NCBI GenBank assembly: GCA_004519485.1
Contig: CP038108.1
Coordinates: forward strand, 682,001 to 746,000
Reading direction: 5' to 3'
Length of the DNA stretch: 64,000 nucleotides
Source: Nannochloropsis oceanica
Lineage: Eukaryota > Sar > Eustigmatophyceae > Eustigmatales > Monodopsidaceae
Numbering within the stretch: the first letter of the stretch is position 1; each line of letters opens with the position of its first letter. Both the position numbers and the translations under genes were made by a program. The notes below the pieces were generated by a model, which made no database searches, had not been told where the DNA came from, and saw nothing but the letters and a program-made list of their open reading frames with translations. Below are positions 1 to 64,000 of this stretch, one piece after another.

Positions 1-452
1 CCGGGCCGAGGGAATCTCCCGCTGTTGTCAAGCATGATGCTGGTTGGGTTGTTCTGTCTTGCGTTGCAAGGCAAGCTAATGTTGCTGGAGAGGATGTCTT
101 TTCGAGAGTCGTCGACCTCCCCCCCCCTTTTGCGTCCTGTTCCTATGTCTACTTCTTTTTGTCTTTGGTTTCGACCGCAGAGGTTCTTTCCTCTGATTAT
201 TTAAATCCTTATTTCATTGTTGTATCTGCATCTTTACACGCACAATTAGTGGAGAAACTCAAACCGCCCGTTCGGGAAGTGTCTATTTACTTTGTCCGAT
301 CCACAGTCTTCGCTTTCAGCCTGCTCAAAATGGGTTGAATTATCTACATACACCAGACAGAGTCCGCTTGAATCAACCATGTGCATGCGGTCCCTTGCAC
401 ATACTCTCCCCCCTCACAACCTTCATACAAACACACACCACCCAACCAACCC
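1..452. other. No gene recognised
   Basis: No convincing coding region, RNA gene or repeat is visible here. It lies downstream of the PP2C gene, which ends at 453 on the minus strand, so part of it is probably that gene's 3' flank. Confidence 0.4.
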
Positions 453-3122
453 TTATTGAACCTGAAAACCTACGACCAACACCGTACAGTTATCATAAGC
501 TCCCTTACTCAACGCCAAACCAATCACTCTCTCCGCCGCTTTTTTCACCGCGAATTCCGTAAAGGGCGCCTCAGCGTTTCCGAGGGTGTTGTGCTGTTCA
601 AACACTTCCGCAACCACAAGAATCGCTTCAGAATCACTCATCATATCCCACACACCATCGGAAGCCAACACCAAAAACAGATCATCTCTCGTCAGGCGGT
701 GGTACGTTACCTCCGGTACTGGCGATACTAAAGGCTCAAATCCTTCAGGCGGCAACGGCAAGGGGGGGCCTGCGTTAACCTCCTCCTGCATCCCCGTCCC
801 ACTAACATGCCTCCTCAGCATCAGTGACGGCGCGTCCGCACTATAATAACGTTTGAATGTAGGATCACCAAAACTACGTGACACAGCCAAACGCATGGGG
901 ATCGACGAATGGGCCACACGCCAACAACCCGAAAACTCCACTCTCCCCCCCGCCTTCCCAACCCTCTTTTTTTCTTCTTCCACGTCCGGCTTATGATCAA
1001 CTGACAGCCTCGTCGCTTCCACCCTCCCCTCGGGTGTCTGCGTCGCAAGCACTGCTCGACAATCCCCCAGATTAGCCACGAATAATCTCTCTCCAGCGAC
1101 AACTGCAGCTATAGCCGTGGACCCGTCCTGCCTCCTCCCCTCCTCCATTAAGGCCTTCAAAATCAACGCCTCCATGTCTGCGAATGAGTCCTCCAGAGCC
1201 CTCTTTGCTCGTGCCACACACTCCTCCTCTGTCAGTTTCTTCCTTCCCTCCCACCCACCCACAAATTTCTTTTTTCGTGCGCCTACCATTCGGTGAAGGT
1301 GGGCAGCGGCAAGCTCGGCTGCCACGGGTCCACAATGGCCGTCAAACACACCATAGAAAGACACAGGGACTGCATCATCGTCTATTCCGCCCCCTCCCCC
1401 TCCTCCTCCTCCTCCTCCTCCTCCTCCTGGATCGAGAACAGTGCTGCTATCACCGCTCCTTTTTAGAGCGGCGACGATGACGTGCGTGTCCTCCATGTCG
1501 GCTTTCGGTCCTCGAGTTGATGCTGCTCGGGCTATACACACCGGAGCTTGAGCAGGACGCATCTCATCTTTCATCAATAAGGGGGGTTTGGAGGAGGAGA
1601 ACGCGGAAAAATGGATGGAGGAAGCAGTGGTGGTTGCAATGGTGGACGAGGGGGCTTGAGCGCCAGACACGACATCCATGTCTTGGTCAATGAGTCGGAG
1701 GGAGGAGACGGAAGAGGAAGAGAAAGACGAGGAGGTGCCAGAAGGTGTGGATGTCCTAGTCGCTGACATTTTGGCTGACCGGATGGAAGCAACTTCGGAA
1801 GGCCGAGGAGGAGGAGGAGGAGCAGCAGCAGCTGCAGCAGCAGCGGCGGCAGCGTTACCCGAAAGACGCATGGCTTCGATGCGTTCCGCTTTTATTCGCT
1901 GTGCTGTCACCCTGTCAAGGTTCGCCTTCTTTTGCACTGCTCCTACCTCTTCATCGGCAATTTCTTCTCCGAAACTGAGTAAGATGCTCCGTTTCTTTTT
2001 CTTGCCGTCACCTATCTTTTGACTTTTTGTGTGCTCGTGCTCGTGGGGCTTGCCTACCTCTTTCATGGCCCATTTGAACCTGCTCGGGGACGAGTCCGTT
2101 TCCTGTATCTTCTTCTCTTTTTTATTTCCAGGCGTAGCAGCCGCAGCAACGACGGTAGCAGGTGATGAAGTGACCTGCCTCTCACTGTGACTGTGCTTCT
2201 TCTCCACATGATGCCCGTTCTCCTCTTTCTCCTTCTTCCTCGCCTTCCTTCTCTTTTGTTTATCCTTCTTCCTTCTATTCCTGGTATGTCTTTCTTCTCT
2301 TCGTTCCCTATTTCTTCCTTCTCCTCCGTCTGCTCCTCCTTCTCCTTTTTCTTTTCCTTTACCACAACTATCCTCTCTTTCTATCCTCTCCCCTTCCCTC
2401 TCCTCCCTTTCTCCACGCTCCCGCCCTCGATGATGGTTTCGAGAATACTTCTGCTGCTGCTCTCGCCGTTGCTGTTGATTATGATGATGATGATTGTGGT
2501 GGTGATGGTGGTAATCGAAATGCGGCTTTTCCTTGTCGCAAAGGTTGTTCGGATGCTGCTGGCACTGCTGCTGCTGCTGCTGCTGATGGTGATTGCTGCA
2601 ACGCCGCCGCTGCTGCTCGCGCTGCTGCTGCTGTTCCTCTACCATAACCACTACTCTTAAAGAAGTGGAATAATGATGTCGGTGGTCATCCTCCTCCTCT
2701 TTCTTCTTTTGCTGCTGCTGCTGCTGCCGCTGGTGCTCCTCGAAGCTTACCCCCCGACACTCCCCCACTCCCTCCCTCTTCCTCTCCTCCTCTTCCTTCC
2801 TCCCCTCCTTCCTATCGTGGTAGTACGGCGACCGGTGCTGGTCACTAAGACTACCTCTACGTTTGGGGCTGCGACCTCGTTGCTTCCTTCCATATTCCCC
2901 TCCCTCTCTCCTCCCTCCCTCCCTGTCCTCTTCTTTGGGGGTTGGGGAGTAGGCCCTCCCTTCCAGAGGCATATCGCCAGGTGCCTGCGCGCTTCTCCTC
3001 GCTGTTGCGTGATCGTTTCTAGAGCAATCCTGTGGGTGGTGATAGTGGTGGTGGGAATGGAAGGAGGAGATGTGGTGGGCCTGCTGCTGATAACTTTGCC
3101 CCTCACTTCTGGCCGCTTGCAT
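453..3122 (-). CDS. PP2C-type protein serine/threonine phosphatase
   Basis: Single-exon gene of 889 residues, starting with ATG at 3122. The C-terminal ~350 residues (about 537-889) form a PP2C (PPM) catalytic core. In order it shows KADMED, FYGVFDGHCG, DGSTAIAA, FVANLGDCRAVL, SRSFGDPTFK, LVLASDGVWDM and DNCTVLVVGF. These hold the aspartates that bind the two metal ions in this family, so activity is expected: Mg/Mn-dependent removal of phosphate from Ser/Thr of proteins. The N-terminal ~530 residues are low complexity, rich in His, Gln, Lys, Arg and Glu, with poly-Ala and poly-Gly runs. That part has no recognisable domain and may be disordered or partly mis-modelled. Family call is firm; substrate and location are unknown. 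Confidence 0.9.
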   Translation of the reverse strand: MQAARSEGQSYQQQAHHISSFHSHHHYHHPQDCSRNDHATARRSAQAPGDMPLEGRAYSPTPKEEDREGGRREGGEYGRKQRGRSPKRRGSLSDQHRSPYYHDRKEGRKEEEERKREGVGECRGVSFEEHQRQQQQQQKKKEEEDDHRHHYSTSLRVVVMVEEQQQQREQQRRRCSNHHQQQQQQQCQQHPNNLCDKEKPHFDYHHHHHNHHHHNQQQRREQQQKYSRNHHRGRERGEREEREGERIEREDSCGKGKEKGEGGADGGEGRNRERREERHTRNRRKKDKQKRRKARKKEKEENGHHVEKKHSHSERQVTSSPATVVAAAATPGNKKEKKIQETDSSPSRFKWAMKEVGKPHEHEHTKSQKIGDGKKKKRSILLSFGEEIADEEVGAVQKKANLDRVTAQRIKAERIEAMRLSGNAAAAAAAAAAAPPPPPRPSEVASIRSAKMSATRTSTPSGTSSSFSSSSVSSLRLIDQDMDVVSGAQAPSSTIATTTASSIHFSAFSSSKPPLLMKDEMRPAQAPVCIARAASTRGPKADMEDTHVIVAALKRSGDSSTVLDPGGGGGGGGGGGGGGIDDDAVPVSFYGVFDGHCGPVAAELAAAHLHRMVGARKKKFVGGWEGRKKLTEEECVARAKRALEDSFADMEALILKALMEEGRRQDGSTAIAAVVAGERLFVANLGDCRAVLATQTPEGRVEATRLSVDHKPDVEEEKKRVGKAGGRVEFSGCWRVAHSSIPMRLAVSRSFGDPTFKRYYSADAPSLMLRRHVSGTGMQEEVNAGPPLPLPPEGFEPLVSPVPEVTYHRLTRDDLFLVLASDGVWDMMSDSEAILVVAEVFEQHNTLGNAEAPFTEFAVKKAAERVIGLALSKGAYDNCTVLVVGFQVQ

Positions 3123-3327
3123 TCAATAAGCGCAGCTTTAGGATTCCTCCCAGGTAGATTTCCCAATGGCTATCGAGGCCATTTAACACCTCTATCCCAT
3201 GTGGCACGCCGTGCTATTTCGGTCTCCTCCCCGTCAGTAAATCGGTCGAGCCGTTAATTGGCGACCACTCCGCCATACAAATAGAGTGCCGCATTCGCGG
3301 AAGTAAACGCATGCCGTTCGAGACATA

Positions 3328-3908
3328 TCATGAGCCCCCATCACAATGATCGCCTCCTTCTCCTGCCCTTCCTCCTCGTTCTTCTGCTTGACCTCCTGCT
3401 GCTCTGTTCGTTGGACTAGACAGTTTGTTGTTGTGAAGCAGCATGCGTCGTAAATCCCGCTGCTGCTGCTGGACAAATTGCCTGTTCGGCTCACCGGCAA
3501 AGGCCTTCGCTCGCCAGTCTCGCATACTTTGCAAGGACCAAGACTGCCGCTGTTGTTCTTGATGATTGTGATGTTGCTCCTCTTGCTGCCGTTGTTGCAG
3601 AGCAATGGCGCCGTCGACCATGTCGTTCACACCCAGGATCCGCAGAGACTCGGCCGTGGGGAGAAAAACGCCGCCGATGACGGGAGCGGCGGACGGAGTA
3701 AATGTACTGGTACAGCGCTGTGTTGGTGTGGCATATATGGGGTCGATAAGCGCGCGTGTTGGTCGAAAGCAGACCGTGTGGTAACAGACACACGTCATGA
3801 CCTCCTCCCTCTACTTATACATACCTGTCGTTTCTGGCTGCTGCTGCGGGCACCGCTGGCGCTGACATGGCAACTGATGCTGCCTTTCATGTCCTCGTTA
3901 TCTTCCAT
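3328..3908 (-). CDS. Hypothetical protein, two-exon model
   Basis: I do not recognise this protein. A coherent model starts with ATG at 3908. Exon 1 (3825-3908, 28 codons) ends at a GTATGT donor. Exon 2 begins after a CACAG acceptor near 3721 in matching phase and runs to a stop at 3328. Exon 2 reads APVIGGVFLPTAESLRILG, followed by a Gln-rich helix-like stretch with a motif SMRDWRAKAFAGEPNRQF. The end is low complexity, so the true 3' end may be spliced differently. The gene is divergent from the NIFK gene. A protein search and RNA reads would settle the model. Confidence 0.4.
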
Positions 3909-4235
3909 AATGCGTAAAACCTTTTCATGTTTAATATAAAGGAGTGTGCATGAGTTCGTGAGTTGAGTTCATGGAATTTGGTGAGCGAGCGAGGCAGCGG
4001 CGACCACGACAACCTCCTATTAATGGCCCGATGGATGGACATGCCGCAAATGGCACTGGGTTCAGTCACACTCAACTAAACTCTCCAGTATTCGCTCCGA
4101 CAGGACACGTGATTTCAAAGAAGATAACGTGGGACTGGTCGACCAAATGCATACCCAAAGTTCAGCCGTAAAGCATCGAATATCTATCTCTACTAGCCTA
4201 ACACCCACCCACCACTTTACACTTTACAGTCCACC
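3909..4235. promoter_or_regulatory. Probable shared promoter region
   Basis: 327 bp between the minus-strand hypothetical gene (ATG at 3908) and the plus-strand NIFK gene (ATG at 4236). It must hold the 5' ends of both. NIFK starts in the favourable context CCACCATGG. No specific factor site is claimed. Confidence 0.4.
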
Positions 4236-5582
4236 ATGGCTGTTAAGAAGGTCAAGACCAAGACCAAGACTATGGTGCTGGGCACCGAAACTGGCCAAAA
4301 GGTCTCCGCCAAGGCCAGTGAGCTCGAGGCCCGTCTGGCCAAGATGGTGGATGACAACGATGGGTTGAGCAGCAGCGGGAGCGAGGCCGAGGATCCTAAC
4401 AGCACCACCACTAGCGATGACGACGGCAAGGCTCAAAAGGCGCTCAAAACCAAGAGCGCAGACTTTGTGGCACTCTCTGCGGCGGTGCAGGAGAAGCTGG
4501 TGGCGCAGGCTTTGAAGCAGAAGAAACAGGAAGTAAAGGCTAAAGCGCATGCGGCTGCAGCAGCTGCCAAAGGGAGCAAGCCCAATGCAGTGGTCTATCT
4601 GGGTCACATTCCACACGGCTTTTTCGAGGAGCAGATGAAATCATTTTTCTCGCAATTCGGTGGCGTAAAGCACGTGCGTCTGAGCAGGAGTAAGAAAACG
4701 GGAAAGTCCCGTGGGTATGCTTTTTTGGAGTTTGATGACGCGGAGGTGGCGACTGTGGTGGCCGAGACGATGCAAGGCTATTATCTTGGAGGACGAAAAC
4801 TGGTGTGTGAGGTCCTCCCTCCTACTAAGGTTCATCCCAAGCTTTTTGTCGACGCGGATAAGAAGTGGCGTGTGATCCCTTGGCGGCAATTGGAAAAGGA
4901 CCGTCGGACCGCGCCCAAGACTGAGGTGGAGGCGAGAAAATGCCTGTCGAGGCTAGTGCGTGGGGATAAGCGTAAACGAAGAAAATTGGCCGCAAAAGGG
5001 ATTGAGTACGAGTTTCCTGGGTATGAGGCGACGGCCGCCGAGGCTTATGTAAAACGGAAGAAGGACGATCCAGCGGCGGCAGCGACTGCGATAAAGGATG
5101 TTGAGAAGAGCGAGGGGAAGACAGGAGGGAGGAAGGGGAGGGCTATGAAGGAGGAGGACAAAAGGGAGAATGTTGGAGCAGCTGCCGTTGGAGGGAAGAA
5201 AAGGAGAGTGGAGCAGCCGGAGGTGGAAGTAGAAGCAGCTGCGGTTGTGAAGGGTGGGAGTGACAGCAGTAGTAGTAAGAAAAAAGCAAAGATCCTTGCA
5301 CCTGCCGCTCCTGCTGGTGCTGCCGCTGCCGCAATCCCCGCGCCCGTTAAAGTGGTGATGCCTGCGACTAAGAAGGGAGGGAAGCGGGCACGTGGAAGGG
5401 AGGAGGAGATGAAGGAAGCGCCGAAAAAAATGGTAGATACCAAGAAAAAGACGACGGCGGCGCCTGTTGCTACCGTTAAAGCTCCTGCTGCTGCTCCTGC
5501 CAAGGCTTCGGTCGTGAAAGCAGCGATTACTACTCTCGCGAATAAAACGAAGAAATCCACTGCTGGGGCCAAGAAAAAGTAA
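4236..5582 (+). CDS. NIFK: NIFK/Nop15-type nucleolar RNA-binding protein
   Basis: Single-exon gene, 448 residues, ATG at 4236 in a CCACCATGG context. One RRM domain lies at about residues 117-195. Its RNP2 is VVYLGHI and its RNP1 is KSRGYAFLEF. It is followed by LPPTKVHPKLFVDADKKWR and an arrangement typical of the NIFK (MKI67IP)/yeast Nop15 family. These nucleolar proteins bind pre-rRNA near ITS2 and are needed for maturation of the large ribosomal subunit. Both flanks are low complexity. The C-terminal ~200 residues are Lys/Ala-rich and basic, as expected for nucleolar retention. It sits tail to tail with CMS1, another ribosome-biogenesis gene, which supports the role but does not prove co-regulation. 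Confidence 0.85.
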   Translation: MAVKKVKTKTKTMVLGTETGQKVSAKASELEARLAKMVDDNDGLSSSGSEAEDPNSTTTSDDDGKAQKALKTKSADFVALSAAVQEKLVAQALKQKKQEVKAKAHAAAAAAKGSKPNAVVYLGHIPHGFFEEQMKSFFSQFGGVKHVRLSRSKKTGKSRGYAFLEFDDAEVATVVAETMQGYYLGGRKLVCEVLPPTKVHPKLFVDADKKWRVIPWRQLEKDRRTAPKTEVEARKCLSRLVRGDKRKRRKLAAKGIEYEFPGYEATAAEAYVKRKKDDPAAAATAIKDVEKSEGKTGGRKGRAMKEEDKRENVGAAAVGGKKRRVEQPEVEVEAAAVVKGGSDSSSSKKKAKILAPAAPAGAAAAAIPAPVKVVMPATKKGGKRARGREEEMKEAPKKMVDTKKKTTAAPVATVKAPAAAPAKASVVKAAITTLANKTKKSTAGAKKK

Positions 5583-5651
5583 ATGAGAAATTGGAATGGA
5601 ATTGAGGGTCTTTTGCCCTTACACATTCAAGAAGTCAAAGTAAAAGTGATT

Positions 5652-5693
5652 AGCAGTAGCAGCAGCGGCAGCAGCAGCAGCAGCAGCAGCAGC
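5652..5693 (+). repeat. AGC trinucleotide microsatellite
   Basis: Interrupted (AGC)n run in the short gap between the convergent NIFK and CMS1 genes, probably within the NIFK 3' UTR. Confidence 0.8.
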
Positions 5694-5875
5694 CTCTTTA
5701 TTAGATCCGAAAAGCGGGATTTCTTTTAAATGAAGATGAAGGCCAAGAAGAAGAGAGGAACGAGGAGTAACGTCCAGTGGCCTTAAATTGAATATGCTTT
5801 TGATTATCTTCCCATTCCTTCCTCCTCTTCATCTCCCGCTCCCTGCCTCCCTCCCTCCTCCTCCTCTTCCAATTT

Positions 5876-7053
5876 CTAAAACAGAGCCAACCTTAGCTGC
5901 TCGTTCACGTCTTTTCTCTCCTTGCGTGCCGTCATAGCTGGCAGGACATGGTCTCTCAAAAGTAACGCCGTGTCTTTCGCCACCCCGGGCAAGGTCAACA
6001 AATCAAACGACTTGGAATCTTTGAAACTACTGTCCAACACCACCAACCGGCATCGCGCCAAACTCATCGCATTCATCTCCAACAATTTGATCAAGCGATT
6101 CGGCGTGCCCACCGCCAAGGCATTAAACTCACTCTGAAGCACTTCGACCTGTGCGTCCACTTTGAGATGTTTCGCAAACAATTTTGCCGTCTTGAGATTC
6201 CGGAGCTTCATCCGTAGATCCTTCGCGAGCTCATTCGCTCGTACAGCGGAGGAAGATAGTAGGACGACGAAAGGGTGTGCCATTTCACGTTGGGATTTGT
6301 CAGAAGCGATTTTTTGAAGCTGTGGGAAGGCTTGCTGGAGAAAATCGGTGACGTTTGCGTCTCCCTTGCCAGGGTGACTGTCGGAGGTTTGGGCGTGGCC
6401 CGTTGGCTTCGCGGGTTGCTTCCCTTTCACTCTTTTTAGGGCAGTGAAGCCAGAGGACGACGAGGAGGAGGGAAGTGTGAAGCAGGTGGGGGGGAAACGA
6501 TTTACGTCAGCGTCAAGCGGCGAGACGTTGAGCAAGTTCACGTAGCGCTCCCACAGGTAGGTTGATTGCGCTTCGGCTGTCGTCAAGGCCGCGGTGGGCT
6601 TAGGAATCTTGGACTTCCTCTTCCGCTTCTTCTTTTTTTTTTCCACCCTCTCCCCGTCGGTGGCGGTTGTGCCCTTGTTGTCCTCGTCTTGGATGTCGCC
6701 CTCCTCCTCCTCCTCCTCCTCCTCCTCCTCTACCTCCCCACCCTCCTCCTCCTCTTCCCCACCCGTGGCTTGTACCTTTTGCTTCTGCTTCTTGGATTGC
6801 TGCTTGGACTTCTTGTCCTTGCCCTCCTCCCAATCCTCAGCCTTGCGCTTGGAGAGTCCCGCTTCGATCAGTGGCTTTGTGCGGGAGGGGGAGGCGTGGT
6901 AAATGACATGGATACTCGGATGGCCCACACGACCCCACGCATCGTCTCTCATCAGCAAGTGCGCCCTTGACTCACCTCGTCGTCGTCCGCAAATTCCTCC
7001 GCGTCCGCTTCCAGGTCGTAGGCCTCGAAACCGTCGTCCAAGGTGTCCCCCAT
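5876..7053 (-). CDS. CMS1: CMS1 ribosomal small subunit homologue
   Basis: Two-exon gene of about 358 residues. Exon 1 (6976-7053) begins ATG GGG GAC and encodes an acidic leader ending FADDDE. It is joined across a 101-bp intron (GTGAGT donor at 6975, acceptor AAAG at 6875) to exon 2 (5876-6874), which starts PLIEAGLSKRKAEDWEEG. A Lys/Glu-rich spacer is followed by the conserved CMS1 region. That region contains PFVVLLSSSAVRANELAKDL, VEVLQSEFNALAVGTPNRL and CRLVVLDSSFKDSKSFDLL. It is a degenerate DEAD-helicase-like fold found in the U3/90S pre-ribosome protein Cms1. The expected role is assembly or processing of the small-subunit precursor in the nucleolus. The unspliced frame also has an upstream start, but exon 1 fits the family better. 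Confidence 0.8.
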
Positions 7054-7234
7054 TCTTACTTGTGTTGGAAGTTGTGCGGTGTGATAGGCATGTGTGAGTT
7101 GGGTGGTCAATGCAAAAAACGCATCGCTCGGTCGCAATTCCAAATTTATCGCCGCAACGAGGTGAAGTCAAAATGTCCCTACAAACATTACTCACTCACT
7201 CCCAACCCTCACAAACTACGCAGTAAATAGTGTC
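7054..7234. promoter_or_regulatory. Divergent promoter gap, CMS1 / GH3
   Basis: Only 181 bp separate the start codons of CMS1 (-) and the secreted GH3 glycosidase (+), so the two must share promoter DNA. No sequence element is assigned. Confidence 0.4.
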
Positions 7235-10100
7235 ATGATAACACACAGAAGATTCTCATGGCCCCGGGTGCCTGTCTTGCTTCTGGGTTGCCTCCTTACG
7301 GTTGCTGCCGGTGCAAGTACTCTCCGGAAGCCCGCCCATGCAACCCTGTCGACTCGTGCTTGCGAGGCCGCCACCGTGGACGCCGATGATGCGTACTGTG
7401 ATTCAAGCTTGCCGATGGAGGACCGCGTCGCGGATCTGCTTGCTCGCCTGACGGTGGAGGAGAAGGTGCGTAGCTTACAAAAGATCTTTGAGGTGGATAA
7501 GGGGGGGGTTGTCATAATCAGACTTGATGAGCGAGACTGCCACTGTCGCTGTCGGTCTCGTGCTCTGCCAATTTTGGTTCTGATGGTGGCAGTAGTGCTC
7601 ACGGTTTTATTTCTAGACCTGCGGTAAATTGAGCTTTTTCATATAACCCTACCTACACCTCCAAATCAACCCAGATCGCCCTCCTTGTTAACTCCGCTTC
7701 GGCCGTGCCCAGTCAAAGCTTGCCCGCGTACGAATGGTGGTCCGAAGCCCTCCACGGCGTCGGTGGCTCTCCCGGCGTGACATTTGCACCGCCGACCCCG
7801 AGTGCCACGTCGTTTCCGCAAGTGATCACGACCTCACATTCCTTCAACCCTACGTTGATGCAGGCTATTGGCTCTGCCATCAGTACCGAGGGAAGGGTGT
7901 TTAATAACGTCGGGCATGCCGGCAACACATTTTGGGCGCCAAACATCAATATTTTTAGAGATCCACGGTGGGGACGTGGGCAGGAAACACCCGGTGAAGA
8001 TCCCTTCTTATCGAGTGTGTATGCGACGGCATTTGTGAGAGGCATGCAAGAAGGGGAGGACGGACGGTACTTGAAAACATCGGCGTGTTGTAAGCATTTC
8101 GCAGCGTATTCGGTGGAGAATCTGTATAATGGTACCCATCGTCATAATTTTGATGCACAGGTTACGAAGCAGGATATGGTTGACACATACCTGCCTGCGT
8201 TCGAGGCGTGTGTGGTGAAGGGGAAGGCCTCCGCGCTCATGTGTAGTTACAACAGTATCAATGGTGTGCCGGCTTGTGCGGATGCGGGGTTGCTGAACGG
8301 GATGGCTAGGGAGGAGTGGAGGTTCGATGGGTACGTGACTAGTGATTGTGGGGCGATTTCGGATATATGGAAGAGGCACAATTATACCGATTCGCCGGAG
8401 GGGGCTTGTCAGGTGGCGTTACAAGCGGGATGTGACTTGGATTGCTCCACTTTCTATGCGGAGCATTGCCCGGCGGCATTAGCTCAAGGGTTGATTCAGG
8501 AGGGGGACTTGGATAGGGCCTTGGGGCATCTGTTGAGGGTTCAGTTTCGGTTGGGGTTGTTTGACTCGCTGGAAGAGCAGGTGTACACAAAGTACGGCTT
8601 GGAGAAGGTGAATTCGGAGGAGCATCAGATGCTGGCCTTGGAGGCAGCGAGGCAGGGGATGGTGCTGTTGAAGAATGATCACGGGGTGTTGCCTTTGTCG
8701 TTGTCAGTCGAGGTGGAGGGGGAATGGGGTATGGAGGAGGACGGTATGGAGGAAGGTGCTGTGCTTAAGACGGCGTTTCTCCGCCGGGAGCGTGAGCGGC
8801 AGCTTCGCCGTGGCCACCGTGAGGAGATTTCTCCTCCTCTCTCCTTGGCGGTGATTGGTCCCCATGCGAATGCCACAGAGGCCTTGTTAGGCAATTATCA
8901 GGGTGTCCCTCCTTTCATCATCAGTCCTTTTGAAGGATTACGAAAGTATGTCTCCGATGCTGTCTTGGTGGAGGGGTGTGGAATCAATAGTACCCTTACG
9001 GAAGACCAAATGAATGCAGCAGATGCAGCAGCGCGAGCTGCAGATGTAACTATACTGGTGCTTGGTTTAGATTCTAGCATTGAAGGGGAGGGGTTGGACA
9101 GGACTAGCATTCTCTTGCCTGCCCCGCAGGTGGAGTTAGCGGCACGAGTGTTGGGGGCGGCCGCGACGGGGGAGAAGAAGGTGGTGGTGGTCCTGATCGC
9201 GGGCGGGGCTGTGGATGTCGAATTTTTAAAGGAGGATGGACGGGTGGCAGCGATGGTTTTTGCGGGTTATCCGGGTAAGAGGAATGTGTGTGTGCTTGAG
9301 TGACGAGGCGGGGTATGATGGGAGGAGAGCGGTTGATGAGGCGATTTGTCCTCGTGTGTCCGCGTGCTTATGTATGCCCGTGTTCATTTCCTCATCCTAT
9401 CACCACAGGCCAAGCTGGGGGACAAGCCCTTGCTGAGATTCTCTTTGGAGATATTAACCCCAGCGGCCGCCTCACCCAAACATTCTACCCCGCCGAATTC
9501 GTGTCCCAGGCGGGGGCAGGCGACATGCGGATGCGTCCCCACCCCACCAGCGGATTTCCTGGACGGACTTATCGCTTTTATGAGGGCTCGGTTGTCTTCC
9601 CTTTCGGGTACGGCCTGAGCTATTCCTCTTTTGAAATGCAAGAAGTGGCTTGCCCGGCTATTGACCGGGGGGGCGACGACGAGGTGGGGGATGGTAATAG
9701 TAACAGCAACAGAAGCAGCAGTGATAGCAGCAGTAGCAGCAGTAGCAGCGGCAGCATCGTGGGGGCAAAGAAGCTGGTGCACTTGACGACGCATAGTTTG
9801 GAGGAATCTGAAGGGAAGGAGGTGGGTCGGGTGTGTGTGGAAGTCATCAACAAGGGCCCCCGCGCCGGCCGCATTGCCCTGCTTGGTTTCTTGTCCCCGC
9901 CGGAGAGTGAAGGCGCGCCTCGTCGATCTTTGAGGGCATTTGGAGGGGTGGACTTAGCCCCGCAGGAGGCAGCCGTGGCCATGATGACTTTTATCGAGGC
10001 TGACGTGAGCTTGGCGGACGCAGCAGGAGTCTTCGAGCGGGTGCCGGGACAGTGGGTGTTAGAGATAGAGGATATCCGTGTTGTTGTGCCAGTCATGTGA
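7235..10100 (+). CDS. Secreted GH3 beta-xylosidase/beta-glucosidase
   Basis: Three exons: 7235-7465, 7675-9274 and 9409-10100, with GTGCGT/CCAG and GTAAGA/CACAG borders and matching phases. They give about 840 residues. The protein starts with a signal peptide (hydrophobic VPVLLLGCLLTVAAGAS). The exon 1-2 join yields RLTVEEK-IALLVNSASAVP followed by PAYEWWSEALHGV, the classic N-terminal signature of plant/fungal beta-D-xylosidase-like GH3 enzymes. The likely nucleophile is the Asp of GYVTSDCGA, near residue 301. DPRWGRGQETPGEDP and KTSACCKHFAAYS bind sugar in this family. The C-terminal half holds the alpha/beta sandwich (VAGYPG-type loop, then GQALAEILFGDINPSGRL) and a fibronectin-III-like end (FPFGYGLSY). 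It should release xylose or glucose from cell-wall or storage glycans outside the cell or in the vacuole. A Ser-rich insert lies near the end. Confidence 0.9.
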
Positions 10101-10559
10101 GTGATTCGTTGAGAAAAGGTTGTGAAAATAGTGAGAGGGGCCGCAAATGGAGGGCGAGATTGAAGGAACCGCTGAGAGAAAGAGCAACATGTACAATCGT
10201 GAAAGGCTGTATGTGGCAAAGTAATGAAAAGACAAGGAATGACAAAGAGCAGAATACCATAATCATGAAACCACAAAACAACACAACGTAGTATAATATA
10301 GCTTCTGCTTCTCCTTTTCCATTTGATTATTTGGTTTCAGGGCTCTTGTCAAACTTCTTTCTCTTCTATGATTGATGACCGGCGTCATCACCCCCTTGCT
10401 GAGGGTCAGGGCGGGGATTGTCCATTAATCCGACGAGCATCACGATTTGATTAATTCATTTTGTCGTTTCCTACAATCCTAAAATTATCGCGTGCAACCT
10501 ATCCGCAGACAATTACAACACAAGCAAGTGTCACACAAGCGTGCTCAGGATTACAACAC

Positions 10560-10820
10560 CAGGAAATCCTTGCACCAACAGTAAGTCGTTGCATATTCTT
10601 CCCTAATATTGCCGAGATTTTACGGCTTTGCCAGTTTTTTCACAAGCAAAGTCCTCGAATAGTCCATTCAGGGCTAGGAGGAGGGGGGGAAAAGAGGATA
10701 TCTCAGGGGAGGCAACTTCTCCAGTATCTGCATCACCTGCCGCGGTTGAAGAAACCGGGGATCATTGGGATGATCTTCTCCAAGGACCATACTCTCATAC
10801 ACCCGCAGGATGAGGTCCAA
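10560..10820 (-). mobile_element. Decayed 3' end of a Fanzor-type element
   Basis: Read on the minus strand, this stretch matches the last ~90 coding bases and ~170 following bases of the Fanzor locus that ends near 57840. Matching blocks are in the same order. They include CATCCTGCGGGTGTA, then AGTATGGTCC, a shared CAACCGCGGCA, ATCCTCTTTT, GGACTTTGC and GAATATGCAAC. The zinc-ribbon and RuvC-III part upstream is not recognisable here, so this is a truncated, diverged copy with no coding capacity. Seen directly by comparing the two strands; the age cannot be given. Confidence 0.75.
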
Positions 10821-10946
10821 AAGCCCGACTTGAGCCCTGACCTTGCATGCACCCCAGCCGGCACTTGCTGAATGTCAATGTACGGAATGAGCATATGGAT
10901 AATTAAACAAACTTCCTACCGGACAGCGGATTTCCCGAGATTTGGC

Positions 10947-11165
10947 AGTGTGTACATCGAGATTTGGATCGAAGAAAATTGGGACGAAAAGTCAGTCTCG
11001 AACCGCGGCCCAAGGGAGTGTGAATCGAAATTTTGAACCCAAGAAAGTGATGTTGGGACACAAGTCTCGAGTCCCCGCCCAAATGAAAGGGGGAGTGTGT
11101 CGCAATTCGGGCCGAAGGATATGGCTTCGGGACACAAGTCTTAATTCGCGGCCTAAAATTAGGTA
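10947..11165 (+). repeat. Degenerate ~70-77 bp tandem repeat, three units
   Basis: Three successive units begin near 10947, 11017 and 11094, each with an AGTGTG start followed by a CGA(G/A)ATTT-like block. Each then carries GGGACRMAAGTC and a C/G-rich CCGCGGCC- or CCGCCC-like block. Units differ by many substitutions, so the array is old. It may continue weakly on the left to about 10930. No gene is seen around it in this gap. Confidence 0.7.
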
Positions 11166-11514
11166 CTATAGCCGTTTTTAAAGGGTGGATTTGGCGAGTT
11201 TTTCATTTGTCATCAACCGGCCTCAACCGGCCTCGATTTACGGCGCCATCGGACGGCGCAGAGTAACCAAGAAACCTTGCTTATCGCTCGTTAGCCTCTC
11301 TTTCTCCTCTGCTCTCTATCACGAGCTTGCGCATGACAATAACAACATAACCTCTCACATATTTTACAGGCAATGCCTCGAGGACGGCACCCACAGTCGT
11401 TGCGCCGAGCCTAAATCCGCCCTCCTTCCCCTCAGTCGAATCAAGTGCGCCTAGCACACCGCGGGACCGCGGGCAGCACCACTGCCACCACCACACTACA
11501 AGCGCAAGCCCCCA

Positions 11515-12783
11515 ATGAAGTTTTACGCTGTCCGCCTTCCTATTCGCGCCATCTTCACCTCGTGGCCGGAATGCAACGCCGTCGTTTCGCGGGCGAACTT
11601 TGCCAACTTCAAATCCTTTCCTACGTTGGAGGAAGCTCGGGTGTACATGGAAGACGGGCTCGCGCTGCAGGAGCAACCAGATGAAGACGGTGGGGAGCAG
11701 CAGCATGTGGAGAAATTCATGGGGGATGGTGGAAAGGATTACGAACAAAGAGCGGGTAAGCCATGGGGTTTGAAGCAGGAGAGTGAAGGTTCTAGGGATG
11801 GGATCGGGGAGGGAGGAGGGAGAGGGGGAGGAGGAGGAGAAGAAAGGAGGATGGTCTCACCGCCATTTATGAATACGGCGGAGTCGAAGAGAGAGGAGCA
11901 AGTTGGTGAAGGAGGGCAAGATGCGAGGAAGCGGAAAGCACCACTTCCTGTCGTGGGCGTCGAGAAGCGGGAAAGAGGAGGAGGAAAAGGAGGGGAGGTA
12001 ATCAGTTTGCTGAGCGACAGTGGAGACGAGGACTACAGCGAAGATTTGCGGGGAGGGCAAAAGAGGCGACTGAAGAGTGATTGGGGACAAGCCGAAGAAC
12101 GTCAAGACCAAAATGATGATGGGGAGAGCGAGGAGGAGTATAATGATGACAATGAGCGCTTCGAAGCCACCCAAGCCATCCCTGCTTCCCCCCTCGCTCC
12201 TGTCCCCAAAGCCCCTACTCGTCCTCCTCCTCTCACTATAGCCGCAGCAACTGCCGCAACTACTGGCGCTAGTGCTGCTGCTGCTGCTGCTGCTGCTGGT
12301 CGTGGTGGTGATATTGCTACTGCTGCTACTGCCAAAGCGCATGTCATCACCTCCGGCAAGCTATTCTTCGATGGCGGCTCGCGTGGGAATCCGGGCATTG
12401 CTGGTTGCGGTGCTGTCATGTATGACGAGCTATCAGGGAGGAAACTCTGGTCTTTATCCGCTTTTCTGGGGCACGATAGAACCAACAATCAAGCCGAATA
12501 CGCTGCTTTGTGCTTTGGGCTGGAGGAGGCATTGAAGCGAGGCGTGAGCAGTGTCCAGGTCTTTGGAGACTCTACATTGGTAGTGAAGCAGGTGCAGGGG
12601 GCATGGAAGGTCAAAAATGCCGGCATGAGAGTGTGGCATAGCAAGGCTCTGGCCCTGGGGAAGAAGTTTAAACGGTTTCGGATTTGTTATATACCGAGGG
12701 AGGAGAACAAGGTGGCGGACGCGTTGGCCAATGAAGGGATGGATGGACGGAAGGAAGGAGGGGCGGTGGTCGTTGAGGAGTGA
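11515..12783 (+). CDS. RNASEH1: Ribonuclease H1
   Basis: Single-exon gene, 422 residues, ATG at 11515. Residues about 1-45 form the RNase H1 hybrid-binding domain (KFYAVRLPIRAIFTSWPEC ... FANFKSF-TLEEAR). This is the fold also called the caulimovirus viroplasmin domain; its presence is normal in eukaryotic RNase H1 and does not mean a viral gene. A ~230-residue low-complexity acidic and alanine-rich linker follows. The C-terminal ~150 residues are a type 1 RNase H. Catalytic acids are seen in FFDGGSRGNPG, NNQAEYAAL, VFGDSTLVV and NKVADALAN. It should cut RNA in RNA-DNA hybrids, removing primers and R-loops in the nucleus or mitochondrion. No clear targeting peptide is visible. Confidence 0.9.
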   Translation: MKFYAVRLPIRAIFTSWPECNAVVSRANFANFKSFPTLEEARVYMEDGLALQEQPDEDGGEQQHVEKFMGDGGKDYEQRAGKPWGLKQESEGSRDGIGEGGGRGGGGGEERRMVSPPFMNTAESKREEQVGEGGQDARKRKAPLPVVGVEKRERGGGKGGEVISLLSDSGDEDYSEDLRGGQKRRLKSDWGQAEERQDQNDDGESEEEYNDDNERFEATQAIPASPLAPVPKAPTRPPPLTIAAATAATTGASAAAAAAAAGRGGDIATAATAKAHVITSGKLFFDGGSRGNPGIAGCGAVMYDELSGRKLWSLSAFLGHDRTNNQAEYAALCFGLEEALKRGVSSVQVFGDSTLVVKQVQGAWKVKNAGMRVWHSKALALGKKFKRFRICYIPREENKVADALANEGMDGRKEGGAVVVEE

Positions 12784-13014
12784 TAAGGCTTGTAAATATG
12801 TGATGAATGATTAGTATAAAAAATAAAATAAAATGTGACGGAAGGGACTTCAGGATAGGCGTCGATGATCATCAAGTCCAAGGATAAGCGTCCCCTTTGC
12901 CTCTTCAAAAAGACCTCTTGGCGCTGATCCAATTCGAAATTTCCTGGCTTCTCCAATGCACCAGCCAAAGGGATAGGCTCAGCCATTCGACGAGTGCCTC
13001 CTGAGGCGCCCCTC

Positions 13015-13140
13015 TAATCCACCCTCCTAATCCACCCTCACAATCCACCCTCCTAATCCACCCTCCTAATCCACCCCTCTAATCCACCCTCCTAATCCAC
13101 CCACCAAATCCACCCTTCTAATCCACCCACCCACGGCACC
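13015..13140 (+). repeat. 13-15 bp minisatellite
   Basis: About nine copies of a short unit close to CTAATCCACCCTC, with small length changes (CACAATCCACCCTC, CCAAATCCACCCTT). It lies in the gap between the RNase H1 stop and the PfkB kinase 3' end. Copies are close to identical, suggesting recent slippage or unequal exchange. Confidence 0.85.
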
Positions 13141-13335
13141 GACAAATGAACCCAGACCGTGCTAGATTTTCCCTTTATGCCGAATACGACTCACAACGAG
13201 CTGAATATGGAAAAGCACAGAGCCATGACACGTGTCGTTATGCACTCGAGGTGACATATTTTATTTATTTTCGTCACTCATTATTCGTCAATTTTTTAAT
13301 ATATACTTTGTTTTATCAATAATTTCTTTAATTTT

Positions 13336-14805
13336 TCATTCAATCTCCCTCAAATTCTCCAAAATCTCCTCCCTATCACGCGGCGGCGCCGACGCCCCCA
13401 TTTTTGTCACAATATGACTTCCCATAGCACACCCCATCCTCAACACTTCATTCCACGCATCCTTCTCTTTTTCCCCTCCTCCTTCTCTCCCTCCCTCCTT
13501 TTTTCTCATTAATCTCTCTATCAGCCTAAACAAGACTCCCGCGTTGAAGGAATCACCTGCCCCTGTCGTATCCACCACCTCCTTCCTCGGACACCCCTGC
13601 CACACCTCCCTCCTCTTCCGACTTCCCTCTCCTTCCTTCTCTTTCTCTTCAATTAACGCATATGCCCCCAGGGCCCCTCTCGTAACAATCACGTGCCTCA
13701 CCCCCAGATCTACAAAATACCTCGCCGCCGCCTCCACCGCTCTTTCTTTCTTTTCTTCCTCCTCCCCCTCCCTTTCCTCCACATTGTCGTCCTTCTTCCC
13801 TTGTTTCCTCCCAATCATCCCCTTCGTTATCGCCAACGCCTCCATCTCATTCAACAACAACAAATCCAACCATGGAAATATTTCTTCCAACCCCCCCCCC
13901 CACTCTCCACGCGCATCATATTGCGGACTCAAACTTGTTACGACGCCTCTCTTCCGACACTCGCGCAATATCCCAGGCAAGGCCGGCCAGAGAGAAGGAC
14001 AATTGTAAAATCCAGCTATGTGAACGAAGCAGCTGTTGTAGAGGGAGGGCAAATCCAGGTGGCTTTCGTTGAACGTAGAGACGACTCCCCGATGGGTGAT
14101 GAAGGCGCGGTCAGCCGCGCCGGAGAGACAGATACAAACGCCTGTCGTCGTCGTTTTTGGGTGTGTTGAACATGTCGTACTATTTTCTGCTCGGGTGGCT
14201 GAGGACGAGCAGGACGAGCAGGACGAGGAGGACGAGAACGAGGGGGAGGTTGAAGCCGTGGAGACTTGGACGTCCTGGCCCTGAGCGACCTCCGCAATTT
14301 TGCTGCGCATGAAGGAGCCAAAGAGGTCACTGCCCAAGGCGGTGTGCAAGACAATGCTCGGATGAGTGTTTGATGAGGACGAGCATGGAGGAAAAAGACG
14401 TAGCAAGCTGGCGAGCTGGAGGACGGTATTGCAAGCAGAACCCCCCGGCGTCAAAGCAATCGGAGTGTCGGTCAGCACGTCCGTGCCCCACTCCGGTATG
14501 TGGTTGACACCACCCACTATGACGTCGCAAAAAGCGTCTCCCACGACCGAGATTAGGTGGCGCTTCTCGGTGCTGCTGCTCCCGGTCTTAAACCTCCTTT
14601 GTCTCAGAAACGCCGCGGCTAGGGCAACAACAATGCCCACAGCCGCAACCGACGCCGCCTTATGCTGCGACATCGGCATATTCTGGAGGTTATATTTGGA
14701 GAGCACTTGGGATTCGGTCGTGTAGTGTGGTAGTCCTGTCTTAGCGAATGAGTATCTCCGGTAGGAGGGGCCTTGGAGAATTATAGAGATGAAGGTATAT
14801 TGCAT
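13336..14805 (-). CDS. PfkB-family sugar/nucleoside kinase with N-terminal membrane segment
   Basis: Single-exon gene. ATG codons at 14805 and 14679 are both possible; the longer form gives about 489 residues. The kinase region begins ISVVGDAFCDVIVGG and contains the glycine-rich TPGGSACNTVLQLASLL substrate-binding part. It also has DLLLLNEMEALAITKG, HVIVTRGALGAYALI and the PfkB signature DTTGAGDSFNAGVLF, with the catalytic Asp. This ATP-dependent kinase family includes adenosine kinase, ribokinase and ketohexokinase; the substrate cannot be chosen from sequence. Just after the inner ATG is a hydrophobic stretch (AASVAAVGIVVALAAAFL) followed by Arg residues, suggesting a membrane anchor or organelle leader. 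Ser-rich and acidic inserts interrupt the fold. Divergent from the GPATCH1 gene. Confidence 0.85.
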   Translation of the reverse strand: MQYTFISIILQGPSYRRYSFAKTGLPHYTTESQVLSKYNLQNMPMSQHKAASVAAVGIVVALAAAFLRQRRFKTGSSSTEKRHLISVVGDAFCDVIVGGVNHIPEWGTDVLTDTPIALTPGGSACNTVLQLASLLRLFPPCSSSSNTHPSIVLHTALGSDLFGSFMRSKIAEVAQGQDVQVSTASTSPSFSSSSSCSSCSSSATRAENSTTCSTHPKTTTTGVCICLSGAADRAFITHRGVVSTFNESHLDLPSLYNSCFVHIAGFYNCPSLWPALPGILRECRKRGVVTSLSPQYDARGEWGGGLEEIFPWLDLLLLNEMEALAITKGMIGRKQGKKDDNVEEREGEEEEKKERAVEAAARYFVDLGVRHVIVTRGALGAYALIEEKEKEGEGSRKRREVWQGCPRKEVVDTTGAGDSFNAGVLFRLIERLMRKKEGGREGGGEKEKDAWNEVLRMGCAMGSHIVTKMGASAPPRDREEILENLREIE

Positions 14806-15074
14806 GGACTCCGGAACTTGAGCGGGGGTGAGAGGATGCTCCTCTGCCAAACCTGTCCATACCTTGCCTGCCTCCGCATTTCACAAGGTAGTGACACGAT
14901 TACCACCAATGTGTACCTCAAGAAAGCGCTCGGCTCACATGCCCTTTTTCTGCTCCCCCCAACTGACACATATCGCACAGGCACTGCTCCGGGCCGCATC
15001 ATAACTCCGGCCAATATAAATGAGCCTCCCCAGATCTCTATCATCCTCCACCTCCTGAACCACCTCAAGAAACA
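14806..15074. promoter_or_regulatory. Divergent promoter gap, PfkB kinase / GPATCH1
   Basis: 269 bp between two divergent start codons (395 bp if the inner kinase ATG is used). Must contain both 5' flanks. No motif assigned. Confidence 0.35.
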
Positions 15075-18000
15075 ATGAGTGCCTATCGTGGCAAAACGCG
15101 GAAGGACGAAGTTCGGGACGATGAGGGCCGGCGACGGTTCCATGGCGCGTTCACCGGTGGGTTTTCGGCTGGGTATTTCAATAGCGTTGGCAGCCAGGAG
15201 GGATGGGAGCCCGCCACATTCCAATCCTCCCGGGAAAATCGTGCGCAAGGGCAAGGAGGGAAATCAAAGGGAGAACAGCAGCGTCCTGAAGATTTTATGG
15301 ATGAGGAGGACGGATTGCTCGGTCGGAAGTTGCAAGCGCAGCTGACTTACGATACGTTAGGGGACGCGTCGAAGCAATTGTTGAGAAGGCAGGTGGAGAA
15401 GGAGGCGGTGGGAAGTGTTATTCCGGGGATGGGGATGGTAGATGAGTTGTTGGCGCCCACGGATGTGGCAATTGGAAAGAAGTTGTTGCAGATGATGGGG
15501 TGGAAGGAGGGGGTGGGGGTGGGGTCGAGGCAACTTCGTCCTCGGAAGAAGCGGAAGAAGCTGAAGAAGGGGGGGCATGCCGATGGGAACGAGGTAGACG
15601 AGGAGGAAGAGGAAGATGATTTTGATAGTGCTGCTTTGCTCCCTGATCATTTGCGGCACGATGCTTCGTTGGTCCGAGGGGGAAAGATACTTTTTAGCCG
15701 ACCTAACGTGGGTGTGACGTTACTACCAACGGCCAAAAACGACTTGTACGGGCTGGGGTTCGATCCTGCGAAAGACGCGCCTGAATTCAATGCATTTCGC
15801 TTGCAACAGGGAATAGGAAGGGAAGGAGGACGGAATGGTGATGATGACAGTAGAGGAGTATATCGGATGGGGGATGTATTGGGGAAGGGGACGTCGAGTC
15901 GGGCAGGACGGCGGAACATGATGGGCTTTGCGCTGGACGAGGAGGAGGATGATGTATATGATGACCTGGATGGAAGAGGGAGGGAAGGAAGGGATAAAAG
16001 TAGTGGAAAGGTAGGAGGAGATGAGTATTTGACAGTGCTGGGAGAGGACGAGGAGGAGGACGAGGACGAGCGCATGGGGCGACGTCCCAAGCTAAGCACA
16101 GGGGCGGCAAAACGCATGGCGTTGGAAGATTGGATTGGAGGATGCACATCCTCTACTACTGCTGCTGCTGGTGCTACTGCTGCATCCGCGCCATCGAAAT
16201 GTCCCACGGATTCTAGGCCGGTGCCTGAAGGGTTTGTGCTGGGCGTTGAACAGATGGCGTTCAAGCAACCGTTTTGGGCTCCACCTACCCCTCCGCGGGG
16301 TTTTGTCCCGTTTCACCACTTTAAGAGGGAGAAAGAGGGCGAAGAGGACATCGATCATGCAGTAGCCGTCAAGAGGCATCGAGAGGCGAATCAAGGGAAG
16401 CTGGCAGCCTCGGCAAGGGGGAGCTTACTGAGGGAAGCCATTCCGAAGGCCCCAATGGGGGAGGGAGGGAGGGAGGCGGCCTCTATATTTGACCTCATGT
16501 CTGAAGAGGATCGACAGCGAATCAAAGCCTACAAATCAGGTGATGGAGCAGCAGCTGCGTCATCATCAGCAGCAGCAGGAGCAGCACCAGCCGCACCAGC
16601 ACCTGCAGTAGTACCGACGGCGTTCCAAGGTATGCAAGGAGCGCTGGCAAAGCGATTTAGTGTCGCCGAACGCCCTACTACTATGAACAGCTCTTTGCCC
16701 GAAGGCCTCATCGAGAGAGGCAGGATCGGCGGGACTGGAGGCATTGCTCCGTCTGTGGCCCTTCCTCCTCCACCGCCTGATGTGAAATCGGTGGTGACAC
16801 CAGTACGGAGCGAGCTTTACTTTTATCCTGCTTCTTTGTTGTGTAAACGATTTAATGTCTCATTGCCTCAGCATGCGAGACTGACGCCTGCAAGTAACAA
16901 TATCATCAGCTCCAGCAGTAGCAATAATGTGGTGCTACCGCAGGCGTTGCCTCGTTCGTTTGGAGGAGGAGGAGGAGAAGGAGGAGGAGGAGGAGGAGGA
17001 GGAGGAGGGGGAGGAGTGGTACCGACGTCACTAATTCCTCTGCAGCAGGGGAAGGGGAAAGCATCTTCTTTATTAAGCAACAAATTTGACCAGGAAATGG
17101 AGGCACTGTTGCCAACAACTGGGAATCTTCAGCTAGAGGAGCAACAGTTTGAGGGAGGAGATGAGGAGGGGGAGGGAGGAGAGGAGGAAGAGAAAGAAGC
17201 AGCGTTGCCGGCTTTTGAGAAAAAGGCACGGCCAACCAAAGATTTTTTCAAGGCTATTTTTGAAGCCTCTTCTTCATCGGAAGATGAAGACGAGAGCAAC
17301 GACGAGAATGAAGATGGAGGGGAGGATGAAAAGGCGGCCATTTCTCCTGCTGATGCTGCGGCGGCGGCTCCGAAGCTGGCAGGGGATGCTCCTACTCCTC
17401 CTCGGGTGAGTGCTATTTCTCATGATCATTATGTGCAGCCGATTCGGACAGTGGGGGGAGAGACGATGGAGGAGCTGTTGGCTAAGGGCCCCATGATGAT
17501 AAGCAAGAAGGAAAAGCGGAAGGCCGTGGAGGACTTAGTGATGGGGAATGGAGAGGAGGAGGAAGAGGAGGAAGAAGGGCTGGTGTTTGGAACTGCTGTG
17601 CTGAAGAAGAAAAAGGCCCAAAAGTCCAAGAGTAGCAGCAGCGGTAGCAGACGCGTGCCTGACCTCGCAAAGTCGAAAGAGGGGGCCGGAACGCCACCAT
17701 TGTCCACACTAAGGATGGGGAGAGGCATACCACCCACTCCGGCACAGTTCGAAGAGATGGCTGCGACACTTGTGACCAGATCGCTGGAGGGCAGTCCTCT
17801 TCTTCCAACGGATACTGCTACGGCTGCTTATGCTGTGTCGAAGGGGAAGGGGAAAGTAGAAGATGAGGCAAGCAACGATAGTAGCGGTTGCAGTAGTGAT
17901 GGAGATAGTGAGAGCGGCAGCAGCAGCAGCGAAGAAGGGCCTAAGCCTTTGAATGCGAAACATGAAGGTGGGAAAGAAGGGAGTGGAAGTTTCAGCATCA

Positions 18001-18212
18001 GCAGCAGTAGCAGTCGCAGTGTGAAGAGGAGGCAAGAGCGCGAGGACAAGAAACACCGCAAGGAGTCTAAGGAGAAGCGGAAGGACAAAAAGAGGGAGAA
18101 GGAGAGGAGGAGGCACTCGAAAAAACGAAAACACAGCAGAAGCAGCAGGAGCATCAGAAGTACCAGTAAAAAAGGGAAGAAAAATCACCACCGACGTCAG
18201 TTGAGTGAATAA
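15075..18212 (+). CDS. GPATCH1: GPATCH1/TOUGH-type G-patch splicing factor
   Basis: Single-exon gene, 1045 residues, ATG at 15075. The N-terminus contains the GPATCH1-specific block RRRFHGAFTGGFSAGYFNSV and GSQEGWEPATFQSSR, then FMDEEDGLLG. A G-patch-like segment is near residues 130-155 (AIGKKLLQMMGWKEGVGVGS). Further family blocks are FWAPPTPPRGFVPFHHF, ASIFDLMSEEDRQRIKAYKS and RPTKDFFKAIFEASSSSEDE. The C-terminal ~100 residues are Arg/Ser/Lys-rich. G-patch proteins activate DEAH helicases; GPATCH1 is a late spliceosome (C-complex) component. Long acidic, poly-Ala and poly-Gly inserts separate the conserved blocks, as is common for neighbours in this window. Confidence 0.85.
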   Translation: MSAYRGKTRKDEVRDDEGRRRFHGAFTGGFSAGYFNSVGSQEGWEPATFQSSRENRAQGQGGKSKGEQQRPEDFMDEEDGLLGRKLQAQLTYDTLGDASKQLLRRQVEKEAVGSVIPGMGMVDELLAPTDVAIGKKLLQMMGWKEGVGVGSRQLRPRKKRKKLKKGGHADGNEVDEEEEEDDFDSAALLPDHLRHDASLVRGGKILFSRPNVGVTLLPTAKNDLYGLGFDPAKDAPEFNAFRLQQGIGREGGRNGDDDSRGVYRMGDVLGKGTSSRAGRRNMMGFALDEEEDDVYDDLDGRGREGRDKSSGKVGGDEYLTVLGEDEEEDEDERMGRRPKLSTGAAKRMALEDWIGGCTSSTTAAAGATAASAPSKCPTDSRPVPEGFVLGVEQMAFKQPFWAPPTPPRGFVPFHHFKREKEGEEDIDHAVAVKRHREANQGKLAASARGSLLREAIPKAPMGEGGREAASIFDLMSEEDRQRIKAYKSGDGAAAASSSAAAGAAPAAPAPAVVPTAFQGMQGALAKRFSVAERPTTMNSSLPEGLIERGRIGGTGGIAPSVALPPPPPDVKSVVTPVRSELYFYPASLLCKRFNVSLPQHARLTPASNNIISSSSSNNVVLPQALPRSFGGGGGEGGGGGGGGGGGGVVPTSLIPLQQGKGKASSLLSNKFDQEMEALLPTTGNLQLEEQQFEGGDEEGEGGEEEEKEAALPAFEKKARPTKDFFKAIFEASSSSEDEDESNDENEDGGEDEKAAISPADAAAAAPKLAGDAPTPPRVSAISHDHYVQPIRTVGGETMEELLAKGPMMISKKEKRKAVEDLVMGNGEEEEEEEEGLVFGTAVLKKKKAQKSKSSSSGSRRVPDLAKSKEGAGTPPLSTLRMGRGIPPTPAQFEEMAATLVTRSLEGSPLLPTDTATAAYAVSKGKGKVEDEASNDSSGCSSDGDSESGSSSSEEGPKPLNAKHEGGKEGSGSFSISSSSSRSVKRRQEREDKKHRKESKEKRKDKKREKERRRHSKKRKHSRSSRSIRSTSKKGKKNHHRRQLSE

Positions 18213-18513
18213 ATATAACAGTTATAAATAGTGAAAAGAAAACGAAGGCAGAGACGATTGCGTAATTCTTTTCTCACATTGCCTTTTCTTTGTGCTGCCA
18301 TCTTCTCATGTATTGTCTATGATCGTTAATTGACCCACAAGCCTCCCCTGTACCACAAAGATGTGTCTTCCCAATGCAAGTCTTACACTCTCGTGCACTT
18401 ACTTTTTGTTACTGCGCAACCTCACGACCAACTCATACCTGTCTCCCAACGCTTCTTTTTACACAGTCCTTAGACACTCTATTTACTGCAACACACACTT
18501 CCCACCCTTCCTC

Positions 18514-20514
18514 TTACCCGGTCTCCTCCTCCCCCCACGCCGTAAACACATGGCCATGCAAAGAAGGATCGCACCTCTTATCCGGGCCCGGGTAGTGAGC
18601 AGGGACCGCCGTCGCATTCCACGCCTCCAAACGCGCCAACAACTGCGTCACCACTACCTGTTGACTCCCCGCTAAATTACAGTTTTCCTCTGGATCATCC
18701 TTTAAATTGAAGAGACATACACCCGTCGTGAAATTTTCCTTGGTAAATTTACAATCTTCACACAGAGGCGCCACCGCGGGCTTCCTGCCCTTCTCGTCCG
18801 GCGGAGCCCAATTTGGGGGAGGGGTCCATTTATCTTGATGTATGTTTTGTCCTGGAGCGCCTACAAGCAGCTTCCAAGGTCCTTGACGGATGGCGGCTTG
18901 TTTGGTACCTGTGAATGGATCACCAGTATCGAGACCGAGGGGATCGATCGTATGAAGGAGCTCGAGGCGTGGGGCGGGTGCACCGTGGGAGATGGTGGCC
19001 CATTGGTCGATTCCGTCAATGTTGTCCGTGATACAGCGGCTACTACTATTGCTACTGCTGCTACTACCACTAATGCTTGTGCCACTGCTGCTGCTATTGC
19101 AAATGTTAAACGACGCACCCTCACCCTTCCCTTCCCTTCCCACCACTCGGTCCACCAACCCAAGAATTGTGGGGAACCAATCAACAACATGCATCAAATT
19201 CTCCCTCTCCACCCCCCTTTCCTCCAACAACGGCGAGTGCACAAACGCCGCTCCCCTTATCCCACCCTCCCAGTAACTCCCTTTTTCCCCCCGTAACGGC
19301 CAATTGTTCCCGCCAAAAACCGGATCCCCCCCATTATCAGTCGTGAAAACAATTACACTATTCTCATACAGCCCTGCCTGTTTCAACGCTTTCGTTACGT
19401 TTCCCACACCCTGATCAAGCTTCCACACCATTGCCGCGTATGTCCTTCGATTCTTATCCTTCACATGTGAAAACCGATCAATATCTCCCTCCGGGGCCTG
19501 CAACCGCCCATGGACGGCTTGATAAGGCAAGTACAAAAACAAAGGCTTCTCTGTCTCTCCCTCCATCGAAACCGACGAGCCAGAAGGAGAATGCGATCTA
19601 ATGATCTCTTCCGCTCGCTGTGTCAACAAATCAGTGCTATATATCCCCTCGTCCTCCCACACTGCCTCCTCCCCATCAAACCAATCCAGGCCCCATCCAG
19701 ACGTTGATCCTTTAAATTCATAGAAGGGGAACTCGCACCGTGCCACATGTGAGAAATAATACTCAGCCCCCGTCAACATCCCCTTGAAAGTATCAAACCC
19801 ACGTTGCAATGGCTGGAATTTTCTTTGATAGTAACCCAAATGCCACTTCCCCACCATGTGCGTCGCGTAATTACGGTCTTTCAATTCCTCGGCAAGCATG
19901 CGATGCTCGGTGCCAAGGGCGGAAGATTGGCCGCTCTGCACGATGGAGTGTTGTAGGCCCAAATGGATGGTGTATTTTCCAGTCAACAAGGAGGCACGCG
20001 TAGGTGTGCAGACGCTTTGGGTGTAGAAGGATTTGAGGATTACGCCATCAGCGGCGAGTTGGTCCAAGTTCGGGGTTTGGATAATGTCTTCGTTGGCCTT
20101 ATTCATCCAGCCGACTGTTTCGTTTGGGGGCGGTGTAGGAGGACACGGGAGGTGGAGGATTGAATTATCTACCTGGAAAATTCATCATGGATTTGCGAAG
20201 TGCACAGCCGGTTAAATGCCTTTGGGGAGGACGAGGATAGGCGAACACCCACCGAAGAGAGCTAGCTTCCTTCAACGAGGCATGACAGGGAGACGAGAAT
20301 AGTGCGCATACCCCAACGACTGAAACGTACCATCATTCCAGCCCAGATCATCCGCCAGAATATAGATGATATGTGGTGGTGTGGTGAGGGCTGATTGCTT
20401 GTCTTGGGTGGAGGCAGTGACAGCAGCAGCAATCCCGCAGCAATCGGAAGAGGCGACAGTGAAGATGCTTGCAACTACCGCGGCGGTGGCATGCCTCCAC
20501 CGCCGCAACCCCAT
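18514..20514 (-). CDS. Arylsulfatase (ARSB/ARSI-like), secretory
   Basis: Two exons. Exon 1 (20331-20514) begins MGLRRWRHATAAVVASIF, a signal peptide, and reads HIIYILADDLGWND, which carries metal-binding acids. A GTACGT donor at 20330 and AACAG acceptor at 20115 join it in phase to exon 2 (18514-20114), giving GWNDVGWMNKANEDIIQTPN. Total about 594 residues. The cysteine of CTPTRASLLTG (about residue 97) is the position turned into formylglycine in sulfatases. HMVGKWHLGYYQ and TTDNGG are further active-site motifs. The enzyme should hydrolyse sulfate esters in the secretory route, vacuole or outside the cell. A Ser-rich insert of about 40 residues (near 18990-19110) is unusual. Head to head with the multicopper-oxidase-like gene. 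Confidence 0.9.
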
Positions 20515-20948
20515 GGTAAGTATTATGTATCAATTCACGACAACCTTTCGTGTATAAATTGCCCATGCGGGGAGAGTGAGTAGAGAAGGGATGATGACCT
20601 CCCCTTCGATTATTTTAGCAGCCCAACTGCCGCCACGCCGTTACGCCCTCCTTCTACGAGCTTGGATTTGCGCTGGTCGCCTCCGTTGCGACCTGTCTTG
20701 TCTCTGTTGAGCTGTCGTCATGGCCTATCCAGGGTATAGCAGCATCTTTCAGCCATTTTCTCTTTCAATCAGCCGCCTCACCCATGAGCGCTCTGTCCTC
20801 CTTGTGCGCATCCACCAAGTCACTCATGTCCGTTTCCCCCCCAGGCACAGTGGAAGCAACGAAAGGAAGCACATCGTCGACGTCCACGAAACGGCAACAA
20901 ACAATTGGCTTGCTCCTCCTTAATTTCTTCCTCCCATCAACCCTGCGA
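20515..20948. promoter_or_regulatory. Divergent promoter gap, arylsulfatase / multicopper-oxidase-like
   Basis: 434 bp between the two secreted-protein start codons (about 270 bp if the upstream ATG at 20784 is used). Shared control is possible but unproven. Confidence 0.35.
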
Positions 20949-23900
20949 ATGGTACGTCACCTTTTGGTGGTCCTAGCGGCTCTAGGCACGTCTCTCCCGT
21001 CGACGACTCATGCCTGGGGCCTGCCCCCCACCTTGGCCAAGAAAGCACCTTTCTCTCGTTCAATGAAGGCCCCGCTAGCGGATATCAACAATCAAGGACC
21101 TATATGTGAGCTAACGTCTACGGGCGGCCACTTGAGTGTGGATTTTACCGTCGCGCCGTGGATGGAGAAGGTATTTGAGTCGATGTGTGTCTGTGTGAAT
21201 CTGTGTCTGTGTCGGTGTCGGTGTCTGTGTCTGTGTGTGTGTGAAGTGGCTGTAGCCCTCTTGACGCCAAGAAGGAAGCACTTTCTTTGATTTTTGGTAA
21301 GGTCGGGTATATTTCTCACTACGCTGCGCTCCTCCACTCTCTGTTATCTCCAAGGTGGCGTTCGGGTCTCAACTCTCTCTGCTTTCTCTACTTCGCTTGC
21401 TCATCTCTCTCCTCTCCTCTTTCGCCTTAGTCCCATTCCCGACCTGCCCTCTTCCATGACGGCATCCTCAGCAATCCAGCGCCGATCCTACGTGCTTTTC
21501 CCGGAGACACAGTACGGGTACGCGTCCGCAGCGAGCTAGAAAACAATGTCAAGAGTGGACGAGACGATGCCACCGGCCTCTCCCTGCATGGAGTGCGTCT
21601 CACAACGGCCGCAGATAAGGGTGGACTGCGGTCGCGTCTTGCGGGTCCAACGCTGGCAATTCATACATTTACGATCAGTGGGGAGCATGCGCCGGGAATG
21701 CACTGGTATCACGTTGGGGGTGATCCTGGTTTTGTCGGTGCCTTTTATGTCCTCCCCAAGAAAATATCTGCTGATGCCACTGATGCTACTGTTGCTGCTG
21801 CTGTTGATTCTGCCTCTGTATGGGGGAATTCTTCTCGCTTGCTCATCTTCCAATCCCACGAGAAGTCGTCCTCCTCCTCATCCTACATGGTAAACGGCAA
21901 GGAGCAACCTGAGGCCTTGTCTCTCGTTCTGGGGGAAGGAAAGCAGGTAGACCTTGCACATGGCGGTGGATCAAATTTATTGGAAGTTGGTGTGTCAGGA
22001 GATGGCTGCGACATGCAGTTGCTGGCGCTCGATGGTATTGATTTGGAGCAGCCGCGTGTGGTGAAGACTGTGGCATTGATCCCACGGCAGCGGGCGAGGG
22101 TGATGGTGACTTGCCGAAAGGAGGGAAAGTCGGCGTTGCTTGCACGAGGTGGTGGTGATGTTGCTGATGTTCAGCGGAAGGAAGACCGACAGCAGAAGAA
22201 GGGGGAGGAAGAAGGAATGCAACGTTTGTTGATATTGTCCGTGACAAAAGGAACTGGGAAGAACAAGGGCAGGACCAGCGGCATGCCATTAAGCATGCCA
22301 TTAAGCAGCACCACCACCACCACCACTACCACCACCAGCCTGCCTCCTGCTCACATGGACATGGTTTCAGGTGATATCGGTGGTTATTTACGAAATTTGG
22401 AAGGAGAATCGGGACTCTTGCTCAGTTCCTGCGCTGTTACCCTTTTTCCTCGCCCTATGAAAAACTCCTGCCCTGCCGGTCGAGAAATTTGTCCCTTGTC
22501 CACCCCAGCCCCTGTACAGGAGAAGAAGGGAGAGGGGAAAGAAGAGTTCCACCAGCGGCACAGGATAACTTTGTCTTCCAAGCACAGTACTCTACGAGAA
22601 ATTTTCGTGACGCTGACACACACGGCGCCTTCTGCCTCAGTTCGTTTGTCGCCCGCCCAGCCCTTTCAGGTACTTGATTTTATCCCCGCGTACAAGCAGG
22701 AGAAAACTAATCCTTATCTTACTAAATGGGGCCAGTACGGAGAATGGAGAGATGTTTTGCCCCCCCTGAAGGGGACATTTCGTTTGAGGTATCTGGCACA
22801 GGAGGAAGCAGCGCAGGATGATCCGTGTGTGGAGTATGACGGGTTCAATATTTTGGATGCCGGGGAGGAACAGAGAGAAGTAGGGGAGCGAGGAGTGAAA
22901 CAAAGGATGATGATGTGGAACGTTATGGGACATGAGAAAGAGGGTGGGGAGAAGCCTAGCGCAGTGGTGGTGGGAACGAGGGAGGCTTATTTGTTGATCC
23001 AAGCCATGATTGGTGAGGAGAAGCAGGACCCAGAATGGGTGAAGGAGAGTATCAAGGAAGTGTTCCAAGAGTACCTCATGGAGGAGGATGAGGGCGAGCC
23101 AGCAACAGATGATGATACCATCGTACCCATTGAAAATAAGCCCACCAGCTCGGACGATAAACGGCAAATGCAAGAGCAGCAACACCAACAACAGCAAGAT
23201 ACCAGCCAACATGTCTACGACGACGACGCGTTAGCAAAACAAGTCCAACATCGTGCCTTAACCATCCTTTCCTCCTCCCCACGAGCCATTCCCATCCAAA
23301 TGCCCCGCCGTTATCTTCCTAGCAATGATACATCCTGCAACAACACTTCCCTTGTCTGGCCCACGGCCTTTACCCTCCATCTTAAAAATTCCTCTTTCAT
23401 CTACCCCGTCGTAAGCAAACTACACGGGCTTCTCGCCGAGGACAGGGATGAGAATCTTCCGCAGCTCTGCTCCGTCAACGTTACCCTGCTCAGCGACGGC
23501 ACCTCTGCTGTTGCTGCTACTGCTGCTGCTCCTCCTCTCGAGGATGAAGGGCAGCACGGGTTGCTGCATCAGAAGGTCCCTTCTCGGGTAATTGTTTTGC
23601 TGGCATTTGCGGGTGGTGTGTGTATTTTATTGATTGGCCTTTTGGTCTACCGTCGATTGATGACCCCTGTGGGCCCTCCTCGCTCCTCTCGTCGGTCATC
23701 CGTCCATCACGACCCGACGACGATCGAGACCCAAATCACTGAGTTGGATGATTCATCCTCTTTGGGAATCAAAGGCTCCCACCACCTTCGGCACAACTCC
23801 CGCTCGCGCACGAATTCATTGATTGGCGTGAATCCGGCACTCTTCCCTACTTCCCGCCTTTCCTCCTCCTCGAGTGGGTCCGCGACATCTGAGAGCTCGG

Positions 23901-24184
23901 GTGCCGCTGTAACAGGTGCTGGGCGGGGAGGAAGCTTGACAAACATGGCATCGCAGCAGCACCAGCAGCAGCACTACCGTTCTGCTTCTTCTTTGCCCGC
24001 GGACATGGCTTCGTTAGGTCATGGGCGTTCCTTGTCTATGCCTCATCATAGTGGGTTCGGATTCTTTTTCCCTCGGAGGCAGTCGACTGAGAGTATACAT
24101 TTAAGTAACAGTGGAACGCTGGGGGCGTCGGGAGATGGAGTTGGGGCGGGAGCTACCGCGGCAGGAGCAGGGGCACGAGGGTGA
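20949..24184 (+). CDS. Membrane-anchored multicopper-oxidase-like (cupredoxin) protein
   Basis: Two exons: 20949-21170 and 21431-24184, about 991 residues. The ATG at 20949 gives a clean signal peptide (MVRHLLVVLAALG ... THAWG); an in-frame ATG at 20784 is an alternative. The 260-bp intron has a GTATTT donor, a TG-rich stretch and a strong pyrimidine tract before TTAG. Exon 2 begins SHSRPALFHDGILSN, then ILRAFPGDTVRVRVRSELEN, GLSLHGVRL and APGMHWYHVGG with VGAFYVLP. This is the first-cupredoxin layout of laccase-type oxidases. QPFQVLDFIPAYKQ and YGEWRDVLPP recall the later cupredoxin domain. The usual HWHG is replaced by SLHG and no clear type-1 copper Cys-His cluster is seen, so copper oxidase activity is doubtful. 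A single transmembrane helix lies at about residues 793-815, with a Ser-rich tail after it. Confidence 0.6.
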
Positions 24185-24595
24185 GTGGGACACTGAGTAA
24201 ACAAGGATAAGGGGAAGGAAAAGTCCTGGGAAGGAGACTGAGTGACGCACTGGGTGGAGACAGGATGAGTATATGTGTGGCAGTGACTACGATGAAGAAG
24301 AACATGAACGAAAAGAAGAACAAGAAGTACAAGAAGAGGGGAAAGACGAGGCCTTGGTCAGACTGCGTAATCTTGGCTTCTTCATTAGTCCTGGCTCCGT
24401 TTCTCGCCTCTTGGGTGAATCAGATTTCGACAATATGACACACCATAACACAACAAATACACTGTTACTCTCTAGTTTTAATTTCCCTTATCTTCCAGTT
24501 TTAAATTGGTTTTCCTGTACCTATCACCGTTTGATTAGTCCCTGCATATGTATGTTACAAACCTCCCTTTCCTCTCTCCCTCCCTCCCTCAATCC
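24185..24595. other. Convergent intergenic gap, nothing seen
   Basis: 411 bp between two converging genes. It should contain both 3' UTRs and poly-A sites. No gene or repeat is recognised. Confidence 0.4.
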
Positions 24596-25783
24596 CTACG
24601 CCAACGCTACACCGTTCGCCTCCATGTCATCACTATCATACGGTCGTCTCGGAGGTAAAATTGTCGAATTCGTGCTCGTTGTCATCCATGCCGGCACATT
24701 CGGGTCTAAAGGTTTCGCCACCTCTACCGGTGGCTTGTAGAAAGTTCTCGTACTCATCCCCGGCCCTCCACCAGGGGCGGGCGGTGTGCCCATTCGTGCC
24801 CCTGCCCCTCGCCCTTGTCCCGGCCCACCCGTCGGAGCACCAGTACCCCAATTCCATGAAGAAGACGTAGTGGTCGAGAACCAGTCCAACGCCCCTCCTG
24901 ACCCCTTCCGTCGTCGTCCTCCAATAGCACCAGCACCGGCAACAGCACCGCCTGGTCCCTCCAGAATCGGCTCGTAGTTAACTTTAAAATGCTGGCCCTT
25001 GTCAGGACTCAAAGAAGGCGATTCAACTTCTGTCGTGCTGCTTTTGAGCAAGTTGTCAAGTATCCAAAATTGTGCAACGTTGAAGACGCCCGGGACGATG
25101 ACCATGACGATAATTAGCTCCGCATTCGGATGTTCTTGCAAAGGCTTAAACAAAAACCGACCCCATGCCCCGAACTGATCCCGAAACGCAATCATAAAAA
25201 AGAAGAGGCCGAACTTGGAGAAGGTGACGATGCCAAGCCAAATAAGGGTTTGCCAATACCAGATCCGGCACTGGGGGGGCGAACCGTAATTGCCCATGTC
25301 CGCAATGTACAGTCGCTGCCAGGACCCGGCCTCCTTCCGCGCCGCCCACCACTCCGCTGCCTTTATCAGAATGAGACATAGCAGTACCCCCAGGCTGCTA
25401 TCAATGAAGTAATTTACAAAGTACCAAGCACACTCATCCCCGCCGCCCACAATGCTCGTCAAACCTATTGCCAGCAGCATGTTCAAGACATGAGCATACA
25501 ATGAGCCCAGGCACTGTTTCCCCACGTCCAGACCCCATATCCTCCAAGGCCGCGGATTTGTCTCTTGAAAGCGCTTGATAACCAACCCGCCAATCCCCAC
25601 AACGGCCAAGCTCAGCTGCACCAGGTCGCCAAACTTTCCTCCCATCATTTTGCAATGCTGCTTGCCGTCGTCGGGTGCGGCGGGGGGGTCGTCTTCTCCT
25701 GCAGCGGTCGAGTTGGCGGCCTCCTGTAGCAGTCTTACCAGGACTGTGGCCGCGCCTTCTGCAAACGAGCTTGCCATCGTCAT
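24596..25783 (-). CDS. STIMATE/TMEM110 family ER membrane protein
   Basis: Single-exon gene, 395 residues. The family core is clear. It has a first hydrophobic segment ending GGLVIKRFQETNPRPWRIW, then LDVGKQCLGSLYAHVLNMLL, a segment with CAWYFVNYFIDSSLGVLLC, YGSPPQCRIWYWQTLIWL, FSKFGLFFFMI and VIVPGVFNVAQFWILDN. That is four to five membrane helices in the same order as animal STIMATE (TMEM110) and the related yeast vacuolar protein. STIMATE sits in the ER at plasma-membrane contacts and promotes STIM-Orai calcium entry. The algal role is unknown. The C-terminal ~140 residues are Gly/Pro-rich and not conserved. Confidence 0.85.
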   Translation of the reverse strand: MTMASSFAEGAATVLVRLLQEAANSTAAGEDDPPAAPDDGKQHCKMMGGKFGDLVQLSLAVVGIGGLVIKRFQETNPRPWRIWGLDVGKQCLGSLYAHVLNMLLAIGLTSIVGGGDECAWYFVNYFIDSSLGVLLCLILIKAAEWWAARKEAGSWQRLYIADMGNYGSPPQCRIWYWQTLIWLGIVTFSKFGLFFFMIAFRDQFGAWGRFLFKPLQEHPNAELIIVMVIVPGVFNVAQFWILDNLLKSSTTEVESPSLSPDKGQHFKVNYEPILEGPGGAVAGAGAIGGRRRKGSGGALDWFSTTTSSSWNWGTGAPTGGPGQGRGAGARMGTPPAPGGGPGMSTRTFYKPPVEVAKPLDPNVPAWMTTSTNSTILPPRRPYDSDDMEANGVALA

Positions 25784-26272
25784 CGGCGTGGTGTGAAATG
25801 TCGCTATGCCGGGGGAAGAGGACGCGCGCGCTTTTAGCTTTTAAGCTCTTAAACAGCTAGACGTCGGATCCTCAATAGGTCAGCCGGCACACACAGCTCG
25901 CACTCCAGTCTGGAGGATAATGGGATGGTGGAAGGGCGAGATGATGAGTTGCGTGGTGTGATGTGGGTGAGCGTGGCAAGGGAATGTCATTGATGCGAGG
26001 ACCCGGGTCGTTGAGTCGGTCCGTTGTTAGTTGACGCGTACGTGGTTCATTTTTCGGTGGGCCGCCATCGACAACCAAAGGAAAAGCCACTTTCATTTGT
26101 TTTAGAATTTTTAACAAGAAGACACACAGAGTCTCCCGTTATTCTACCCTTGTCATTATTGCTATTGTTTATTTGGCGCTTTAGCAATATGTACAGATAA
26201 CTCCGTCGATTACAAGAAATTACGTGCTTTTTACGTGTTTTCCCTTCCCCCCTCCTCCCGTCCGTCACATGT
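25784..26272. other. Intergenic gap, nothing seen
   Basis: 489 bp between the STIMATE start and the glycosyltransferase stop. It should contain the STIMATE promoter and the transferase 3' UTR. No repeat or RNA gene recognised. Confidence 0.4.
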
Positions 26273-28951
26273 TCAATGGACCTTGTTCCGGTCCGCTGTC
26301 ATCGGCAGGCCACCACTCCCTCCATCAGCGATCCCTAAACCCACCATGCTGATCCCCCCTCCCCCATTCAACCCATTCCCCCCTCCCTCCCTCGCCCTCC
26401 GTTTCGCCTCGATCCCCCTACGTTGTCGCCGGCGCAGACAACGCACCGACAGCGCCAAAAGCAGCGGACTCAAATAAAAGAGCAGAAGGTTCCGCCACAT
26501 CCGTGAATCCGCCTTGTGGGCATCCGTCTTCCACGACCCCATGCTTCCATACCTAATGAGGCTATATCCCTCCATTGTCCCCAAAACCACTGACGAGGCT
26601 CTCAATGCCTCCAACTCTTCCTCTCCTTCCTCCCCTCCCTCCCTCCTCCTTGCCCTGCCCTTCTTATGCAATAAAGGTGTCAGCATGTAATCAGTCCATA
26701 CTCCCGGGCCAGTCATTTCTAGCGTCAAAGCTCCACTTGCCTCCATCTCCCTCAGTTCCTTCGCACTCAGTTTCGGCCAAGCCCTCCCTAGGTCCGTGTG
26801 CCCACTCTCCTCCCACCTCCTCACCATTGCTCTAATCCCATCCATCAATCTGAGCAGCCCTGGATGTCCTTTGCGGGCATAAAAAAATGACTGCCTCAAC
26901 TGCGGAAGACGACTATACATCGGACTCATCCCTCCTTTCCAATGCATACGCCCCAAAAAATTATCATAAGGGACATTTTCAATTATGCCCACCAAGGCCG
27001 TCCCCGCCTTCTTCCCTCCCCCCTCTCCTCCCCTTTCCCCCCCTCCTTGCCATCGCTCCATGAAAAACCTAGCCGTCTCTGGCGTGGCTCCAATATCAAT
27101 ATCGGCGTAGATCCCTCCCTCTAGCCACGTAATTGCATAGCGCCAAAAGTCCGCCCGTTGCACCGGATTCAAACTGCTGTACACACGCATGTAGTCCGTC
27201 TCCCCCGTCACTAGACACAATCTCTCTATATCATCAAGGCATTCCGTGTCATTCCTCAATTGAACCCTAAAGCCATTCCGACGCCACGACATATGCCACG
27301 CTAATTTCGCACCCTCCAGCACATGCGTCTTCCACGTCTGATGCACCACAGGCAAACCCCCTCCTTCCCTCCCTCCGTCCCTCAATCGTTCCCTCAGGGG
27401 ATTTGCCACATTTTCCAATACGTCCTGGGCAATCTTGCCATAGTGATCCATCAACTTCTCTTTCCTCCTCCCTTTCTGTCCCGCGAAGTGGACGATAAAC
27501 TCACTGTCGGTCAACGAGTCGACCGCATTAAAAGCGCATTGCGGGGCAATTTCAACGTGCTGCCAGATCTCTTCGGAGGAGGCCACGGGGGTGTGGTTTG
27601 GGTGGAAGAGAGGGAGGGTCTGGAGGGAGGGGCCGGGAGGGTGCCCCCGGAGGGGGTTTTGGAACCAACCCACCAGAGGGATGTGACGAGTCCACCACCT
27701 TAACCCTTTCTGCCACTGCTCCGTTTGCAGGGCATGGTGGAATGCCCGTTGTTCGTAGTAAAAAATACAATCGCACGTGACGAGACTTTCGCCCACCCGC
27801 CAGAGTTCTCTTAAAAACCACTTACTCCATTCACTCTTTCGTACCAACATCACCCCCGTGTTCACCCCGTTCCCGTCCTCCGCAACCATGAAATCCTTCT
27901 CTTCCCCCTCCAACCTCCCCACATACCCCTCCAGGCTCAGCAGCGGCTGTATGATCGCTATGTCTAGATCAAGATAAAGAGCGTAATCATAATTTTCCAA
28001 GGCTTGCTGCAGCGCCAGCAGCTTCCCCCACGCCACCGGCCTCCCTCCTAACAAATTTGCATTTTCCTCCTCTTGTCCTTCCCACAATAAGTGGTCATAA
28101 CCCCAAAAGGACGCATATGCTCGCTGTTGCTCGAGGGATTGAGACATTAATTTGTTGCTCAACCGTTTAAATGTGGGGGTGTTGCTACCTGCGAGGTCGG
28201 AGTCCGGGCGACGGTCCATAACAGCGACAAGGGTAATGCTTGCCTTTAGTGGCGATGACGGCGGTTGTGTGCCTGAGACTGCCGCTGTCGTGGTATTGCT
28301 TGCATTAGCTAGGAAATCATCCGAGATCGTCGTTGGCATTGCTGAGGTTAGGTCGATGGTGGATAAGGAGGAGGAGGTGGAGGTACTGGTGGTGGTGGAG
28401 GAAATGGGTGGTTCCTCGGTATCGGCAGCAGGGTCAGCAGTGGCAGCAGCAGGTTGGGTGATAGTGGCATCAGTGTGACGGCGAGAGGGGGGTTGAGTAG
28501 GGGAAGAAGACAATAAGGACGCGGTGGGAGGAAGAGACGCAGTGAGGCTTATAGCCTCCTCAAACGGGACCGACAACGCCGGGTACACACAGGAACGCCG
28601 GGAGGCGGGCATGAGCATCACGCTGATCTCATTTGTCACCATCCACAGATAGACATGGTCAGCCAAAAAAGGATACCCCAATAACGCGATTCCTAGGAGA
28701 AGCAGCAATGTTTTTGGCGTGCGACTCGTCCGGTTGCAGACCCTGGTTGCCGCAGCCGATGCAACATCAGCGGCAGCAGCCGTGGAAATCGGGGGAGGAT
28801 AAGACGCAGAAGTCATTTGAGGTAAACTGCTGCTGCGCAGTAGACCTTGCCGCTCTTCCTCATCGATTTCCACGTCGTGGTTGCTGCTGTTGCTCCTTTC
28901 GCCGCGCGTAGGCGTGTTACCGCCGCTGCCGCCGCCCGTGCCTCGCAGCAT
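26273..28951 (-). CDS. Two-domain Golgi glycosyltransferase, GT34-like plus GT32-like
   Basis: Single-exon gene, 892 residues, ATG at 28951. One N-terminal transmembrane helix (TLLLLLGIALLGYPFLADHV) gives a type II Golgi-like topology, followed by a Ser/Thr-rich stem. The first domain, near residues 230-470, resembles GT34 (GMA12/MNN10, alpha-galactosyl/mannosyl transferases). It has KLLALQQALENYDYALYLDL (with a DLD metal motif), NGVNTGVMLVRKSEWS, and a tail with DSEFIVHFAGQKG. The second, near 500-760, resembles GT32 (OCH1-like). It shows LPVVHQTWKTHVLEGAKLAW, RADFWRYAITWLEGGIYAD and the DID metal motif. A second possible hydrophobic segment (LLLFYLSPLLLALSV) lies near the C-terminus. Both domains keep acidic motifs, so the protein may add two sugars to one glycan. 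Substrates cannot be read from sequence. Confidence 0.85.
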   Translation of the reverse strand: MLRGTGGGSGGNTPTRGERSNSSNHDVEIDEEERQGLLRSSSLPQMTSASYPPPISTAAAADVASAAATRVCNRTSRTPKTLLLLLGIALLGYPFLADHVYLWMVTNEISVMLMPASRRSCVYPALSVPFEEAISLTASLPPTASLLSSSPTQPPSRRHTDATITQPAAATADPAADTEEPPISSTTTSTSTSSSLSTIDLTSAMPTTISDDFLANASNTTTAAVSGTQPPSSPLKASITLVAVMDRRPDSDLAGSNTPTFKRLSNKLMSQSLEQQRAYASFWGYDHLLWEGQEEENANLLGGRPVAWGKLLALQQALENYDYALYLDLDIAIIQPLLSLEGYVGRLEGEEKDFMVAEDGNGVNTGVMLVRKSEWSKWFLRELWRVGESLVTCDCIFYYEQRAFHHALQTEQWQKGLRWWTRHIPLVGWFQNPLRGHPPGPSLQTLPLFHPNHTPVASSEEIWQHVEIAPQCAFNAVDSLTDSEFIVHFAGQKGRRKEKLMDHYGKIAQDVLENVANPLRERLRDGGREGGGLPVVHQTWKTHVLEGAKLAWHMSWRRNGFRVQLRNDTECLDDIERLCLVTGETDYMRVYSSLNPVQRADFWRYAITWLEGGIYADIDIGATPETARFFMERWQGGGERGGEGGGKKAGTALVGIIENVPYDNFLGRMHWKGGMSPMYSRLPQLRQSFFYARKGHPGLLRLMDGIRAMVRRWEESGHTDLGRAWPKLSAKELREMEASGALTLEMTGPGVWTDYMLTPLLHKKGRARRREGGEEGEEELEALRASSVVLGTMEGYSLIRYGSMGSWKTDAHKADSRMWRNLLLFYLSPLLLALSVRCLRRRQRRGIEAKRRAREGGGNGLNGGGGISMVGLGIADGGSGGLPMTADRNKVH

Positions 28952-29250
28952 CCTTGAGGCCGAGAGGGTACGTCTTCAGAGCGCACCTTGGTCTTATGCT
29001 TTAAAATGTTCAGGTCTTCTTGCCATGCTGCTTGTGTCAGAGAGAAAGGTCTGCGTGGTGTGAACGTGTGGGTAGAGGCTGAGTGTTATGCGCCTAGAGC
29101 GTGCATCGGAGAGTGGGTTTGGGAGGGGAGGTGTGATGTGGGAGGCTGGTGTAGAACAAGTGCCAACACACACCAACACACACCCCACACAGCTCGCAGA
29201 GGAGCCAGACATGATAGATTATGCTACAAACACTCCTTAGAACTTAGAGA

Positions 29251-29853
29251 CGCAGTCCCGGGAGGGCTTCCTTGTCTGCTTCGGGCTTGGCGAAGCGGCC
29301 TGACGATGTGAATGAGGGCGAAGAGAAAGGACTCCTCGGACATACCGCGCGGCCCACCCGAAGCAAGGCTCATTGATCTGACGGGTATAATTGTATGCCG
29401 CACAAAGCCACTCATGGCGTGCATGCGTGCGATGCGTATGCGCCGTCTTGGCTCTGCGCTTTGACTTTGACTCTCACCTTTCTGTTCCCGCACAGGCCGC
29501 ATCAAACACTTGAGTGCATCAGTCAACATCAAGCAGCCATCCAATGCCGCCTTTCTGGTTTTGCTCAGACCCCCCAGCTGTATTTGCGATAACATTAGCA
29601 TGGTGTGCTCCAGCGTCACTTGTCGCTATAAGCATTCCTGGGTTGTATCTTGTGAGCGGTTGCGTGGTGCATCACCAGCAAACCAGCCCACTTCTTCGGT
29701 CGAACCCGCGGATGGAGGGAACGCATCTTGGTCCAGCAATCCCAGAACAAGCTACAATATAGCGCTTTTACTCACGCATATCCCCTCCCTCATCACACAG
29801 GCACTTTTCAAGGCGATTGCTTGTGGACGTGCGGCATCGCTTGCAGCTTTTTG
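29251..29853 (-). CDS. Tentative small multi-exon gene, unknown
   Basis: I do not recognise this. An exon at 29776-29853 follows a CCCTCAG acceptor and ends at a GTGAGT donor; it reads QKAASDAARPQAIALKSACV. The next exon, 29478-29625, follows TTATAG in matching phase and reads RQVTLEHTMLMLSQIQLGGL, ending REQK before GTGAGA. A last exon probably ends near 29251 (GRFAKPEADKEALPGLRL). Upstream of 29853 I cannot find a start codon, so the 5' exon is missing from the model. Splice borders and open phase agree, which is the main support. Confidence 0.3.
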
Positions 29854-29960
29854 CTGAGGGTGGGGAGGCGAAGCATTAAAGCAGCATCGATCTGCAGCGG
29901 CAGTAGTACAAGGAGCGCAGTTCAAGTGGCACTACCAGCAAGCCAGCGTCATCATCTAAA

Positions 29961-32900
29961 ATGCCGGATTCGCCCAAACTACGTATGACTAAGAGCCGGA
30001 GCGAAGGAGGGAGGCTGCCACCGCTTATTGTTGGCTTGTCCCCGAAGACGGAGGGCAAGGGAGAGGAGCGGACTCCATCCTTGCTTGACCACTTGCACCT
30101 GGAGCCCCACGAGAAAGTTAACCACAAGACATTTCAGAACGGTATGCTGCATGTGTGCTGTGTACGGTGATTGTGCTGTGTGCTGTCGTGTGTTCGTATG
30201 CTCTCACTCCGTCTTTGAGAAGAGCGTGGACCAGTTGTCCGCTTCGTTACCCATCCAACGAATCTTCCTGTTTCTCTCCTTTGCTTGCTCTGATTTCCTT
30301 CTCCTTTGCCAACAGCTGGGCATGTCATGTATATGTTCAGCTGGGCATGCAGGAACACCAGCACACGCACCAGCATCCCGACCTCATCCGCACTGTATCT
30401 GCTCGCCATCATCCACCGACGAATCACTTCCCTCTTTTGCTTTATGCCCTTACCTCCTCGTCACAGCTCCTGGTACTAACCCACAGAATGCACTACTCAT
30501 CATTTTTTTCTCTTCTCTTCCTTCCTCCATCCCTCCCTCCTTCAAAAACAGGCACGCTTGTCCCCGACAAATCCGAGTCCGAACGACAGCTGATCGAGCT
30601 GGCCCTCCACCAAAACTCCCTCTTTACCTGCCTAGACGAAGAGCAAATCACCAAGTTTGTTAAGGAAGCCCGCTTGTTGGAATTTGATCCGGGGGAGACG
30701 GTGTTTGTCCAAGGGGAAAAGGGTTATGATTGTTTTATTGTCGACGAAGGCGAAGTCGAAGTAATGGACGCCCTGGAGGATGGTTCGATGGAGTCTTTTT
30801 TGACGAAAGGCCGTGGGCAGATATTTGGGGATGGGTCGATGATTTTCCATCGGAGGAGGTCTGCGACGGTGAAGGCCAAGGGAAAGGTGAGGGCATGGGT
30901 GGTGGATGACGAAGTTTTTGTGGAGAAGATTTTGTACAGCTCCCGGATCAAAACCTTGTTTGACAAGTACGCGAGCCTGAAGGACCCATCGGATGCGAGG
31001 GGGGACGCGGTGATGACCATGGACGACTTTGTGCGGAGTTGCAATGACACCTCGGGGATTGACGTGATTAAGTACAGTCAATTGCGGTCCTTGTATAGGA
31101 TTATCCGGGGCGACCAAGAATTTATCCGCTTCAAGGACTTCTCCCTGTTCAATATGTTCATGACCCGGCCGGATCCTGAGTATGACATTGCCTTCTTGCT
31201 GTTCGATCGGAAGAAGCAAGGATTTCTGACTAAGGATGACGTGTTGCATTTCTTGAGTGCTCATGTCGGGACTGCCTTCGACAGTGAATGTGACTTGATG
31301 AAACGGTTCTTTGGGGTGACGGGGAGAAAGAGGGTGAGGGTGGATGATTTTTCCCTGTTTTTCAACAAGCTGCAGAATGAAATGGCGCAGCAAGCCTTCT
31401 TGCAGGTGGATCCCAAGGGAAATGGGTGGGTGTCGTTGGAGGTGTTTTATAATTTGTTGTCGAATTTCGGACGGAGGCAACTGCCAGAGAGCTTGGTCAA
31501 GCGGATTGATGCGGCGAGGCAGGGGCATCCCGTGACGTTTACAGATTTTTTGGCATATCAAACGATATTGAATAATTTGCCTTCGCTTTGCACGACGATT
31601 GCCACGGCTGCTGATATAAAGGCGGGGCCGTTGAGCAAGGATGATTTCAAGGTGGCCTCCCGTGTGCTGAATCGGCGATTTTCCCGCGCAGAGAGTGACA
31701 TTGTCTTTGAATTGTTTGACCTGAATGGGGATGGATATATTTCCCCCGACGATTGTAAGAAGGTGCTGGGGGCGAGTTACATTAAGGTATGTGGGGTTTA
31801 GATGTGGATGGGTGTTTGTTCGTCTGAGCGTGTTTTTGGCCCTTTGCTATCATTCCCTGACAATCATTTCTGCGAAAACTTGTTCTTTCCCTTCCCTCTC
31901 TACTTATTTCAATTCCTGCTTCCTACAGGAACTCCGCGCCATTATCGGTCGTGGCGGGGCTGTGACTTTTGCTCCTCCACCAGGGTACACCATGGAAAAG
32001 TACTCCTCCCACCATCAAGCCACCCATTCCTTCGACGACCATGATGAACCCCCCAAAACTTTCCAAGAAGGACTGCTCAACTTCCTGCAAGGATTCTCCC
32101 TTGGGGCCATCGCTGGTGGGATAGGAGCGTTTGCGGTGTACCCGTTGGATTTGGTCAAGACGCGGATACAGAATCAACGGTCTGGGAAAGCGCAGCCGGG
32201 GGCGTTGAGATACGCAGGGAATATTGATTGTTTTCGGCAGGTATGGGCCAAGGAGGGTCTGCTTGGATTTTATGGCGGGTTGCTCCCGCAGTTGGTGGGT
32301 GTGGCCCCCGAGAAGGCGATCAAGCTGGCGGTGAATGATCTGTTGAGGGACAGCTTTACGAACCGCGATAAAGTGACCGGGCAGCACTCCATATATTTCC
32401 CACTGGAGGTGCTGGCTGGGTGTGGGGCAGGGGCGAGCCAGGTTGTTTTCACAAACCCTCTTGAAATTGTTAAGATTCGATTGCAAGTGCAGGGAGAAAC
32501 AGCTCAATCCCTCCTTGCTCAAGGCATGGAAGCCCCCGCAGCGCGGACGGCCGTTCAAATTGTCAAAGAGTTGGGTTTTGTCGGACTGTACCGAGGAGCA
32601 TCCGCGTGTTTTTTGCGTGATATCCCCTTTTCAGGAATATATTTCCCGGCGTATGCGGCTGCAAAGAAGTATGTGGCAGGCGATACGGACAAGATTCAAC
32701 CATACCATTTGCTGATTGCGGGAGCGATGGCGGGGGTACCTGCTGCAAGTCTGACGACGCCTGCTGATGTAATTAAGACGCGGCTACAGGTCAAGCCACG
32801 ACCGGGTGAGATGGCGTATGAAGGGATGGCAGATTGCGTGGCAAAGATTTATGCTGCGGAGGGATTGTCCGCCTTTTTTAAGGGGGCCTTGATGCGAGTC

Positions 32901-33098
32901 ATGAGGAGTAGTCCTCAGTTTGGGGTGACCTTGCTAGCATATGAGGGTCTGAGGTCATTCATTTCTCCGACCATGGAGCCCCGCCCCCCCACGAATGCGC
33001 CGATTTCGCAGAGTGATTATGATGCTTTCCGCAAGGAGCATTTGAGTTTGATGGCGGACAATGTGAGCAACTTGGTGTGGGGGTCAGAGAAGTGGTGA
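29961..33098 (+). CDS. Cyclic-nucleotide-binding / EF-hand / mitochondrial carrier fusion (aralar/citrin-like)
   Basis: Three exons: 29961-30141, 30552-31786 and 31929-33098, all with consistent phases, about 861 residues. After a basic leader, residues about 85-185 form a cyclic-nucleotide-binding domain ([40 protein letters not shown]). Residues about 190-470 are an EF-hand array ending in a canonical loop, [12 protein letters not shown], as in calcium-regulated aspartate/glutamate carriers. Exon 3 holds a six-helix mitochondrial carrier with three signature repeats: [22 protein letters not shown] and [11 protein letters not shown]. The carrier part is closest in style to aralar/citrin (SLC25A12/13). 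It would sit in the inner mitochondrial membrane, with the regulatory part facing the intermembrane space. The extra N-terminal cNMP domain is not part of animal or yeast members. Confidence 0.9.
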
Positions 33099-34198
33099 GG
33101 GAGGGAGGGAGGGAGAAAAAAGTTTTTTGCATGTGTGTATGTGGCGTGGTTTTTTTTAAACATGCATGAGTGATGTTGTCGAGTATGCGGAAATGGGATG
33201 GAGAGGAGAAATGTCATGAAAGTAGAAAAAAAAATGGAAGTAGTTGGTGCGCTTGAAAAGATTTGCATAGATATACCCCTTAGAGAGAGAGGGGTGTGGA
33301 GGGGGAGAGCGAGGAAGGTGAGGTAGCGAGCATGACGCGCGTGCGAGCGGTTAAACGATTAGAGGAGCCACAACGACAGAAGCGGGCCAAATTAAACAAG
33401 TAGTGGTCGTCGCTGTGCGTATCGGTGGGTAGGTCGGGTAGGATTAAGTGAGAGAGAGAGCGAGAGAGACTCCACACCTGTGCACACTTCATTTATGATT
33501 TCGAAAGTATTCGCTCTCCCCTCTTGGGGAAAAGAAGCAACAAATGAAGCTTTTGCATGGAAGAACCATGACAGGAAATCTATAAAAGAGCAGGAAGATC
33601 AGGCCTGCTGCTACTGCTGCGCCCGCTCTTCCGCTATTCTTTTCTTCTAGTTTGTTCTCAACATTGCCTGTTTGTTCTCACACTGCCATTCCTTCTACGT
33701 CGCTAACTCTCATGTTTTTGTCGTCATTAGACTCATAATGCACAAAATGTATTCTACAAACGTTCTTTGATGTATATATTTATATATATTCCTACCTCAG
33801 AAAAGACCGTACTCCTTCCCTTCCCTCTCATTCTTTCCCTCTCTCTCCCAACAGTCCCCCGGCCGTTCTGCATGTTCGACCTCTTCAACCTGTTCCCTCA
33901 CTCCTCTCATCCGTCAAGCCCATAATACTCTCGCCTACCACCTCTCATGAGTATAAAAATGCTTTCTTTCACTTTCTTTCTGACATCAGCGCCCCACGTC
34001 CAAAATCAAAAACCCCTCTCACTATTATTTCTTACCCACCAAAAACTCTTACGCCACCAAAATCCCGTCTACTGGGATCTATCTCCCTTTGTCCACCACA
34101 CTCTCTTCTTCTTCCTGATCTGTTTCCTTCCCTTCATCCTCCTGCTGATCCTCTTTTTTTCTTGCTACTGCCTCTTCCTCCTTCTCCATCCTCCTTCC
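33099..34198. other. Convergent intergenic region, nothing firm
   Basis: 1.1 kb between the carrier stop and the DUF1997-like gene stop. It has short AT-rich runs (TATATATTTATATATATT near 33770) and pyrimidine-rich stretches, but no coding region or RNA gene I can support. Confidence 0.4.
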
Positions 34199-35131
34199 CT
34201 ATCTACTAGCAGCAGCTCCCGCCGGCGAGGCCGCCCACCGGTCAAAGTCTTTCGCCAGATTCTTCACAAACTTCCCCTTTGCATAGCTCATTATTCTCCT
34301 GTTTATCGCAATTGCCGCCCCTTCCAATACTGATCGAGGGGTCAAACTGAACAACAGCGGCAACTGCCCAGAGGTCACAAAAACTACCTCCCCTACTAGC
34401 CGGACAGGGCCAGGACCCCTAAGGCCACCAGGACCGAGGGGCGGAGGGACAGCTCTAAGCTTGCCGGTGACATCTATTTTCAGGGACTCAGCGAAGCGTT
34501 GGCCGAGGATTTGCTCCATGCCATTCATTGAATGGGCGAGGGATTCTACCAGGAGTAAATGCTGCCCTCCATCTACCCCGACGTTGCCAACCTCATTTTC
34601 AAGGGATAGGGGCGGAGCGGCAGTGAGGCGGACGTCGATGGATGGCTGGAGGGAGAGATGGACGAATGACATGGGTTTGGTGGTAAGGCGAAAAACGTCA
34701 CGGTCCTGTCGATCCACCAGCTCCGCGTCCCATGTAGCAAGCAAGACACGGTCAGGCCTCTCGGTAAGGTATCGACGGATGAGCGCAGGTTCCTCCCAGA
34801 GCAAGAGCTCTACTTCGTCAACAGTCCCGAATTCCATCTTCCCTTGAGCCAGACGGAAAAACTCCTTTTGGCTGGGCTCATTGCCGCTGCTGCTCCTGCT
34901 CCTGCTCCTGCTAGCTGCACTCAGGCTGCTGCTGCGGCTGCTGCTGCTGCTGTCGCTTCTTCTATGGCAGTTCCTCGAGTCAGTGGAAAGCAGGGAGGCT
35001 GGAAGGAAGGCGTGGGTTATGCAAAAGAGGAGGAGGACGACGAGGATGTGCAGGAGGGAGTGAGAGGATCTCCTCCAGGAAAAAGCGGGGATGGAGCGTG
35101 CTGCGGATGATGTGGGTGGTAGCGGCGGCAT
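34199..35131 (-). CDS. Probable plastid protein, DUF1997-like
   Basis: Single-exon gene, 310 residues, ATG at 35131. The N-terminus has a signal-peptide-like helix (LLHILVVLLLFCITHAFLP) followed by a Ser/Arg-rich stretch. The HAFLP step resembles the ASA-FAP motif that directs proteins into complex plastids of stramenopile algae. The rest shows FRLTTKPMSFVHLSLQPSID, a beta-rich middle, and a C-terminal AKGKFVKNLAKDFDRWA. This pattern resembles the DUF1997 family of plant and cyanobacterial proteins of unknown activity. Family call is by pattern only; plastid location is inferred from the leader. Confidence 0.55.
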   Translation of the reverse strand: MPPLPPTSSAARSIPAFSWRRSSHSLLHILVVLLLFCITHAFLPASLLSTDSRNCHRRSDSSSSSRSSSLSAASRSRSRSSSGNEPSQKEFFRLAQGKMEFGTVDEVELLLWEEPALIRRYLTERPDRVLLATWDAELVDRQDRDVFRLTTKPMSFVHLSLQPSIDVRLTAAPPLSLENEVGNVGVDGGQHLLLVESLAHSMNGMEQILGQRFAESLKIDVTGKLRAVPPPLGPGGLRGPGPVRLVGEVVFVTSGQLPLLFSLTPRSVLEGAAIAINRRIMSYAKGKFVKNLAKDFDRWAASPAGAAASR

Positions 35132-35449
35132 GGCTGGCTGGCTTGCGAGAAAAAATCGTGGAGCTCACTGCCCAGCAGTCAAAGCCTGTGCAGAGACGGT
35201 ATGGATGGAGCTTGTGAATATGTGATGCCACGATTGTGATATTTCTTGGTCGCCACGCAAGCAAGGGGGCACCATGCACGTCAACCGTTCTCAATATCAT
35301 CGGCATAGTCGCTCAAACTGCTGCGTTCGCTGCCTGCTTTTCCACCGCCCCCTCTTACCTAGGCAATTACGCCACACAAATCTCAGAGCAAGGGAAGCCG
35401 TGAGCTAAATGTTCCAGCAGTCTAGCGCCGCCTTGTCGTCGACCCAAGC
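35132..35449. promoter_or_regulatory. Divergent promoter gap, DUF1997-like / HVA22-like
   Basis: 318 bp between two divergent start codons. No motif assigned. Confidence 0.35.
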
Positions 35450-36393
35450 ATGATTTATCACCCCTTTCGGTACGTCCTTTTTTGTCTCCGTCTGTTTCCT
35501 TTCCCTCTCCCTCCCCATGATGGGGACCCAATCGATACTCCCTTAAGCACCCACCACCACTCGATCCCCATCACAGCATCGGCATCCTCTACGTCTATCC
35601 CATCATTGCCTCGTGCCGCACTGCCCTTCGATACCATCCGTATTTGCAGAAGGAGCGGCTGCAACAGCCCAACATCCCTGAGTCTACCTCTAGCAATTCT
35701 ACCCCCCATCGAAATCAAATCGACAATAACGACAGCCACCTGCACGACGTTGAGCATTGGTGCCTCTACTGGCTTGTCTCCTCCATCCTCACCCTCCTCC
35801 TTGAGCGTCCCGTCGACGCCCTGGTGTTGTCTTGGGTGCCCTCCTATCGGTGGATCAAACTCATCTTCTTCCTCTGGTTGGCCCTCCCTCGTTTCCAAGG
35901 AGCGGCGCGACTTTACTATTTGATAGTCCACCCCTGGTTGATACAACATGAGACTGAAATCGATGCGGCACGGGGTAAAGCATGGGAGGCAGCGAAGGTG
36001 GGAGGAAGGAAACTGGCGGTGGCAGCAGTTTCAGTGGCGACAGCAGCTGTGGCGGGGCCGGGGGAGGGGGAGGGGGAGAGAGGACAAGGACAAAGGCAAG
36101 GAAGTGCAGGTGGAGGGAGAGTAGGAGGAGGGTTGGCAGTGTTGGGAGGTGTGAGCGGGTTTGGGGGGTTACGTGCGCTAGTTTCGGAGGCTTTGTGGGT
36201 GGTGCTTGCTTCTCTGACAGTCCGAGCTGGAGGAGAAGGAGGAGGAGGAGGAGGAGGAGGAGGAGGAGGAGGAGAGGGAAGAGGAGAGGGAGGAAAAGGG
36301 GGAGGGGGAGAAAGAGGATCAGTGACAACAGCAGCAGTGGCACAGACAAACAATAGGCAGAGAAGAGGAAGGCCGCGGCATGGTTTGAATTGA
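35450..36393 (+). CDS. HVA22/REEP (TB2/DP1) family ER-shaping protein
   Basis: Two exons: a tiny first exon, 35450-35469, and 35577-36393, about 278 residues. The spliced start reads MIYHPFRIGILYVYPIIASC, with a GTACGT donor and TCACAG acceptor in phase. Family blocks follow: [58 protein letters not shown] and HETEIDAARG. These match the TB2/DP1/HVA22 domain, with hydrophobic hairpins that curve ER tubules, plus an amphipathic helix. The C-terminal ~140 residues are Gly/Ala/Glu low complexity without known function. The first exon is only 20 nt and so easily missed; the first membrane segment depends on it. Confidence 0.8.
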
Positions 36394-37605
36394 CCCACAA
36401 TAAGTCGTAGAAAATAGGAACCGAGAGTCGGAAATAGCAGTGGCTGACAGGTGAGAGGACACCAAAAGATGCTCAGATATATGTATGTAGATGATTGTGA
36501 AACTCATGTATGTAGATGATTGTGAAACTCATGGAATATGGGAAAAGCCTCATCCATATTAATATCACCCTGACTATTATTTTTCTACTATTTTCTCTTT
36601 TCTCTTCTTCTCCATCCCTTCCTCTTGTCACTTCTCTCCCTTTTCTCTTTGGTGGCCCACCAACCCCCCCCCTCCCCCCCTTATCCCTTATCGCCGCTTT
36701 AAAAATTTTCTTTCGGCGTCTTCGTGCTGCCTAGCTGTTTTTTTCTCCACCACCCTTCCCCATTATATATTCTGTGGGTTTACTCTTCCGTACTCGATCT
36801 CAGATATACGAGAAGTTACCAGTCTTTACTCTTGCGTCCCAAAAACAGAGGCGTACTAATTTGCGTGTCCGCACCTCTTCAGGGGTGTGTGTGCTCTCTC
36901 GGTTCATCGGGGGAAGACCGCGAAGAATTTAGTTCCTTTCAGTTGTCCTACTCTCCCTTCATAGTGAACAGAAGTTGAAGATACCCCACCCCTTCCATTT
37001 GTCCCTTTCCTGAGGAGGGGGGGCTCGGTCATTCCTTTTCCAAAGCACCCACCACACAAGCCCTGCACACACACGCATATCTCTCTCTTTATCTCTCTTT
37101 CCTTTCCCTTCTTTTATTTTTCTTTCTCCTTTTCTCTCTCCCCAACCCCTCTGTCTCCAAAACACACACCCAGTACGCTACCCGCAAAATTTTCACACAC
37201 AAAAATCCGCTCTTACTTCCCTACGTATGTGTATCGTCTTTTTCCTTCTTCTGCCACTTTTTTACTGTTGATGCTACTCTACGTCTCCTGCCCTCTGTCT
37301 TTCCCATTTCTTGATCAAAATTTCATTTCTACTTCCTTCCTCCCTCCCTCCCTGCCTCCCTCTCTCCCTCACCATACCCACTTCCTTTCGACTTCAGCAT
37401 ACTTTCTATCAAGCTACCTGTCCCTTAACTGTTTGATTTCTCTTTCCCTTCCTCATTTTCCTCCCTCAAGAGCACCCTCATATCCATCATAAGATCAATT
37501 CAATCAAAAGCTTCCAGCCGCAAGACTCAAATTAAGAAGCATCACAACTCACTCTCCCTCCTTCTCTCCATCCTTTTCTCCCTCCTTTCCCCCCACCTCC
37601 GCGAG
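36394..37605. other. Convergent intergenic region with a 25-bp tandem duplication
   Basis: 1.2 kb between converging genes. Positions 36481-36505 and 36506-36530 are two exact copies of a 25-bp unit starting ATGTATGTAGATG. The rest is pyrimidine-rich (TTCC, CTCCCT runs). No gene is recognised. Confidence 0.5.
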
Positions 37606-38631
37606 TCACCTGCTGGCCAAACTCGCCGTCTTTTTCACCAAGCCATCCACCATCCTATCCACCCCCGCCATATGCTTACTCACAAACTCATACGTCATAA
37701 ACGTAATCGCCTGGCCAGGCATGATTCGCATCAGCCGCGGGGCAATCCCTTTCCACAAAGCCAACACCCCCTCCTCCTTCACGATCACCGGGATCGCCTG
37801 CCCAATCCCCCGGTACTTAGGGAGCTGTCCCTCCACGATCCTCTGTTTCTGTAGGCGGGTCTTGACGACATCAAGCGGGTTGTTCACAAGAGGACCAAGC
37901 CCGCCACTTAACCCACCAAACAACATACTTTCCCACGGCAGCAAGTCCTTCTTCTGCTGCTTCTCCAACCAATAACTCTTAACTGCCTGGTATGTCGTGA
38001 AATTCACCGCTTGGTTGATTCCCTGCCTCATCACCGTGGGCACAACCCCCTTGTACAAGGCGGAGATCCCTTCCTCCTTTGCGACCAGGAACGCGGTCTG
38101 CAAGACATTGCGGTACTTTCGAGTCGCCAACTGGGCCGGGTCAGCCATGGAGTGAAATTGAGCTTGGAGGCGAATTTTACATACCTCTGCAGGGGTAACG
38201 ACGAGGATCGCTTCAGTCACTCCGCTGCCAAGCCCAGCAAGGAAGGTGGCGCTTGGAGAAACCTCGCCGTCGGCGTTAGCCAAGTAGCCTTTGTATGCTT
38301 CGAATGAGGAAAAGCGGACGGCCATTTTGGGAACGATGCCCATGTAGACGGCTGTGAGGCCCTTGTAGAGGGCGAGGAAGGATTCTTTTTGGATGATGCG
38401 GGCGCCCGTCATAAAGAGGCCGTGAGTGGAGCCCCCGGCTTGGCGGAGCTGCATGCGGGTTTTGATGGTGTCCAAGGGGTGGCAGACGGAGGATTCCACA
38501 AAGCCGGCCGCACCACCTGCCACGAGGTGGTCGAGCATGGTCTTTTTCTTGGGAGGGGACGTGGCTTTTTGCGTGGGAGTTGCCACAGGAGTGATGGCGG
38601 GAGCGGTGGCCGGGCTTGTAGCGGGGGCCAT
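37606..38631 (-). CDS. SFC1: Mitochondrial succinate-fumarate carrier (SFC1/ACR1-like)
   Basis: Single-exon gene, about 341 residues with ATG at 38631; the frame extends further upstream without a better ATG. Three mitochondrial carrier repeats are visible: HPLDTIKTRMQL, TPAEVCKIRLQ and NPLDVVKTRLQK. The order of blocks fits the yeast Sfc1/Acr1 group (VAGGAAGFVESSVCHPLD, PKMAVRFSSFEAYKG, MRQGINQAVNFTTYQ, PGQAITFMTYEFV). Sfc1 brings cytosolic succinate, made by isocitrate lyase, into mitochondria in exchange for fumarate. The gene is head to head with isocitrate lyase, which strongly supports this substrate assignment. The N-terminus is Ala/Pro-rich. Confidence 0.85.
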   Translation of the reverse strand: MAPATSPATAPAITPVATPTQKATSPPKKKTMLDHLVAGGAAGFVESSVCHPLDTIKTRMQLRQAGGSTHGLFMTGARIIQKESFLALYKGLTAVYMGIVPKMAVRFSSFEAYKGYLANADGEVSPSATFLAGLGSGVTEAILVVTPAEVCKIRLQAQFHSMADPAQLATRKYRNVLQTAFLVAKEEGISALYKGVVPTVMRQGINQAVNFTTYQAVKSYWLEKQQKKDLLPWESMLFGGLSGGLGPLVNNPLDVVKTRLQKQRIVEGQLPKYRGIGQAIPVIVKEEGVLALWKGIAPRLMRIMPGQAITFMTYEFVSKHMAGVDRMVDGLVKKTASLASR

Positions 38632-39443
38632 GGGTACTGGTGGAGGTGGAAAGTGGAGCAATCTAGTGGTGCAAGTCGTCTATCAACTACCTGCACGTAG
38701 CACGCAGAGGGAACGTCTGTATGTTGGGAGAGGGGTGTTAGAATTATGTCTCCATGCTTGATTTAAAGGACGGCGCCCCTTCCATGGTTGAGACTGATGA
38801 TAATTTGAAGCGCAAGGCTCGTGCTTCCTTTAAAAAGGAGCAAGCAAGGATTCGAAGGCACACAAAATACCTGCACGACCACAAGCACGAGAACCACGGT
38901 ACAAAACTCCCAGGCGGCGCATGCAAGTGCCGATGCCACCACGCTTGTCAAGCAACTTGAGGTTGCCGTAGCAGCTGGATGAGAGCGGGTTGTTCGGATG
39001 TTCGCAACCACTGGAGGACGTCTGGAATACAACAATTTGCGCACCAAAGTTTTTTTAAGATTGCAGTCTGGTTCTTCTGTTGTATATGAATTGTATGAAC
39101 ACGCTGCTAAGGCGCGATAACCCTAACCCTTTACGTTTAGGGTGGTGGATCAAGGCGACATACTTCTGGCTCTTGGGTTGCTTCTTCGGCCCTTGTCCTT
39201 CTTCAACCAGCCAATTCTCCCTCCCAAATATTACAACTCTCTGCACAGAGGTGCTTAAAATCAGCGCCACATCCAAAGACAGCAGCATATACATAAGACA
39301 AGAATAGCATGCGAAGGCCATGCGCCGAGTATCTGTCCAGCAAAGAGGGTCCCTTCTCAACCTCCAGCATAACCCACGAACGCGCCCTCCGCCCTTCCCA
39401 TATTCCACACACAGACACCAACCTCTATCAACCACCAGCAAGC
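38632..39443. promoter_or_regulatory. Shared promoter region, succinate-fumarate carrier / isocitrate lyase
   Basis: 812 bp between the divergent start codons of two enzymes of the same pathway. Near 39117-39140 it holds a telomere-box-like block, AACCCTAACCCTTTACG, followed by GTTTAGGG. Such boxes act as promoter elements of growth genes in plants; a role here is only a suggestion. A weak Lys/His-rich open frame at 38754-38960 is not accepted as a gene. Confidence 0.5.
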
Positions 39444-41644
39444 ATGGAGGAGACACGCCTCTACCATGAGGAAGTGGCAGCCACCGAGCGCTTTTTCCGC
39501 AGCCCCCGCTTTGCCCAGACGGCGCGTCCTTACTCTGCTCAGGTCAGTCAGTCCTCATGTCCAAGTTGAAGGAGGGCGGGAGGAGTGGGTGTGAAGAGTG
39601 GGTTGACCTTATGTGAACACGCGTGGAGTTGTCTGTGTGAGCCGTATGACTCAGCAAAGATGATCATATGCAAATGTACTTTGGCCTCGTTTGATTGTGC
39701 GGGCGGGCATTCGGTGGAACTTTTTCGTGGTTCTCACATCTCCTTACCACCACCATATGGCGCCGTGGGACCATCACCCTGACAACGCAACATTTCCTTG
39801 CCACCTACTGTACTTGTCTTTCGTATTAGTTCTCTGATTCCTCTCTACTAGACCGGGCAGTAATTGTCTCTATAATGAAAGACAAAGACAGTGAAAATGA
39901 ATTACACACCAGGCGCCCTCTCTGCCATCCTTTCTACCCACACTTACCCTCCCTCCCTTTTCACTTTACCCCCCAGGACATTGTCGCCCTGCGTCCCTCC
40001 CTCCTCGTCGAGCCCATTTCTAACCGGCAATCCCAGAAATTATGGGGCCTGCTCACTGGCCTGGCTGCGCAAGGCAAATGTTCCTACACCTTCGGTGCCC
40101 TTGACCCCGTCCAAGTGATTCAGATGGCGCCGCACGTCTCTACTATCTACGTGAGTGGGTGGCAGTGCTCGTCTACGGCTTCGACTAGCAATGAGCCCGG
40201 GCCAGACTTTGCCGACTACCCCATGGACACGGTATGTTGCCGGAAAGAGTGGAGGGAGGGAAAGAGGACAAGCCCGCAGTAATCAGTACATGAACTTATC
40301 CCTCTTTCCCCTCCTTTCCCTCCCTCCCTGCCATAGGTTCCTAACAAAGTCCACCAGCTCTTCTCCGCTCAACTATTTCACGATCGTCGCCAGCAAGAAG
40401 CACGTGCTCGCATGTCGGAGGCAGCCAAGGCCAGCGAAGCCCCCACGGACTACCTGCGTCCCATCATTGCCGATGGCGACACTGGCCATGGCGGTTTGAC
40501 AGCCGTGATGAAGCTCACGAAAATGTTCATCGAGCGTGGAGCGGCAGGGATCCATTTCGAGGATCAGAAGCCAGGCACAAAGAAATGCGGCCACATGGGT
40601 GGGAAGGTCCTCGTGGCCATCCAGGAGCACATCGATCGTCTAACTGCCGCGCGCTTGCAGGCGGATGTGATGGGTGCACAAACCATCATCGTAGCGCGTA
40701 CCGACGCCGAGGCCGCTTCTTTGCTGGATACGAATATTGATGCTAGGGATCATCCTTTCATTCTGGGGACGACTGTGCCGGGAACTCGGGCATTGAACGA
40801 GGTGATCGCCGAGGCACGTGCCCAGGGGGTGAGCGGGGGGGAGATGGATAGGATTACGGACCAATGGATGGCGGCGGCTTGCTTGAAGAGGTTCCCGGAG
40901 GCAGTATGTGATGCACTGGCGGCCCTGCCGAATGGTGCTTCGAAATTGGCGGCGTGGAAGGCGCAAGCTTACTCCCTGTCTCTGCCCCGGGCGCGGGTGT
41001 TGGCGAAGGAGCTGATGGGTGGAAGGGAGGTGTACTTTGATTGGGAGGCCCCCAGAAGTCGGGAGGGCTACTACCGAATCAAGGGTGGGGTGGACTATTG
41101 TGTGGCGCGTGCGGTGGCTTATGCCCCGCATGCGGATTTGATTTGGATGGAGACGGCGAAGCCGGACTTGGCGGAGGCGAGGGAGTTTGCGCAAGGGGTG
41201 CGGAGTGTCGTTCCTGGAAAGATGCTGGCGTACAACCTCAGCCCGTCGTTCAATTGGGATGTGGCCGGTTTGACCCCGCAGGAGATGGAGGCTTTCAATT
41301 CGAGCCTGGCGCAAATGGGGTTCGTATGGCAGTTTATCACGTTGGCCGGCTTCCATGCAAATGGGCTGATGACCACGTTGTTTGCGAGGGAGTACGGCAA
41401 GCGTGGGGTGGTGGCATATGTGGAGATGATTCAGAGGAAGGAACGCGAGAATGAGGTGGACATGTTGACGCATCAGAAATGGTCGGGTGCGGCGTTGTTG
41501 GATAAGCAGATGCAGACCGTGACGGGAGGGATGAGCTCGACATCCTCAATGGGGAAGGGGGTGACAGAGTCTCAATTTGGTGCCAAAGTCTCTGTACAGC
41601 CAGGAGGGAGTAAGCGCGGCGCGGGGGCCATTTCTCGCCTCTAG
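39444..41644 (+). CDS. ICL: Isocitrate lyase, likely peroxisomal
   Basis: Three exons: 39444-39542, 39977-40231 and 40337-41644, all phase 0, giving 553 residues. Splice borders are GTCAGT/CCCAG and GTATGT/CATAG. Exon joins restore family sequence ([31 protein letters not shown]). The catalytic motif [11 protein letters not shown] lies near residue 200, and [19 protein letters not shown] and [10 protein letters not shown] follow in order. The enzyme cleaves isocitrate to succinate and glyoxylate, the first step of the glyoxylate cycle. The protein ends ISRL; the final SRL is a peroxisome-targeting signal of type 1, so peroxisomal location is predicted. Size and insertions fit eukaryotic ICL. 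It is divergent from the succinate-fumarate carrier. Confidence 0.95.
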
Positions 41645-42530
41645 AGAGAGAGTGAGAGGGGGGGGATGGGAGGGTCGGAGGGAGGGGGGGAGGGGAGTAA
41701 CGACATATAGAGAACAGGCTGGTCACGCAATTATATAAAGGACCTAAAGAAAAATGGAAAATCATCACTAGTCGATATTCATTTTTGAGACATGGTGAGG
41801 GAAGAGCAGAGAAGGTCGAGAGGAAAGAGGATGATTAAGAAAGAAAAAGTGTGGGGGAGTGAGATAGAGAAGGGAGCCTTTTATGATTTATCTTTTAGCC
41901 TTCATGAGAAACGGAAGACTGCGCGGAGGAGGTACTTACGTCTACGTAACCTCCTTCTTTTTTGACAAGCTGACAGAACGCCGAGGAAGAAACAGAGATT
42001 TTGGGGTAAAGAACGGGAGCGAACAATTTTGAGGACGGAAGAGTGAGAGAGAAGAAAGAGTGCCGTGCCGTGCCACACGTACAGACACGCGGTATTTTGC
42101 TCCATGGCAGCGGAGGGATGGAAAAGGAGCTTGATGATTGATGTTTGTATGTTTTTCACATTTTGATCCTACAACAACTACTACTGCTACTAGTACTATT
42201 CATTGAAGTGTGTCTGCTGGCAATACGCTGTCCCCTAATTCTAGAGTGAAAGACGATTATGAAAATCCTTTTAGAGATGCTCATGCAAGGAAGTCAAAAT
42301 CGTCGAATAGAACGAGAAACGGGAAAAGAGGAGTAACCATAAACAAAGCGACCAAAAGAATAGGAAAAGAAGAAGAAATCAAAGGGGCTGGGAAGAAGGA
42401 AGGATAGGAAAGAAAAGAGAGGACAATTACTACACGTATAAAGCTGATGGGCAGCTGTCTCTTCCTTTTGTTTTCTTTCGGTTTGATTGTGTTCTTCTCC
42501 TCGTATCTCTCCCTCTTCGTCCAATTCTCT
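41645..42530. other. Intergenic region, nothing firm
   Basis: About 890 bp after isocitrate lyase. It starts with a GA-rich run just past the stop and then becomes AT-richer. No gene, RNA or repeat can be supported. Confidence 0.4.
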
Positions 42531-45500
42531 CTAGACGCACTGTAGCAACGCCGCCTCCAGCTCTTCGACTTGCTCTGCTGCCTCTTGCCGCTCACGCGCA
42601 AACTTTTCGCGTTTGTACGTCACGGGGCATGTCTCATTAGCACACAAAACTTCCCTGTGGCGGGTTCCGCGTTGGCAATTACTGCAGTGGCTATAGGTTC
42701 GATGATGCTCCCTTTCGCACGCGCGAAGAGTCTCGTGGGAAGGTATCAAGGACCTTTGCAGGACTCGCACAGGGGCACCGAGGCACCACCGTGGCCCTTC
42801 TCCGCACTCACAGATTTCGCAGGTAAACGTGCCCGACAGTTAACGCAATGCGTGTCCGTGCTGCGCGCAAAGTAGTGGCTAATGGTCGACGCACTTGAGA
42901 CCTTACCCGCCGGAGCGGCACGAAAGGCCGGCTTGAAAAGTTCCTCGGCCTCGGCCACGGGCGTGATAAGCTGCAACATCCTTATCATGGGCATCCGCAC
43001 CTGCTTTATGTACTCTGTCCGATCCAATCTCATTTTCTTCGCTAGCACAAACGGCGGAAACTCGGCTTTCTTGTACAAGGGTACATCCATCTCCCGTTGC
43101 ACACATACATAGCTTGCGCGCTCTCCAACCCGGAAATGCCGGCGGGGATCTTGCTGCGCAAGCTTCTCAGTAAGATGCACGTGCGGAAGTTTCGGGTCGT
43201 ACTCACCAAGCCGCCAAAGTCCCTTCGTCTACGTCAAACTACACAGATCGAGCTTATTGGTCATAAGCGCCATCACCTGCTGCCACACGTAGTCTTTAAC
43301 ACCTGCTACATCACCTTGGCCATTGATGCTTGCTGACTTCAAATTAAGTGCTAGTGTTTTTTCCATCAAATCGACTAGAAAAGGCATGCTACCCCGCGCC
43401 ACAGCCTCATATTAAGATAATATGTCGGAGAAGATCGCGTGTGAATCGTGAGCTTTCAATCGCGTTTCTTTGTTTAGATTTTCGATTGTTTTCCATCTCC
43501 TTCATCTTTATATTTTACTGTTCTATTTGGCAGCTTGAATGTAGTTTGATTCACTCACTATGCCCTCAATCTCCAGGTGATGTCCGCGCAGTGCCGAGCA
43601 GCCAGTAGTGACATAGCCGTCGTTCAGGTTCTCGTAGCCTGCGTATCGTCGAATGTGTTGAAGAAGAAGCGGCGCCAACACCTTCTCGTGCTTAACTTGA
43701 GTGCGCACAGGCAATTGGGCGTTGAGCGCAGGTGTCAAGACTTGCCTGGAGTGCGCCTTACACGCGCGAGAGATCCAGCCTGGATACTCGACAAAAACGG
43801 AAGCTGTGTCCCCGTACACCACCTTTAGCTGCGGTTAGTCCTTGCCTACCAACTATACTATCACGTGCATCATGTTTTCCCGCCCCAACGCCAAGATGGA
43901 GTCACCGAGCTCTCGCGAAAAGAGACTGTTGACGGAAGCACCCGTACGGACTATACAGAAAGTTATGTAAGTTTTTTGCTCTTTTTACTTTTTTGGGGTT
44001 TTAATCACCATAACGTGCCTTTGAACGCCTTCTGCCGCGCATCCAGCACGCGTTTCTCACCCTCGGTAGCGCCCGGGTCTCTCATCTTTCGTTGTGCATG
44101 ATGCCGAGCGCCAAGGAGGTCAACCAAGAGACTCGGCATGATGCCGTGTCTTAATTTAGACTTCACAAACTGCGCACCACCAGGGTTCGTGAAGACTTCC
44201 GTATCTCCTTTGCCTTTCTGCAGCTGCGAGGGGTCGTTGACCAGAGTGCTGTAACACTAATTGTGTTGTACCATGATAGAAGGATACAGACTTCTGAAAT
44301 CTAGAACAGCGATGGGACTTGTATGCAGACCGACGGTACTGATACCCTCGGGACTCGATGGAGACGGAACAGAAGGATCCAGCAATATGGCGCACTTGGT
44401 GAGCCCCGCTTTGTCCAAAAGTCCTTCGGTGGTGGTGGGAACGATAACGTCTTGGCGTGTGGCGTCAGCAGGCTGGTCACGCGCGCCATTGGACCTCGAA
44501 TATACACGTACGAAAATGGCATACCGGTGATGCGTGCCACCTCTACCATCTCGACCACCCCATTCTTGTTGCGCAGCACGTCCAAGGCAAGCACTGCGGG
44601 ACTTAACCCTGCTTGTATAGCGCGGTTCCAGCCCAGGTGGTCCATTCCAGCAAAGAAGGATTGTACTCAGCACTTCAAAAATCCGCCCTAAGACGTGCAT
44701 GGATATATCCCCCAGCGAATAGAGACGCAAGGCTTCGCTCTTTTGAATGACGCGCATCAGGTCCAGAACCCCGCGACCCGGGATCAAGCGGGTAATCGTG
44801 CCATTATTTTGATGTTTTATGTTAAATTTTGTCTGTTAAACAGTGCACTTCAGTCCCTTCTTGATTTGTAGTCGCACTCATACGAACCTTGTCTTTTACC
44901 CATTTGGCACTGTAACTCTGCTGGTTCTTGACTGATAACTTCTATCCTCGACGCCGTGAAAACATTCCGAATTACCCCATTTTCAGCGCGTCAGCTCGTC
45001 CGAGCAGTACGCGCAAGGCTTCCCCGACCTCGAATCCTGTGAGCAGACTCGGATCTTCTTGTAACACTTAACGTTCGAAAGCCTGCAACAAATTCGTTTC
45101 ATTGCCATACATCCTTATCACCAAGCCCCTACCAATCCCCAAGATCCTTGACGTTGACATCCCCTTAAGAGCGACCACCTTGTCGTCAAGTCCTGTTGTG
45201 TCGAGGAGCAGCATCTTGGTGCGCCAGTGTGGCAGACTTCCACCGTTCTCGACGGTCAAGACGATACCAATCATGCGGATAGCGTCTGGGCTTTCTTTTT
45301 CCCTGAATACCCCCGCGGAATCGGATAGCGAGGTGGGGTATCGATCGATAGACAGTGACAACTTTTAAAAGTGGCAGCTTGCTCCATTTCGGCTCGGCAA
45401 AGGTGTGAAGTTGAACTGACAGGTCTCGACAAAGCACTTTATTATGCCCAGCGTCCCACTGACTGACCAGTTCGACGTCACAGATGAATTGACGACTTTG

Positions 45501-45985
45501 CGCCCGTTTTTCTTCTTCTTCATTGTCATCAACATCAGTATCTTCACCGAGAGACACTTCTAGCCACTCGCCACAACGGATTCCACAGTCCAACGAGAAA
45601 CGTGTCAAGACATCCACCTGTGTCTCATACAGCACAACATTATGTCTACCCATGACGGCTTGGAAAGCTGCGACGATGCGATTCGTGGAGATACGCGTGC
45701 CCGGACACGCAACATGCGCGTGTCGGGCTTGCGCTGGTATAAAACTAAGCTCCGCCGTGTCACTGACTCACACCTAAAATCCGCATGTCCTCCAATTCCG
45801 GCCCGGATATTGTATTCTACCTCTGGGTCCAGGCCAACTCCACCAATGCTCCCTTCTGGGACGTCGAGGAGAAAGCTGTAGCGAAAGCCGGCAAGGCGCA
45901 GCATCACGCTCAGGCGCTCGGGCGTGCAGCCATAGAGGAGGATTTCTACACCGTCATTCACCTCATCCATGTCAAGCATAAAGAA
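42531..45985 (-). pseudogene. Broken family-B DNA polymerase, REV3 (Pol zeta)-like
   Basis: Read on the minus strand, blocks of a family-B polymerase appear in the right order but in different frames. They run from an N-terminal part (45.6-45.98 kb; YETQVDVLTRFSLDCGI follows at 45.2-45.65) through a degenerate exonuclease region (45.07-45.36). The palm motif A is AVLDFRSLYPSIMVQHN (44.26-44.31). Next come a finger helix region (FVKSKLRHGIMPSLLVDLLG, VLDARQKAF), a motif C block (43.5-43.8, VVYGDT) and the thumb (GERASYV). The C-terminal cysteine clusters are HCVNC/LCESC and CSNCQRGT with ANETCPVTYKREK. TISHYFAR just before the cysteines favours REV3 over POLD1. The C-terminal Cys domain argues for a host gene and not a viral polymerase. 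Motif C reads YGDTAS where YGDTDS is expected, and there are several frame breaks and internal stops, so it is not a working gene as given. Confidence 0.75.
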
Positions 45986-46625
45986 GTGGATACTTTAGGG
46001 TGCAGGTTTCGCGGCTACATTGCCCTGCGCCCGCTTTTTCTCGCTGGGAGTACGAGGTAGTGAGCTGTCGCCTCGCGCCCTGCTGGCCATGGCTCCAGAT
46101 GGAGATGGATAGAACCGCAAATATTTAGAACCTATGGTGGTGTGTGTTAAGGACTCAATTAAAACTACAACGAATTCCTACTGTTGTGGTGCACACTGCT
46201 CACCCTCGTTTTAAAGCACGGCGCCCGGGAAGAATGCTGGTGGGCGATGTGGGTCTCTGCGCGCCGGAACATACGCGACGTCACCGTCACAGGTGTACAG
46301 AACGAAACGTTGTTTCAGGTAATCCTACACAGTGTTACCGTGCATAAAAGTTCGATTTTGTTTTGTAGCTACTACTGGCAGGAATCTTGTTATACCACAA
46401 GATGAGGAAGGCCAGCCAGCAAGTATCAAAAGGCAAAAGCATGTTTTTGTGTTGTTGTCGTTCCTCCCTTCGCTCGAAAGCTGGTTTCCAAATTGCTTCT
46501 TCGTGCGATCAATTTGTTGGCGAAAATGTCTCTTCACTATCATACAACCCCTCTATTGCCTCTCCTCCTACGACCGTTTCTTACTCAGTTCCCAATCGAA
46601 ACTCCGTATCCCACGCTTCCTTGGC
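45986..46625. other. Intergenic region, nothing firm
   Basis: 640 bp between the polymerase pseudogene's 5' end and the 3' end of the membrane-protein gene. No supported feature. Confidence 0.35.
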
Positions 46626-48299
46626 CTACGCTTCCGACGCCGCCTTCTCCCTCCTCGCTTTGTCTGAAAATGCCATCATTTTCCTGATCCACCTCCTCGC
46701 ACGATACAAAATAGTACTCGTCCCTTCTTTCGCTGCCGAGTACGTGCGTTGCAAGTCCTTCACAGAAGCTAAATTGGTCACAACCAGCACACTAAGAATC
46801 CGCCAAAATGATCCCCGCCACGCCGGAACTGTGTACCAGCTTTTATAAAACGTGTAAGGGATAACAAGGATGGCAACCAGGGCCATGACCACCGCGCGAT
46901 TCAAGCCATCCCTCCCTTCTTGCCACCATGCGTCCAACCCATCCCTCCATTTGGGGAATCTCGACATGACCTTGACACGCACCAGTCGCCAGAATAATTG
47001 GATACCGAACCCAACTAAGAAATAAATGCTAGACAGAACGAGGATAAAAACCGTGGGGAAGTAGTAGAATCCTATGGAAAGGAAGTCGATATATCTTGGG
47101 TAAGCGAGGAGGAGAAGTAGGAACTTCTGCAGGTGCAATAAAAGCTGCCTCGTATTGACTAACGTCGTGGAGTCGACCATTCCCGATCGAGTTGAGGCGG
47201 ACTGATAATCGAGAAAAACTGCCGCGACCGTTAAAATGACGGAAAGGTAGTACCATCTCTTCCGCTCCTGAGAGGACATGACGATGCTGAGGGCAGCAAC
47301 CATGTATGCCTCGACCTTCCATCTTACATAAGGCTGCCACCGTCTCCGTCCACAGAATCCGTGCCACATACCCTCCCATACCCAAGCACGCATAGTGGTA
47401 CACCACTTGTTTTCTAGCAACAGCAGGAGGAGAAGAGGGACAAAACCATACAACCACCACGACTGCCGCCACAACAGAAGAAAGAGCACCATCGCGGCCT
47501 CATTCTTGATCTTACTCTCCTCCATGGACATCAGCAAATTCGTCTCCAAACACGCAAAAAATCCTACAAACTCCAGCGTTGGCGCATGTGGGAACTTGAA
47601 AACCCCATCGGTCACCTCCATGGCATGCAAAAACTGCTCCGCCACTTTTCGCGCAGTTTCCTCCCTCGGCTCCCCCTCCACAGGAAACTGCGTCGTGATC
47701 TCAACCTCTCTCAAGCTATCGTACACATCCTCCCTTGATACCCCACTTAGTATCTTCGCCTTGCTTGCTACGGTCAACCCCCGCCAGTGCTCCAAGGCCG
47801 CCTCGGTATAGGTCCTTCCGATTGCATGCTCATTATCCTCAAACAACCCCGCAATACCCTCGTATAGATGCATCTTGGGCGCGGCAAGCGTGTCCCATTT
47901 CGCTGAGTTACCAGCCGGCCAATGTGGGTGGTCCTTGTCACTGCATTGGCTGCCGTTATTTCCGCTGCTATCCTTGCTCTGGCTGTCGCTTCGACCACTA
48001 GCGTTCGCATTCGCCTCCACTTTCCAACTACTCCCACCATGCCTTTCATCCCCGCCCACACCACCACTTCCAGCACCACCACCGCTGCTGCTGCCGATTC
48101 TGTGGCGAGAAGTGGCCGAGCGAGACTCGTAAGTGTAGGCGTCGTCTACACACGTGGGGGGAGCTGGCCCCTCACAGCTGAAGGCAGGGGAAGACGCGGA
48201 GCAGGACGAGGAAGTGGGGAAGCCGTCATCGTCCGTGGGCGTCTCGGACCGCTCGAACAGCCGCCGCTTTTGCTTGCCCTTTTGATGCTTCTTCGTCAT
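46626..48299 (-). CDS. Multi-pass membrane protein, unknown
   Basis: Not recognised. Using the ATG at 48299 (MTKKHQKGKQKRRLFE) it has 557 residues; the open frame extends upstream only through non-ATG codons. The N-terminal ~130 residues are basic and Ser/Gly-rich. A soluble part follows (HLYEGIAGLFEDNEHAIGRT, LREVEITTQFPVEGE). From about residue 250 there are roughly eight hydrophobic segments, including VLFLLLWRQSWWLYGFVPLL, KFLLLLLAYPRYIDFLSIGF and VFILVLSSIYFLVGFGIQLF. Trp/Arg-rich loops connect them. The last ~40 residues are basic and could face the cytosol. No transport or enzyme motif is visible. Confidence 0.7.
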   Translation of the reverse strand: MTKKHQKGKQKRRLFERSETPTDDDGFPTSSSCSASSPAFSCEGPAPPTCVDDAYTYESRSATSRHRIGSSSGGGAGSGGVGGDERHGGSSWKVEANANASGRSDSQSKDSSGNNGSQCSDKDHPHWPAGNSAKWDTLAAPKMHLYEGIAGLFEDNEHAIGRTYTEAALEHWRGLTVASKAKILSGVSREDVYDSLREVEITTQFPVEGEPREETARKVAEQFLHAMEVTDGVFKFPHAPTLEFVGFFACLETNLLMSMEESKIKNEAAMVLFLLLWRQSWWLYGFVPLLLLLLLENKWCTTMRAWVWEGMWHGFCGRRRWQPYVRWKVEAYMVAALSIVMSSQERKRWYYLSVILTVAAVFLDYQSASTRSGMVDSTTLVNTRQLLLHLQKFLLLLLAYPRYIDFLSIGFYYFPTVFILVLSSIYFLVGFGIQLFWRLVRVKVMSRFPKWRDGLDAWWQEGRDGLNRAVVMALVAILVIPYTFYKSWYTVPAWRGSFWRILSVLVVTNLASVKDLQRTYSAAKEGTSTILYRARRWIRKMMAFSDKARREKAASEA

Positions 48300-48607
48300 T
48301 GTAAGGGACGCCAGAAACCAAAGGGATGGCCGTAGCAGTGGCGGTGAGAAGGGCAACTGGTTCAATTGAAGAAGGCTGGACCCTAGGTTGGATAATATGA
48401 AGTCTTGCGTTAGACTTTTTTTTTTGGTGCAGGCCCTCCGGACCTAAGGCGGCCCCGATATATCCTTGATGGTACCTGTGCCGTTGTGCATAGAGTAGTT
48501 AAGGAGCGAGGTGAGGACGTGAGAGTGCGTTCTTGGGGCTACAAGCTGCAGCGGTTGAATGATGCGTCGATCGCCAGGGAGGGGAACTGCGGAGAAGACG
48601 AGGCACG
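48300..48607. promoter_or_regulatory. Divergent promoter gap, membrane protein / TRAPPC13
   Basis: 308 bp between the two divergent genes. If TRAPPC13 starts at the second ATG (48746) the gap is 446 bp. No motif assigned. Confidence 0.35.
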
Positions 48608-50500
48608 ATGCCGCTTCCCTTATCCCTTGTCCTTCCCTCCTTTATGACTACAGTAACACTGTGGACTTCACCGACCCCTTACCACATCCTGTTATCCCTT
48701 TTTTCAGCACAGGCATATTTTTCCGCGGGCCTGGACAATCATAGCATGGCGTCTTCTGGAGGGCAGCCGCTGCCACTACCACCACCTTTGCTACCACAAC
48801 CGCAGCAACAGCAACAACAGCAGCATCAGCAGCGGCAAGCTAGTAACTGCAGCACGGCCAACCCGGAGATCTTTGTGCGGCGGTTGTTCAAGCCGCGGCT
48901 CTACGACCAGGTCAGTATTGGGGCCGGCGTGGCGAGGCAACTCGCTTCCATTAACCGACGCATGAGCGCGGGAACCAGCAGCAGAAATAGCGGTGGCAAC
49001 GGGTTTGCCCCACCCACAGTCCTAGCTGCCGAAGTGGTCCAATCTGATTTTCTGATGCAATCATGCCTGGCACTGCCTGAGGAGTTTGGAAAAATTTACT
49101 TAGGCGAGACGTTTTGTGCCTACGTCTCCGTTGTCAATACCCTGCCGTGTTCCATCTACATCCTCGAAGCCCATGCCTCCCTCAAGAGCTCTAGAAGCAC
49201 CGAGGTACCCTTGCAAAATATGGCGGCGACACGTCAAGCAGATTTAGAGGGGCTTGACCCACCACCTCTACCTTTACCCGGACAGTGGGGAGGACTTGGC
49301 GTGAGTCGGGAGCGGCCTCGCGAGCTGCGACCCGGAGAGAATCTAGACGTAGTGGTAGAGCATGTCTTACAAGAATTAGACTGGCATTATCTGGCCATCA
49401 AGCTTGAGTTTACGTCAACGGCTAAGCATGCAGGCGGAGGAGGGGTAGGGTTTGGAGGAGAGGGACCAAGACCGATGATGAAACGATTTAAATTCAAGGT
49501 GTACAATCCGGTGTCATTGACGACGACTCAAAAAGCCTTACCTACGGGGGAAGTGCTCCTGCAGGCACAGGTGAAGAATATCACGGAGCGACACACGAGT
49601 TTGCTATTGGAGGATGTGGTGTTTCTGGCAGAGGAAGGCTTGAGGGCAGAAATGGTGGTGGTGCCGTCGTCGAAGGATGTCGTGAGAAGAAGGAGAGGAG
49701 GTGGAGTGAGCAGAAGCAGCAGCGAAACGAGAAAGGAGAATGAGTACGACATCGATGATAGTGAAGAGGACGAAGATCTCTTGGATTGTGTGGCTGCATT
49801 TGATCGGCACGTCTATCTACTACCAGAGGACGTTGTTCAGTACATATATCGCCTCCGTCCCGACATCCAACAGCAGCAGCAGAGCCAAGCGCTACCACTT
49901 GTCCTCGCTGCAGGTATCCCTTTAGGGCAGCTCCGAGTCTCCTGGCGGACGACCTTGGGAGAGGCAGGGACATTGTTAAGCCCCCGTGTACATTGCTCGC
50001 CAGATGTAGCCACAGCATTCCGTCCCGTAGAGCTGCGGCTAGTCCGACCTTTAACTGCCTCCATGGGACTGGAAAAGGAGGAAAAACAGCAGGATGAAGA
50101 AGAGGGAGAGGGAGCAGGAGTATTGGTCCAGGGACAGGTATACACGGCGGATTGTGAGTTGCACAACAACACAGAAAAGGACTTGTGGCTTCAGGTGCAG
50201 TTTCATCTGGATACCATGCAAGGCGTGTATGTAACAGGGAAATCGTTTCAAAATGCGGGTCTTGTCCCTGCCCATGGGACGCAGAGGCTTACCTTTCAGT
50301 TGTTGCCGCTGATGGCGGGATTGCATGATGTAAAGGGGTTGATAATATTAGACTTGGTTACTGCTCAGGAATTTCAGCAGGAGAGACTATGTGAGGTGAT
50401 GGTTGTGCGGAGATCTGGTTCCTCGGTGGGGTATGGGAAGCAGAGGGGGCAGCAGCAGGAGTCATTGGTGAGGGTGGATCATTCTTGGGGGAACAACTAG
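48608..50500 (+). CDS. TRAPPC13: TRAPPC13 (TRAPP complex subunit 13)
   Basis: Single open frame of 630 residues from ATG 48608. An ATG at 48746 (MASSGGQPLP) is an equally good start, since the first 46 residues are not conserved. A Pro/Gln-rich leader is followed by the TRAPPC13 (DUF974) domain: LPEEFGKIYLGETFCAYVSV (about residue 157), VVEHVLQELDWHYLAIKLEF, MKRFKFKVYNPVSLTTTQKA and VLLQAQVKNITERHTSLLLE. Later come LGQLRVSWRTTLGEAGTL and YTADCELHNNTEKDLWLQVQ. TRAPPC13 is part of the TRAPPIII tether that activates a Rab in ER-Golgi and autophagy traffic. An acidic and Arg/Ser insert sits in the middle. Confidence 0.85.
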   Translation: MPLPLSLVLPSFMTTVTLWTSPTPYHILLSLFSAQAYFSAGLDNHSMASSGGQPLPLPPPLLPQPQQQQQQQHQQRQASNCSTANPEIFVRRLFKPRLYDQVSIGAGVARQLASINRRMSAGTSSRNSGGNGFAPPTVLAAEVVQSDFLMQSCLALPEEFGKIYLGETFCAYVSVVNTLPCSIYILEAHASLKSSRSTEVPLQNMAATRQADLEGLDPPPLPLPGQWGGLGVSRERPRELRPGENLDVVVEHVLQELDWHYLAIKLEFTSTAKHAGGGGVGFGGEGPRPMMKRFKFKVYNPVSLTTTQKALPTGEVLLQAQVKNITERHTSLLLEDVVFLAEEGLRAEMVVVPSSKDVVRRRRGGGVSRSSSETRKENEYDIDDSEEDEDLLDCVAAFDRHVYLLPEDVVQYIYRLRPDIQQQQQSQALPLVLAAGIPLGQLRVSWRTTLGEAGTLLSPRVHCSPDVATAFRPVELRLVRPLTASMGLEKEEKQQDEEEGEGAGVLVQGQVYTADCELHNNTEKDLWLQVQFHLDTMQGVYVTGKSFQNAGLVPAHGTQRLTFQLLPLMAGLHDVKGLIILDLVTAQEFQQERLCEVMVVRRSGSSVGYGKQRGQQQESLVRVDHSWGNN

Positions 50501-50614
50501 AAACAAAAATGTAAATTCAAAGACCTCGTAGGCTCTACTTTTATTTTGCGATGGTACTTTTTTTAGACTTCTCATACATACATCTTTTCACCTGTACAAT
50601 TATCTTCTTGATCT

Positions 50615-50672
50615 ACGTTTTCCATGGGATTAATATCTTCTTGATCTACGCTTTCCATCCCATGGAAAACGT
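50615..50672. repeat. 15-bp perfect inverted repeat with internal direct repeat
   Basis: ACGTTTTCCATGGGA at 50615-50629 is the exact reverse complement of the block at 50658-50672. A direct repeat (ATCTTCTTGATCTACG, first copy near 50602, second near 50635) overlaps the arms. It lies about 115 bp after the TRAPPC13 stop and could form a hairpin in the transcript end, or be a small repeat remnant. Confidence 0.7.
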
Positions 50673-50948
50673 GATGTATCATTATCACTTTTGAGTGTAT
50701 ATCTTCTGGGATTTGGGTCGCGGAATGGGATTTGGGACGAAATTTTCCCGATCATGCCCTACGCAGATAGAGAATGCCTACTAGGATCTTTTTCGCTGAC
50801 ACTTACATTTCATTCCTTCTTTTGAGCCTTCCTTCCTTCCTTCTTCATGGTTGTTATCTCTCCCATCCCCTCATCCCGTTCTTCCCTCGATCCCATCTTT
50901 GTCTTCTTCCTCTCACTTGACTTCTCTCATCCTCCTTTTCATCTTGTT

Positions 50949-51165
50949 CTTCTTCTTCTTCTTCTTCTTTTCTTCTTCTTGCTACTCTTCTTCTTCTTCT
51001 TCTTCTTCTTCTTCTTCTTCTTCTTTATCTTCTTCTTCTTGTTCATCTTCCTAACTCTTCTTCTTCATCATCATTATCATCTTCTTCTTCTTCTTCTTCA
51101 TCCTAACAACTCTTCTTCTTCTTCTTCATAACTCTTCTTCTTCTTCTTCTTCCTCTTGGTCCTCT
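50949..51165 (+). repeat. (TTC)n triplet tract
   Basis: About 200 bp dominated by TTC/CTT triplets, with a few interruptions, on the plus strand (GAA on the other). No gene is credible here; the poly-Ser/Leu/Phe frames are products of the repeat. Confidence 0.9.
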
Positions 51166-51654
51166 TTTCTTCTTACCTTTTTTCCCTATTCTTTATCTTC
51201 TCTTTATTCTTTTCTCCTAAATTTTGCGCTTTTCCTTATTCTCCTCTTTTTATTCTCTTCTTCACACCTTTCTATTTTTATTCGTCCTGTTCTTTTCCTC
51301 CTATCTTTCTCTTGGTCGAATCTTCTTCTCCTTCTTCTATATTGCATTGTCATTCTCCCTTCCTCTTCCTTCTTTGTCGCCCACCAAAATTGATGTAAAT
51401 TTGAACGCGGAAACCTTCCCTGGCAGTCAACGGCTCAGACTTGTCAGGGAAAAACCAAGATAGAAAAAATATGAGGCGACGACCACCTGGGAAGAAATTA
51501 CTTGGGAACGCCAAATGCACAACACGGAGGAAAAAGACACACCAAGTCACGTAGTGAAATATGTAGACCTGATTCTCTTTTATCTTTTGTGCGACAGGTC
51601 AAGTGGCGGGGTGGTGCTTGGGAAAAACACGAAGGTGAAAACCGTAAATATTTT

Positions 51655-51747
51655 GGTATGTGCCCGTTGGAGGGAACGGGCACATACCTTGTGTTGGAAA
51701 TATACCAAAAGGTACACCTGGCAATGATTAATTGCCAGGTAATCATT
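51655..51747. repeat. Two strong hairpins, one with an alternative fold
   Basis: Hairpin 1: arms 51655-51668 and 51675-51688, 14 bp, perfect, loop of 6. Hairpin 2: arms 51716-51725 and 51731-51740 (ACCTGGCAAT and its complement), perfect, loop of 5. A third pairing, AATGATTA (51723-51730) with TAATCATT (51740-51747), overlaps hairpin 2, so the two folds exclude each other. They lie at the left side of the rearranged Fanzor region. Confidence 0.75.
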
Positions 51748-51996
51748 TTTGCATGATAGCAACGATAAAAATGGACGCAAAAGAGGGTATCCTGCTTTTC
51801 AGGCCGCACATTCTCAGGATCCCTTGGGGAGAACGGAAAGGCCAGGCTCGAAGTTGTCGAATCTTTCGGTGATTCCAGCGCGTGCGTGCGTGCATCTGCT
51901 TTTCCGTTGGGTGGTATGTGCGCCCTCGGCAAGGCAGGCGCTACCCGAAAGTCCTAGAAAGGAAAGTCCCGTCGTCTTTAAAGTCAACAACTCACG

Positions 51997-52080
51997 TATA
52001 CGGTCTTGGATGAAAGCCAAGCAGAAACAAAGCATATATATACGGCCATGGATGAAAGCCAAGCAGAAACAAAGCATGGT
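51997..52080 (+). repeat. 42-bp tandem duplication
   Basis: Two nearly identical 42-bp units, each starting TATACGG and containing TGGATGAAAGCCAAGCAG. If translated they repeat MDESQAETKH, but no protein is claimed. Confidence 0.85.
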
Positions 52081-52376
52081 ATGAAATCTGGCCTGTGCGT
52101 CAGATACCGTGAGCACATCCCGCCCCAAATCCGAATAAGTCGCCGAGCTCCCCCCAAGGAAAGTGCATTCGTTGACTCTTCCTCTCTTCTTCTACACAAA
52201 AATAGTTTGACAAGCTTTTTTGTGACATTCTGGGACGAGGGATGCGTACTTGGGCAATGGCTTCAGGCTAGTCCAGGCCAGTTGTTACATGTTGGACAAC
52301 AGCTGCTACACTACCATGATGGTAGATTACCAGGTGCAGTAGAATGCTTTCCCCTCCTCCCAAGAACCGAGGCAAG

Positions 52377-52860
52377 CGTGCGTGGCACGCGGCTGTTTTG
52401 TTTACTGCCGCCGCACCCACCTATCCCCCCCTTCCCTCCCTTCCCTCCTTCCTACCCACCCATTCACCGCGCCACACACCACACACCCACAGCTGATCCA
52501 GCCGCGCGTCAGCCTGGAAGTGAACGACAGTATCGTGGGACAGGAGGACGCCGAGGCAGGCGTGCGTGGCACGCGGCTGTTTTGTTTACTGCCGCCGCAC
52601 CCACCTACCCCCCCCCCCCCTTCCCTTCCCTCCTTCCTACCCACCCATTCACCGCGCCACACACCACACACCCACAGCTGATCCCCCCGCGCGTCAGCCT
52701 GGAGGTGAAAGACAGTATCGTGGCCACACTAAAGGGACAGGAGGGCGCCGAAGCAGGCGTGCGTGGCACGCGGCTGGTTTGTTTACTGCCGCCGCACCCA
52801 CCTACCCCCCCCCCCCTTCCCTTCCCTCCTTCCTACCCACCCATTCACCGCGACTGCAAC
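52377..52860 (+). repeat. Exon-like unit in three tandem copies
   Basis: Units start near 52377, 52561 and 52759 (periods 184 and 198 bp) with CGTGCGTGGCACGCGG. Each has a pyrimidine-rich stretch ending CACACCCACAG, a good splice acceptor. In the second and third spacings this is followed by a conserved coding-like block, (L)IPPRVSLEVKDSIV ... GQEGAEAGVRGTRL. The last copy ends at a GTTTGT donor-like site. This looks like a duplicated 5' exon with its intron borders, just upstream of the Fanzor N-terminal block. Confidence 0.65.
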
Positions 52861-54396
52861 TAACATTCTGCCATTGTGCCAAGGACAACACCACACCCTC
52901 CATTAGAGCCGTCAAACTTCCTCTCTATTTCCCCCCCTTCCCCCCCCCTTCCTCAAAATACAGAGATGTCCCCGTCAACCGAGACTGCTAAAGCCACACG
53001 ACCGGATGTGGCCGCGCGGAAGGAGCTGCAGAAAACACTGGAGATGCAATGTGTAAAGTGTTGTCTGTCAAAGCGACTGGCGCCAGGTTGGCATCCGACA
53101 GTGAAAACTGTCCTGCTAGAAACCCTGGAGCGACAGATTCGGAGCACGTCAGAGATTGTCGTACGAGGATCACTCCGGGTGAATGAGGTGTTGCATTGGT
53201 ACCGCAGTCGTCCAGTTGAGGAACAGGTGGCTCTTTCGAAGCTGGATCAAAGCTTCGTCACCGCCTGCTTCACTCGTGGGCTGGAGGTTCGACCCGGCCG
53301 AGCGTGGAACGAGGGATACCGCGGGGTCATCGAGGAGATGTTTCAGGATAAATTTACCAATTATCCGTTCATCCACCGTAGCCCGGGCGACTACCAATGC
53401 ATCACCGTGGCGGCACAGCTATACATCACAAATATAGCAGCGTCGACATGGACCTCGTTTGTGGGGAGACAACTCGATTACGTGCGATTCTGGCTACGAG
53501 AGCATGGATTGGAGTCCCCGTAGCCAGAATCGCACGTAATCGAGTTGTCTCCCAACAAACGAGGTCCATGTCGACGCTGCTATATTTGTGATGTATAGCT
53601 GTGCCGCCACGGTGATGCATTGGTAGTCGCCCGGGCTACGGTGGATGAACGGATAATTGGTAAATTTATCCTGAAACATCTCCTCGATGACCCCGCGGTA
53701 TCCCTCGTTCCACGCTCGGCCGGGTCGAACCTCCAGCCCACGAGTGAAGCAGGCGGTGACGAAGCTTTGATCCAGCTTCGAAAGAGCCACCTGTTCCTCA
53801 ACTGGACGACTGCGGTACCAATGCAACACCTCATTCACCCGGAGTGATCCTCGTACGACAATCTCTGACGTGCTCCGAATCTGTCGCTCCAGGGTTTCTA
53901 GCAGGACAGTTTTCACTGTCGGATGCCAACCTGGCGCCAGTCGCTTTGACAGACAACACTTTACACATTGCATCTCCAGTGTTTTCTGCAGCTCCTTCCG
54001 CGCGGCCACATCCGGTCGTGTGGCTTTAGCAGTCTCGGTTGACGGGGACATTTCTGTATTTTGAGGAAGGGGGGGGGAAGGGGGGGAAATAGAGAAGAAG
54101 TTTGACGGCTCTAATGGAGGGTGTGGTGTTGTCCTTGGCACAATGGCAGAATGTTAGTTGCAGTCGCGGTGAATGGGTGGGTAGGAAGGAGGGAAGGGAA
54201 GGGGGGGGGGGGGTAGGTGGGTGCGGCGGCAGTAAACAAACCAGCCGCGTGCCACGCACGCCTGCTTCGGCGCCCTCCTGTCCCTTTAGTGTGGCCACGA
54301 TACTGTCTTTCACCTCCAGGCTGACGCGCGGGGGGATCAGCTGTGGGTGTGTGGTGTGTGGCGCGGTGAATGGGTGGGTAGGAAGGAGGGAAGGGA
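52627..54396. repeat. Large fold-back inverted repeat inside the Fanzor locus
   Basis: 53521-54396 is the reverse complement of about 52627-53501, with a short unpaired spacer (about 53502-53520). The arms are ~875 bp and differ at only a few bases. The inverted arm includes the last copy of the exon-like unit and the whole N-terminal Fanzor block. At 54397 the sequence switches back to plus orientation, but re-enters at a point matching ~53188, not at the start of the arm. The small differences between copies argue against one molecule simply read twice, but an assembly error is not excluded. Confidence 0.9.
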
Positions 54397-55392
54397 GGTG
54401 TTGCATTGGTACCGCAGTCGTCCAGTTGAGGAACAGGCGGCTCTTCCGAAGCTGGATCAAAGCTTCGTCACCGCCTGCCTCACTCGTGGGCTGGAGGTTC
54501 GACCCGGCCGAGCGTGGAACGAGGGATACCGCGGGGTCATCGAGGAGATGTTTCAGGATAAATTTACCAATTATCCGTTCATCCACCGTAGCCCGGGCGA
54601 CTACCAATGCATCACCGTGGCGGCACAGCTATACATCACAAATATAGCAGCGTCGACATGGACCTCGTTTGTTGGGAGACAACTCGATTACGTGCGATTC
54701 TGGCTACGAGAGCATGGATTGGAGTCCCCGGACGTTTCAGCAAAGCGTGTCCAATGCCTCGTCAATGGCTGGATAAGATCGCGCACCGACAACCAGGCAG
54801 GCGCTGGAGGAGGAGGAGGAGGAGGAGGAGGTGGAGGAGGAGGAGGAGGAGGAGGACCTCTAAAAGCGACAGCAACAGCAAGAGCGGGAGCAGCAGCCAC
54901 GACAGCAAGCACAGCAGCAACAGCTGCAGCGGCACGAGCAGCAGCAAGAGTGGCAGCAGCCAGAGCAAGAGAAGAGGCACGAGCACGAGCGTCGGCAGGA
55001 GGGAAGAGTGGGAAGGGGGGAGAAGGTGGGGGAGGTGGAGGGGGGGCAGGTGGTGGAGGCCCTGTGGGCAGATCCCGGATGAGGTCCAGGATTTCATCAA
55101 CGAGGAACGGCAGCTTGTTAGGCTGGAGGGTTCCGCCCGTTTGGACGTGAATGAGAAGACTCCAGTGGAAGGGCTCCTCCTCCCGTATCTGTACCACATT
55201 TTGTACCAGTACCACCAAAAGTATCTGGCGGTACTGGCGGTACAAGAAGGGATGGGGGACAACCCTGAGATGCAGGCCGAGCACGGAGGGAATCCTGGCT
55301 ATCGGGCGTTTACCATCGCTCCAATCTGCAGTATCAAGCGCCATTTCATGACGCTCGATACCAGAGCTGCAGTATCAAGCGTCATTTCATGA
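54397..55392 (+). pseudogene. Fanzor middle part with third copy of the N-terminal block
   Basis: 54397-54730 is a direct copy of 53188-53520 with three clear substitutions (for example GTGG to GCGG near 54428). Unlike the first copy it continues into unique sequence: DVSAKRVQCLVNGWIRSRT. A GGA-rich stretch (54795-55060) encodes Gly/Ala/Arg. In another frame follow IPDEVQDFINEERQLVRLEG, LLLPYLYHILYQYHQKYLAV and GYRAFTIAPICSIKRHFMTL, the family block just before the RuvC core. The frame change inside the GGA stretch may be an unrecognised intron. Confidence 0.6.
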
Positions 55393-55445
55393 CGCTTGAT
55401 ACCAGAGCTTGGAGCGATGGTAAACGCCCGATAGCCAGGATTCCC
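55288..55445. repeat. Second fold-back: 37-bp arms around two 31-nt hairpins
   Basis: Arms 55288-55324 and 55409-55445 are exact reverse complements (37 bp). Between them a 41-bp unit occurs twice. Each copy holds a hairpin: 55331-55361 (near perfect) and 55372-55402 (perfect, 14-bp arms GTATCAAGCGTCAT, loop TTC). The left arm is coding in the Fanzor frame (GNPGYRAFTIAP), so the right arm is an inverted copy inserted into the gene. Confidence 0.9.
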
Positions 55446-55923
55446 TGAGGCAACTGGGAGGGATGGGCACCAAAAAATTTGCCGGGATGCGGTTTTGGTG
55501 AAGGAGATGTGGGACGAGACTTTCCGGGTGGGGGGCCTACGAAACCAGCGGGTGTTTCACAATCGGGTTTCCAGGGGTGGTGTCTCGGTGTCGGTCTTCT
55601 TCCACGTGGCGAAGGAGAGACTGGAGAGGGAGAAAGCGGAGAGGGTCAGAGTGGAAAAGGAGGACGAGGAGAAGGAGATGCTGGAACGTCAGCAGGGGCA
55701 GGAAAACCTGCAGCCAGTCAGAGAGCGACGCATTGTCGCGATCGATCCCGGTCGCGTCAACCTGATCACGGCGTTGGACTTGCATACGGGCAAGATCAAG
55801 ACCTTGACGCGTCGTGCGTACTACGAAAAGGGGCGGATCAACGAGTGCAAGAGAAAGTTTAGCTCTTGGGAGGACGCACTCGGTGACATCAATGCCGCCT
55901 TTTCGAGGACCACGATGTCCTAA
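55446..55923 (+). pseudogene. Fanzor segment with RuvC-I motif
   Basis: One open frame reads DAVLVKEMWDETFRVGGL, then VFHNRVSRGGVSVSVFFHVA, which matches the Fanzor block usually written F..x..TDGVSVSVL. It continues with a Glu/Arg-rich helix (KERLEREKAERVRVEKEDEE) and RRIVAIDPGRVNLITALDL. The aspartate codon at 55744-55746 is the first RuvC catalytic acid. LTRRAYYEKGRINECKRKF after it matches the family's tyrosine-rich helix. The frame ends at 55923, shortly before the next block in another frame. Confidence 0.8.
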
Positions 55924-56265
55924 CTTGCGTAGCGCTTACAGGGAGCTGATCGTACAGCATTACCACCGATTGTGGGACGCCAGGTGCGAAAAGAAACGGG
56001 CGCGTGCGCATATGGCGATGTATGCGGGAAAGCAGAAGGTCTTGGATGTTTTCTTTTGCGGGCTTGACGGGGCCAGGGCAGGCGAAGCCCATTATCGCGT
56101 ATGGGGCGGGGATTTTCTTGCACACAGGCAAGGAAGAGGTGAGCGTTCCGGTGAAGAGGGTGCTGCGGGTGCGAAAAGTACTACCGAACAGTGTTCGTAC
56201 CCGAGCACCTGACGACAAAGGTACACCTCGATTGTGGGCAGCGTCTAAACCCAATTGCGAGAAGG
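55924..56265 (+). pseudogene. Fanzor segment with RuvC-II glutamate and first zinc-ribbon half
   Basis: Blocks in shifting frames. SAYRELIVQHYHRLWDARCE and MAMYAGKQKVLDVFF come first, then AKPIIAYGAGIFLHTGKEEV with SVPVKRVLRVRK. Last is YYRTVFVPEHLTTKVHLDCG followed by QRLNPI. The Glu codon at 56203-56205 fits the RuvC-II acid. The expected TS-x2-CxxC pattern reads TTKVHLDC, with His in place of the first zinc Cys. Confidence 0.75.
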
Positions 56266-57490
56266 GCAGAAGGAGAAGGAGGTGAAGGAGGAGAGGGAGG
56301 AGAAGAAGGAGGAGGAGGAGGAGGAGGAGGAGGAGGAGGAGGAGGAGGAAGAAGAGGAGGTGGAGGAGGAGGTGGTGGAGGAGGAGGAGGAGGGGAAGGA
56401 GGAGGAGGAGGAGGAGGGGAAGGAGAAGGGGGAGGAAGAAGAGGGAATAGAACCCGGGCTGCGGAAGCAGCAGCAGCCGCCCGGATGCGGCTGACCATAC
56501 AGATGGCACTTGCTGAAGCACGAGCCCGGGCAGCTGCAGGAGGAGGAGGAGGAGGGGGAAGGGATAGCAGGATGGATACAGGAGGGGATCCTGGAAGGGT
56601 AGGAGTGAGAGGAGTCGGGGCGGCCGAAGCGGCAACAGGAGGAGGAGGAGAGGGAACGAGAGGAATACCTACTTTGCTCTCTTTACCCGGAGAAAAGGCA
56701 ACACGAGCACTAGCAACCATTGCTAGACTTCGCACGGCACTTGCAAGAGGAAGGGAGAAGGGAAAGAGAAAGATAGTGAGGGCGCTCCGACGAGGAGGAA
56801 GAGTGAGAGGGGAAGAAGGAGGAGGACGAGGGGAAGGACGAGGGGAAAGAGGGGCAGCAGGACGAAGGGAAAGGGGGGCAGGAGGAGGAGGGGGAGGAGA
56901 AGGAGGAGGAGAAGGAGGAGGAGGAGGAGGAGGAGGAGAGGAGAAGGAGGAGGAGGAGAAGAGAGGAGGAGGAGGAGAGGAAGAAGAAGAGGAAGAAGAA
57001 AGAAGAGGGAGAAGAAGAGGGAGAAGAAGAGCCCGCAGGAGGAAAGGAAGAGGAGGACTAAGACGGAGTGAGAGGAGAAGAGGAAAAGAAGAAGAAAGAG
57101 AAGAAGAAAGAAAGAAGACGAAAAAGAAGAAGGAAGAAGGAGAGGAAGACCAGAAGAAGAAGAAGAACGAAGACAGAAGAAGAAGAACAAGAAGAAGAGG
57201 AAGAGGAAGAAGAAGAAGAAGAAGAGGAGGAAGAGGAAGAAGAAGAAGGGGGAGGAGGAGGAGGGAGGAGGGAGGACGGGGGAGGAGGAGGGAGACGAGG
57301 AGGGGATGGAAGGGGAAGGGGAGGAGGAGGAGGAGGTGGTGGAAGCAGAGGAGGAGGAGGGGGGGAAGGTGGAGGAGGAGGAGAACGGGGAGGAGGAGGA
57401 AGGGAAAGGGGAGGAGGAGGCAGAGGCGGAGGAGGCGGAGGAGGCGGAGGAGGCGGAGGAGGACGAGGACGAGGCAGAGGAGGAGGTCAT
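56262..57490 (+). repeat. 1.2-kb purine tract, GGA/GAG/GAA-rich
   Basis: Almost pure A/G on the plus strand for about 1.2 kb, broken at 56450-56800 by less biased sequence (arginine/alanine codons). It stays open in more than one frame on both strands, giving long Gly/Glu/Arg or Leu/Pro/Ser strings that are not evidence of genes. It falls exactly between the two halves of the Fanzor zinc ribbon. Confidence 0.9.
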
Positions 57491-57667
57491 GGGTGGGCCA
57501 TCCGAGGACTTTGTTGGTGTGACACCTGTGAACACTTTGTGTCTCGGGACGGCAATGGGGCACGTAACATCCTGCGGGTGTACAGGAGTATGGTCCGTGG
57601 GGAAGCTCGTCCCCATGATCTTCGGTTTGGTCAACCGCGGCAAGATATGCGGACACTCTATGTGTAG
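57490..57667 (+). pseudogene. Fanzor C-terminus: second zinc-ribbon half and RuvC-III
   Basis: HGWAIRGLCWCDTCEHFVSR then DGNGARNILRVYRSMV. The Cys pair is encoded at 57518-57529 and the RuvC-III aspartate at 57548-57550. RD.NGARNI is the most diagnostic signature of TnpB/Fanzor nucleases. The stop is TAG at 57665-57667. Confidence 0.85.
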
Positions 57668-57840
57668 CGTTCCCGCTGACATCCTCTTTTATCCTCCTTC
57701 CCCCCCTCCTGCTGGCCCTGTGTGGGCCGTCCGGGGACTTTGCCTGGTCAAAAAACCTGTCAAAGTCGCTAGTAAAACTCGGACAAGGAATAAGGGGTGA
57801 ATATGCAACAATTTCTTGTTGGAAGGCTCCCCCTCGTATG
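57668..57840 (+). ncRNA. Candidate Fanzor guide-RNA region / element right end
   Basis: The ~170 bp after the Fanzor stop are still similar to the remnant at 10560-10820 (minus strand) through GAATATGCAAC and a TTGTTGG-like block, then similarity fades near 57840. In TnpB/Fanzor systems the guide RNA overlaps the 3' end of the gene and runs to the element's right end. The assignment is by analogy only; no transcript evidence exists here. Confidence 0.35.
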
Positions 57841-58329
57841 CAAGTCCTAGAGGACGCAGGGTGCATGCGATAGTTTTAGAGGGATGTAGGAACGGCAAAA
57901 AGAACTACGCAGAAGCCATCTCCTCCATCGCCGCGTCCCAAAGTTGGGTCAGGTTTCTCAGAGGACCCTAAAAATGACCAAACTCATTCATTTTATTTTT
58001 TTTACTGCACGCGGACCCACATAGTTCCAAACCACCTCATATGAGGTACTGCACGTGGCTGCTTCATGTTTGCCCCACTTGGCATCATTTCTCCGTCCTT
58101 TCCCGCCTTCATTCGATTCAAACGAGCCACTACTGTATACTATGTCACTTGAGTACAGGGAACATCCGGGAACGTAAAACTGGCCCCTTCCTCAGCAGAT
58201 ATATTGATGCTCGCAATACCCCATGCGCTTCTCATTACCACAGTCTCACCCGCATCACAAAATTAGATGCTGCTCCGTTGCGCGTTTGGCATTGACCGAG
58301 CTCGTAGCGCCTTTCCCTGGCGCACGCTA

Positions 58330-58599
58330 ATGGTCGCAACAGACACTACTTCCACCATTCCCACGCCTCTACCGCAATCGTGCGACCGCAAGGACGACAC
58401 CGTTGCGGGGAGGGTGATTACACCAGATCAAGACAAGCAGCACTACATGCCGGAAGGGATGGGGCAAGACCTGGCGGATCAAGGACCATCATGGCTCAAA
58501 CAAGGAGAAACAGGGTACAAGTCCGAGAAAGAGCGCATCCCATTCGTCGAAGATAAGCTCACTGGCTTACATTCTTTTGAGAGCCCGTTTTCTGGATAA
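58330..58599 (+). CDS. Possible small hypothetical protein
   Basis: Not recognised. ATG at 58330, 89 residues, hydrophilic: MVATDTTSTIPTPLPQ, then YMPEGMGQDLADQGPSWLK and IPFVEDKLTGLHSFESPFSG. Amino-acid use is ordinary and unlike the neighbouring repeats. It could be one exon of a longer gene; a splice-like TTTGCAG lies at about 58700. No homology can be claimed. Confidence 0.3.
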   Translation: MVATDTTSTIPTPLPQSCDRKDDTVAGRVITPDQDKQHYMPEGMGQDLADQGPSWLKQGETGYKSEKERIPFVEDKLTGLHSFESPFSG

Positions 58600-59035
58600 G
58601 TTCACGTGCTCGGTCTTATTCACTTCCCAAATATTTTTTTATCATCACGAGGTAATTCTCTCCATTTCTTAACAATTTGTAAGTAGCGTGACACGGACGT
58701 CTTTGCAGACCGACGCTCCGGCTAAAGGTATGCCATTGCAGGCCATTTTTCAACGTATTGCCCGAGCTGCGGGCAGTTTCTTTCATTCTCCACCTTTCCT
58801 CTTCACCTCTCTCCAAGACTGGAAATGCAACGAACACTTTTTCACTCGTGCACCACCCCCAAAAAATCCCGCGAGCACAACCGCGAGCACAACCTCATTT
58901 TTGTTATTATTATCTGAATTGCTTTCTTAATTGTATTGCTGTATTCTATTTCCCCAATAATCGTACACACACATACATATACAACCACCTCTAATTTTGT
59001 TCTATCTTGCTGTCTTAATTGCGTTATGAAGCGCT

Positions 59036-62000
59036 CTATTGCGTAGCGCTCAAGAGAGAGATGGCATCCAGGTTGTGCTCGTCGTAGAGATGGTGGGCGT
59101 GCGGGGGCAAAGTCAGGACCCATTTGCGCGCCTGCATCATTTCCACCAACTCACAAGTTGTTATACCCTTGGCAAGTGTGGAAGCCGAACCGATAATAAT
59201 GAGCTTCTTTTTCGCCCGGGACACCGCCACGTTGATGCGGCGTCGGTCGTGTAGTAAATGCCCAATCACGCCCTCCGCGTTCGAACGGACCATGGAAATA
59301 ATCACACAGTCGCGATCCATCCCCTGCAGTTTATCCACTGTGTTAACCTCCAGCCTCTTAACGTGTTGAAGCTGCCGGCGCAAAAGCTTCAGCTGGGAGC
59401 GCAAGGGGCTTATGACAGCGACGCGCTCCGCGCGCACGCCGCCAATCACCAAGGCTGTCACCAGCTGAGCTACTAGGCGAGCCTCGGTTGGATTAGTCAG
59501 GTTGGACGGACACTCGCGATCCCGCTTTCGCTTGCACCGCTTCCCCTCCCGTGCGGCCTCGTCACCTTTAATCTCTTGCTCTGTCTCCTCCTCTTCATTC
59601 CTCGAGACCAACCCATCTTCCAGAGGTGCAGGGCTAATGCCATCCGTGTCCAAAAACAACACAGAGCGATGTGACACAAAGCATCCTTCCAACCATCCCG
59701 GTCCGTTTTCTTCCTCGGCACACACGCCCTCGGCCCGCAGAATCTGCAGGCGGTTAAAATGGGGCAAAGACAGCGTCGCGTCCGCCACACGGTCATCCCC
59801 GCACTGAAGCTGGTTCGCATAGATCAAATTGTTACACACGGACATAATATCCCGATTCATCCGATACTGAAACGTCAAACGTTGCAACGCCTGCGGGTGG
59901 GCATGGGCAAGGCGCGAGAACAGACTCTCGCCCATTCCTTCCTCGGCCGCCTGTGGACTAACGACCAAAGGTGGAAGCTGGTTATGGTCCCCAACTAACA
60001 CAAATGAAGATGCCAAGCGCAAGGGCCCTAAGCAGACGGGCTCCAGAATCTGCCCTGCTTCATCCACAATGCAGACATCAAAGCGCCGAGAAGCCAGCGC
60101 GGCATGGCGCATGCCTAGACAGGTTGTCGCAACCACTTGCGCGGTTCCGAGCTTGGCATCGAGCGTAGCCATCGAGCGTAGGCCATCCCCGGCTTCGAGC
60201 AACGAATCGTGCAGCGCCGGTTGGACTTGAGCGGCCCTACCAAGACGGACGAAGGGCACTTGGAACTCGCGGAGCTTGAGCAGGACGGTGTCGACAGCTG
60301 TATGGGTGTAGGAAGTGATGAGAACGCTTTTCCCAGTCAGAACTAACGCGCGCACAATGAAGGCGATTGTCCAAGTCTTGCCCGTGCCAGGCATACCGAG
60401 TATTAATGCAAAATCCTGAGCCGTCAGTACTTTCTCCACCGCGCGCTGCTGGTCATGATTCAACTGCACAAACTCCGTCTGCAATTGCGCTTCCGCACAG
60501 CCTAAGGTTTTGCGCTGCCCGCGCTGCCGTAGCAATGCCACTGCATCAGCTGGGTAAGGATATGGCTCTTGTGTGAAGACAGGTCGCTGCAGATGAACTA
60601 CCAAATGACGGCGTTTCTCGTCCCCCGCAGTAGGAGATAAACGCAGACCATCCTTCTTTCGAAGTTCCTTTATCTGAGCGTTGCCGCGAGTGGTGCTGCT
60701 CGTACTGCTGTTGGCGTTCTGGGCGGGACCGGAGAAGAGGCCGACGACGTTGGAGCGCATGGTAGTAAAATTCAGAGACGTGTTATCTCTATCAATCCGG
60801 AAAACCACTACGTCCTTCTCTGCAAGATCTCGCCGCCGTGACGCGCTCTCCTCCTTCGCCCTTTCCTCTTCCCCGTCCTCGTCCTCGTACGCCAAGACTA
60901 ACCCCCCGGCCCCTGTCCCGCGACTGCTTCTCTTTCTGCTCACACCATCGCCAGCAGCAGCAGAAGATGTAAAGGATAAAAAGGAGAAATCAGCATACCC
61001 AGGAACAGCAATAGCCTTTGAGCAAATTATGTCCACAGTCGTCTCAGTCACCGCGCGCACATTTCCATTTGTCAGATTAATATGCTGAAAAGGTAGCAAG
61101 TCCAACCGTCGGTCGGAAGCTTGGGCAGGCAGCAAACTCTCAGTGCTGATTAGCACACGGTCCCCCACTGCGATGGCCATCTCGTGCAAAGAGCGAGGAA
61201 TATCTTCCCCATCTTCTCCCTCTCCTCCACCCGCGGTAGCAGCAAGCGCCGCATCCTTCCACTGCCTTCGCGCGAATCGATAAAGGTAAGCAGGACCATC
61301 CATCGCGTTCAACGCTCTCGCCTCCTTACACACCATGTCACTTAAACACCGCGCCGTTCTCTTCTCTTCCACTACCGCCCGGCGATGCCACAAATCTCTA
61401 CCCGCCCGCACTGAGGCATTCTCTTCCATCCCTATCAATCGATCCCACTTTCGCAAATACGCACGATCAGCCTCCTTCAAATGCCCGGTAATCTCATCAA
61501 ATAATCCCCCCACCGCACTACTCTGTGCCGTTCCTTCCTCAAACGCCTGATGGTAAATCATGCACTCAGCCACCTGGAAGCACTTTGAACACTCACTAGG
61601 GTGTGCCAAAATGGGCGGTAGAGGCCGGTCAGGGTTAAGACCTGCGCGCATAAAAGCTTGAGCAACGCGATTTCGCACTATTAATAACTGTCGAAGCTCT
61701 GACTGTTGTCCCATGACAAGACGGGCCTCCACGCCTGTCGTTCGGAGGTAAGCCAAGACACCTGAGCGGCTGGCCCCCATTTCCATAGTCCCGGCGTCAA
61801 GAAGTGCATTGCTGCTGCTGCTGCTGTTGCTGCTGCTATTCTCGCTATTGCTGCTGCTATTCTCGCTATTGCTGCTGCTATTCTCGCTATTGCTGCTGGT
61901 GGTCACGATCTTGTTGTTAGGATGCTCCGCACGCCCGCCACCGTGACCGTAACGGTCTTGGAGAAGGAGGGAGTAAAGCATGAGTTGCCCTCGGTGCTCC

Positions 62001-62044
62001 GTCTCGTTCATCGCCGACCCACTCTTGAGCTCCAACGGAAACAA

Positions 62045-62090
<46 letters not shown>

Positions 62091-62109
62091 CCTTCCCCTC
62101 CACCACTCA

Positions 62110-62160
<51 letters not shown>

Positions 62161-64000
62161 GGAGCTGCACTGTAGGCTCCACAGGTCGTGCTACAAGGGT
62201 AGCATCAATGTTTCCCTTTAAACCATAGGCAGCCGACCAAATACTCTCCTCAATGTGCTGCGTCCGCTCCACTACTAATCCAGCCGCCATCCCTCCTCCC
62301 CCTCCCCCCCCTCCACCGCCTTCTCCTCCCCCTTCTGTGGTCGGTAGATACAATATCCTCGCCCACTCCACCAACGGCCTTATCAAATCTAACAGCTCCT
62401 GCCTCGCCTCCGCCTCAGGCACTCTCAACCCGTACAACTGCACCCGGAAACGAGAAATGACATGATCAGCCACTCGCTCCACTTCCTCTACTACCGACCC
62501 ATCCGCCAAGCGTTGCAGAAGCCGCTCCCTCTCATTCAGCAACAATAAGGTTGCTTGAACAAAAGAATGCTTCAGATTGCCCATAGTCGTCACTGGGCTC
62601 TGCCCCGAGGACGATGACATTGAAAATTGCAGAACCGCCCGCCGATCGCACTGCAGCCCCGAAATAACCGACGAGGGACTCACCAGCAAATCTGGATGCA
62701 AAATCAAATAGTTCTGCGTCCGATCCACCACCGTCAATAGCGCTCCCTTCTTCCCTTCCACTACATCCTTCCCTTTTTCTGTACTCACAATATGCACAAG
62801 ATCCCCTTTCCGTGGCGGGCACTCCACGCTCCAGGGAGGGCCGATGGTGAGTTTCACTAGTTTCCCTGACTCGAGATGGACAGCTTCCGCCTGCTTATTT
62901 CCACCCACGTCTTTAATTCCCTCAATTAAATAACGAGAGTAACCCCCCGCTTCCTCCATACCCGAATAGACGTCCGCAGGAGAAGGCAAGGGAGGGTTGG
63001 AGGACACGAGGGGAGGGAAGGGGAGAGGTGGGGCGGACTGAAGAGGCTTTGGAACTTCTTTGGAGGAGGATTGTTGTGTGCCTGCTGGTGATGCCGTCGA
63101 CGGAGGATTAGTTCGAATGTTGAAAATTGGAGCAACTGCTGGTGCCGGAGCTGCAGCTGGTGTTTTCGTCGTCGCCGCCGCCGCCGCTGCTATTACTGCT
63201 GCTGCTGCTGCTGGTGGTGCGGCTGGGGGTGCGGGAGGAGCGGGACGAAGAGAAGGAGGAAGCTCATCTTGCTGCGTGAGTTGCAAGATTTGTGCCCAGT
63301 CATTCTCTGTCCACAGGTTGGAATCGTCGGCTTCGTCCCATGGCTTGGCCTGCTCTCCTTCAATCTCCTGCTGCTGCTGGTGCTGCTGCTCCTGTATCTC
63401 TAGTTTTTCTCGTTTTTCCACACCGAAGCCACCTTCTTCCTCTTCCTGACTCAGCTTCTCCTCAATCTGCTCCAAGATATGCAGAAAACGCTGACCCCCT
63501 CCTTCTTCTCCCTCCCGTTCTACTCCTCCCCCTTCAAGACCCTGTCCCCTCCACCGTCGCTCTTCCCCACCTCCTCTTTCGCCCTTTCCTTCCCCCGCTC
63601 CCCCCAAATCAGACCAAAAGTCCTGCTTCATCGCTGTCTGTGTATCCTCATGTCCTGCCTCGATAGGTGCAGGCACCGATGCCGGTGCAAGGCCTGGTTG
63701 CGGAGCGTGATGCTGAAACATCTTGGGAAACCGACCCGGCCTGAGTGAGCGAGCCAATCCCCCAAACAAGCCACAAATACCACCGTCATCACCAGCGTCG
63801 TTTCCCCCCCCGATTTTCGCTGCTTTTGATTTGACCGACAGAGAAGAATGAAATAAGAAGGGGCTCGCCCGCCGAGTTGCTGCTGTGATGGTGGGTCCTG
63901 CAGTAGTAGATGGGAAATACTTTGCATGCTTAGCAAGACTGTCACCCTCGTCTCCCTCTTCTGCGGTCGCCGCTGCCTCGTCAGCCACCAATTCTTCAGC
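59036..64000 (-). CDS. DNA2: DNA2 helicase-nuclease (5' end beyond window)
   Basis: Open frame of over 1650 residues, reaching the window edge; no ATG is seen near the edge, so the start lies outside. The N-terminal ~430 residues are low complexity. The nuclease domain follows: LQCDRRAVLQF (first Fe-S Cys, residue ~447), FPLELKSGS (catalytic E-x-K, ~654) and HPSECSKCFQVAEC (three more Fe-S Cys, ~800). The SF1B helicase has Walker A GMPGTGKTWT (~1197), VDEAGQ (~1310), GDHNQLPPLV, TVDKLQGMDRD and RRINVAVSRAKKKLIIIGS (~1590). DNA2 trims long flaps in Okazaki-fragment processing and resects double-strand breaks. All key motifs are intact. A poly-Gln/Ser region is coded by CTG/GCT-type repeats near 61.8-62.16 kb. 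It converges with the Fanzor locus. Confidence 0.95.
62046..62160 (-). repeat. CAG (poly-Gln) repeats in DNA2
   Basis: Two runs of CTG on the plus strand, about 14 and 18 triplets, separated by TCCTTCCCCTCCACCACTCAG. They encode two Gln runs within the nuclease half of DNA2. A further imperfect Ser/Asn repeat lies at 61820-61900. Confidence 0.9.

Follow-up and report, generated by a model that had tools for sequence, protein, structure and literature searches.

The window, a 64,000-nucleotide stretch of the Nannochloropsis oceanica genome (contig C11, positions 682001-746000; 29.26 Mb in 32 contigs were searched), harbors a locus that is very probably best explained as a defunct and rearranged member of a transposable element family that bears Fanzor1 in a small algal genome. 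The locus is Fanzor1 by sequence, by profile, by its aligned catalytic residues and by the predicted fold of a close relative, and the reading of a Fanzor in this badly broken gene, made from the raw sequence in a preliminary description, is thus confirmed. The candidate 'system' named there did not hold: the window copy is a decayed pseudogene within a repeat family, and that this Fanzor1 copy is dead is close to certain.

Catalytic residues and identity of the nuclease

Three RuvC motifs had been reported in order on one strand, with their acids at 55744, 56203 and 57548, and we read all three directly at those positions of the + strand, the first catalytic Asp in AIDPGRVNL, the Glu in VFVPEHLTT and the last Asp in SRDGNGARNI. 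The two flanking family blocks are likewise in place on the + strand (VSRGGVSVSVFF, 55567-55602; LTRRAYYEKGRI, 55804-55839). The first Asp sits in a DPG motif (IVAIDPGRVNL); among the relatives P0006-P0031, 26 in total, 25 share this motif and P0025 lacks it. The Glu is present as described, but is not the canonical RuvC-II residue; it is the relocated one, which in Fanzor1 lies six residues ahead of the first zinc ligand (passages of Yoon 2023, PMC10711439). The window has the same spacing (VPE-HLTTKV-H), and its Glu aligns to E541 of SpuFz1. The zinc ribbon occurs in the reported order but is split into two halves, HxxC and CxxC, by ~1.2 kb of low-complexity sequence. This GGA/GAA-type repeat expansion of the zinc-ribbon loop is also seen in paralogues and varies in length between copies; it amounts to ~50 residues in P0001 and is missing from 22 relatives aligned with P0001.

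As given in the text of Bao and Jurka 2013 (PMC3627910), the Fanzor1 motif consists of [TS][TS]xx, a zinc ribbon made of Cys throughout, and RD. TTKV ahead of the zinc ribbon and SRD after it agree with this pattern in the window, as does the spacing of the zinc ligands in pairs two residues apart, but strict C4 does not apply. HxxC forms the first zinc pair of the window copy and of 20 among the 25 relatives spanning the region, with CxxC in the other 5 (P0007 was taken from the alignment, and P0024, which departs at that place, was excluded). The zinc ribbon of the window's clade thereby departs from the published C4 motif; in P0026 an additional Cys immediately precedes the first pair.

The predicted structure of the relative P0012 matches the solved RNA-guided endonucleases SpuFz1, GtFz1 and PpFz1 over ~500 residues, which points to a Fanzor1 fold, and the D, E and D fall on the metal ligands of SpuFz1. 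The relocated Glu and the zinc ribbon ahead of the last Asp are shared with these solved proteins. In contrast, identity in the structural alignments is just 14-17%, the family has DPG where SpuFz1 has DPN, its first zinc ligand is His, and a Gly/Glu-rich expansion of the zinc-ribbon loop is found in this genome's own copies, the window copy being broken.

The window homology is far beyond chance, with E values of 1.9e-83 for the paralogue P0001 and 2.4e-52 for the relative P0007, both with low-complexity filtering on. To control for the motifs themselves, 200 first-order Markov sequences were derived from the window. The D-type motif arose in 8 of these, the E-type in 5 and the zinc-ribbon-RD type in none, and none held all three in order; in the window each type occurs once, in order, on the + strand and not at all on the minus strand. 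A search against TnpB and Fanzor models had been proposed. With Pfam PF07282 it fell short, since the window frames reached 12.9 bits and the cut-off is 26.3, although profile and homology did identify a Fanzor. The window frames and P0001 stayed under every Pfam cut-off, P0002 and P0003 had no Pfam match at all, and among relatives, 1 out of 9 in one set and 4 out of 5 in another cleared the PF07282 cut-off. NCBIfam returned no match for P0001, P0002 or P0005 and one weak, unrelated match for P0003; in PHROGs, P0001 had no match and P0012 (E 0.0055) and P0038 (E 1.4e-4) weakly matched a 'transposase' family. Phage records yielded a single match at E 6, and an IMG/VR pattern search matched 16 stretches, with 0 confirmed. 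Single-sequence PDB searches gave no Fanzor among the best 60 of 77 and the best 60 of 64 matches, the alignments being low-complexity; the Fanzor match was recovered once a profile search was used instead. The PF07282 scores of the window frames and P0001 could be taken to mean that the motifs are chance patterns of low-complexity sequence. Given that none of the 200 Markov sequences held the triple in order, and given the homology, profile and fold matches, the last two of which refute it, that reading has practically no probability left.

Structure of the window element

The preliminary description had placed the locus at 52966-57840; the element is larger, its ends being defined by paralogous copies and a direct repeat [Table 1]. 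As had been claimed, the gene is rearranged around the acids, being broken into separate open pieces with inverted and direct copies of the N-terminal part. No single open frame contains all three catalytic acids. One frame is common to the first Asp and the Glu, with a stop and frame shifts in between, and the frame of the last Asp differs from theirs. The N-terminal piece is read in frame +1 from its ATG, its inverted copy was found by tblastn at 53518-54048 on the minus strand, and the third copy is read in frame +2 from ~54395. Further Fanzor pieces lie within 55069-56265 (frame +1, with 55919-56149 in +2) and at 57488-57664 (+2).

Table 1. Coordinates of the features of the Fanzor1 element, in window positions
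Feature	Position	Strand	Remarks
Left copy of probable target-site duplication CTACGCAGA	50759..50767	+	Identical 9 nt at 57905-57913, beside fixed 3' end
Whole inserted element, ~7.1 kb	50768..57904	+	Ends from paralogous copies and direct repeat
Inverted duplication	52805..54212	.	Arms 52805-53498 / 53519-54212
First Fanzor coding part, from ATG	52966..53520	+	tblastn: P0007 E 2.8e-44, P0012 E 2.1e-44
N-terminal coding segment, third copy, direct	54395..54708	+	99% to 53185-53484 (300 nt, direct) and to 53519-53832 (314 nt, inverted)
Small inverted duplication	55287..55446	.	Arms 55287-55361 / 55372-55446, 88% complementary
Open frame with VSRGGVSVSVFF, IVAIDPGRVNL (catalytic Asp 55744-55746) and LTRRAYYEKGRI	55435..55923	+	
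Relocated catalytic Glu (56203-56205) and first zinc pair HxxC (56224-56235)	56203..56235	+	
G/A-rich low-complexity expansion in zinc-ribbon loop	56265..57490	+	
Second zinc pair CxxC (57518-57529) and last catalytic Asp (57548-57550)	57518..57550	+	
Stop codon of last Fanzor frame	57665..57667	+	
Conserved family 3' end; candidate omegaRNA region	57668..57904	+	Common to copies
Right copy of probable target-site duplication CTACGCAGA	57905..57913	+	

The arms of the larger inverted duplication are identical at 691 of 694 positions and just 20 nt apart, and further inverted arms of 96-98% extend to 54398. Such closeness, judged from the assembly alone, would suit an assembly or read artefact concealing a simpler true copy. 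We regard this as improbable, because the forward part restarts at the equivalent of 53185 rather than at the end of the inverted arm, and because inverted duplications with diverged arms are found in two other copies, L011 (90.8% over 930) and L015 (90.7% over 279 and 95.7% over 138). That of L011 (oriented 3516-7031) has two outward 3' ends; those of L015 lie at oriented 4257-6488.

A copy on contig C14 has the same 5' limit as the window element, but CTACGGACGG ahead of it and CTACTC past its 3' end; it has CTACG in common with the window's left repeat, without a matching 3' repeat. The idea that it is another full-length copy, flanked by direct repeats that match, did not hold up. The window itself holds a second relic of the family, a 3' Fanzor fragment of ~73% at 10575-10812 (-), and beside it, at 10892-11161 (+), a 5' segment with 97% similarity to the L074 subfamily.

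A repeat family with one 3' end and a CCTA target

The Fanzor1 gene is carried by a transposable element, a repeat family with a fixed 3' end. When 13 ten-kilobase loci were compared with the window, the right end was common to part of them, and the left contexts were several and different. The family right end reads GTAGGA..A(3-6)GAA and was followed by CTA in 28 of 30 loci and by TTA in 2 of 30, in a DNA search whose query itself ended in CTA, although local matches can stop short of that word. Exact ends numbered 24 and 28 in pattern searches; they hold CTA by construction, and the reversed pattern gave no match. The end pattern was matched by 59 ends in 62 loci, those not fitting it being dropped, and 57 right ends were unique. 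The bases past CTA are mixed, the one directly after it being free.

At the other side the copies are ragged. A 5' limit inside the compared sequence was found for 40 copies, in 33 of them within 560 bp; the shortest copy, L101, measures 31 bp. Direct repeats starting with CTA, 6-15 bp long, were present in 11 of the 40 copies tested: 15 nt in L043, 12 in L080 and L094, 10 in L022, 9 in L050, L095 and the window, 8 in L101, L027 and L034, and 6 in L041. L047, dropped by the end pattern, has a repeat of 14 with one mismatch, read by eye. Repeats of at least 6 nt occurred in 10 of 39 copies against 0.60 expected from re-paired flanks (L031 was left out, an N adjoining its limit), and in 29 of these 39 testable copies the repeat was shorter than 6 nt or missing, which counts against the reading given here, some 5' limits being artefacts caused by low complexity or by the cutting of the comparison library (e.g., L035 and L044). 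Among the 11 copies whose repeat is at least 6 nt long, the window's included, 10 have C ahead of CTA. Copies are very probably laid down from their 3' end into CCTA, and the arrangement of copies in the genome hints at the element's mode of spread. This gives the Fanzor family a natural history, in which 57 right ends, all distinct, go with a single 3' end and a target of four bases. The telomere repeat CCCTAA includes the target word CCTA. On contig C11 (850188-850513) two family 3' ends point towards one another, with a gap of 18 bp when both CTA words are assigned to the target.

A non-autonomous form (L074-L076) is devoid of the equivalent of window 52964-56214, most of the Fanzor frame. 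An origin of this deletion derivative from spliced RNA was rejected, the borders of the one copy examined not being splice sites.

The conserved 3' end was also considered as the source of an omegaRNA, and a structure was not borne out. The last 190 nt of the window element have a folding energy of -59.2 kcal/mol, which is not significant (z -1.32; among 200 shuffles, 20 were equally good), and Rfam had no match at E<=1 for the 3' end region. An alignment of 40 3' sequences was too uniform for covariation, and one of four lineages was suggestive of RNA structure at best.

Proposed route of spread and its relatives

Fanzor1 relatives put to the test have proved to be RNA-guided nucleases whose target adjoins a TAM (passages of PMC10432273 and PMC11423790). 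A living element of the window's family would have encoded such a Fanzor1, a RuvC nuclease with the DPG Asp, the relocated Glu, an HxxC/CxxC zinc ribbon and the last Asp. By analogy with SpuFz1 and GtFz1, it would take up a guide RNA transcribed from the conserved 3' end on into the flank, and would then cut matching DNA; RNA-guided cutting by the window's family is what we infer from these relatives. Copying itself would start from the 3' end and depend on machinery acting in trans, most likely by a Helitron-like, one-ended process such as that proposed for CRe-1/2/3 of Chlamydomonas. This Helitron-like route, itself argued by analogy, is somewhat better than an even bet, and a helper of that kind is favored over one acting by target-primed reverse transcription, which ranks second.

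Under the latter scheme, an endonuclease would nick the strand opposite C/CTA and the 3'-OH of ..TAG would prime on the CUA of a read-through RNA, so that the same Fanzor1 element would show 5' truncation and variable direct repeats, as in LINEs. It is consistent with the fixed 3' end, with 5' truncation that leaves as little as 31 bp, with direct repeats that begin at a constant point and measure 6-15 bp, and with small length changes immediately ahead of the 3' end. We nonetheless consider it unlikely. The genome has only two partial, weak RVT_1 matches, both under the cut-off with a positive control, and no RVT_2 match, the control for the latter being silent; the window element carries neither RVT_1 place, and no reverse transcriptase was listed by Pfam at E<=1 in its nine frames. 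The published account of strain CCMP1779 (PMC3499364, in part) gives 2 LINE fragments and 17 LTR copies for N. oceanica, and the internal deletion of the non-autonomous form was, in one copy, without splice-site borders. A further idea, in which the Fanzor particle would help choose the target, CCTA being the TAM and the element's RNA, read into CUA, the template, is a long shot. If true, an RNA-guided nuclease element would spread retrotransposon-like, by target priming, in a genome nearly without recognizable reverse transcriptases. The predicted TAM of the family is CCTA. N. oceanica is transformable (PMC3499364), and movement of the element and the nuclease's part in it could therefore be tested there.

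For the favored Helitron-like route, the closest known parallel is CRe-1/2/3, Fanzor1 carriers in one-ended Helitron2 elements, which the text of Bao and Jurka 2013 (PMC3627910) explains by rolling-circle copying from the 3' end, a one-ended Helitron transposition. Like these, the present family keeps its 3' end constant, and its copies are often truncated at the 5' side, with internal deletions; direct repeats are variable, the target word is fixed, and some 5' ends have extra sequences. Unlike them, with repeats downstream of TTTT, it targets CCTA and its repeats start inside that word, and no link to a Helitron end sequence emerged in this comparison. Neither the CCTA target nor CTA-starting repeats were found in the main text of that paper, supplementary files aside. 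Its Table 1 has one entry for a 'Nannochloropsis oceanic' Fanzor1 (NOc), probably the window's family, matched by type and probable species rather than by sequence; in the literature passages at hand this table is the only tie of Fanzor to the genus. Like SPu-1 of Spizellomyces punctatus, the family has Fanzor1 as the sole gene described, but neither the 33-bp terminal inverted repeats nor the putative TA duplications of SPu-1 were noticed in it.

The constant 3' end, 5' truncation and variable direct repeats are hallmarks of one-ended Helitron2 elements, and Helitrons are the most abundant recognizable elements of N. oceanica (passages of Vieler et al., PMC3499364). The TAGTTCT...AGAACTA words at the 3' end pair only when the target's CTA is included. 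A Helitron1 end (CTRR) was rejected, the base after CTA being free. Inspection of the end sequences by eye revealed no terminal inverted repeats of the DDE type, and a Pfam scan of the window-copy frames and three paralogues found no transposase. Helitron_like_N (PF14214) had no match in the genome profile search, in which its control was also silent. PIF1 matched at 19 places, which may include host genes; one lies ~1.15 kb from a 5' region of the window's family, a proximity that may be due to chance (rough estimate 0.05). Pieces of PIF1-type helicase cluster at C17 631-664 kb and C18 824-837 kb, some with stops and one extending to a contig end.
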